Positions 1-35,370 of a stretch of DNA of 35,370 nucleotides are shown here, piece by piece. Position numbers and translations under genes: made by a program. Source of the DNA: Acidobacteriaceae bacterium (GTDB lineage: Bacteria > Acidobacteriota > Terriglobia > Terriglobales > Acidobacteriaceae); assembly GCA_003151985.1 (NCBI GenBank), contig PLZC01000402.1:1-35370 (forward strand), in the 5' to 3' direction. The notes below the pieces were generated by a model. It worked only from the letters and a program-made list of their open reading frames with translations. It had not been told where the DNA came from and ran no database searches. Position 1 is the stretch's first letter. Each line of letters starts with the position of its first letter.

Positions 1-2297
1 AAATCGCCACCCGCGTTCCCGCGCCCATTTTGGTGGACTCGACTGAAGCCCCCGTTATCGAGGAGGCGCTCAAGCGCATTCCCGGCAAGCCCATCATCAA
101 CTCCATCAATCTTGAAGACGGCGAAAAGCGCACCAGCCTCGTGCTCCCCATGGCCCGCCGCTACGGCGCCGCCGTTATTGCGCTCACCATCGACGAGCAG
201 GGAATGGCCCTGACTGCCGACCGCAAGGTGGCCATCGCGCATCGCATCCACGATCTGGCGGTGAACAAATACGGAATGCGCTCGGAGGACCTGATCTTCG
301 ACGCGCTCACGCTGCCCATCTCCACCGGCCAGGAGGACTATCGCGCAGCCGGCATGGAGACGCTCGAGGCCGTGCGCCGCATCAAGCAGGAGTTGCCGCG
401 CTGCAGGACGGTGCTTGGTGTTTCAAATATTTCATTCGGCCTGAACGCCTATGCGCGCCGCGTGCTGAATAGCGTCTTCCTCAAGGAAGCCGTCGACCGC
501 GGCCTCGATACGGCCATCGTCAACTACTCCAAGATTTATCCGCTCTACAAGATTCCTGAAATCGAAGTCGAACTTGCGCGCAAGCTTATCTTTCAGGATC
601 GCGAAGGAACCGGAAGCGAGCCCCTGCAAAATTACATGGCGCACTTCGACGCGCTCAAGGGCGGCGGCGTGGAGGAAGACGAAATCGCAGTCGAGAGCCT
701 GTCGACCGAAGACAAGCTCAAGCAACTCATCATTCGCGGCGAGCGGACCATTGGCCTTGGAGAACACAAGCAGACATTGGAAGAAGCGCTGGAGGCCGCG
801 CTCAAAACTTACACGCCGCTCGACCTCATCAACACCGTCCTGCTCGACGGCATGAAGACGGTCGGCGACCTCTTCGGCGCGCGCAAAATGCAACTGCCAT
901 CGGTCCTCGACTCAGCCGCAGTGATGAAGGCCGCCGTCGCATATCTCGAGCCGAAGATGGAGAAGTCCGACGCCGGCGGCAAAGGCACCATGGTCCTCGC
1001 CACGGTCAAAGGTGATGTACACGACATTGGAAAGAACCTCGTCGATATCATCCTTTCGAACAACGGTTATCGCGTCGTCAACCTCGGCATCAAGCAGCCG
1101 TCCGACGCCATCATCGGCGCCACGCGCGACATCTCCGCGGATGCCATCGGGCTCAGCGGCCTGCTCGTCAAGTCCACGCTCGAAATGAAGTACGTACTGC
1201 AGGATCTCGAGCGCCTGGGCATGACCGTGCCGGTGGTTTGCGGCGGCGCTGCGCTCACGCGCAAATATGTTGAAGAAGATTTGCGCAAGGAGTATGCGGG
1301 GCCGGTTTTCTACGCTGAAGACGCCTTCGCCGGCCTGCACATTCTCACCGACCTCACCTCCGCCGACGCCAAGGTGCGCGAGCAGCGCGAGACCGAGGGC
1401 AAGACGGTGAAGATCTTTGCGCGCGGCAACGCGGCCATCAACGATGAAACACCGGCGGAACTTACCCCCGAAGGCCGATCACCTGTAGTGACGCGGGTTG
1501 CGGAGATTCCCCAGCCGGCTTACTGGGGTGCGCGCGTTTACAAAAACTACAACCTCGCGGAGATATTTCCCTATCTCAACGAGACGGCCCTCTTCAAGAA
1601 TCAATGGCAACTCAAGACCGCAGCACAGGCCGACTATCTGCGCCTTATCGAAGAAAAATACCGCCCCATCCTTTTCGACCTTGAAAAAGAAGTGATGGCC
1701 AATCACTGGTTCGAGCCCAAGTCCATCATCGGCTTCTATCCATGCGCGGGGCATGGCAACGATCTTGTCATCTTCGATCCCGAAGACCCCGAGCACGAGC
1801 TCGAACGCATCAGCTTCCCGCGTCAGGCGATCGGCCGCCGCCTTTCCATCGCAGACTTTTTCGAGCCGTATTGCTCGGGCAAGCGCGATGTTGTCGGTTT
1901 TTCCATCGTGACGATAGGGAGCGAAGCCAGCGTGCAGACGGCCAGGCTCTTCGAGGCTGGAGAATTCACCAAGTATCTCTACCTGCACGGCCTCTCTGTC
2001 GAAACCGCCGAAGCTCTTGCTGAGGTCGCGCACAAACAGGCGCGCGAGTATCTGGGCATCGCCGGCGAGGACTCAACCCGCATTACCGACCTGTTTCATC
2101 AGAAGTATCGCGGCTCACGCTATTCGTTTGGCTATCCGGCCTGCCCCAATCTCGAAGACCAGGCCGCCATCTTCCGCCTGCTCAAGCCCGAGGAAAACAT
2201 CGGCGTCAGGCTCACCGAAGGCTTTCTCCTCGATCCCGAGCAGAGCACCAATTGCATCGTTGTTCACCATCCGCAGGCGAAGTATTTTGTCGCGTGA
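1..2297 (+). CDS. metH: Cobalamin-dependent methionine synthase, C-terminal part (5' end outside window)
   Basis: Transfers a methyl group from methyl-tetrahydrofolate through cobalamin to homocysteine, the last step of methionine synthesis. The frame is open from base 3 and reads IATRVPAPILVDS before the first TTG at 30, so the gene continues to the left and the TTG is not the start. Counting from that TTG, residues 1-215 are the end of the pterin-binding domain. Residues 225-315 are the helical cap of the B12 module. Residues 318-450 are the Rossmann B12 domain with the cobalt-ligand motif DVHDIG (His331) and SGLLVKS. Residues 490-755 are the AdoMet-dependent reactivation domain, with RGSRYSFGYPACP near its end. 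The tail (VVHHPQAKYF) resembles actinobacterial rather than E. coli MetH. The homocysteine and zinc domain is not visible. A strong terminator follows 85 bases after the stop. Confidence 0.96.
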   Translation, partial: IATRVPAPILVDSTEAPVIEEALKRIPGKPIINSINLEDGEKRTSLVLPMARRYGAAVIALTIDEQGMALTADRKVAIAHRIHDLAVNKYGMRSEDLIFDALTLPISTGQEDYRAAGMETLEAVRRIKQELPRCRTVLGVSNISFGLNAYARRVLNSVFLKEAVDRGLDTAIVNYSKIYPLYKIPEIEVELARKLIFQDREGTGSEPLQNYMAHFDALKGGGVEEDEIAVESLSTEDKLKQLIIRGERTIGLGEHKQTLEEALEAALKTYTPLDLINTVLLDGMKTVGDLFGARKMQLPSVLDSAAVMKAAVAYLEPKMEKSDAGGKGTMVLATVKGDVHDIGKNLVDIILSNNGYRVVNLGIKQPSDAIIGATRDISADAIGLSGLLVKSTLEMKYVLQDLERLGMTVPVVCGGAALTRKYVEEDLRKEYAGPVFYAEDAFAGLHILTDLTSADAKVREQRETEGKTVKIFARGNAAINDETPAELTPEGRSPVVTRVAEIPQPAYWGARVYKNYNLAEIFPYLNETALFKNQWQLKTAAQADYLRLIEEKYRPILFDLEKEVMANHWFEPKSIIGFYPCAGHGNDLVIFDPEDPEHELERISFPRQAIGRRLSIADFFEPYCSGKRDVVGFSIVTIGSEASVQTARLFEAGEFTKYLYLHGLSVETAEALAEVAHKQAREYLGIAGEDSTRITDLFHQKYRGSRYSFGYPACPNLEDQAAIFRLLKPEENIGVRLTEGFLLDPEQSTNCIVVHHPQAKYFVA

Positions 2298-2382
2298 GCA
2301 CGCCTCTAAAATAGTTTGCGTAGAATTATTGCCTTTTGTGCAACATTGAAAGTACGGCAGATGCGGATCATCGATGCCTCCT

Positions 2383-2426
2383 CGAACGGCCGGGTAGCGG
2401 TTGCTATCCCGGCCGTTCGTATTTTT
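2383..2426 (+). terminator. Intrinsic terminator after metH
   Basis: A very strong hairpin: 12 pairs (CGAACGGCCGGG with CCCGGCCGTTCG) plus four inner pairs (TAGC/GCTA) around a GGTT loop, with one bulged T. It is followed by TATTTTT. It separates metH from the GH16 gene. Confidence 0.88.
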
Positions 2427-2548
2427 CCTGGAGTTGGCGCGGAATCCGCTGCGAAGCACCCTTGGTTTGACTCGCCCGTTCGACAGTGTTCAGATGGTTG
2501 CGGCGGAACGGGCTTCACGCTCGGCTCCTGATGCAAGCGGAGTTCGGA

Positions 2549-3655
2549 ATGCAATCCAGTCGATCGATGGTGGCAACGGTTGTTTTCACGGGTATTTTGG
2601 TTTGTGGTTGCGGTGGAGGAAGCGCGAGCGGAACTGCGGCTCCGGGGCCAGCGGCGGCTGCTCCCACCGTTGCTACCGCTGCGGCACGGAACGGCGCGGT
2701 GGTGGTGACCCTGGCTGCGGCGACACCGGGGGCCACCATTTACTACACGGTGGACGGCAGCGCTCCCGGCACATCGTCGCCGCGATATTTTGCGCCGTTC
2801 CTGGTTGCATCCAACGTCACGGTCAAGGCCATCGCCGCAGTTTCAGGCGGCACTCCCAGCGCCGTGACCGGCCAGACGTTTGCGGCTGACATTCCCTCGG
2901 GAGCGCTGGTGTGGAGCGAAGAGTTCAACCCAGGCGTGGTCAGCAATCAGCCCAATCCGCGAGTGTGGACATACGACACAGGCAACAACGGATTCGGCAA
3001 TCAGGAACTGGAAAACTACTGCGGGTTCGCATCCGCGGCCTCGCCGTGCGACGCCACGAAACCTAACGCCATTGTCGGTATTGACGGCAAACTGCACATC
3101 ACGGCCCGCCAGCCCTCGCCGGGCGTTTACACCTCGGCGCGGCTCAAGTCGCAGGGGCTGTTCAGCTTTCAATACGGGCGCATCGAGGCGCGGATGAAGT
3201 TGCCGGAAGGGCCGGGGATGTGGCCGGCGTTCTGGCTGCTGGGGAATAACATCACGACCATCGATTGGCCGGCGTGCGGGGAGCTTGACGTGATGGAACA
3301 TATCGACGGCAGCAATCCGCAGAATGAAGGCTTCGACTGGGTGCAGGGATCGGTGCACGGCACGGGGCTCAACGGCGGCACTCAGTACCATCCGGCGGGG
3401 TTTTCCGCGGCCGCGTGGCACACGTACGGCATGATCTGGAGCAAAGGGCAGATTCAGTACTACATCGACCAGCCGACGAATGTGTACGCCACGTTCACGC
3501 CTGCGACCCAGCCGGGAACTTGGCCGTTTGACGACGGACCGCAGTTTATTCTTCTCAACCTGGCTGTGGGGGGAAGTTGGCCGGGGCCGCCGAACGGGAC
3601 TACTGTTTTTCCGTCTGAGCTGCTTGTGGATTATGTGCGGATTTATTCGAACTAG
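2549..3655 (+). CDS. GH16-family endo-beta-glucanase (laminarinase-like) lipoprotein
   Basis: Predicted secreted or surface hydrolase of beta-1,3(4)-glucans or related polysaccharides. The ATG at 2549 is chosen because GGAG lies six bases upstream and the signal peptide starts there. A GTG at 2486 would add 21 residues. The 368-residue product has a signal peptide ending in a lipobox-like VCGC (Cys21). Residues 38-112 look like a chitobiase/hexosaminidase C-terminal type beta-sandwich (YYTVDGSAPGTSS). Residues 120-368 are the GH16 jelly roll, with the catalytic signature ELDVME (Glu245, Asp247, Glu250; the E-x-D-x-x-E form) and typical stretches YTSARLKSQG and GMWPAFWLLG. It stands alone between the metH terminator and a structured intergenic element. 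The family call is firm; the substrate is inferred. Confidence 0.93.
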   Translation: MQSSRSMVATVVFTGILVCGCGGGSASGTAAPGPAAAAPTVATAAARNGAVVVTLAAATPGATIYYTVDGSAPGTSSPRYFAPFLVASNVTVKAIAAVSGGTPSAVTGQTFAADIPSGALVWSEEFNPGVVSNQPNPRVWTYDTGNNGFGNQELENYCGFASAASPCDATKPNAIVGIDGKLHITARQPSPGVYTSARLKSQGLFSFQYGRIEARMKLPEGPGMWPAFWLLGNNITTIDWPACGELDVMEHIDGSNPQNEGFDWVQGSVHGTGLNGGTQYHPAGFSAAAWHTYGMIWSKGQIQYYIDQPTNVYATFTPATQPGTWPFDDGPQFILLNLAVGGSWPGPPNGTTVFPSELLVDYVRIYSN

Positions 3656-3666
3656 GATTGTGGTCG

Positions 3667-3740
3667 GGTGCGCCGAGGGATGGTCCGCGGTATCCGAGGT
3701 CTGAAAATCCAGACCTGGGGCACCCAGCTTTTGGCGCACC
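3667..3740. repeat. Intergenic two-tier dyad element
   Basis: An outer inverted repeat, GGTGCGCC (3667-3674) with GGCGCACC (3733-3740), encloses an inner hairpin AGGTCTG-AAAATC-CAGACCT (3697-3716). There is no T-tract, so it is not a classic terminator. It lies in the gap between the GH16 gene and the next gene. It may be a dispersed repeat, a processing site or a weak terminator. Confidence 0.6.
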
Positions 3741-3770
3741 GTTCGACTGCTCTATACCAGGAGGCTGCCA

Positions 3771-4304
3771 ATGACGCGCCGTGCCCAAATGCTCATCCTG
3801 CTCGTGACGCTGCTTTCGGCAGCTATTGCGCAATCGGTATCGTCGGACCACGCGGGGCTCAAAGCTACATTTGTGGCATCGAATGGAAATGTGCTCGAAC
3901 TAGATACACGGGCTGGAACTCTCGTTACCCCACGCTCACGAGGTACTCGGCTCGAAGATTGCGGTGACAAGATTCAAGTGTGTCTAACCGACCACCATGG
4001 ATTTGCGTTCGCTTATTTTCGAAAGTGTAACGATGCGGGGTCCGGGGATTATAAGCGCCTCAGGTTTCGTCCAAAAGTCGTATCAGTGCTGCACAACAGC
4101 GACATATGGATGGTTTTCGACGCTGCCCCCAATTATTTGTTCCACTATGCCTATTCTAAGGGCATCGTCGGGATCTATCTTGGGCCGACGGCTTCATTCG
4201 ATTTTCGTAGTGTTCTGCATGATCGGAATTTTCAGCTGGCTAGTCTTGATGCGATGGAATATCGCATTACCAGTTCTGACACTGTTGCTGCGTGCGGCGA
4301 GTGA
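3771..4304 (+). CDS. Small secreted protein of unknown function
   Basis: I do not recognise a family for this 177-residue protein. It is supported as a gene by AGGAGG six bases before the ATG and by a clear signal peptide (residues 1-20, LLVTLLSAAIA, cleavage before QS). The mature part has four cysteines (64, 71, 86, 175), which could form two disulfides. Its alternating hydrophobic and polar stretches look like a beta-rich fold. It sits between the GH16 lipoprotein gene and the riboswitch. A lone export with no operon partner suggests a periplasmic or extracellular role, but nothing in the sequence says which. Confidence 0.65.
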   Translation: MTRRAQMLILLVTLLSAAIAQSVSSDHAGLKATFVASNGNVLELDTRAGTLVTPRSRGTRLEDCGDKIQVCLTDHHGFAFAYFRKCNDAGSGDYKRLRFRPKVVSVLHNSDIWMVFDAAPNYLFHYAYSKGIVGIYLGPTASFDFRSVLHDRNFQLASLDAMEYRITSSDTVAACGE

Positions 4305-4404
4305 CTCGTTTCACCGGCAAAGAACGTGACGCCGCTTTTCCCCTACCCGCCAAATCCCGGAATCGCCCTTTTAAACCACTTGGCTCGCTGTTTGCTGCAA
4401 ACAC

Positions 4405-4431
4405 TTGCGCTCGAATTCCGCCTGTGATACA
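4405..4431 (+). promoter_or_regulatory. Possible promoter of the riboswitch operon
   Basis: TTGCGC at 4405 and GATACA at 4426, 15 bases apart, with TG one base before the -10 (extended -10 form). It would start the transcript near 4438, just before the leader hairpin and the SAM aptamer. The match is weak, and its position is the main argument. Confidence 0.3.
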
Positions 4432-4445
4432 ACCGAATCATTCAA

Positions 4446-4466
4446 GTTTGCCCCCACAGGGCAAAC
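4446..4466 (+). promoter_or_regulatory. Perfect hairpin immediately 5' of the SAM aptamer
   Basis: GTTTGCCC (4446-4453) and GGGCAAAC (4459-4466) form eight perfect pairs around CCACA. It lies four bases before the aptamer's P1 stem and has no T-tract. It would be at the extreme 5' end of the leader RNA if the promoter near 4405-4431 is right, so a 5'-stabilising stem is plausible. Confidence 0.6.
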
Positions 4467-4470
4467 CTGG

Positions 4471-4580
4471 ATTTCATGCAGAGTGGCTGAGGGACGGGCC
4501 CTGTGACGCCACGACAACCTGCCTGGGCAAACCAGGAGTATGGTGTCAACTCTCGCTCGCTTCGGCGGGGAACATGAGAT
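4471..4580 (+). promoter_or_regulatory. SAM-I (S-box) riboswitch aptamer
   Basis: The S-box core is readable. P1 pairs ATTTCATG (4471-4478) with CATGAGAT (4573-4580). P2 is closed by GTGGC (4483-4487) and GCCAC (4508-4512), with GAGGGACGGGCCC in the kink-turn region and ACAACC (4514-4519) as J2/3. P3 contains CCTGG-GCAAA-CCAGG, followed by GGTGTCAAC, the counterpart of the conserved GGTGCTAAT strand. P4 contains the TTCG turn near 4561-4564. Known S-box aptamers bind S-adenosylmethionine and shut off methionine and SAM genes. Here the regulated genes are the threonine-synthase-like and MoaD-like genes downstream, which points to a role in sulfur assimilation. Confidence 0.88.
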
Positions 4581-4606
4581 TCGGGGGTCGCTTCAGCACT
4601 CTTAGC

Positions 4607-4628
4607 CGAGGCGCCTCGCACGGTTTTT
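4607..4628 (+). terminator. Possible terminator arm of the riboswitch expression platform
   Basis: The perfect palindrome CGAGGCGCCTCG (4607-4618) is followed by CACGG and TTTTT (4624-4628), 27 bases after the aptamer. The stem is short (four pairs with a GCGC loop), so termination would be weak. It could act together with the downstream hairpin that masks the ribosome binding site. Confidence 0.3.
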
Positions 4629-4687
4629 CGAGTCCAATCACGTTCGCTCTTAATCGAGCCGGTCACGCGCCCGCGTATCCGCTGTCA

Positions 4688-4709
4688 CTCTCGCAAACAT
4701 TTGCGAGGG
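4688..4709 (+). promoter_or_regulatory. Hairpin sequestering the ribosome binding site of the thrC-like gene
   Basis: CTCTCGCAA (4688-4696) pairs with TTGCGAGGG (4701-4709) around ACAT, with one T-G pair. The 3' arm contains the Shine-Dalgarno sequence GAGGG, only four bases before the GTG at 4714. Folding would block translation. This is a good candidate for the OFF state of a translational SAM switch. Confidence 0.65.
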
Positions 4710-4713
4710 ATGA

Positions 4714-6021
4714 GTGACGACGACTGCCTACGAATTGCGATGTCGCGAATGCGGCAAATCCTATGGGATACAGCCGCTTTCGATCTGTGACGAGTGTTTT
4801 TCCCCGCTTGAGGTGGCCTTCGACCTCGAGTATGCCCGCACCCGCTTTACCCGCCAGACAATTTCGCAAGGCCCCTTGAATATGTGGCGCTATCGTGCCC
4901 TGCTGCCGGTCGCGGATAGCTACGAGCCGCAGACGCCGGCCGGGCTGACGCCGCTGATGAAGGCGCCGCGCCTGGGAGCGCACATTGGGGCGCGGAATCT
5001 CTACATCAAGAACGACGCGGTGTGCCTGCCTACGCTGAGCTTCAAGGATCGCGTGGTGGCTGTTGCGCTGGCCAATGCGCAGGCCTTTGGGTTTGACACG
5101 GTTGGGTGCTCCTCGACGGGCAACCTGGCCAATGCCGTGGCCGCCGGGGCCGCCCGGCTGGGATTGAAGTCGATCATCCTGGTGCCGGCCGATCTGGAGC
5201 CGGCCAAGATTTTGAACACGCAGGTTTATGGCGCGACGCTGGTGCGGGTGCAGGGGAACTACGACCACTGCAATCGGCTCTCCTCGCAGATTGCCGAGCG
5301 CTACAACTGGGGATTTGTGAATGTGAACCTGCGGCCCTACTACGCCGAGGGATCGAAGACGGTGGGGTACGAGATTGCGGAGCAACTGGGCTGGCGGCTG
5401 CCTGACAACCTGGTTTGCCCCATGGCCGGCGGGTCGCTGATCACTAAGATCCGCAAGGCCTTCAGCGAGCTGGTTGCACTGGGGCTCGTGGAGGACCGGC
5501 CGGTGCGGTTCTTCGGCGCGCAGGCCACGGGGTGCAATCCGATTTCTACGGCGGTGAAGAACGGGACGGATCTGATTGAGCCGCAGCGGCCGAACACCAT
5601 CGCGCGGTCGCTGGCGATTGGCAATCCTGCCGACGGGCCTTATGCTTCGCGGGCCATTCGTGCTTCAGGGGGCTGGGCCGAAGATGTGTCGGACATCGAA
5701 ATTGTCTCCGCTATCCAGGAATTGGCCGAGACCGAGGGGATCTTCACGGAGACGGCGGGCGGGGTTACGACGGCGGTGACGGCGCGGCTTTATGCTCATG
5801 GGCGCATCCATCCTGACGAGCTAACCGTCACCTGCATTACCGGCAACGGCCTCAAGACCACCGACTGCCTGAGCGGCGCCTACGACCAAAGCGATGCCAT
5901 CCGGCCCCGCCTGGCCGACTTTGAAAACTTCGTTGAAGAACACAACGCCGCAAATCCAGAACTCATCCCGGAACTGGGTCAGGCCTTGAGCCTGGCCGGA
6001 GGAGCCACTTATGTCCGTTAG
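4714..6021 (+). CDS. Threonine-synthase-like PLP enzyme under SAM riboswitch control
   Basis: Fold-type II PLP lyase, 435 residues, of the threonine synthase family. Classical members convert O-phosphohomoserine to threonine. It has an N-terminal zinc-ribbon-like segment (Cys10, Cys13, Cys25, Cys28), the PLP lysine in LSFKDR (Lys111), the phosphate/substrate loop SSTGN (133-137) and a Gly-rich cofactor loop PMAGGS. The GTG at 4714 lies four bases after GAGGG. The last 35 residues (after about 400) form an extra tail ending AGGATYVR. Two features argue against housekeeping threonine synthesis: the upstream SAM riboswitch, and an 11-base overlap with a MoaD/ThiS-like carrier gene. CysM, a related enzyme, makes cysteine from O-phosphoserine and the CysO thiocarboxylate. 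By analogy this enzyme may make homocysteine from O-phosphohomoserine. Plain threonine synthase remains possible. Confidence 0.9.
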   Translation: MTTTAYELRCRECGKSYGIQPLSICDECFSPLEVAFDLEYARTRFTRQTISQGPLNMWRYRALLPVADSYEPQTPAGLTPLMKAPRLGAHIGARNLYIKNDAVCLPTLSFKDRVVAVALANAQAFGFDTVGCSSTGNLANAVAAGAARLGLKSIILVPADLEPAKILNTQVYGATLVRVQGNYDHCNRLSSQIAERYNWGFVNVNLRPYYAEGSKTVGYEIAEQLGWRLPDNLVCPMAGGSLITKIRKAFSELVALGLVEDRPVRFFGAQATGCNPISTAVKNGTDLIEPQRPNTIARSLAIGNPADGPYASRAIRASGGWAEDVSDIEIVSAIQELAETEGIFTETAGGVTTAVTARLYAHGRIHPDELTVTCITGNGLKTTDCLSGAYDQSDAIRPRLADFENFVEEHNAANPELIPELGQALSLAGGATYVR

Positions 6022-6304
6022 AGTTTTGTTGCCGAATGCATTTCAGAAGCACACCAACAACGTCCGCGAAATATCCAGCACGGCCGCCAATCTGCCTGAC
6101 CTGGTTACGGACATTGAGTATCGCTTTCCGGCGCTGCGGCCGCATCTGCGCGGCGAGGATGGGCAAATCCGGCGCTTTATCAACTTCTATGTGAATGAGG
6201 AAGACATACGCTTCCTGGGCAACGAGACGTACTGCTTTAAAGAAGGGGACGAAGTGCTGGTCATTCCTTCGATCGCGGGGGGTTGTTGCCAAGGGTCGCT
6301 GTAG
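6011..6304 (+). CDS. MoaD/ThiS/CysO-like sulfur-carrier protein with C-terminal extension
   Basis: A 97-residue beta-grasp (ubiquitin-like) protein. It starts with a MoaD-type strand (SVRVLLPNAF) and ends with EGDEVLVIPSIAGG, the family's tail motif. Family members carry sulfur as a thiocarboxylate on a terminal Gly-Gly. Here Gly90-Gly91 is followed by six more residues, CCQGSL, so a protease (for example a JAMM/Mec-type enzyme, not seen in this window) would be needed to expose the tail. The ATG lies inside the end of the upstream gene (11-base overlap), implying translational coupling and a 1:1 partnership with the threonine-synthase-like enzyme. A molybdopterin-synthase role is less likely because no moa or moe gene is nearby. 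CysO-type sulfur donation fits best. Confidence 0.85.
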   Translation: MSVRVLLPNAFQKHTNNVREISSTAANLPDLVTDIEYRFPALRPHLRGEDGQIRRFINFYVNEEDIRFLGNETYCFKEGDEVLVIPSIAGGCCQGSL

Positions 6305-6339
6305 TAATTCCTTCAAATCCGGAGATGCGGATTGAGCCC

Positions 6340-6394
6340 CGGGCCTGAAGGCCCGCCGCAAAATGGCTCTTTTTCAGAGGGCTGAAGCCCTCTG
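6340..6394. repeat. Tandem hairpin repeat (GGGCTGAAGCCC type)
   Basis: Two perfect hairpins, both with a TGAA loop: CGGGCC/GGCCCG (6340-6355) and CAGAGGGC/GCCCTCTG (6375-6394). They resemble the pair with TAAA loops near 9761-9812, and look like REP-type dispersed elements. The right-hand hairpin supplies the in-frame stop (6383-6385) that bounds the acyltransferase remnant downstream. Confidence 0.65.
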
Positions 6395-6928
6395 CTCCCT
6401 CCGGGAACCTTCGATTTGCATCCGCCGACGTTGCTCCGGGAGGGGATTCTGGAGTTGGGCTACGCCTCGACCGACCGCGAACATCGGACCCCCGAGGTGC
6501 TGACCTTGTTATGGATAGGCATTGCGCAGTATGCTACCGAAATGGGGCTTCGTACGTTGATCGGTTGCTCTTCATTGAACTCCAAAGACCCGGCTGATAG
6601 TTGGCAGCAGTATCGCCAGCTCGAGCACAATCGGGTTTCACGGGAGTTTGAGACAGAGCCGACCGCATCCTGCGTTTGTTCCTGCGAGCAAGAGGGCGCA
6701 CATGCACAGCCGTCGCCCTGCCTTCATCCCTCTTTGTTGCCTGATCCAGCCCCGGCAGAAGCCAAGGTCCCGAAGTCACTCAAGACCTATTTGGCCATCG
6801 GCACGCGCATCTGCGCTCCGCCGGCTTGGGACCGCGAGTTCGGCACCATCGACTTCCTCACATTGCTCGATCTTAGACTGATATCTTCCTCGGCGCGGAA
6901 TCGCTTTCTGGCGCCGCTTACCACTTGA
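6386..6928 (+). pseudogene. Remnant of an OlsB/hemolysin-type N-acyltransferase, N-terminus missing
   Basis: Intact family members make lyso-ornithine lipid by N-acylating ornithine. The visible product matches only the C-terminal part of the family: ELGYASTDREHRTPEVL, LLWIGIAQYATEMG, LIGCSSLNSKDP, then KTYLAIGTRICAPPAWDREF and LLDLRLISSSARNRFL. The N-terminal portion, roughly a hundred residues, is absent. Upstream the frame is closed by a stop inside the hairpin repeat, and before that lies the complete MoaD-like gene. There is no good start; the first candidate is a TTG at 6416 without a ribosome binding site. It still overlaps the next gene by TTGA, as the intact pair would. I read it as a gene truncated at the repeat junction. 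Confidence 0.7.
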
Positions 6929-7671
6929 ATCTTCGCCCGGTCCGGCGCGCTGTGGCGCTGGCATTCGCTCTTCTCACCTGTATTCTTCGCTTCTGGCTCA
7001 TGCGCCTGCGTGGTCCCATCACCATGGTTCGCCGTGCCCAGTGGATCCAGGCATCCGGCCGCGGAATACTCACGAGCCTGGGCATCGATTACCGCATCGA
7101 AGGCCGGCCGCCGACTTACGGGCTGGTGGTCTCAAACCATCTCAGTTACCTCGACGTCCTCATTCTTTCGGCGGCCATGCCCTTGGCGTTTGTCGCCAAG
7201 GTGGAGATCGGCCGTTGGCCCTACTTTGGAAAGGCCGCGCGCGCTGGCGGAACCATATTTCTCGATCGTTCTAGCCGGGCAAGCGCCGCGTCCGTCGCTG
7301 ACCAGATGGTGGAGCGGCTCAAGCTTCCCATTCCTGTGCTGCTGTTTCCCGAGGGGACCAGCACCGACGGCAGCGAGGTGTTGCCCTTTCATCCCCGGCT
7401 CATCGATCCGGCGACTTCGACGGGGACGCCGATCACGGCTGCGGCGGTTCGCTATGTGATTGATGGCGGCGTCGAGGAGCGAGAACTGTGCTGGTACGGC
7501 GACACACTGTTCCTGACTCATTTGATGAAGGCGCTGCGCACACCTGGGTTCGCTGCCGAAGTCAGCTTCGGCGAGCCGCGGATCTATCCCGACCGCCGCA
7601 TTGCTGCCAACGCTACATGGGCGGAAGTGAGGGCCATGCGGGAGGGCAAGGGCGTTCTCGTCCTGCAGTAA
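6925..7671 (+). CDS. PlsC/OlsA-type 1-acyl-glycerol-3-phosphate (or lyso-ornithine lipid) acyltransferase
   Basis: Membrane-bound O-acyltransferase, 248 residues. It shows an N-terminal hydrophobic helix (residues 8-25), the catalytic NHLSYLD (HX4D: His72, Asp77) and the acyl-acceptor motif FPEGTST (141-147). The proposed TTG start at 6925 overlaps the stop of the upstream OlsB-like remnant (TTGA). An ATG further in, at about residue 26 or 34, is possible. An olsB-olsA order suggests ornithine lipid synthesis in the ancestor. With olsB apparently broken, the enzyme may now act in phospholipid synthesis or be drifting. No terminator is visible after it. Confidence 0.88.
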   Translation: MNLRPVRRAVALAFALLTCILRFWLMRLRGPITMVRRAQWIQASGRGILTSLGIDYRIEGRPPTYGLVVSNHLSYLDVLILSAAMPLAFVAKVEIGRWPYFGKAARAGGTIFLDRSSRASAASVADQMVERLKLPIPVLLFPEGTSTDGSEVLPFHPRLIDPATSTGTPITAAAVRYVIDGGVEERELCWYGDTLFLTHLMKALRTPGFAAEVSFGEPRIYPDRRIAANATWAEVRAMREGKGVLVLQ

Positions 7672-7848
7672 AGTTTGCCGTGGTTGGGAGTGGGTTATTT
7701 CCGGGTTGGCGTCGAAATTCCAACTGCTTTCGGTAATGCCCGCGTGGCGTGATGCTTTTCTGAAGTTGACCCGTCCAAGGCTGTGGGCTATGAAATAGAT
7801 CCTTCCTGGACAGCACAGGTTGCTGGAATCGCAGTTGGAGTAAGTCAG

Positions 7849-8448
7849 ATGCGAATCGCTATTGCCTTTGTCTGGCTGTTTTCGATCGTCACGCCAGTGG
7901 GAATGGCACAGGAGCCGATTGCGGCTCAACCTGCTCAAGTACAAATACGAAGTCTGACACTCATCGCGAATGAGCTACAACCAGGCGACAGACTTCGAAT
8001 TGCGCGTTCACTCCGAGGAAAGACCTGCTTCCCGGAGGAAATGCAAGCAGTCGTTCAGCGCGATTTGCGTCAACTCGGATATTTGGATGCAGAGGTCGAT
8101 GGCCCGCAATTCACCGCAACGCAGAAGATCTCATCGATTCCCTCAGTCGATGTTTACATCCACGCCTCACCAGGTCTTCAATACCGTCTGAAGGCGGTTC
8201 GCTTTGAGGGCGCGTCGGCTTTCCCGCTTGATCAACTCAGGAATCAGTTCGCTGCCGAGACGGGCAGGGTATTCAACGCGACGGCAATCGGCAAGGGATT
8301 CGAGCGACTTATGAATCTTTATAAATCGAAGGGTTATTTAAACGTGGGCGTCATCCCGAAGCTGGAGAGGGATGAACTAAACCACACCATCTCGATGACA
8401 ATTGGCGTGGACGAAGGAAAGCCGCAACTATCCTCAACAACGAGGTAA
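7849..8448 (+). CDS. Small periplasmic POTRA-domain protein
   Basis: A 199-residue exported protein. The ATG at 7849 is chosen for the GGAG eight bases upstream and because a signal peptide begins there (cleavage near VGMA-QE, residue 20). Residues 30-105 look like a degenerate POTRA domain (LRIARSLRGKTCFPEE, RDLRQLGYLDAEV). Residues 110-190 are a clear one (YRLKAVRFEGASAFPLDQL, LYKSKGYLNVGV, MTIGVDEGK). POTRA domains normally precede a BamA/TamA barrel and bind unfolded outer-membrane proteins. No barrel follows here, so this is a stand-alone periplasmic module. Nothing nearby names its partner. Confidence 0.8.
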   Translation: MRIAIAFVWLFSIVTPVGMAQEPIAAQPAQVQIRSLTLIANELQPGDRLRIARSLRGKTCFPEEMQAVVQRDLRQLGYLDAEVDGPQFTATQKISSIPSVDVYIHASPGLQYRLKAVRFEGASAFPLDQLRNQFAAETGRVFNATAIGKGFERLMNLYKSKGYLNVGVIPKLERDELNHTISMTIGVDEGKPQLSSTTR

Positions 8449-8554
8449 CTCAATGAGTTGACATTCGTCTGGAATTGCCGTCGCCCAAAGACGCGAAATG
8501 ACTTGGCTTGATTCCATAAGCGGTGTTCTGTGAGTTTAGTGTGCGGCCCTTAAG

Positions 8555-9670
8555 TTACGGCTTGACGCCCGTAGCCCCAACCCATTCCTGCTCCGCCGCC
8601 GGCGGCGCTGTCGATCCTCGCACCACGAGGCTGGTAGAAACCAGGAACTCGCGCTGAATCTTCGTGCCTATGCCATGCTCGGCTTGCTGGCGGAGAGCTT
8701 CAAAGGCTGCGCGCGCCAGGTCGGCGCGCGAGAGGCGGATGGTCGTAAGGGGCGGCAGCGTGAACTCGGCGAAGTCGATGTCGTCGAGGCCGATGACGGA
8801 GAGGTCCTGAGGTACGCGCAGGCCCTCAATGTAGGCGGCGCGCAACACGCCGATGGCGGTCATGTCGTTGGAACATAGTATGGCCGTAGGCCGGATGGGG
8901 AGCGCCTGCAACTTGCCGTAGCCGACTACGCCGCCCTTCAGCGTGTGATCGCATTCGACGATCCATTTTTTCTGGATAGGCAGTCCGGCCTTGGCCATCG
9001 CCGTGCGATAGTCGTTTTCGCGGGTGATGGCCGAATGTAGCTTGTGCGGTCCGGCAAGAAATGCGAGCCGCCGATGGCCCAGCTTCACCAGGTGGTTAAC
9101 GGCAGCGTGAATGCCGGTCGAGTAGTCAAGCAGTATGGTGCTGGCCTTGGGGTTATCCAGGTGGAACTCGGCAAGCACCATGGGAATGTCGTTAATCACC
9201 AACTGGTCAAGCACCGGTTCTTCCGCGCCGAAGCTGAGTACAGCCACGCCCTCCACCTTGCGCTCCAACATGCGGCGCACGCATGTTGCAAGTACGGCGG
9301 GGTTGCCGTTCGAGGAGCTCACGAGGATCTCGTAGCCGTGTGCAACGGCAATCTCCTCAAAGCTCTGGATCAGCTCGGGAAAGAAGGGATTGACGATGTT
9401 TTCAACAATGATGCCGAGAAGCCTGCTGCGGCCGGAAACCAGCGTGCGCGCATGGGTGTTGGGGAAGTAATTCAACTGCTTGATGGCCTGCCAGACACGC
9501 TTGGTGAGCCGGTCGCTGACGGCTGGAGAACCGTTGATGGTTCTTGAAACTGTCGCTATGGAGACCTTTGCCAGGGCAGCTACGGTGCGGATATCGGGCG
9601 TCTTGGCAGCGGCCTTGCTGCTTACTCTTCGTGCCACGGAACTATCCTGATCGGATGAATTTGGTGACAC
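8555..9670 (-). CDS. LacI-family transcriptional regulator
   Basis: A 371-residue sugar-responsive repressor. The helix-turn-helix is at residues 28-48 (TVAALAKVSIATVSRTINGS), followed by the hinge (LNYFPNTHARTLVSGRS) and a periplasmic-binding-protein-like effector domain beginning LLGIIVENIVNPFFPEL. The domain includes ILCSNDMTAIGVL and LSVIGLDDIDFAEFTLPPLTTI. The GTG at 9670 has only a poor ribosome binding site, so a start closer to the HTH is possible. It lies downstream of, and in the same direction as, the glycerate kinase gene, separated by a hairpin repeat. It may control that gene or the MFS transporter, but no matching operator was found. Confidence 0.93.
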   Translation of the reverse strand: MSPNSSDQDSSVARRVSSKAAAKTPDIRTVAALAKVSIATVSRTINGSPAVSDRLTKRVWQAIKQLNYFPNTHARTLVSGRSRLLGIIVENIVNPFFPELIQSFEEIAVAHGYEILVSSSNGNPAVLATCVRRMLERKVEGVAVLSFGAEEPVLDQLVINDIPMVLAEFHLDNPKASTILLDYSTGIHAAVNHLVKLGHRRLAFLAGPHKLHSAITRENDYRTAMAKAGLPIQKKWIVECDHTLKGGVVGYGKLQALPIRPTAILCSNDMTAIGVLRAAYIEGLRVPQDLSVIGLDDIDFAEFTLPPLTTIRLSRADLARAAFEALRQQAEHGIGTKIQREFLVSTSLVVRGSTAPPAAEQEWVGATGVKP

Positions 9671-9760
9671 TCATGTTAATTCATTTCGCGGCGTCATGCG
9701 GAGAGGTCCGCCCAGGGAAGCCAAGAACAAGATCCCTTTGAGCAGCCGACGTTCCCTCGG

Positions 9761-9812
9761 GGGCTAAAGCCCGGCTGATTCTGTGGCACTCATGTACGGG
9801 CTAAAGCCCGTA
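9761..9812. repeat. Hairpin repeat pair (GGGCTAAAGCCC type)
   Basis: Two hairpins: GGGC-TAAA-GCCC (9761-9772) and TACGGGC-TAAA-GCCCGTA (9795-9812). Both share the core of the 6340-6394 pair apart from the loop (TAAA against TGAA). They sit between the LacI and glycerate kinase genes. The second could help end transcription, but no T-tract follows on either strand. Confidence 0.65.
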
Positions 9813-9872
9813 CCCTTCAAGGCAGGGACTTGATCAGAGATTCCCTGGACGGGATGCCGCACCGGGGCCGAG

Positions 9873-11327
9873 CTATCCATCGTCGGCGAGCAAAAGCCGC
9901 AGGTCGCGTAAATTGTGTCCGGTGGGGCCGGTAACCACGGCGTCGCCCAGGGCTGTGAACAGCGGGCAGGCGTTGAATGCCGCCAGCGATTGCACGGGAT
10001 CGAACCCGAAGGCGCGAGCGCGGGCAACGGTTGTAGGGTCGGCGATGGCCCCGGCGGTCTGGGTATTGCCATCGATGCCATCGGTGCCTGCGCTAAACAC
10101 GGTGAGGCGCTCGCTGGAGTATTTTGCCAGGCTCAAGGCGCAAGCCAAGGCAAACTGCTGGTTGCGGCCGCCGGCGCCGGGTGTTGCGCTGAGAGTGACA
10201 GTGACCTCGCCGGCAGAGATAAGGCAAAGTCTGGGGTGGATGGCGCGCAGCTCGTGGAAGCGCTCGAGGAGGTAGCGGGCGGCCTCGGCGTAGTCCCAAT
10301 CGTCGCAACTGTTGTCGACCACTGCGTGGTAGCCGGCCTTCTCGGCGAGCGCCTTGGCATTCTCAACCAGATCGTGGCTTGAAAGCAAAATCTCAAAAAC
10401 CGAATCGCGGAAGGCCTCGTCCTCTCCCGCCATTGAGGCGGCCGCGGTAACGCGGCGAGTAAGAACACTCCCAGGCCATTGCAGCTTGGGGAAGAAGGGC
10501 GGGCGCCAGCTTTTGTTCCCAGGCGATTCCGGCAGGTCTTCGCGCTCAAAGAAGCTGCGGATCGAAGGCGGCAGCTTTGGTCCCAGGTCGTACTTCGCGA
10601 GCAATTCGCGCACGTCGGCTACGGTGGAGTGATCGGGTGAACTGGGGCCTGACGAAAGTGCGTCCAGCGAACGGAGGGGCACGTCGGGCACCAGCAGACT
10701 TACCTTTGCGGCTTCGGGCGCGGCAATGGCCAACCGGCCGCCTTTTACGGCTGAAAAGTGCTTGCGCAGCGTATTCATTTCGCCGATAGGCGCGCCTGAG
10801 GCCAGCAGCAACCTGTGGAAGGCCACCGTATCGTCCAGCGATATTTTAGGATCCAGGGGAAGGTCGAACATGGCCGAACCGCCGCCGGAAATGAGGAAGA
10901 AGATCAGGGTGTCCTTTTTTGCCTTTTTAAGCAACGTCAACGTGGCTTGGGCGGCGGCGAAGGAGTCTTCATTCGGGAGCGGGTGTCCGCCCTCAAAGTA
11001 GCGCAACCTCCAGTTGCGGGATTTGGGCAATTGGCTCGAGCAGCAAATGCCGCTCATACCCTTGCGGCGCTTCATGCGGCTGAGCAGGGTATCGAGCATG
11101 CCGCCGGCGGCCTTGCCCAGAGCAATCACAAAGATGCGCTTGTAGCTGGATAAATTGATGGTATCCGGACCGCTCCCGTCGGGCAGCAATCGATGCAGCG
11201 TGTTGCCCACAAAGCGAATGCGGCGGTCGAAGGCCGATTCGATACTGCAGGCATCGACCGAGCCGGTAAATATCCCGGTGGATGTAGCGTGGACTTCTTC
11301 AAGTGCGGAATCGGTGGCCGGTGTCAT
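9873..11327 (-). CDS. Glycerate 2-kinase (GckA/MOFRL family)
   Basis: Phosphorylates D-glycerate to 2-phosphoglycerate with ATP, feeding hydroxypyruvate, tartronate or glyoxylate breakdown into glycolysis. The 484-residue length is somewhat above the usual 400-460. Family motifs are present: IALGKAAGGM (69-77), FEGGHPLPNEDS (111-122), FLISGGGSAMF (144-154), LRKHFSAVKGGRLA, and the C-terminal MOFRL domain with GAGGRNQQFALA and SAGTDGIDG. The ATG at 11327 overlaps the stop of the upstream hydrolase gene as ATGA, so the two are translationally coupled. A start seven codons earlier is less likely. Confidence 0.94.
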   Translation of the reverse strand: MTPATDSALEEVHATSTGIFTGSVDACSIESAFDRRIRFVGNTLHRLLPDGSGPDTINLSSYKRIFVIALGKAAGGMLDTLLSRMKRRKGMSGICCSSQLPKSRNWRLRYFEGGHPLPNEDSFAAAQATLTLLKKAKKDTLIFFLISGGGSAMFDLPLDPKISLDDTVAFHRLLLASGAPIGEMNTLRKHFSAVKGGRLAIAAPEAAKVSLLVPDVPLRSLDALSSGPSSPDHSTVADVRELLAKYDLGPKLPPSIRSFFEREDLPESPGNKSWRPPFFPKLQWPGSVLTRRVTAAASMAGEDEAFRDSVFEILLSSHDLVENAKALAEKAGYHAVVDNSCDDWDYAEAARYLLERFHELRAIHPRLCLISAGEVTVTLSATPGAGGRNQQFALACALSLAKYSSERLTVFSAGTDGIDGNTQTAGAIADPTTVARARAFGFDPVQSLAAFNACPLFTALGDAVVTGPTGHNLRDLRLLLADDG

Positions 11328-12028
11328 TGGACTTGCTCCCTGAGCCAAAAGGAGAGCGCCTGCTGCATCGGCTCCAAATGACCGTTAAAAAAGTGATCGG
11401 CGCCCTGTATAGTGAGCAGCCGCTTCGGTTCTGACGCGGAGGCGGCCACCTGCGCCAATTGGGGGGCCGGCGCAAATTCATCGAGATCTCCGCTGAGGAA
11501 AAGCTTGGGGAGGTTGCAGGTTGCCAGGAAGGGATAGCGGTAGTGGTGGCCGTCAGCTTCAGTGGGCAGGCCGAGCGCGGCAACGGCGCGGACATCCCGA
11601 TTCTTGGACAAACCGCAACATGCCTTCAGGGCCATTGCCGCGCCAAAGCTGAACCCCGCGACTACAATCGGGCGCTTGTATTCGTTTTCAAGCCAATCGA
11701 GCGCAGCCAGAACATCTTCAGACTCGGCTCGGCCGTCGTGCACGCCCTGGCTCCGCTCCGTACCGCGAAAGTTGAAGCGCAACACGGGCCAGCGGAGCCC
11801 CCACTCCGGGTCACTCATGACCTTCATGGCGTGGTAAACAACCTTGTTGTGCATGGTGCCGCCGCCCAGCGGGTGAGGATGACAGACTAGAGCCGCGTAA
11901 GCTGCGTCGGGTGCGCCTTCGTTCACAAGCGCTTCAAGCCGGCCTGCGGGGCCAGTCAGATCCAGGCTGCGCAACATCGCGGCCCTTGGGGTCGGATCAG
12001 GTTGAGCGTGTGCAATTGTGGAAGTCAT
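11324..12028 (-). CDS. Alpha/beta hydrolase, dienelactone-hydrolase-like
   Basis: A 234-residue cytoplasmic serine hydrolase without a signal peptide. The nucleophile elbow is GFSFG (Ser127). The likely acid is in LSGDLDEFAP (Asp181 or Asp183), and the histidine is in GADHFFNGH (His212). The oxyanion-side motif is CHPHPLGGGTMHNKVV, typical of the small hydrolase family annotated as alpha/beta superfamily hydrolases of unknown substrate. It is coupled by ATGA to glycerate kinase, so its ester or lactone substrate might yield glycerate or a related hydroxyacid. That link is inferred from position only. Confidence 0.88.
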   Translation of the reverse strand: MTSTIAHAQPDPTPRAAMLRSLDLTGPAGRLEALVNEGAPDAAYAALVCHPHPLGGGTMHNKVVYHAMKVMSDPEWGLRWPVLRFNFRGTERSQGVHDGRAESEDVLAALDWLENEYKRPIVVAGFSFGAAMALKACCGLSKNRDVRAVAALGLPTEADGHHYRYPFLATCNLPKLFLSGDLDEFAPAPQLAQVAASASEPKRLLTIQGADHFFNGHLEPMQQALSFWLREQVQ

Positions 12029-12169
12029 TCCACGCTATATTCTACCCCCGACGGGCGGCAAGTTGGTTTCTTCATGCGGCCGAAGGTCAGTCCAATTGGG
12101 CGACAAGTCACCGCCGGCCGGTGGGCTAGCGAAGGTATAGAACTCCCGGTAAGGTATTCTGGCAGCATC

Positions 12170-13204
12170 ATGAACGATCTTTTGGAATTTGACCCAATTC
12201 AATTTACCCGCCAGTTGTGTGAAATCGAATCAACGACCTATCAGGAAGGCGCGGTGGGCGATTTTCTGGCCGGCTCGCTCGCCCGTCGCGGGTGGGCGGT
12301 GGAAAAGACGCCCGTCCCTCAGCCGCCCGATAGCGGCACGGATGGTGCGCGTTGGAACGTATACGCCGGTAATGCCGGTGAAACGCCGGACGTGGTGTTC
12401 TCCACGCACATGGATACCGTGCCGCCCTACATCCCTTTCAGCGAGGACGAGGACTTCATGTATGGCCGCGGCGTTTCCGACGCAAAGGGCATCATCGCCG
12501 CCCAGGTGGCTGCCGGCGAGACGCTGCGCGCGGCGGGATTTCGGATTGGGCTATTGTTTGTTTCAGGGGAAGAGCGCGACTCGGCGGGCGCCAAGGCGGC
12601 CAACCTGGCCCCCAAGGGCAACCGTTACCTCATCAACGGCGAGCCCACCGGCAACTGCCTGGCCCTGGCGTCAAAGGGCGCCCTGCGCGCGTCGCTGAAA
12701 TGTACGGGCAAAATGGCGCATTCGGCATATCCCGAGCTAGGAGAAAGCGCCGTTCACAAGATGGTCGAGGTGTTGGGTCGATTGCTAACGCTTTCGCTGC
12801 CGGTCGACAAAGATGCCGGCCAGAGTACTTTGAATATTGGGCAGATCCAAGGTGGGCATGCCCCCAATGTCATCGCCGACACTGCTGAGGCGCAGGTGCT
12901 GGTCCGACTTGTGGGTCCGTCGGCGCCGGTTCGCGCCGCGATTCTGGAAGCTGCTTCCGGCCTGGCCGAAGTGAGCTTCACCCTCGATTTGGCGTTCGTG
13001 CGCCTGCGCGCAATCGCAGGCTTGCCGACGATGGTCGCGAAGTTTGCTACCGATATCCCAATGCTTACGAACTGGGGCGAGCCGCTGCTGCTGGGTCCCG
13101 GTTCCATCCACGTGGCCCATACACCGGCAGAGAGGCTTTCCAAGAAGGAACTGAAAGAAGCCGTTGAGTTATACGTGAAAGTGGCAAAACAACTGTTAGG
13201 GTAA
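12170..13204 (+). CDS. M20-family metallopeptidase/deacylase (ArgE/DapE/acetyl-lysine deacetylase-like)
   Basis: A dinuclear zinc amidohydrolase, 344 residues. Metal and catalytic residues are in order: STHMDT (His80, Asp82), GRGVSDAKG (Asp104, bridging), SGEERDS (Glu134 base, Glu135), NGEPTG (Glu158), and HVAHTPAE near the end (His317). Residues about 165-270 are the dimerisation or lid domain inserted in the catalytic domain. The ATG at 12170 starts with the helix normal for the family; an upstream extension to 12002 would overlap the divergent hydrolase gene and reads as noise. The likely substrate is an N-acyl amino acid, but the family does not fix which. Confidence 0.9.
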   Translation: MNDLLEFDPIQFTRQLCEIESTTYQEGAVGDFLAGSLARRGWAVEKTPVPQPPDSGTDGARWNVYAGNAGETPDVVFSTHMDTVPPYIPFSEDEDFMYGRGVSDAKGIIAAQVAAGETLRAAGFRIGLLFVSGEERDSAGAKAANLAPKGNRYLINGEPTGNCLALASKGALRASLKCTGKMAHSAYPELGESAVHKMVEVLGRLLTLSLPVDKDAGQSTLNIGQIQGGHAPNVIADTAEAQVLVRLVGPSAPVRAAILEAASGLAEVSFTLDLAFVRLRAIAGLPTMVAKFATDIPMLTNWGEPLLLGPGSIHVAHTPAERLSKKELKEAVELYVKVAKQLLG

Positions 13205-13265
13205 GTAAACGGATTCGTCATTCGACGGCCGTCGCCGTCACTGAAATCGCGAAGGAGAGATCACA

Positions 13266-13832
13266 ATGAGCACATCGGTCTATGACATCCCGGTTCGCAA
13301 GATCACGGGCGCGGACGCATCGCTTGCGGAGTTCAAAGGAAAAGTTCTCCTGGTGGTCAACGTGGCATCAAAGTGCGGGCTGACCCCGCAATACGAGGGC
13401 CTGGAGAAGCTCTACAAGAAATACGCTGACAAGGGCTTTGTGGTAGTGGGCTTTCCCGCCAATGACTTTGCGGGGCAGGAGCCGGGCACCAACGAGGAGA
13501 TTCAGTCCTTTTGCACGTTGAATTTCGGCGTTGACTTTCCCATGTTCGACAAGATCACGGTCGTGGGCGACAAGAAGCATCCGCTCTATGCTGCTCTAAT
13601 TGAAGCGCAGCCAAAGGCAGTAAGTGAGGCCGAGGTCCCATTCAGCGAGAAGCTGAAAGGCTACGGCATTGCGCCCAACCCAGAGCCCGAAGTGCTGTGG
13701 AATTTCGAGAAGTTCCTCGTCAGCCGCCCGGGCGAGGTTGTGGGGCGGTTTGCTCCGGACACGGCGCCGGACTCGCCCGCACTGGTGTCCGCCATTGAAA
13801 GCGAACTTGCAAAGAGCCAGGGTATGTCTTAG
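13266..13832 (+). CDS. Glutathione-peroxidase-family peroxidase, cysteine type
   Basis: Reduces hydrogen and lipid peroxides. Bacterial Cys forms usually draw electrons from thioredoxin rather than glutathione. The 188-residue protein has the peroxidatic cysteine in NVASKCGLTPQY (Cys37, not selenocysteine), the glutamine in GFPANDFAGQEPG (Gln71), and the Trp-Asn motif WNFEKFLV. AGGAGA lies a short distance before the ATG. The MFS gene begins seven bases after its stop and is probably co-transcribed. Confidence 0.95.
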   Translation: MSTSVYDIPVRKITGADASLAEFKGKVLLVVNVASKCGLTPQYEGLEKLYKKYADKGFVVVGFPANDFAGQEPGTNEEIQSFCTLNFGVDFPMFDKITVVGDKKHPLYAALIEAQPKAVSEAEVPFSEKLKGYGIAPNPEPEVLWNFEKFLVSRPGEVVGRFAPDTAPDSPALVSAIESELAKSQGMS

Positions 13833-13839
13833 GGGCTCC

Positions 13840-15132
13840 ATGGATAACAGTGATTCTGAAAGAGCACGGAACCTGGCGGTCTCGCGAGCTATCCGGCGGC
13901 TCGCACCTTACTTGATGCTGCTGTATGTCGTTTCTTTTCTCGATCGTGCAAACATAGGCTTTGCCAAGCAGATACTGGAAGCCTCAGTCGGCATTTCCGA
14001 AAGAAACTATGCACTTGGTGCAGGCCTCTTCTTTATTGGTTATTCGCTCTGTGGTTTCCCCAGCAACCTTATCCTTCACAAGATTGGCGCCAAGTTGTGG
14101 ATTGCCATCCTGATGTTAAGTTGGGGACTTGTGTCGATGGCCATGATGTTTGTAAGTGGCAGCATTTCTTTCTATCTGCTTCGGCTATTTCTGGGCGTAA
14201 CGGAAGCGGGCTTTTTCCCGGGCTCGATTCTCTATTTGACATACTGGTTTCCGAATCGCGATCGGGGTCGGATCCTAGGCCTGTTCTATCTTGGCGTTCC
14301 TCTTGCGCTCATTGTTGGAGGCCCGCTTTCCGGTTTGCTCCTCGAAATGCAACCTAAGTTTGGGCTCCAGAATTGGCAGTGGATGTTTCTTGTAGAGGGA
14401 TTCATGGCTGTCGCTCTTGGGTTTACTGCCTTTTGGTATCTGGATAACAGGCCCTCAAATGCCACCTGGCTCCCAGGTAAGGAGAAACATGCGCTGGCAG
14501 ACGCGCTGGCGGGCGAGGAGGCGGCTCGACGTTCCATCGGGCCCACGAAGCTCATCCCCATGCTTCGCGACTTGCGAGTTATGCGATTCCTGCTTATCTA
14601 TGCGTTGATTCAGATGAGCACATATGGAGCAGTGTTTTATTTGCCGGCCGAAATATCGGCGCTGCTGCACAAACCCGCGGGGCTTCAAGTTGGACTGGTG
14701 TCGGCGATACCGTGGGTGTGCGCATTGGCAGCTGTTTATTTGTTGCCCCGCGCCGCGGACAAGTGGAATAAGCACCGACAATTTGCTGCTCTCACGCTGT
14801 TGATTTCGGGTTGCGCCAGTTTCGCATTTCCCACGGCAGGACCCCGCATGGGACTTGTCGAGCTTTCCATTGCCGTCTCAGGTTTCATTGCTGTGCAACC
14901 GCTATTCTGGACGTTCCCCACGAGTTATCTGGCAGACCGCGCGGCGGCTGGCGGCATTGCATTGATCGGCATGGGCAACCTGGGCGGATTCCTTGCACCC
15001 AACGTGAAGGTTTGGGCCGACGAGTGCTTTCACTCGCAGCGGGCGGGTTTATATTGCCTGGCTGGACTTACTATTCTAAATGCGGGGCTGATAGCTTCGA
15101 TGAAGACTCGCCGCGTGAAAATAGACGTGTAA
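13840..15132 (+). CDS. MFS transporter, anion:cation symporter (ACS) family
   Basis: An inner-membrane organic anion/H+ symporter of the tartrate, galactonate and phthalate permease type, 430 residues with about 12 hydrophobic helices. ACS signatures include PYLMLLYVVSFLDRANIGFA in helix 1 and RLFLGVTEAGFFPGSILYL in helices 4-5. AGGGG four bases before the ATG supports the start. The upstream frame extension overlaps the peroxidase gene and is not real. Since glycerate kinase and a LacI regulator are close, glycerate, tartronate or another sugar acid is a plausible substrate, but this is inference. It ends six bases before the convergent kinase gene. Confidence 0.92.
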   Translation: MDNSDSERARNLAVSRAIRRLAPYLMLLYVVSFLDRANIGFAKQILEASVGISERNYALGAGLFFIGYSLCGFPSNLILHKIGAKLWIAILMLSWGLVSMAMMFVSGSISFYLLRLFLGVTEAGFFPGSILYLTYWFPNRDRGRILGLFYLGVPLALIVGGPLSGLLLEMQPKFGLQNWQWMFLVEGFMAVALGFTAFWYLDNRPSNATWLPGKEKHALADALAGEEAARRSIGPTKLIPMLRDLRVMRFLLIYALIQMSTYGAVFYLPAEISALLHKPAGLQVGLVSAIPWVCALAAVYLLPRAADKWNKHRQFAALTLLISGCASFAFPTAGPRMGLVELSIAVSGFIAVQPLFWTFPTSYLADRAAAGGIALIGMGNLGGFLAPNVKVWADECFHSQRAGLYCLAGLTILNAGLIASMKTRRVKIDV

Positions 15133-15138
15133 GTGAAT

Positions 15139-16287
15139 CTAACGTGGCGCAGGCAGGGAAGAGAAGAGCGATTTTATCTGCCCGAACGTATATAGAGCCA
15201 GACGCTCATTTCCGCTTTGCCAGTCCATGCACAGCACGCGAAGCAGATAGTGCATGGTGAGAGCCGGCAGGGCAGCCGATGGAATGGCAAACTTCCTTCG
15301 ATAATTTAGTAATAGCGGATTGCTGGTGATTGTCTCCCAAACTTTGCCGCGTCCGTTGAAAAAGACATCGTCGAGATAGAAGAACCGACATGCATCCTGC
15401 CACGGAAGACTGTTGGACACAGACCATTCCCAGTCAATGAGACCGAGTTTGCCATCAGCAAGCCACTTGAGATTCCACGGCGCGAAGTCGCGGTGCTCCA
15501 CGAACTGTTGCAACGGCTCATCGTAGTTGAGTAACTCAAGGCAATGTGTCAGCAGCGAACGGTCGAAGGGCAGATCCAGCCTGTCCAGTTGTTCCGCAAC
15601 CTCCGCCTGAAAATCGGAGACTCGTATGCTGCTGCCCTGGTTGGCGAGAGTGGTAAGTAGGTCAACGTGGGCTTTTCTGAACCCTCTTGACACCGGTTCT
15701 CCATCGAGCCACGTATGCACGGCGATTCCGCGGGCCGAATCCTGAAAGAGAACCCGAGGCAAATAATTGAACTCCTTCATGCGCAGAAGAATAGCGGCCT
15801 CATTGGAGATCGCACCGGCTGCTCCTGGTGCAAGGGGGACCTTGGCAACAAATTTGACTGGCTGACCTTCCGCATAAAAAAACGCAATCGCCTTGCGCGT
15901 GCGTGATCGGTGGCCCACATGAATCACGGCATTCCAGTTCGCAGGAAACCCCGGCAGACTGCGGCGCCAATAAGAGGAGTCAAGATGGGCGATACTGTTC
16001 TGCACTCCTGGGAGCCGCGGAAGCAACTTGATTGCCGCGGCCACTACAACCGCGCGCCACCGCAAACGCGATCCGGGATCCCAGGGCCGCCAACTCCGCA
16101 ATATAGCAACGGCTTTATGAGGATCGCCGATAATGATCCACCGCGGCTCCGTGCCCTGTTGGATGACATGGACTGGATGTGCTCCGGAAGCAGCAGGGAC
16201 AGATGTTGCGTTTAGCGCCGGAAATGCCACCTGAAGAATGTCAGTCGTGGTTAGCGGCGCTGCAATATCGGTCATGGTCAGCGTCAT
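15139..16287 (-). CDS. APH/choline-kinase-like phosphotransferase
   Basis: A small-molecule kinase of the aminoglycoside-phosphotransferase fold, 382 residues. Residues 145-165 carry the probable ATP-binding lysine and its partner glutamate (FVAKV, Lys149; NEAAIL, Glu163). The catalytic loop is HRDFAPWN (265-272) and the metal-binding motif is DWEW (285-288). About 120 N-terminal residues precede the kinase domain, with no recognised motif. The ATG overlaps the stop of the upstream nucleotidyltransferase/kinase gene as ATGA, so the two proteins are made together. Such kinases in polysaccharide loci modify sugars, polyols or choline-like groups; the substrate is unknown. Confidence 0.85.
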   Translation of the reverse strand: MTLTMTDIAAPLTTTDILQVAFPALNATSVPAASGAHPVHVIQQGTEPRWIIIGDPHKAVAILRSWRPWDPGSRLRWRAVVVAAAIKLLPRLPGVQNSIAHLDSSYWRRSLPGFPANWNAVIHVGHRSRTRKAIAFFYAEGQPVKFVAKVPLAPGAAGAISNEAAILLRMKEFNYLPRVLFQDSARGIAVHTWLDGEPVSRGFRKAHVDLLTTLANQGSSIRVSDFQAEVAEQLDRLDLPFDRSLLTHCLELLNYDEPLQQFVEHRDFAPWNLKWLADGKLGLIDWEWSVSNSLPWQDACRFFYLDDVFFNGRGKVWETITSNPLLLNYRRKFAIPSAALPALTMHYLLRVLCMDWQSGNERLALYTFGQIKSLFSSLPAPR

Positions 16288-17705
16288 TGGCCCGAGCCAT
16301 CCGACCCGCTCCGGTTCATAAAAGGTGGAGGAACCGGGAGCCCAAGGCGATGAGCCGTGCGGCGGGAATAGTGATCGACGATGGCGCGGTTTACGTCGTG
16401 GATTACATCAGGGACCGGCTGCGCCGAATTTACAACCACCGCCGATGACAGGTTGCGCGCCAGGTTCAGATAAGCTACTCGCTGGCGTGCTACTTCCTCG
16501 AATGGCACTTCCTGCTTTCGCGACCAGAGAACTTCGGCAGGCGCGTCGAGAAGGATAACAAGGTCAGGTGAGGGAACGAGAGCGGCAGCCATCCGGAGGA
16601 GCCACGCCGGGCCGCTGTAGCGTACCCGCTTGCTGTCGACCAGCAAATCATAGATATAGCGATCGAAGATGATAAGCCGCGTACTGCCAAGCGCAGGAAG
16701 CAACTTGAATATATAGCCGAGGAAGTAGTCGGCGACGAGAAAGAAAACCTTCGCGATGGAAGCCAGATACCCGCGCGGCGGCTGTCCATGAGGGTTTGTT
16801 ACGGCGCTTCCGTTTGTCGCTTTGCCTGGCAGGAACTTGGGCCTCATGTGGAAGCATCGCGCTCTTCGGAAGGCGAAGAAATACTGTTGGCGAATGACGT
16901 CGATCATAAGAGACTTTCCGGAACCGTCCGGACCGATGAAAGCAATCCATCCGCCGGTCGGCCGAAACATGCGACCGAGCCAGTGAATTGCGTGTTTCGG
17001 GCTCGAGATGATTTTCTGCACAAGAGATTCGGCGGTAGTGCGCTTCATCTTCCTGCGGAATGATTCGAAGGACGTTTGTAGTTCTGCCCAATCATCGGAC
17101 TTCGCCATGCGACGAAGCGCGCTTCCCTGGTATCCGCTCCAGAAGCGTGCGATCATTCGATCGCATCCGACACTGTCCTCTGCATAGAGACGGTGCAGGC
17201 GGGAGCTATGTTCCGGTCCAAGGTCTCGCTTGTTGAACCGCTTGATCAGGTAATAGGCGAATTCATGCGCAGGGGATGGAATCCAGAATCCGCTCGAATG
17301 CCAACGTCTCGCCGAGAGCACTTCGTCGGCACGCAACCACAGAGATCCGAAGTGTCGATAGTTGGAAGTCGAATCCGGTTGAATGAAGGTCAGTTCAGGC
17401 CCAGACAGCGAAGCCAGGTAGTAGGCGCGTGCGTTGATTTCATGCTCAACGGAAAGAAACAGCCGCGTATTCGATTGCCGCGCCACCTCCTCGATCAACG
17501 CAGGCATGCGCTCGAAATCTTCCTGACCAACCATGAAGTCAATGTCGCTATCGTATAAATCGGGAAGCCGTTCGTAGCCGGACAGCATGCAGTATGCCTT
17601 GCATTTTTCAGAGAGCACAGAAATCAGGGCGCGAGCGACGCGACCTTTGACCTGAGCCGTGCTGAGGCTTTGATTGTCAACGTCGATGAGGCCGTTCGAT
17701 GTCAA
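16284..17705 (-). CDS. Nucleotidyltransferase-like plus thymidylate-kinase-like fusion protein
   Basis: A 473-residue two-domain protein. Residues 20-150 resemble a nucleotidyltransferase (LSGYERLPDLYDSDIDFMVG; Asp54 and Asp56 as likely metal ligands). Residues 250-440 are a P-loop kinase of the thymidylate-kinase type, with FIGPDGSGKS (P-loop, 258-265), FDRYIYDLL and LLDAPAEVLWSRKQE (lid). The TTG at 17705 is supported by AGAGGA eight bases upstream. It is coupled to the APH-type kinase gene. The fusion is too long and too far from nucleotide genes to be housekeeping Tmk. A role in activating a glycan substituent is inferred from the nearby EPS operon. Confidence 0.82.
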   Translation of the reverse strand: MTSNGLIDVDNQSLSTAQVKGRVARALISVLSEKCKAYCMLSGYERLPDLYDSDIDFMVGQEDFERMPALIEEVARQSNTRLFLSVEHEINARAYYLASLSGPELTFIQPDSTSNYRHFGSLWLRADEVLSARRWHSSGFWIPSPAHEFAYYLIKRFNKRDLGPEHSSRLHRLYAEDSVGCDRMIARFWSGYQGSALRRMAKSDDWAELQTSFESFRRKMKRTTAESLVQKIISSPKHAIHWLGRMFRPTGGWIAFIGPDGSGKSLMIDVIRQQYFFAFRRARCFHMRPKFLPGKATNGSAVTNPHGQPPRGYLASIAKVFFLVADYFLGYIFKLLPALGSTRLIIFDRYIYDLLVDSKRVRYSGPAWLLRMAAALVPSPDLVILLDAPAEVLWSRKQEVPFEEVARQRVAYLNLARNLSSAVVVNSAQPVPDVIHDVNRAIVDHYSRRTAHRLGLPVPPPFMNRSGSDGSGQ

Positions 17706-17786
17706 TTATTTGTTCCTCTGCGAACATTTGATGGATCGCAACTTGGATGTGCTTTTGCAAATGTTCATGATCGGTTTACGCGTTAT

Positions 17787-18341
17787 TTAGAATATTCGAT
17801 AGCTCAATCCGGCGCTGACGCCGTTTGGTTTCACCGTGCTGGTTTGTACGCCGGGAATTCCGGGTGAGTTCAGCCAGATTTGATATTCGTAGTCGGCTCG
17901 CACGCTCCAACGCGGGCGAACTACAAAATCGACGCCGCCGCCAGGCGCCAAGGCAAAATAGCTTCCATGGGCGAGTTGAAATGGAAAGTTGAGCTCACCG
18001 GCGCCCACCAGGAACTTCGCATAGGGTTGAAACCGGCTCGCCGCGCGCATACGGTAACGGAGCCCGGCGAGATAGTTATACTCGCTGAAGTCATGGTCAG
18101 CGCCGAACTTGAGCCAGCGACCTTCCGCTTCCACTCCGAGGTTACCCCCGATCGCGGGTGACCAATCTACATATGCCCCTGGACCCATCACCCGATTTCC
18201 TGCGTAGCCTGCGTCGAAGTAGCTGAAGTATCCTCCGACGACTAGAGGGGCTGAATTGCCTGTGGCTGACGGCGCTGCCTGGGCGAGCGCCATTGCTGAG
18301 GATAGAGAAAGAACGCAAAGGATGAGAACTCGTTGAATCAT
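17787..18341 (-). CDS. Small outer-membrane beta-barrel protein (OmpA/OmpW-like)
   Basis: A 184-residue exported protein. A signal peptide spans residues 1-20 (LILCVLSLSSAMALAQ). The mature part has alternating aromatic/hydrophobic strands such as NYLAGLRYRMR, WSVRADYEYQIWL and VSAGLSYRIF, with a terminal Phe as BAM substrates have. About eight strands fit. The nearest upstream AAGGGA is 13 bases before the ATG, so translation may be weak. It lies just upstream of the kinase pair on the same strand. No ligand can be named. Confidence 0.82.
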   Translation of the reverse strand: MIQRVLILCVLSLSSAMALAQAAPSATGNSAPLVVGGYFSYFDAGYAGNRVMGPGAYVDWSPAIGGNLGVEAEGRWLKFGADHDFSEYNYLAGLRYRMRAASRFQPYAKFLVGAGELNFPFQLAHGSYFALAPGGGVDFVVRPRWSVRADYEYQIWLNSPGIPGVQTSTVKPNGVSAGLSYRIF

Positions 18342-18494
18342 GACTTACTTAGATCCCTTTCTTTCTTTGGCCAAACGAATCCTGTTTTCAAGCAAGATGC
18401 TCCTGTCCTTGATCCGCGAAGCTCAGGCACCGATCAGAGAACAGGATGTCTCTCTGATTGAACGGATGTACTTCCCCGGCCCGTTCCAAATTCG

Positions 18495-20432
18495 CTACGG
18501 CACTGTTGTCACAAACTGTCCACTCAAGATGTACAGCTGCCCGGCTCCCGGGCATGGTTTAACAGTACAGCCCACAAGCGTTTTTGTGTTGAATGCAAGA
18601 CCATCCGAGCCCCAGCGAATGAGGTGTTGAGGTACACCCTGAACAGGGTTGAGCGTGATCCTCGTTGGCCCGCTCAATAATGGAACCGGGTTCACGTTGA
18701 ACGATTGGAGCAGGTAGTTCAGCGTTCCTGCGTTGGCGGCTGCCTGGCCAACGAAATACGCATCTTTAATTGTCGAGTCCGGAACCATGATGCCCACTGC
18801 GGGGAAACCGCTCAATGGCGTAGCCAAAGCGGGGCTGTATACCGCGCCATCGTCACCATAAAGCAGCTTGATTCCGCGGTCGTAATGGATACGCTGATTG
18901 GGAGTGGGGAAGATATTCTGAATGTTACTGAGCAGGGTTGCCCCGTTGTTGGAGACGGCGATCTGATAGAAATCGCCTGAGTTGTCTTCTATGTTCGCCC
19001 CGTAAAGAATGGTTGCATCCGCACCCCATTGGATGGTGCCGATACGAACTTGCGCTGTCCCCGCGACGACCGAAAGACGTTGAACCGCGTCGTCGTAAAC
19101 GGCGAGGCCGCCCACTGCCTGAATGGTTCCCGACGAGGCATTCTTTCCGCGCGCAACTGCAATCACTCTGTCTTGGCCTGGCGCTACCTGAATATCCAAG
19201 GCAGAGAACGACCCAAAGGTCGTTGCCCCACCCAGCGGAATGGTGACATCGGGGGTTAAACTCGGCAAGAGCAGTCGCTGGACGGTGTTTTGGCCATCCA
19301 AGCCGACATACAAATACTTCCCGTCGTCGGAAATGGCCAGACGGTTGGGCTCGGCTCCAGTCGCCGGCCTGTAGATGCCATGATTCACCGTTGGATTGAG
19401 TGGATCGATTGCCCGCACTGTATTGGGATGATCCTGGGCTGGGGAAGCGCTTGATTCTGAAATGTACATGACGCCGTGTGTTGCGTCCCAGACGAGGTCG
19501 TTTACAAGTCCGAAGTAGAGAGTAATTCCCACCCTGAAGGGAAGAGGGTTGGAGACAGCGGTGGGCGAATTACTTACAGTGACATTCACCTGGGCAATCT
19601 TTGTCAGGGCGGACGCCGGAACTACCGCAGTCAATTGCGTATTACTTACAAAGGTGGTGGCCAACGCAAGAGGGCCAAAGAGCGCGGTTGAGCTTGTGGC
19701 GAAATTGGTCCCTGTCAGGGTCATGGTTACGTCTGGGCCCCCAACCAGGGAAAAGTTGGGGCTGATCTTAGTCAAAGTTGGAAGTGTGTTCGACGAAACG
19801 TTGATGGTAAATGGCAGGAAGTTGGATGCAGTGCTGTCCGGGTTGAGAACGAACACATTCACCGGTATTGCATCAACGAGATTGGCGGCCGGCACGGTTG
19901 CTGTCAACACCGTGCTCGATACAAAAGCTGTCGGCAGGAGCGCGGTCCCATTCCAGATAATCTGACTGCCGCTCACAAAGCCCGTGCCTGTCGCGGTGAG
20001 GGTGAATGCGGGGCTTGCGGTGGGCGCATTATTTGGAGTGATCGAAGTAAGCGTGGGCGGCGTTCCTGACCCACCGCCGCTCCCCCCAGTAATCGTCAAG
20101 TTCATCGCACTCGATGTGGTAGTGTCCGCTTTCATCACTCGGATGCTGACCGTGCCCGCAACCGCAATCTGCGCGGCAGATATCGATGCTGTCAATTGAG
20201 TATTTGAAACGACCGTGGTCGTTTGGGCTACTCCATCCCATAAAATCTGTGTCCCGCTTATGTAGTTCGTGCCGGTCGCCGTTAAAGTGAATCCGCCAGA
20301 CCCCGCAGCCACTGTTGCCGGGCTAATTGAGGACAGGGTCGGTGTGACCACGCCTTTGAAACCGCCACATCCGGAGAGAAATGCGGCAAGGATAGGTAGC
20401 ATGATCAAGGCATGACGCTGGGACACACTCAT
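18495..20432 (-). CDS. Lipoprotein with three IPT/TIG domains and a beta-propeller
   Basis: A surface or periplasmic lipoprotein of 645 residues. The ATG at 20432 follows AAAGG, and the signal peptide ends in a textbook lipobox LSGC (Cys22). Three IPT/TIG (Ig-like) repeats follow, each starting like PTLTSITPNN or LTKISPNF and containing FTLTATGTGF and VSNTQLTA. A Gly/Ser-rich linker separates the first two. From about residue 315 there are blades of a seven-bladed-propeller type (RLAISDDGKYLYVGLDG, LDIQVAPGQDRVIAVARG). Such proteins bind partners at the cell surface, and this one has no visible catalytic motif. A longer frame upstream of 20432 has no ribosome binding site. Confidence 0.86.
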   Translation of the reverse strand: MSVSQRHALIMLPILAAFLSGCGGFKGVVTPTLSSISPATVAAGSGGFTLTATGTNYISGTQILWDGVAQTTTVVSNTQLTASISAAQIAVAGTVSIRVMKADTTTSSAMNLTITGGSGGGSGTPPTLTSITPNNAPTASPAFTLTATGTGFVSGSQIIWNGTALLPTAFVSSTVLTATVPAANLVDAIPVNVFVLNPDSTASNFLPFTINVSSNTLPTLTKISPNFSLVGGPDVTMTLTGTNFATSSTALFGPLALATTFVSNTQLTAVVPASALTKIAQVNVTVSNSPTAVSNPLPFRVGITLYFGLVNDLVWDATHGVMYISESSASPAQDHPNTVRAIDPLNPTVNHGIYRPATGAEPNRLAISDDGKYLYVGLDGQNTVQRLLLPSLTPDVTIPLGGATTFGSFSALDIQVAPGQDRVIAVARGKNASSGTIQAVGGLAVYDDAVQRLSVVAGTAQVRIGTIQWGADATILYGANIEDNSGDFYQIAVSNNGATLLSNIQNIFPTPNQRIHYDRGIKLLYGDDGAVYSPALATPLSGFPAVGIMVPDSTIKDAYFVGQAAANAGTLNYLLQSFNVNPVPLLSGPTRITLNPVQGVPQHLIRWGSDGLAFNTKTLVGCTVKPCPGAGQLYILSGQFVTTVP

Positions 20433-21005
20433 CTGAGACTGACCTTTCTGGGAACTGTGGATTAACCGTGTGGACACAGGCCAGTGTAACAAAATTTGAT
20501 GCGGCTTTTTGCGGAAAGGTAGGCCAGCGGTCCGAGTTGGGTTTCATGGTATCGAATCCGGTGTTGTGATTCTCGCCCGAGACGGCGCTGAAAACCGAAC
20601 GCAGAAGTGAAGACGCGTTGAAACCACAAGTCCTTGTCGCTCCATGCTGAATGAATTCCGGACGGAAGCGAATGCAACCTAGGGAACCCGACCGGCATCC
20701 GATAGATATCGGCGCATATTCTATCAAATGAACCTAGTCAACGTGGAGTTGCGCCGCAAACCTGGTCCTGATCACAAATCCGCTCTGCTGGGTTCGAAAA
20801 TATCTCGAAGAAGGCACGGAGCGATTCACGTTCATCAACTTGTTCATCGTCAATCTGAAATTGCGGCAGAACGCGTACAAATCGAGGAATTGCACCTTCA
20901 ACTGATGTAACGGCAACTTTCATCGAGGTACACAACTGCCGCATGCGATTCTGATAAGCCATATTGCGTTGGACGATTTTACCATTCTCGTCCTTGGAGT
21001 GTCAA
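20433..21005. other. Divergent intergenic region
   Basis: 573 bases between two divergently transcribed surface-protein genes. No coding region is supported; open frames on both strands lack ribosome binding sites and family features. A 14-base dyad CCGATA-GA-TATCGG (20699-20712), with GATAG and CTATC flanking an AT-rich stretch (20701-20725), is the only structure I see and could be an operator. GGAG at 20996-20999 belongs to the downstream gene. Confidence 0.5.
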
Positions 21006-23651
21006 GTGCGAAGACTTCAATTCCCCTACTTTGGCCAATATCTGCTCGTGGCAGCGCTGTTTGGTACAGTCCTTGAAGCACAACAAGCTTCAACCACTCC
21101 CAAGCTCATTCCATTCCCCAACCAGGCCATCGGAGCTTCCAGCTCGCCTGTCCGGGTTACGCTCACGAACGGCCAAACCGTAACCATGAGCATTGCAAGC
21201 ATTCAAACATCGGCCCCGTTTTCGCAAACAAACAATTGCGGGTCATCCCTTGCGGCGGGAAGCAGTTGCGCCATAAACATCACGTTCAGCCCCACCGTGG
21301 TGAAATATTACACATCGACTGTCACGATTACGGACTCTTCTCCTGGCTCGCCACAGACAGTTGCGGTAAATGGCAGTGGAGTCGTAGGGGTAACATACAC
21401 GCCGAAGATGGGCGGATACTATTTTTACAACCAGATCATTTCGACTTTGAGCACGCCGCAACCGGTGACGCTCACCAATAATCAGTCCGTCGCTTTGACG
21501 TTCAGTTCAATTACTTCGTCGGCTGATTTCCCATTTACGACTAATTGCGGAAACGGCCACGGCGGGGGCACGCTGGCGCCGGGCGGGAGCTGCACAGTCC
21601 AGGTATCTTTCCTTCCGCAGGCACTTGGCCGTCGCGCTGTGAACCTGGTTATAGCCGAGAGCGCCCCGGGAAGCCCTATTTCCATTCCGCAGCAAGGCAC
21701 CGGCATTTCAGGCACTCCCGGGCCCGGAGTCAACGTTACGCCGCCTGGGCCTTGTGCGCAGTCTTCGGGCACAATGCAATTCGGCGCAACCGTCACGGGT
21801 GAGAGCAATAATGCGGTTACCTGGGCCGTGGACAACTTAACGGGTGGTAATGCAAATGTAGGCACCATTACGTCGACCGGATTTTACACCGCCCCGCCGT
21901 TTGCCGGGACCCATCGCATCAAGGCAATCAGTCAAGCCTCGGCGGCCGTGTCAGGCGCGGCGGTCATCACTGTATCGGCCACCCCGATTTTCGAAATTTA
22001 CCCCTTCGTGGCTTCCATTCCGACAAGCGGTCAGCAGGCATTCCAGGCCCAGGTCTGTCTCGTGCCTGATTCGGCGCCTGTGAGTTTCTCGGTGGATAAC
22101 ATACCTGGCGGAAACGGCACTGTCGGCACCGTTTCAAACAGCGGTGTGTACACTGCTCCCGCGGTCGCGGGCAAGCATACAGTCCGCGTGACCGACTCGA
22201 GCCTGAACAAGACCAGTGGCGGCGTGGTCACAGTATTCTCCAGCATTACCGCGGATTTCGGCTCTCGCACAGTTACAACCCATCCCATTCCCGCGGACAT
22301 GTTCGGCACGGGGCGGGGCGAGGGGATACATACGGTTGCGGATAGAACTCTGTTGACAAATGGCGGGCTTACGGTATCGCGTTTGGATGCCCAGATACCT
22401 CTGGTCTTCGCCACGACGACACCGGACTGGACCAAGATCGATCCGTTCATTTCTTCCGTGCAGGCGTCAAGAGAGCACGTTATGCTGCAGCTTGAGCACT
22501 CACCTGTATGGCTGCAACCGACTACGGGTCCATGCAAGGGCGGAAATACCTATGCTGCGCCAACGGACGTGAACCAGTGGGCCCGGATCGCGGCGGCCTA
22601 TGTCGCACACATGGATAGCACTTTTCCGGGAGTTGTTCAGGATTATGAAATCTGGAACGAGCCGAACGCCACCGGTTTGTGCTCCTCCTATAACCTGCCA
22701 AACTATATGGCCATCTATGCCGCCGCCGCTCCTGCGATGAAAACGCAGGCGGCCCAGGACAAAACAACGATTCGGGTCGGCGGGCCAGTTCTGTCGGGAT
22801 ACTCGGCTCTCTGGATTTCCACTCTGCTAACAACGCCAACGACTGCGCCTTACGTTGACTTTGTCAGCTACCACCAATATCTATTCGGGCTGCAGTCGTT
22901 AGGAGTCAAGTGGGATACCTTTACCGGCAATCTATCGCTATACGAAGAGACTCAAGACCCAGCCGTCGGTGCGCTCGCTAACTATAACAAGGTCCGGTCG
23001 CAGTTGGCCGCGGGCAAGCAGCCAGGAGGCGCCCAGACGCCGGTCTATGTGACTGAATTCAACACTAACTGGGCTTTCTTTAAGGATTGCTGCCGCAACG
23101 ATCCAACTTATGCACCAGTATTCAATGCCCTGTATGTGACGGATATGCTGAATTCCGTTTACAACGGCAGCCTGAAGGTGCCGGATAAACTGATTTACTT
23201 TGCCGGTTCCGCATATCCTTACTTCTGCGCGATTGGGGTTTGGAATGCGAACATGGATTGCCTGTATTCCGCCGGCGCAACACCCGCGCCTTATCCCCAG
23301 TACTATGCGTTCAAGCTATTGGCATCGAGCGGATATCTGGGACTGTCGGGCGGTGGCTACATGGCGGCGAGTGTGTCAACGCCTACTGGCGGTGGCGGAC
23401 TGGCGACAACCGCTTTCTACACGCCAACGCAGGATGCCATCGTTATTACCAACCCGACTTCTACAGCTTATGCGCAAATCTCAGTGACGTTCGCAAATCC
23501 CGGTTTCGCCGATACCCAGGGGACACTCTACCGAATCACGAATGGATCAGGGATCAACTCAACCCCAATATCCTTCGCGGCGCAAGGAGCAAGCCGCACT
23601 ACGACAATCGATATACCTGCCTATTCCGTGCAGGCAATATCATTTCGCTGA
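21006..23651 (+). CDS. Secreted multidomain glycoside hydrolase (clan GH-A, GH39-like)
   Basis: An 881-residue exported polysaccharide hydrolase. The GTG at 21006 is preferred because GGAG lies six bases upstream and the signal peptide (YLLVAALFGTVLEAQQ) starts properly there; a TTG at 20964 is the alternative. Two choice-of-anchor-D/HYDIN-like domains come first (NCGSSLAAGSSCAINITF and NCGNGHGGGTLAPGGSCT). Two Ig-like repeats follow (VTWAVDN..., FSVDNIPGGNGTVGTVSNSG). The C-terminal half is a TIM-barrel glycosidase with acid/base YEIWNEPN (Glu552) and likely nucleophile YVTEFNTNW (Glu684). A beta-sandwich tail ends VQAISFR. It lies beside the EPS operon and may trim or degrade that polymer. 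Confidence 0.87.
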   Translation: MRRLQFPYFGQYLLVAALFGTVLEAQQASTTPKLIPFPNQAIGASSSPVRVTLTNGQTVTMSIASIQTSAPFSQTNNCGSSLAAGSSCAINITFSPTVVKYYTSTVTITDSSPGSPQTVAVNGSGVVGVTYTPKMGGYYFYNQIISTLSTPQPVTLTNNQSVALTFSSITSSADFPFTTNCGNGHGGGTLAPGGSCTVQVSFLPQALGRRAVNLVIAESAPGSPISIPQQGTGISGTPGPGVNVTPPGPCAQSSGTMQFGATVTGESNNAVTWAVDNLTGGNANVGTITSTGFYTAPPFAGTHRIKAISQASAAVSGAAVITVSATPIFEIYPFVASIPTSGQQAFQAQVCLVPDSAPVSFSVDNIPGGNGTVGTVSNSGVYTAPAVAGKHTVRVTDSSLNKTSGGVVTVFSSITADFGSRTVTTHPIPADMFGTGRGEGIHTVADRTLLTNGGLTVSRLDAQIPLVFATTTPDWTKIDPFISSVQASREHVMLQLEHSPVWLQPTTGPCKGGNTYAAPTDVNQWARIAAAYVAHMDSTFPGVVQDYEIWNEPNATGLCSSYNLPNYMAIYAAAAPAMKTQAAQDKTTIRVGGPVLSGYSALWISTLLTTPTTAPYVDFVSYHQYLFGLQSLGVKWDTFTGNLSLYEETQDPAVGALANYNKVRSQLAAGKQPGGAQTPVYVTEFNTNWAFFKDCCRNDPTYAPVFNALYVTDMLNSVYNGSLKVPDKLIYFAGSAYPYFCAIGVWNANMDCLYSAGATPAPYPQYYAFKLLASSGYLGLSGGGYMAASVSTPTGGGGLATTAFYTPTQDAIVITNPTSTAYAQISVTFANPGFADTQGTLYRITNGSGINSTPISFAAQGASRTTTIDIPAYSVQAISFR

Positions 23652-24363
23652 GGAGCCCAAGCAGGGTGGCTTTTGCGTGGCTCCCGGGCCGCGCCAGAGT
23701 CGCCCTGTTCTTTTACGGTTCCTTGATGCGAAAGAGGGTTGGCCGTGAGGAAGGGGCCAGCCGGAGGACGATGCTGCCGGAGTAGTAACGATGGCTGCAG
23801 GATCAATTGATTTATAATGGGATACGCACGGGCAGCCAACTCCACCATTTGCGGCAGACTGCCAGTCCAGAAGCCAGAACCGTTAGGTTCGTTCCACAGC
23901 TCATAGCTGGAGATTCGTCCCTTATAGCGCTTCACGAGCGTTTGAACGAAATCCTCCCAGTCCGTCAGGTTGGGAGGTGCCGCGCATCCGACCCGTTTGC
24001 CAATGCAGGGCTCGTTCGGCCGGGTGCTGGCCCATAGGGGTGTATTCACAAAAACATAGTCCAGTTGCACATTATGCTTTTGTGACTCGGAAACCCACGT
24101 ATCCAGTGAGTGCCAATCGTATTGGCCCCTTGCCGGTTCGAGCGCGCCCCAGGAGACGCCCGCCGGGCGCACACTTCCAAACGGCAGCGCCGGCCAGTGC
24201 CGAGTAGGAGAGAGAGTATGCATCCCCATGAATTCAAAGGAGAACCGGGCGGGATTTGAATGCTTGCTCTCCCTGAATCTGCGATCATTCAGTGTTTCAT
24301 TCATGGGACTTGCCATCATCCGGTCAAAAATGCACAGAAAACAGCGGATCCGATACGGGTCAT
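23640..24363 (-). pseudogene. Frameshifted and truncated GH39-like glycosidase
   Basis: A clan GH-A domain is readable from about 24250 to 23750: FMGMHTLSP, VRPAGVSWGALEPARGQYDW, SYELWNEPNGSGFW (acid/base Glu). The frame then breaks. After YPII, a -1 shift at the AAA run (23811-23813) restores KSIDPAAIVTTPAASSSGWP, the natural continuation, so one base appears lost. At the 5' end, a signal-peptide start MTRIRSAVFCAFLTG (from 24363) runs into a stop one base out of frame with the domain. No nucleophile half follows; the sequence runs into the end of the convergent glycosidase gene, overlapping it by 12 bases. I read a dead gene with two single-base lesions and a lost 3' half. Sequencing error could explain the shifts but not the truncation. 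Confidence 0.72.
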
Positions 24364-24834
24364 GTCCGCGACCTCACAGTTCCAGACGTTAGGGGATTTG
24401 GTTGGCTTCACGCCTGCCACTTTGTACTTAGGATGCCCCGAGCCAAAGAATGGGCTCTACCGCCTGGCTAGCCGGTTGGGCCGCTCCGCGGTTCTCGTTC
24501 GTGGTGTAAGCATCTTTCTTGGATCTTTACCTTGCGTTTCCGAACCTGCAATTTTCTCTTATGAAATGCAAACTTCACTCCACGGTTCGCATCCAATAAG
24601 TATTGCCAATAGATCCCTTGGGTAGGGTCTGTGGCACGTTTACAATTCCTCGGCTGACCGAATTAGAACGCTAAATTCGCCAGCCATGCAGGTTGATGCA
24701 TCCAAGTGTACAAGTAGACGCATCCGGCTGTGATAGTTCGGCGCGTTACGACTCGTTGGTTAGACCCTCTGCGCCTCTTTTGAAGGCGTTTGGGCGCGGA
24801 TCGCGTTTTCCATCTTTAGTTGGAGACTATGCAA
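24364..24834. other. Leader/promoter region of the EPS operon
   Basis: 471 bases with no supported gene. A promoter-like pair lies at 24618-24646. A near-direct repeat GATGCATCC (24695-24703) and GACGCATCC (24718-24726) is 23 bases apart, with the palindrome TGTACA between. A transcript from this promoter would have an untranslated leader of about 180 bases. No JUMPstart/ops element or terminator-like hairpin was recognised. Confidence 0.5.
24618..24646 (+). promoter_or_regulatory. Candidate sigma-70-type promoter for the EPS operon
   Basis: TTGGGT (-35) and TACAAT (-10, five of six bases match) with a 17-base spacer. It is oriented toward the glycosylphosphotransferase gene. The start of transcription would be near 24653. 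Confidence 0.42.
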
Positions 24835-26295
24835 ATGACTACGAATGCAGTTCCATTTCGACCAGATGGGAGCGAGCGGGACGCGCAATCTTCTGCAGTG
24901 GAAGTGTGGACGCCGTCGATGCTCTCGTTGCCCTTTCTCAGGGTAATATCGGACTTTCTGCTTGTTGCGTCCGGAACCTTGATAGGTGGCTCCATTGGCC
25001 ACGTCCTGCAGCTTTCGCAAACATTTAAACTTAGCCTGAACGAACTCTTTTTCGGCTCTCTAATATACTCGTGCATCGTTATCTGCTTTCTGCAAAGTGA
25101 CAATGCTTACCCGAGGGTTTGCAGCCTTTTGCATGTCAAGGAAACCGAGACGGTCCTCAGGGTTTCGATCAAGGCGATCCTGGCGGGCCTGGTTCTATGC
25201 ATCGTCGCTCGCTACCCTGTTCCGCGAATGGCCATGTTGGTTGCCTGGTCAGTCGGCACAATCAGCCTGACGGTCGGTCGTGTATGGGTTCAGGAAAGTG
25301 CCAGAAAACACTTGGCGCCGACCATCCCCCAGAGGCGGTCACTTATTTACGGAACCAAACGCACGGCTCGCCGGTTCTTTACAAGTGCACTTCATTCACC
25401 GATGCTGGGCATTAACCCAATAGGATTCGTGGGGAGCGCGAGCGAATCGGGTACTGAAATCTTTAGCAACGACTACTTTCAGAGTGATTCAAGGCCCATT
25501 TTTCATGAGCAGCTTTCAGTAGATTTGCTGAAGCGAAAAGAGATCAAGGACATTTATGTGTGCGATACCAGCATCTCCGAGTTTGGTCTCAGGCAGGTCA
25601 GAGAGGTCGCTCAGGCTGCGGGGTGTTCGCTTTCGCTGGTCGACGACCAGGAGATACTGGCGAACAGCATGCCGACCTGCGTCTGGGAAATGGACGGTCT
25701 ATTTGTAGCCACTGCAGGCCTGAATGAACCAGGTCGCTTCTATCGCGGGATGAAGCGGTTACTGGATATCGTATGCTCAGCAATTTTGATTGCGTTGAGT
25801 GCTCCGATGTGGGCGTTGATGGCGATCATCATTCGATGTGAGTCGAGAGGGCCGATTCTTTTCCGCCAGACTCGCGTAGGACAGAATGGAAAACTATTCG
25901 AGATCCTCAAGTTCCGTAGCATGAAGGTGGACGCGCCCAAGTATGCCCGCTCCCCAAGCGAGCAGACCGACAACCGGATTACCCGGGTCGGGCGCTTCCT
26001 GCGGAAGACCAGCTTCGATGAGGTTCCGCAGCTCATCAATGTACTCAAAGGAGACATGACTTTGGTCGGACCGCGACCCGAAATGCCCTTCATCACGGAA
26101 GAGTACGGGCCTTGGGAGGCGACTCGCCTCACGGTACCTCAAGGCATCACAGGCCTTTGGCAACTTAGCGCGGATCGTCAGTTCGCAATTCATCAATCGA
26201 TGGAATACGACCTTTACTACATACAGAATCGCACGGTGTTGATGGACATCGCGATTTTGCTTCACACCCTGGTCTATGCGGCAAAGGGGGTTTAA
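24835..26295 (+). CDS. Polyprenyl glycosylphosphotransferase, EPS priming enzyme (WbaP/WcaJ-like)
   Basis: Transfers the first sugar phosphate from a UDP-sugar to undecaprenyl phosphate at the inner membrane. The ATG at 24835 has GGAG nine bases upstream; other in-frame starts at 24820 and 24829 are too close to that site. The 486-residue protein has several N-terminal membrane helices (residues about 30-140), a central CoA-binding-like cytoplasmic domain (FTSALHSPMLGINPIGFVG) and the C-terminal catalytic domain. The catalytic signature residues are KRLLDIVCSAILIALSAP, FRQTRVGQNGKLFEILKFRS, DEVPQLINVLKGDMTLVGPR and GITGLWQLS. The full bipartite length fits the family. It is the first gene of the operon. 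Confidence 0.95.
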   Translation: MTTNAVPFRPDGSERDAQSSAVEVWTPSMLSLPFLRVISDFLLVASGTLIGGSIGHVLQLSQTFKLSLNELFFGSLIYSCIVICFLQSDNAYPRVCSLLHVKETETVLRVSIKAILAGLVLCIVARYPVPRMAMLVAWSVGTISLTVGRVWVQESARKHLAPTIPQRRSLIYGTKRTARRFFTSALHSPMLGINPIGFVGSASESGTEIFSNDYFQSDSRPIFHEQLSVDLLKRKEIKDIYVCDTSISEFGLRQVREVAQAAGCSLSLVDDQEILANSMPTCVWEMDGLFVATAGLNEPGRFYRGMKRLLDIVCSAILIALSAPMWALMAIIIRCESRGPILFRQTRVGQNGKLFEILKFRSMKVDAPKYARSPSEQTDNRITRVGRFLRKTSFDEVPQLINVLKGDMTLVGPRPEMPFITEEYGPWEATRLTVPQGITGLWQLSADRQFAIHQSMEYDLYYIQNRTVLMDIAILLHTLVYAAKGV

Positions 26296-26434
26296 ACAAT
26301 GAAGAGCCCGTTATTCCTGCCAAAACGTGGCCATTGCGAAGTCATCCCCGCCCGATTCGCGGCCCCCATTATTTTGTCCAAATCCTAGACGAGAGTCAGA
26401 AGAGGAGGACAACGCAATTAGTTCAGAGGACTGC

Positions 26435-27646
26435 ATGAAAGTGTTGATGGTTCACAATCGGTATCAACAGCGGGGCGGAGAAGACGCTGTAGTAGACGCC
26501 GAGGTGGGCCTGCTGCTTGCCAATGGAATCGAGGTCCAACGATTAGAGGCGGACAACGATTTCATTGACCGCTTTCGCGCAAAAGTACAGGTGTCGGCGA
26601 GCCAGTGTCGAGCGCCATTCGTTATCAATGAGCGCCTGTCGCGAGTCCTTATCGAATTTCGCCCGGATGTTGTCCACGTCCATAACTGGTTCCCAACGCT
26701 TACGGCATCCGTTTTCAGAACATGTGGACAGGCAAAGATTCCCGTTGTGCATACTTTGCACAATTATCGATTGCTCTGTGTGAATGCGACGCTCTTCCGC
26801 GACGGGCATGTCTGCGAAGACTGCATCGGGACAGTGCTTCGCACTCCCGGTGTTATCCATAAATGTTATCGAGGCAGCATTCTTGGCAGTGCGGTAGCAA
26901 CGACCGCTATGCTTGCACACTGGGCGGTGAGTACCTGGCATCGCGATGTGGACAGGTTCATCGCGCTGTCTGAGTTCGCCAGGCTGAAGCTGATTCAGGG
27001 CGGCTTGCCAGAAGACAAGATCGTGGTAAAGCCGAACTTCATCGATCCCGATCCTGGACCTGGCCCGGGGGACGGGAACTACTTTTTGTACGCAGGCAGA
27101 TTGACCGAAGAAAAGGGATTGCGGACTCTGCTCCAGTGTTGGAGAAACGGGCCGGAGTTACCCCTGCTCCGGATTGTTGGTGGTGGCCCGCTGCAAGATG
27201 AGGTGAAGGACGTTGCCGCCGGTCTGGCAAACCTGGAGTGGCTAGGCAGCAAGAGCAGCCAGGAAGTGTTGGACCTGATGGGCCGAGCGAAGGCTACACT
27301 TTGTCCATCGCTTTGGTATGAAGGAATGCCTCGGGTGGTGATTGAGTCTCTGGCCTCAGGCACACCCGTTGTGGCATCGAGGATCGGGTGTTATCCGGAG
27401 ATGATCACGGAAAACGAGTCGGGCGTTCTCTTCCCAGGTGGAGATGCAATCGGCTTGCGAAGCCGGATACACGAATTGCTTGCGCAGGATGCCTTTGTGA
27501 AAATGCGGCCGATGGCCAGGCGCCGCTTTGAAACGGAGTACACCGGCGAGAAGAACTTCTCGCAGGTTCTCAATATCTATCGGGGGGTGATGTTCGCGAG
27601 GAATCTCGTATCCCCGCCCCCTGTTCCAGTCGCAACATGGCAATAA
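26435..27646 (+). CDS. GT4-family glycosyltransferase
   Basis: Adds a sugar to the lipid-linked EPS repeat unit in the cytoplasm, 403 residues. The ATG at 26435 after AGAGGA matches the family's N-terminus (MKVLMVHNRYQQRGGEDAVV). The N-terminal Rossmann half includes VVHVHNWFPTLTASVF and VHTLHNYRLLCVNA. Cysteines around CEDCIG and HKCYRG are typical of this subgroup. The C-terminal half has the donor-binding run FLYAGRLTEEKGL and the E-x7-E region SLWYEGMPRVVIESLASGTP. The 139 bases before it hold nothing I recognise. Confidence 0.93.
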   Translation: MKVLMVHNRYQQRGGEDAVVDAEVGLLLANGIEVQRLEADNDFIDRFRAKVQVSASQCRAPFVINERLSRVLIEFRPDVVHVHNWFPTLTASVFRTCGQAKIPVVHTLHNYRLLCVNATLFRDGHVCEDCIGTVLRTPGVIHKCYRGSILGSAVATTAMLAHWAVSTWHRDVDRFIALSEFARLKLIQGGLPEDKIVVKPNFIDPDPGPGPGDGNYFLYAGRLTEEKGLRTLLQCWRNGPELPLLRIVGGGPLQDEVKDVAAGLANLEWLGSKSSQEVLDLMGRAKATLCPSLWYEGMPRVVIESLASGTPVVASRIGCYPEMITENESGVLFPGGDAIGLRSRIHELLAQDAFVKMRPMARRRFETEYTGEKNFSQVLNIYRGVMFARNLVSPPPVPVATWQ

Positions 27647-27768
27647 GAGCCAACTGGTGGCGGCTACTGCAACCTCGATGTAGTTCTTCTGGATTGAAAG
27701 CTGTATTGCACCAGTAAGTCAAAAATCGTCGCGCGACGCACAGCAAATCGGTAATGGAGGTCCATCCA

Positions 27769-30111
27769 ATGTCCCTGTCCAACGAACCAGTGAGAAGCAT
27801 GCTCGCCCCTTACGTTCCGCCGCAACCCGACCCACACCACTTGGAGGATCTCTCGTTTCGCTTTGGTGAAGGGGAATCGCTCAAGGGAATTTGGCAAGTC
27901 ATACGGAAACGCAAACTTACCATCGCAGTAGGCGGTCTCTGCGGTTTGGCGCTGGCGTTTCTCGCTTGTCTCCTTATGGCCAAGCAATATGGGGCCGTGG
28001 CGACGATCGAAGTTGAGAAGACCGACGCATCGCAAACCAGTTTGCTGAACAATGCCGTACCCCTCGCTTCGAACATGGAAGAAATGAAGACCGATGTTTC
28101 AACTCACATGAAGGTGCTTCAAAGTCCGAACGTGGTTCTGGCAGCGGTGCGTGATCTAAACCTGCAGTCCCAGGCCCCTTTCGCATTCAAGCCTACAGTC
28201 CTGGGAGCTATCACCGGAACAAATTCGCATATACGGGATGAAATCAGCCAGGGTCTTCCTCTCGATCAGGCTCCTTATAGTCGCGAGCGAATCCTCGATA
28301 TATTCGCAAAGAAACTGAAGATCGAGAATACTCCCGATACCCGTTTGATCACCGTACAGTATTTGAACCCTAATCCACAGATGGCTGCGGACATCTCCAA
28401 CGCGATTGTTAGAGAGTATGTTACCTACGAGGCCCGCTCAAAAGCCACAACGGCCGCGCAGCGATGGCTGACGGAACAGCTTGCCGAGCTGAAAGGCAAT
28501 CTCGACGCGGCGCAGAACCGTCTTGCCGACTTTGAACAGAAGAGTGGTCTCAACGGAATGGCGCTTGGAGCAATAGGGGAGGGCGCAAACGCGGGAAACA
28601 GCACACACATTCCGGACCTGGATTCCCTGGATGCTCTGAATCAGCAACTCACGGCTGCTCAGAGTGAGCGGATTGCGAAAGGAGCGGTTTACCATTTGAC
28701 GAAAAGCCGCAATCCCGAAGTAATTGGAGCGCTCACGGATACTTCCGGCTCGAGTAATTCCGCAGCCGCATTTGCGGTCTCCGGCGCGAGCCTTGATTTA
28801 CTTCACAGCCTTCGGCAACAGCAGTCAATACTTCAGGTCTCCTACGCCCAGATGCTCACCAAGTACGGTGCCAACAACCAGCACTTGCTGGAAACAAAGA
28901 GCCAGCTCGATAGCGTGAATCGGCAGATTACCCAGGAACTGAGCCGGATCAATCAAACCGCTGGTCACGACTACTTTGTTGCCGCTCAGAAAGAGGCAGG
29001 ACTTCGCGATGCATTCAAGCGTCAGCAACTGAAAGCCGGCCTGCTTAATGTAAGCGCGGTAAAACTACAAGCCTTGTCACAGGAAGCAGCTTCCAGCCGC
29101 CAGTTGTATGACGCTCTCTATGGCAGGCTCAAGCAGGTCAATATCCAGGCTGCGCTGCGAGCTACGAACATCAGCCTCGCGGATCCAGCACGTCCTCCGG
29201 CAAAGCCCAAGCGTCCGAATCCTCCCCTTTACTTGGCAATTGGGTTGATCGCCGGTCTGTTCACCGGGCTCACCTCGGCTTTCGTGCGGGAGCATCTCGA
29301 TGATAGGGTGACTGTCGCACTGCAACTCCGTGCCGGCAATCGCCTGCCGATGCTGGCTAACATACCTTCATCGCGAGATATTGGGTTGATTACATCGAAG
29401 TCCGGAACCCTAAGTACGACTTTAGAGTCAAGCCCCCTGATCAACGATCCAACGTCTGCCGCTGCCGAGTCGTTCCGTTCCTTGCGGACGGCAATCATGG
29501 CTGGGTCGCGTACTGGCCAACTCCGCTCCCTGCTTATAACCAGCCCTCTATCTGGGGAGGGACGATCGACTGTTGCTTACAACACTGCCGTCGCATTTGC
29601 GCTGGCAGGCAAGCGGGTGTTGCTCTTGGATGCCGATATGCGGAAGCCGCGCATGCACGATTTGTTTAGTTGTACAAGTCAGCCCGGACTTAGCGATATC
29701 CTGAAAGGCACAGCGAAGCTGGAAGATAGCATTCGCCAGCACGATAGCGTTGCATCGCTCTTTCTCATTCCGGCTGGATCTGGGACGCGCGGGCCGGCTG
29801 AGTTGTTGTGCTCCAACCAGTTCGATCAACTCCTGAATATCCTCACTCAGAAATATGACCTGGTTATTTCAGACAGCCCACCGATTCTTCTTGTTACCGA
29901 AGCGCGGGTGCTCTCGGAAAAATTTGACGCTACACTTGCAGTCATCCGGGCGGGCAAGACCACACGCACAGTCCTCGCGAGCCTTTCGACGGTGCTGGAG
30001 TTAAGCGGCTCGCGTGCAGTTGGCTTGGTGCTCAATGGAGTGGACACCAACTCGGCCGAATACTTCGATGTTTATGGCCACAATGGAAAGGGGACTTACC
30101 TCAATGCATAG
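27769..30111 (+). CDS. Wzz/BY-kinase fusion, EPS chain-length regulator
   Basis: Controls EPS polymerisation and export by autophosphorylating on C-terminal tyrosines. The ATG at 27769 is seven bases after a perfect GGAGGT, so the ATG at 27754 is not the start. The 780-residue protein has a Wzz domain with membrane helices at about 49-70 and 486-505, coiled-coil-rich sequence between, and a proline-rich stretch before helix 2. The cytoplasmic BY-kinase spans about 560-780: P-loop SPLSGEGRST, Walker A' LLLDADMRKP, Walker B DLVISDSPP, and tyrosines 765, 769 and 777 at the tail. The P-loop has Arg599 where BY-kinases have lysine (GEGKST), which may impair ATP hydrolysis. The export gene starts inside its last codons. 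Confidence 0.94.
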   Translation: MSLSNEPVRSMLAPYVPPQPDPHHLEDLSFRFGEGESLKGIWQVIRKRKLTIAVGGLCGLALAFLACLLMAKQYGAVATIEVEKTDASQTSLLNNAVPLASNMEEMKTDVSTHMKVLQSPNVVLAAVRDLNLQSQAPFAFKPTVLGAITGTNSHIRDEISQGLPLDQAPYSRERILDIFAKKLKIENTPDTRLITVQYLNPNPQMAADISNAIVREYVTYEARSKATTAAQRWLTEQLAELKGNLDAAQNRLADFEQKSGLNGMALGAIGEGANAGNSTHIPDLDSLDALNQQLTAAQSERIAKGAVYHLTKSRNPEVIGALTDTSGSSNSAAAFAVSGASLDLLHSLRQQQSILQVSYAQMLTKYGANNQHLLETKSQLDSVNRQITQELSRINQTAGHDYFVAAQKEAGLRDAFKRQQLKAGLLNVSAVKLQALSQEAASSRQLYDALYGRLKQVNIQAALRATNISLADPARPPAKPKRPNPPLYLAIGLIAGLFTGLTSAFVREHLDDRVTVALQLRAGNRLPMLANIPSSRDIGLITSKSGTLSTTLESSPLINDPTSAAAESFRSLRTAIMAGSRTGQLRSLLITSPLSGEGRSTVAYNTAVAFALAGKRVLLLDADMRKPRMHDLFSCTSQPGLSDILKGTAKLEDSIRQHDSVASLFLIPAGSGTRGPAELLCSNQFDQLLNILTQKYDLVISDSPPILLVTEARVLSEKFDATLAVIRAGKTTRTVLASLSTVLELSGSRAVGLVLNGVDTNSAEYFDVYGHNGKGTYLNA

Positions 30112-31141
30112 TCTTTCAGTTTGTGACCGCAACAAAGTCGTCCAAGTTCTTGGCGCAGGCATAGCATGTGCAATCCTCGTAATCTCACAGCAGCCACAGG
30201 CACATTCCCAGGCCAATAACTCTCAACCCACCTGGTCAAGCGCCGGTTCTGCGCAGGCCCGAACAACACCTGGCACCAGTGGCCAAAAGCCGGTGGTCAC
30301 CGTTCCTGAGGATTTTGCTTCGCTGAAGCTGTCTCCCGGGTTTCTGCTGAACGTTCAGGTCTACGACGAGCCGGATTTCTCTGGGCACGTGCGCGTGGAC
30401 AGCGAGGGAAACATAAGCATTCCCTTCTTGAAACCCCTGCACCTGGCCGGTGACACCATCGCACAGGCGCGAGACAAGATTCAAAATACGTTCCGAGATA
30501 CGGGGATACTCAAGAACGCGCAGGTAACGGTCGACGTGGAACAATTCGCCACGACCAACGCAACCGTCCTTGGAGAAGTACAGAACCCGGGCCAGATTGA
30601 GTTGCTGGCGCCCCATAGTCTTTTGGACGTCATCGGGATGACTGGCGGGGAAACGCCGCTGGCCGGCAATGATGTCGAGATAAAACACGCGGATACATCC
30701 TCCGATAAGTCCACCAAGGTCTATCACTACGCCAAAGGCAGCAATGGAGAAGCTATTCGCAATGTCATGGTGCAACCTGGGGACACGGTGATCATAAAGC
30801 GCGCGGGAATCGTCTACGTGCTCGGCGCCGTCAACCGTCCCGGCGGTTATGCCATGCAGGAAGACGGAGAACTTAATGTGGCCGAAGCGATCTCCCTGGC
30901 CCAAGGATTGGCTTTGCAGGCCAAAGTCGGGGCTCTTCGCGTAATCCAGCATGGGCCAGGAGGACAGCCTATAGAAGTCCCCGTCTCTTACAAGAGGATG
31001 ATGGATGGCAAAGAAGTACCGATGAATCTAGCTGCGGGAGACATCGTTTATGTCCCGATCAGCAAGATGAAGGCTGTCTTCAGTGCAAGTTCCTCGCTGA
31101 TTGGCCAAACCACTGCTGCCACAATCTACACAGTGCACTAG
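30104..31141 (+). CDS. Polysaccharide export protein (Wza-type, Poly_export/SLBB)
   Basis: Periplasmic/outer-membrane export channel subunit for EPS, 345 residues. The ATG at 30104 overlaps the kinase gene by eight bases (ATGCATAG). A signal peptide ends near QPQAHSQA; no lipobox cysteine is present, so unlike E. coli Wza it seems not to be a lipoprotein. The Poly_export domain begins at LSPGFLLNVQVYDEPDFSGHV. SLBB domains follow (ATVLGEVQNPGQIEL and VYVLGAVNRPGGYAM). The C-terminus has a short amphipathic stretch only. It pairs with the upstream Wzz/BY-kinase to form the trans-envelope complex. Confidence 0.93.
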   Translation: MHSLSVCDRNKVVQVLGAGIACAILVISQQPQAHSQANNSQPTWSSAGSAQARTTPGTSGQKPVVTVPEDFASLKLSPGFLLNVQVYDEPDFSGHVRVDSEGNISIPFLKPLHLAGDTIAQARDKIQNTFRDTGILKNAQVTVDVEQFATTNATVLGEVQNPGQIELLAPHSLLDVIGMTGGETPLAGNDVEIKHADTSSDKSTKVYHYAKGSNGEAIRNVMVQPGDTVIIKRAGIVYVLGAVNRPGGYAMQEDGELNVAEAISLAQGLALQAKVGALRVIQHGPGGQPIEVPVSYKRMMDGKEVPMNLAAGDIVYVPISKMKAVFSASSSLIGQTTAATIYTVH

Positions 31142-31168
31142 AGCATCCGAAAGACAGAGGGCTTCTCT

Positions 31169-32491
31169 ATGCGGTTTTCAATCTACCCCTGGGATCTGAA
31201 GTCCTGGCAAGCAGCGTTTCGCGTCACAGGGTTGCCGGGTGTAGCGCTCCTATTGATACTACTGGGGGCGATGCTCCAGGTTGAAGATACAACGGGAGGA
31301 GGAGCAGGCCATAGCAGCGCGACGGCGATCTTATTAATTCGAACCCCCGCCATCGTCCTGGCTTTCCTTCTGCTCCTTTTTCGGCCTCGCATTGGAAGCA
31401 TGCGCATAAACGATCTTCGGTTTGCGTATGGTGCATTTGCGTGCTTGTACTGTCTGTCGACTCTCTGGTCGCAAATACCAATCCAGACACTAGGCAAGAG
31501 CGCTGAGTTGCTGTTGGCAGGCATGGTATTTTTCGAAGCTAGCAGGGGCGAGGGTGCTATCAGACGAGTGGAAGGCCTTCGCCAGATAGTGCTGCTCACG
31601 ATGTCGACTTTGGGTATGGTCGCTGTTGTGGGCTTTGTTCTTCGTATCCACGCATTTGTTCAACCAAGACCGGGACTTATCAGCAGCACCACGGCGCAGG
31701 CCCCGTTCCTTTCCGGCAACGGACTGGGATATGTTGCAAGCGCATTGATCCTGGTGGTGTTGGCTGAGTGGCAAGTGCGAAGGCTGCCGGGCAAGGTCGC
31801 GTTTGGCCAGATGATATTCGCATTGGCTCTATTTAGTGTCTCAGCCAGTCGGACCTCGTTTGGAATCCTCTTGATTTCCACGCTAATGGTCGTGTTCAAG
31901 CAATCGAAGTTGATCGGCATTCTTGCCGTGTTAGGCGTCGTGCTTGGCGCCGGCCTGTTTTCGACTGAAATTGTTAACCGGCTCCAGGGGAAGCAGGCTA
32001 GCTCTGGCTTCGTTACACTCAGCGGCCGGACTGTTGTATGGACAGCTGCAGTGCGGCAGTTCGAGGCGAACCCGTTGCTTGGCGTCGGCGGGGGCGTTGG
32101 CGGCAAAATGGTTATCTCACATATAGGTAACATGTATTTGGAGGAGATGAGTTCGCTGCATAACGGTTTTCTTGAAGTGTTGACCGGCCTCGGTATTGTG
32201 GGCTTCCTCATCGGCTCATACATGCTTGTCCTGGCAACCTGGCGCGCATGGAACGCGTGGACAACACATCCGGAGTTTGCGGGTACATACGTACTCATCC
32301 TTCATGTGTGGATGACAACTATCATGTCCACCGGACTTCTCGGGTGGATGGGATACGAGGTCGCTATCTTCCTGAGCATCGCCACAAACCTGGATCTCAT
32401 AGGTGCTCGCTATCGTTTGGGCGCCCGCGCGTTGAGTCCGGCTGGTTGGGCCAGATTGGCCCCCCAGCCGCAAAACCAAGGCGCGGATTAG
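31169..32491 (+). CDS. O-antigen ligase/polymerase family protein (Wzy/WaaL-type)
   Basis: A polytopic inner-membrane enzyme that joins lipid-linked repeat units (Wzy) or ligates polymer (WaaL), 440 residues with about 10-12 hydrophobic helices. The Wzy_C region is recognisable from LSGRTVVWTAAVRQFEANP and the periplasmic motif SLHNGFLEVLTGLG, whose histidine is typical. AGAGGG seven bases before the ATG supports the start. Position between the export gene and the methyltransferase/flippase pair suggests the polymerase role. Sequence alone does not separate Wzy from WaaL. Confidence 0.88.
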   Translation: MRFSIYPWDLKSWQAAFRVTGLPGVALLLILLGAMLQVEDTTGGGAGHSSATAILLIRTPAIVLAFLLLLFRPRIGSMRINDLRFAYGAFACLYCLSTLWSQIPIQTLGKSAELLLAGMVFFEASRGEGAIRRVEGLRQIVLLTMSTLGMVAVVGFVLRIHAFVQPRPGLISSTTAQAPFLSGNGLGYVASALILVVLAEWQVRRLPGKVAFGQMIFALALFSVSASRTSFGILLISTLMVVFKQSKLIGILAVLGVVLGAGLFSTEIVNRLQGKQASSGFVTLSGRTVVWTAAVRQFEANPLLGVGGGVGGKMVISHIGNMYLEEMSSLHNGFLEVLTGLGIVGFLIGSYMLVLATWRAWNAWTTHPEFAGTYVLILHVWMTTIMSTGLLGWMGYEVAIFLSIATNLDLIGARYRLGARALSPAGWARLAPQPQNQGAD

Positions 32492-32582
32492 CTTTAATTT
32501 CGAGTTATAGTAATCAACCGGTTCAGTGGAGGAGTGCTCCCTGTTCCTGCTCAGAACGCAATCACCAAAAAGGAGATACTGA

Positions 32583-33257
32583 ATGAGAGTCTCGGAAGCA
32601 GTCCGCAGCTTGTCCTCTATACCGCCTCTGTTGCGGAAGATCGAGAGAATAAGGGAACCCGCAAGTCCGGCCGAAGTGGTGAATATTTCAATGGAGTGCC
32701 CGGCTATCCGGTCACAGCAGATACGGTCCGAGCTTCTTGAGCTTGCCAAACTTGTGCAAGAGTTGCAATGTAAACATATCCTTGAGATAGGCACTTCCAG
32801 GGGCGGTACACTATTTGTGTTCTCTCAACTCGCCACTAAAGACGCCACCATTATCAGCCTTGATTTCCATTTCACCTCACTTGGAAAAGTCTACGGCACC
32901 ATGCAAAAGCCGCTGCTTCGAAAATTCGTGCGCAACGGGCAATCATTGGTCTTGCTGCGAAAGGATTCTCATCAGCCTGAGACCTTGACAAGTATCCGGA
33001 ATATCTTGAAAGGGAATGAACTGGATTTCCTGTTTATCGATGGAGACCATACCTACGAGGGTGTGCGGGGGGATTTCGAAATGTACTCGCCTCTTGTTCG
33101 GAAAGGCGGTTTAATTGCCTTTCACGACATTGCCCAGTCGGGGGGATCAAGAGAAGTGTACAGGCTCTGGGAAGAGGTCAAAGCGCGCCACATTCATCAG
33201 GAGTTCATTCACCAGAATGGCAGCGGCGCAATGGGCATCGGAGTGCTTCACGTTTGA
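32583..33257 (+). CDS. CmcI/Methyltransf_24-like class I methyltransferase
   Basis: A probable SAM-dependent O-methyltransferase for a sugar or hydroxyacid substituent of the EPS, 224 residues. SAM-binding motif I is ILEIGTSRGGTLFVF. Motif II is ISLDFHF. The metal/catalytic motif is LDFLFIDGDHTYEGV, with LIAFHDIAQS after it. AAGGAG lies just before the ATG. The stop overlaps the next gene's possible TTG start. No kinase-like or glycosyltransferase motif is present. Confidence 0.87.
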   Translation: MRVSEAVRSLSSIPPLLRKIERIREPASPAEVVNISMECPAIRSQQIRSELLELAKLVQELQCKHILEIGTSRGGTLFVFSQLATKDATIISLDFHFTSLGKVYGTMQKPLLRKFVRNGQSLVLLRKDSHQPETLTSIRNILKGNELDFLFIDGDHTYEGVRGDFEMYSPLVRKGGLIAFHDIAQSGGSREVYRLWEEVKARHIHQEFIHQNGSGAMGIGVLHV

Positions 33258-34621
33258 CACCTCTCTTCGTTGATCGATGTGGCGTTGAAAGGTGGGATAG
33301 CCAGACTTGTCCGGAGGCCGTGAGCCAAGTGAACCGTCGAGCTGCACGGTGGCGCGAACTCGCAGGAAGCAGAAGCGCACAAACAATAGTCGACCAGATC
33401 ATAGTCAGCGGCTCGAACTTTGCCACAGGAGTCATACTGGTCCGCGGCCTGGGCCTTTCAGAGTTCGGGAGATTTACTGTAGCCTACGTCGTCCTGCTTT
33501 TGGCGAACAGCGTACAGCTTAGTTTTATATCTTCGCCGATGATCACCTTGGGGGCGCTCTGCTCAATTGCCGAGGAGCGGCGGCGATTTGTTCGGGGCGC
33601 CTTCGGCATTCAACTCATCTTCTGCGCCATAGCATTGGTTCTTACTGTCGCGGGAACGATAATCTATCTCCTTGTGACTGGCGGTGCGGCGCAGGGCGGG
33701 TTTCTGCTCGCGTTTGGTGCTGCGGTGGTCCTCTATCTGATGCAGGATTGGTTGCGCCGCTATTACTTTACGGTTGGAAACGCCGCGGCTTCGGTTTGGA
33801 ATGACGCACTCAGTTATCTAGGGCAGGTGGTTCTCCTTGGCGTGTTGTTCCTGTTGCATCGACTTACCATCGTGACGGCTTTCTGGGTAATCGCAGTGAC
33901 GTCGGGGATGGCCTTTGCCCTGGGTACATCAATCGAACGCCTCGGCTGCACACTGCGTGAAACCCGGGAGACCTGGCGGCAAACTCGAGGGATCTCAATC
34001 GATCTCGGAATTGCGAATCAGTTGCAGTGGCTTGTTTATCAGGGTGCCATGCTCATTGGTGCGGGCGTCGCTGGAGCACAGGCGGCCGGTGGAGTACGCG
34101 CCACCCAGAACGTGATCGGTCCAGTGAATATCGCTTACCAGGCCATGGAGAATATAGTGCCTATCCGCGCCGGAGAAGAAATGCGCCGCGGGGGCATACG
34201 TAGTGTTACTGCGTTTCTGCTCAGATTTGGCGCGGTTGGGTTCGCTGCTCTTCTGATACTATTTTCGTTGGTCTCGCTGTTCTCGGCCAGGTTTCTGGCT
34301 TTCTTCTACGGCCAGGAGTTACGCATGTACGCCGGCGTTCTCAATCTGCAGATGTTATATTTTCTGCTCGCGTGGCCCATTCGCCAGTTCACATTTCTCT
34401 TTCGGACCGTCAAGAATACGAGGCCGATCCTGATCTCTTCCATTGTAGCGGCGGTGATCAGCCTCTCACTTGTTTACCCGATGGTTCATAGCTCAGGCGC
34501 CTTGGGAATCGTGATGGCGGCGGTTGCCGGCCAGATTGGAAACCTGCTCTACTTGATTCTGGCTTGGACGAGGGTATCTTCAACCACCGGTACTGAGGTA
34601 CTTAGTACACGTATGAGCTGA
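33254..34621 (+). CDS. Wzx-type polysaccharide flippase (MOP superfamily)
   Basis: Flips undecaprenyl-linked EPS repeat units across the inner membrane, 455 residues at the longest. The hydrophobic pattern gives about 12 helices, the first beginning near IVDQIIVSGSNFATGVILV. The start is uncertain. TTG at 33254 overlaps the methyltransferase stop (TTGA), while GTG at 33320 or 33329 follows GGAGG and gives a shorter, equally plausible N-terminus. A charged loop, TRETWRQTRGISIDLGI, and LRMYAGVLNLQMLYFLLAW fit the MOP fold. It is last in the operon; only eight bases separate it from the convergent WecG-type gene. Confidence 0.85.
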   Translation: MTPLFVDRCGVERWDSQTCPEAVSQVNRRAARWRELAGSRSAQTIVDQIIVSGSNFATGVILVRGLGLSEFGRFTVAYVVLLLANSVQLSFISSPMITLGALCSIAEERRRFVRGAFGIQLIFCAIALVLTVAGTIIYLLVTGGAAQGGFLLAFGAAVVLYLMQDWLRRYYFTVGNAAASVWNDALSYLGQVVLLGVLFLLHRLTIVTAFWVIAVTSGMAFALGTSIERLGCTLRETRETWRQTRGISIDLGIANQLQWLVYQGAMLIGAGVAGAQAAGGVRATQNVIGPVNIAYQAMENIVPIRAGEEMRRGGIRSVTAFLLRFGAVGFAALLILFSLVSLFSARFLAFFYGQELRMYAGVLNLQMLYFLLAWPIRQFTFLFRTVKNTRPILISSIVAAVISLSLVYPMVHSSGALGIVMAAVAGQIGNLLYLILAWTRVSSTTGTEVLSTRMS

Positions 34622-34629
34622 GGGCGCGT

Positions 34630-35370
34630 CTATCCTGCCCTCGACATCCACTGGAGAAGAAAAAGAACGACGAATCGCGGGTTGTGCTTGAGATATCTGC
34701 CCGCAAGCCGGCGTGGCTCGGCAAGAAGGCGAAAGACCCATTCCAGTCCATTTCGCATCATCCAGCGTGGAGCTTGCGGCTTGGAACCGGCGAGAAAGTC
34801 AAATGCCGCACCGACGCCGAGCATCACTGCGGGAACACGATCCCTTTGAGAGATTATCCAGGCCTCCTGCTTTGGACATCCAAGCCCCACGAAGAGCCAG
34901 CGCGCTCCGGAATCAGCAATCTGCTTGATGATGCGCTCGTCTTCCTCGGCGCTAAGAGACCGAAATGGAGGCGACATAGTGAATACAATCCGAATTCCTG
35001 GATATTGCTTTTCAACTTCGCATAGAAGGCGCGCGAGCGTTGCATCGCTTCCGCCGTAAAACCCTATGGGAATTTGCGAACGCTCGGCCGCGCGAAGCAG
35101 CGCCTCTGTAGCATCGGGTCCGTAAACGCGACGGGCATCACGGTGTCCGAGCAAGCGAAGCGCCCAAACCAGAGGCATTCCGTCCGGATTGACCATGTCG
35201 GCAGTGTTGATCTTATCGCGAAAAGTTGCCTTGTCGTGGGCCTCCATCAACATATGCACGTTGGCAAAGAATACCGAGTGCGATTCACCTGTCTGCGCCC
35301 ACGCGGTGCACTTTTCAACAACCTCGTCGTAGCTGCTGACCGCGATGTTCACTCCCAGAATATTTGACAT
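34630..35370 (-). CDS. WecG/TagA/CpsF-family glycosyltransferase (GT26)
   Basis: Transfers a sugar, usually N-acetylmannosamine or ManNAc-uronate, to a lipid-linked acceptor at the membrane. The 246 residues match the family: NILGVNIAVSSYDEVV at the start, TADMVNPDGMPLVWALR, VGLGCPKQEAWI and LGVGAAFDFLAG, with the conserved C-terminal WVFRLLAEPRRLAGRYL. The ATG is the last codon of the window (complement of 35368-35370) and matches the usual N-terminus. An upstream extension cannot be excluded. It faces the EPS operon and may add a sugar to the same repeat unit. Confidence 0.93.
   Translation of the reverse strand: MSNILGVNIAVSSYDEVVEKCTAWAQTGESHSVFFANVHMLMEAHDKATFRDKINTADMVNPDGMPLVWALRLLGHRDARRVYGPDATEALLRAAERSQIPIGFYGGSDATLARLLCEVEKQYPGIRIVFTMSPPFRSLSAEEDERIIKQIADSGARWLFVGLGCPKQEAWIISQRDRVPAVMLGVGAAFDFLAGSKPQAPRWMMRNGLEWVFRLLAEPRRLAGRYLKHNPRFVVLFLLQWMSRAG

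Follow-up and report, generated by a model that had tools for sequence, protein, structure and literature searches.

What does a gene that passes for a threonine synthase gene do when it follows a SAM riboswitch and overlaps a gene for a sulfur carrier? Such a set lies in the window, by which we mean the whole 35,370-nucleotide stretch of Acidobacteriaceae DNA that was analysed. Judging from its parts, its relatives and the co-occurrence of its genes, the set is very probably a SAM-controlled MetM/MetO homocysteine-synthase cassette, for which catalysis, carrier processing and regulation would proceed as proposed below.

All parts of the cassette are encoded on the forward strand. The SAM-I (S-box) riboswitch aptamer spans positions 4471–4580 and matches RF00162 over model positions 1–108 of 108 with 75.7 bits (E 3.2e-16; gathering score 44.4), the sole match above the gathering score in an Rfam scan of the whole window. 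It is followed by the metM orthologue (4714–6021), a ThrC-like PLP enzyme of 435 amino acids with a GTG start, assigned by TIGR00260, PALP and the tree described below, and by the metO orthologue (6011–6304), a sulfur carrier of the ThiS/MoaD/CysO type with 97 amino acids (PF02597, 39.4 bits); the two ORFs share the 11 bases 6011–6021. Upstream lies metH (1–2297), a cobalamin-dependent methionine synthase gene recognized by Met_synt_B12, Pterin_bind and B12-binding domains and cut by the contig start, the end of which is 2.2 kb from the aptamer and 2.4 kb from the metM start. The downstream edge is a C-terminal GNAT (Acetyltransf_5) remnant at 6416–6928, identified by its match to a longer frame of the genus-mate G207; a Pfam scan of the window ORF itself gave no match. 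A preliminary description had named the aptamer, the ThrC-like gene with a zinc ribbon and an SFKDR motif, the MoaD/CysO-like gene overlapping it by 11 bases and metH about 2.4 kb upstream, all of which the profile searches and coordinates bear out.

In the minimum-energy fold of the leader, a hairpin at 4685–4713 (forward strand) pairs the GAGGG ribosome-binding site (4705–4709) and stops one base short of the GTG start, which pairs with 4639–4641 in the same fold. The whole leader had a folding z-score of -2.2, and 2 of 100 shuffles were equally stable. No terminator-like sites were found in 4250–6500. With a hairpin over GAGGG and no terminator-like site, translational control is the likely mode, and the predicted hairpin is likely to be the expression platform acting on translation; SAM would be expected to switch it.

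The enzyme exceeds the curated cut-off of the threonine synthase model TIGR00260 (280.6 versus 167.1 bits). PALP (PF00291, 230.4 bits) is its sole Pfam match, which places it outside Cys_Met_Meta_PP, and it carries four cysteines (C10, C13, C25 and C28) and the SFKDR motif with K111. Compared with solved structures, it scored up to 162.6 bits against threonine synthases and no more than 27.5 bits against cysteine synthases, and is thus nearer to the threonine synthases. A tree of 46 hand-chosen rows, with ThrC-like paralogues drawn from the family genomes and the Streptomyces albulus enzyme lying outside the rows, split 27 MetM rows (18 from the family and 9 from actinomycetes) from 19 ThrC-like paralogues with 100/100 support. 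The window enzyme did not group with the other ThrC-like genes of the family genomes. The paralogues of G018 and G007 came nearest to the MetM group, with weak support (86/56), and long-branch joins in the tree were flagged as possibly false. Thirty-one positions are constant in the 27 MetM rows and seen in at most one of the 19 ThrC-like rows. Among them, N205 and Y210 of the window enzyme align with Ser155 and Arg160 of Thermus ThrC, which we take to be phosphate contacts; a literature search on these contacts found no paper. Near N205 and Y210, R207 is invariant in MetM. The MetM substrate pocket may thus have been remodelled relative to that of ThrC. The enzyme therefore shares with ThrC (TIGR00260) a sequence family, the PLP lysine and the presumed substrate O-phosphohomoserine, but differs in its separate tree group, its 31 distinguishing positions, its coupling to a carrier and its SAM regulation; a gene that passes a threonine synthase model can, on this reading, be a methionine enzyme. 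In the metM of one family genome (G027, locus L013), a single zinc-ribbon cysteine of the four remains and serines replace the other three (SKESG in place of CRECG, CDESF in place of CDECF); the ribbon is therefore lost or dispensable there.

The window carrier is not GG-terminal: GG stands at residues 90–91 and is followed by CCQGSL. Its two best solved matches were 3dwg_C (57.8 bits, cfp10A in the PDB), which we take to be CysO of Mycobacterium, and then 4n6e_B. CysO of Mycobacterium likewise has residues after GG and requires a JAMM peptidase. The window set thus shares its carrier type with the CysM/CysO/Mec system of Mycobacterium, but differs in having an enzyme that belongs with ThrC within the PALP fold and in its SAM regulation. 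Because the carrier extends past GG, a peptidase would be needed besides an E1. In 5 of the 28 family loci that have a carrier (L002–L006, in G058, G031, G033, G015 and G029), GG is followed by a tail of 18–33 residues with a conserved CCSYCGxExC; the codons differ between genomes, so it is the protein sequence that is conserved, and no Pfam domain was found in the two of the five Cys-rich tails that were scanned. Speculatively, and with little confidence, family MetO might be a pro-carrier that its post-GG residues hold inactive until it is trimmed by a JAMM peptidase common to a CysO-like system; in one subclade the 18–33-residue Cys tail would bind metal or sulfur, and sulfur state and SAM level would jointly gate homocysteine synthesis.

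Relatives of the pair occur in actinomycetes. Plasmid records searched by tblastn (E limit 1e-60) gave one match, an 11.85-Mb Nonomuraea record with an enzyme 54% identical to that of the window and the same order of S-box, enzyme and carrier; the carriers are 36% identical. Named genomes were scanned with a 14-row alignment that had the Nonomuraea sequence as its first row, and the best 80 of 574 confirmed stretches were kept. All of these best 80 are actinomycete, many of them from Streptomyces, and in every one a carrier lies no more than about 600 bases downstream of the enzyme; 63 of the 80 carriers end exactly at GG and 17 carry 1–7 extra residues. An S-box was found upstream of the enzyme in 20 of 20 tested loci drawn from the best 80 of 574. 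The window enzyme is 52–56% identical to 25 of these 80 actinomycete relatives, and its host presumably belongs to another phylum than Streptomyces. In S. albulus, MetO reportedly feeds MetM.

The enzyme/carrier pairing has already been described in outline, as MetM/MetO of S. albulus. In a literature search for it, PMC12172450 was the sole relevant source among the matches listed, with most subscription papers outside the coverage. According to excerpts of that paper, the homocysteine synthase MetM was identified in Streptomyces by Hasebe et al. 2024 (AEM 90:e01247-24), a SAM riboswitch lies upstream of S. albulus metM, and S. albulus has metO, to which a sulfur-carrier-family gene adjoining a Microcystis enzyme is 47.25% alike. 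The same excerpts put the Microcystis enzyme at 51.6% identity to S. albulus MetM and report that in vitro it made threonine and produced 2-oxobutyrate from threonine, that a peak of unassigned identity close to methionine appeared when O-phosphohomoserine was supplied, and that the authors are doubtful whether the enzyme fully acts as MetM in Microcystis cells (PMC12172450). As excerpted, these activities count against a simple transfer of the MetM function.

As far as the excerpts reach, the window and S. albulus sets have in common a SAM riboswitch, a ThrC-family enzyme and a ThiS/MoaD-type carrier. They differ in that the window genes overlap, the window carrier has six residues after GG and its genome also has metY–metX, the comparison being made through actinomycete relatives instead of the S. 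albulus proteins. The preliminary description had proposed that O-phosphohomoserine and a carrier thiocarboxylate give homocysteine, which in the light of these excerpts is the published MetM/MetO route. The proposal fits the parts seen here and, by analogy, the Streptomyces route; the threonine and 2-oxobutyrate formed by the Microcystis homologue speak against it.

We then asked how the cassette is distributed among 60 genomes from 59 genera of the family, the window's own genome (G000) included. A MetM orthologue (at least 66% identity; the next best match had 40%) was present in 31 of the 60, so that a homocysteine route recently described in actinomycetes may extend to these genomes of another bacterial family. 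All 31 also have another ThrC-like gene, as had been anticipated for genomes with the pair (in G051 only as a fragment where a contig ends). A MetO-grade carrier (over 90 bits) was found beside metM on the same contig in 29 of the 31 and in none of the other 29 genomes, though carriers of a weaker, CysO-like kind are present in many of these; the MetM genomes without one are G010 and G012. In G010, a homoserine dehydrogenase-like ORF, recognized by eye, lies directly upstream of metM, with no adjoining carrier. The JAB peptidase was uninformative as a partner tracking MetM, being present in 58 of 60 genomes, and G051, one of the two that lack it, has MetM.

S-boxes above the cut-off occurred in 25 of the 31 MetM genomes, and in all 25 one stood next to metM; the remaining 6 MetM genomes and the 29 others had none. 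A scan of 30 loci likewise gave 25 S-boxes; L018 and L030, which account for two of the five misses, are truncated on the upstream side. As the search of the 60 genomes used stricter filters, with 52 candidates scored per genome, weak S-boxes may be missed. The link between SAM riboswitch and metM is thus near-exclusive in this sample (25 of 26 S-boxes above the cut-off). The sole S-box away from metM is the second one of G049 (L166; G049:C36:313643-313757), directly before an ORF (313816–315033) that by eye is a probable cysteine desulfurase gene; this arrangement would suit a role in providing the carrier with sulfur and, like the carrier residues after GG, is a new detail. In G035 (L167), which was scored as lacking MetM, a sub-threshold S-box of 38.9 bits stands at a contig end (G035:C181:2-92), and the assembly may lack a metM that the genome has.

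The known routes to homocysteine were distributed differently. MetX above 300 bits was found in 17 of 60 genomes, namely in 2 of the 31 MetM genomes (G000 and G033) versus 15 of the 29 others. This cut-off was set at a gap between 322 and 156 bits, as no match reached the curated 500 bits, control genomes included; 10 of the 29 MetM genomes below 300 bits have uncounted MetX matches of 87–149 bits. MetA was present in 4 of 60 genomes, 3 of them with MetM, and MetY above the TIGR01326 cut-off in 20 of 60; TIGR01326 was used in place of PF01053, a MetY/MetB marker that was uninformative because it matched in 60 of 60 genomes. MetX or MetA accompanies MetM in 5 of the 31 MetM genomes. With genomes treated as independent, which they are not, Fisher tests gave p values of 1.2e-4 for MetM versus MetX, 0.0026 versus MetX or MetA and 0.0057 versus MetY. 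By the thresholds used, MetX, MetA and MetY are all absent from 26 of the 31 MetM genomes, to which the cassette would offer a methionine route. That methionine is made without metX, metA or metY, as had been suggested, accordingly agrees with the gene content of these 26 genomes and is not borne out for the window's own, which has metY–metX. In this survey of MetM, MetX, MetA and MetY, 13 of the 60 genomes have neither MetM nor MetX or MetA, and little can therefore be concluded from a missing classical route.

The metY–metX pair of the own genome lies on contig C391, is 86% and 74% identical to that of the genus-mate G007 and is apparently complete from its sequence. A broken metX had been considered on account of a flagged TAG; this codon closes the match and is preceded by 468 codons of open frame, so it reads as the normal metX stop. 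The genus-mates G007 and G207 gave no MetM match at E 1e-120. In G207, DNA matching window positions 2689–3636 (a GH16 gene) and 6433–7599 stands only 1.05 kb apart, the second block (GNAT remnant and acyltransferase gene) matching G207:C43 198–1352. The cassette is absent from this site, which holds a 379-codon frame with a GNAT domain, and the window retains about the last 160 codons of that frame after metO. The MetM sequences nearest to that of the window (81–82% identity) belong to other genera of the family. On the simplest reading, the cassette was acquired from within the family, beside an existing metX route; the alternative is its loss in G207. Contamination of the bin was suspected behind the co-occurrence of metM and metX, since G007 has no metM and another type of metH. 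The composition of the window is within the range of other sampled contigs (two of the four window pieces are at the upper end), metH is 80% identical in DNA to that of G207 and the matching blocks are in the same order, and contamination was therefore rejected.

On a further contig of the own genome, C467 (L033), PALP-enzyme frames broken up by masked bases come first, followed by a JAB peptidase gene, then by a CysO-like stretch whose match contains two stops, and last by a ThiF-rhodanese gene; the carrier looks broken in this partly masked assembly. The neighbouring JAB peptidase and ThiF-rhodanese genes speak in favour of the proposed cassette. Thr_synth_N (PF14821) had no match in the own genome.

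Outside the family the trio is looser. A MetM match at E 1e-120 or better was found in 47 of 197 genomes of the phylum, and 31 of these 47 are outside the family. Among 20 such loci examined, a carrier lay directly downstream in 7 and an S-box upstream in 6; one (L188) had both and 8 had neither, 7 of these 8 at 48–51% identity. Given this looser arrangement, some homologues may do something else.

In the mechanism that we propose, the S-box would leave the metM start open at low SAM, and MetM would be made together with the overlapping MetO. MetO would be cut back to GG, the likely agent being a JAMM peptidase whose gene lies elsewhere, and then adenylated and thiocarboxylated by an E1 of the ThiF/MoeB-rhodanese type. 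The MetO thiocarboxylate would hand its sulfur to MetM, which would eliminate phosphate from O-phosphohomoserine and add the sulfur to give homocysteine, for MetH to methylate. In Wolinella, HcyS/HcyD–MetY also makes homocysteine from a carrier thiocarboxylate; its enzyme is of the MetY type, whereas that of the window belongs to PALP.

Could the pair serve another product? A cysteine synthase of the CysM type, using O-phosphoserine and a CysO-like thiocarboxylate, would suit the PALP fold common to both enzymes and the top solved match of the carrier, CysO. The enzyme is far nearer to solved threonine synthases (162.6 versus at most 27.5 bits), the own genome has its separate PALP/JAB/ThiF-rhodanese cluster and a SAM riboswitch points to methionine, all of which makes this reading highly implausible. 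Taking the TIGR00260 score at face value, one might instead see a second threonine synthase, or a synthase/deaminase, under SAM control, with the carrier serving something else; according to the excerpts of PMC12172450, both activities were seen in vitro with the Microcystis homologue. We regard this as improbable, because the enzyme stands apart from the ThrC-like paralogues of the family in the tree, all 31 MetM genomes have another ThrC-like gene, 29 of them have the carrier coupled to metM, and a SAM switch is a poor fit for threonine. The MetM-specific positions, including those opposite Ser155 and Arg160 of Thermus ThrC, point the same way.

Homocysteine might also be made mainly from free sulfide, MetO being accessory or regulatory. 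Excerpts of PMC12172450 state that Na2S was used, after Hasebe et al., to mimic MetM activity, and the carrier is missing in places: G010 and G012 have none of MetO grade, and 13 of the 20 loci outside the family have none adjoining. Against it stands the tight coupling of MetO, seen both in actinomycetes and within the family, and we consider this variant very improbable. We therefore favour the carrier-fed MetM/MetO cassette.

Two minor observations concern the window and a relative. A dispersed repeat of about 130 bases at window positions 9713–9846 has whole or partial copies, with 80–92% identity, on 10 other contigs of the own genome, and the related locus L017 has a match to the Acido-Lenti-1 RNA.
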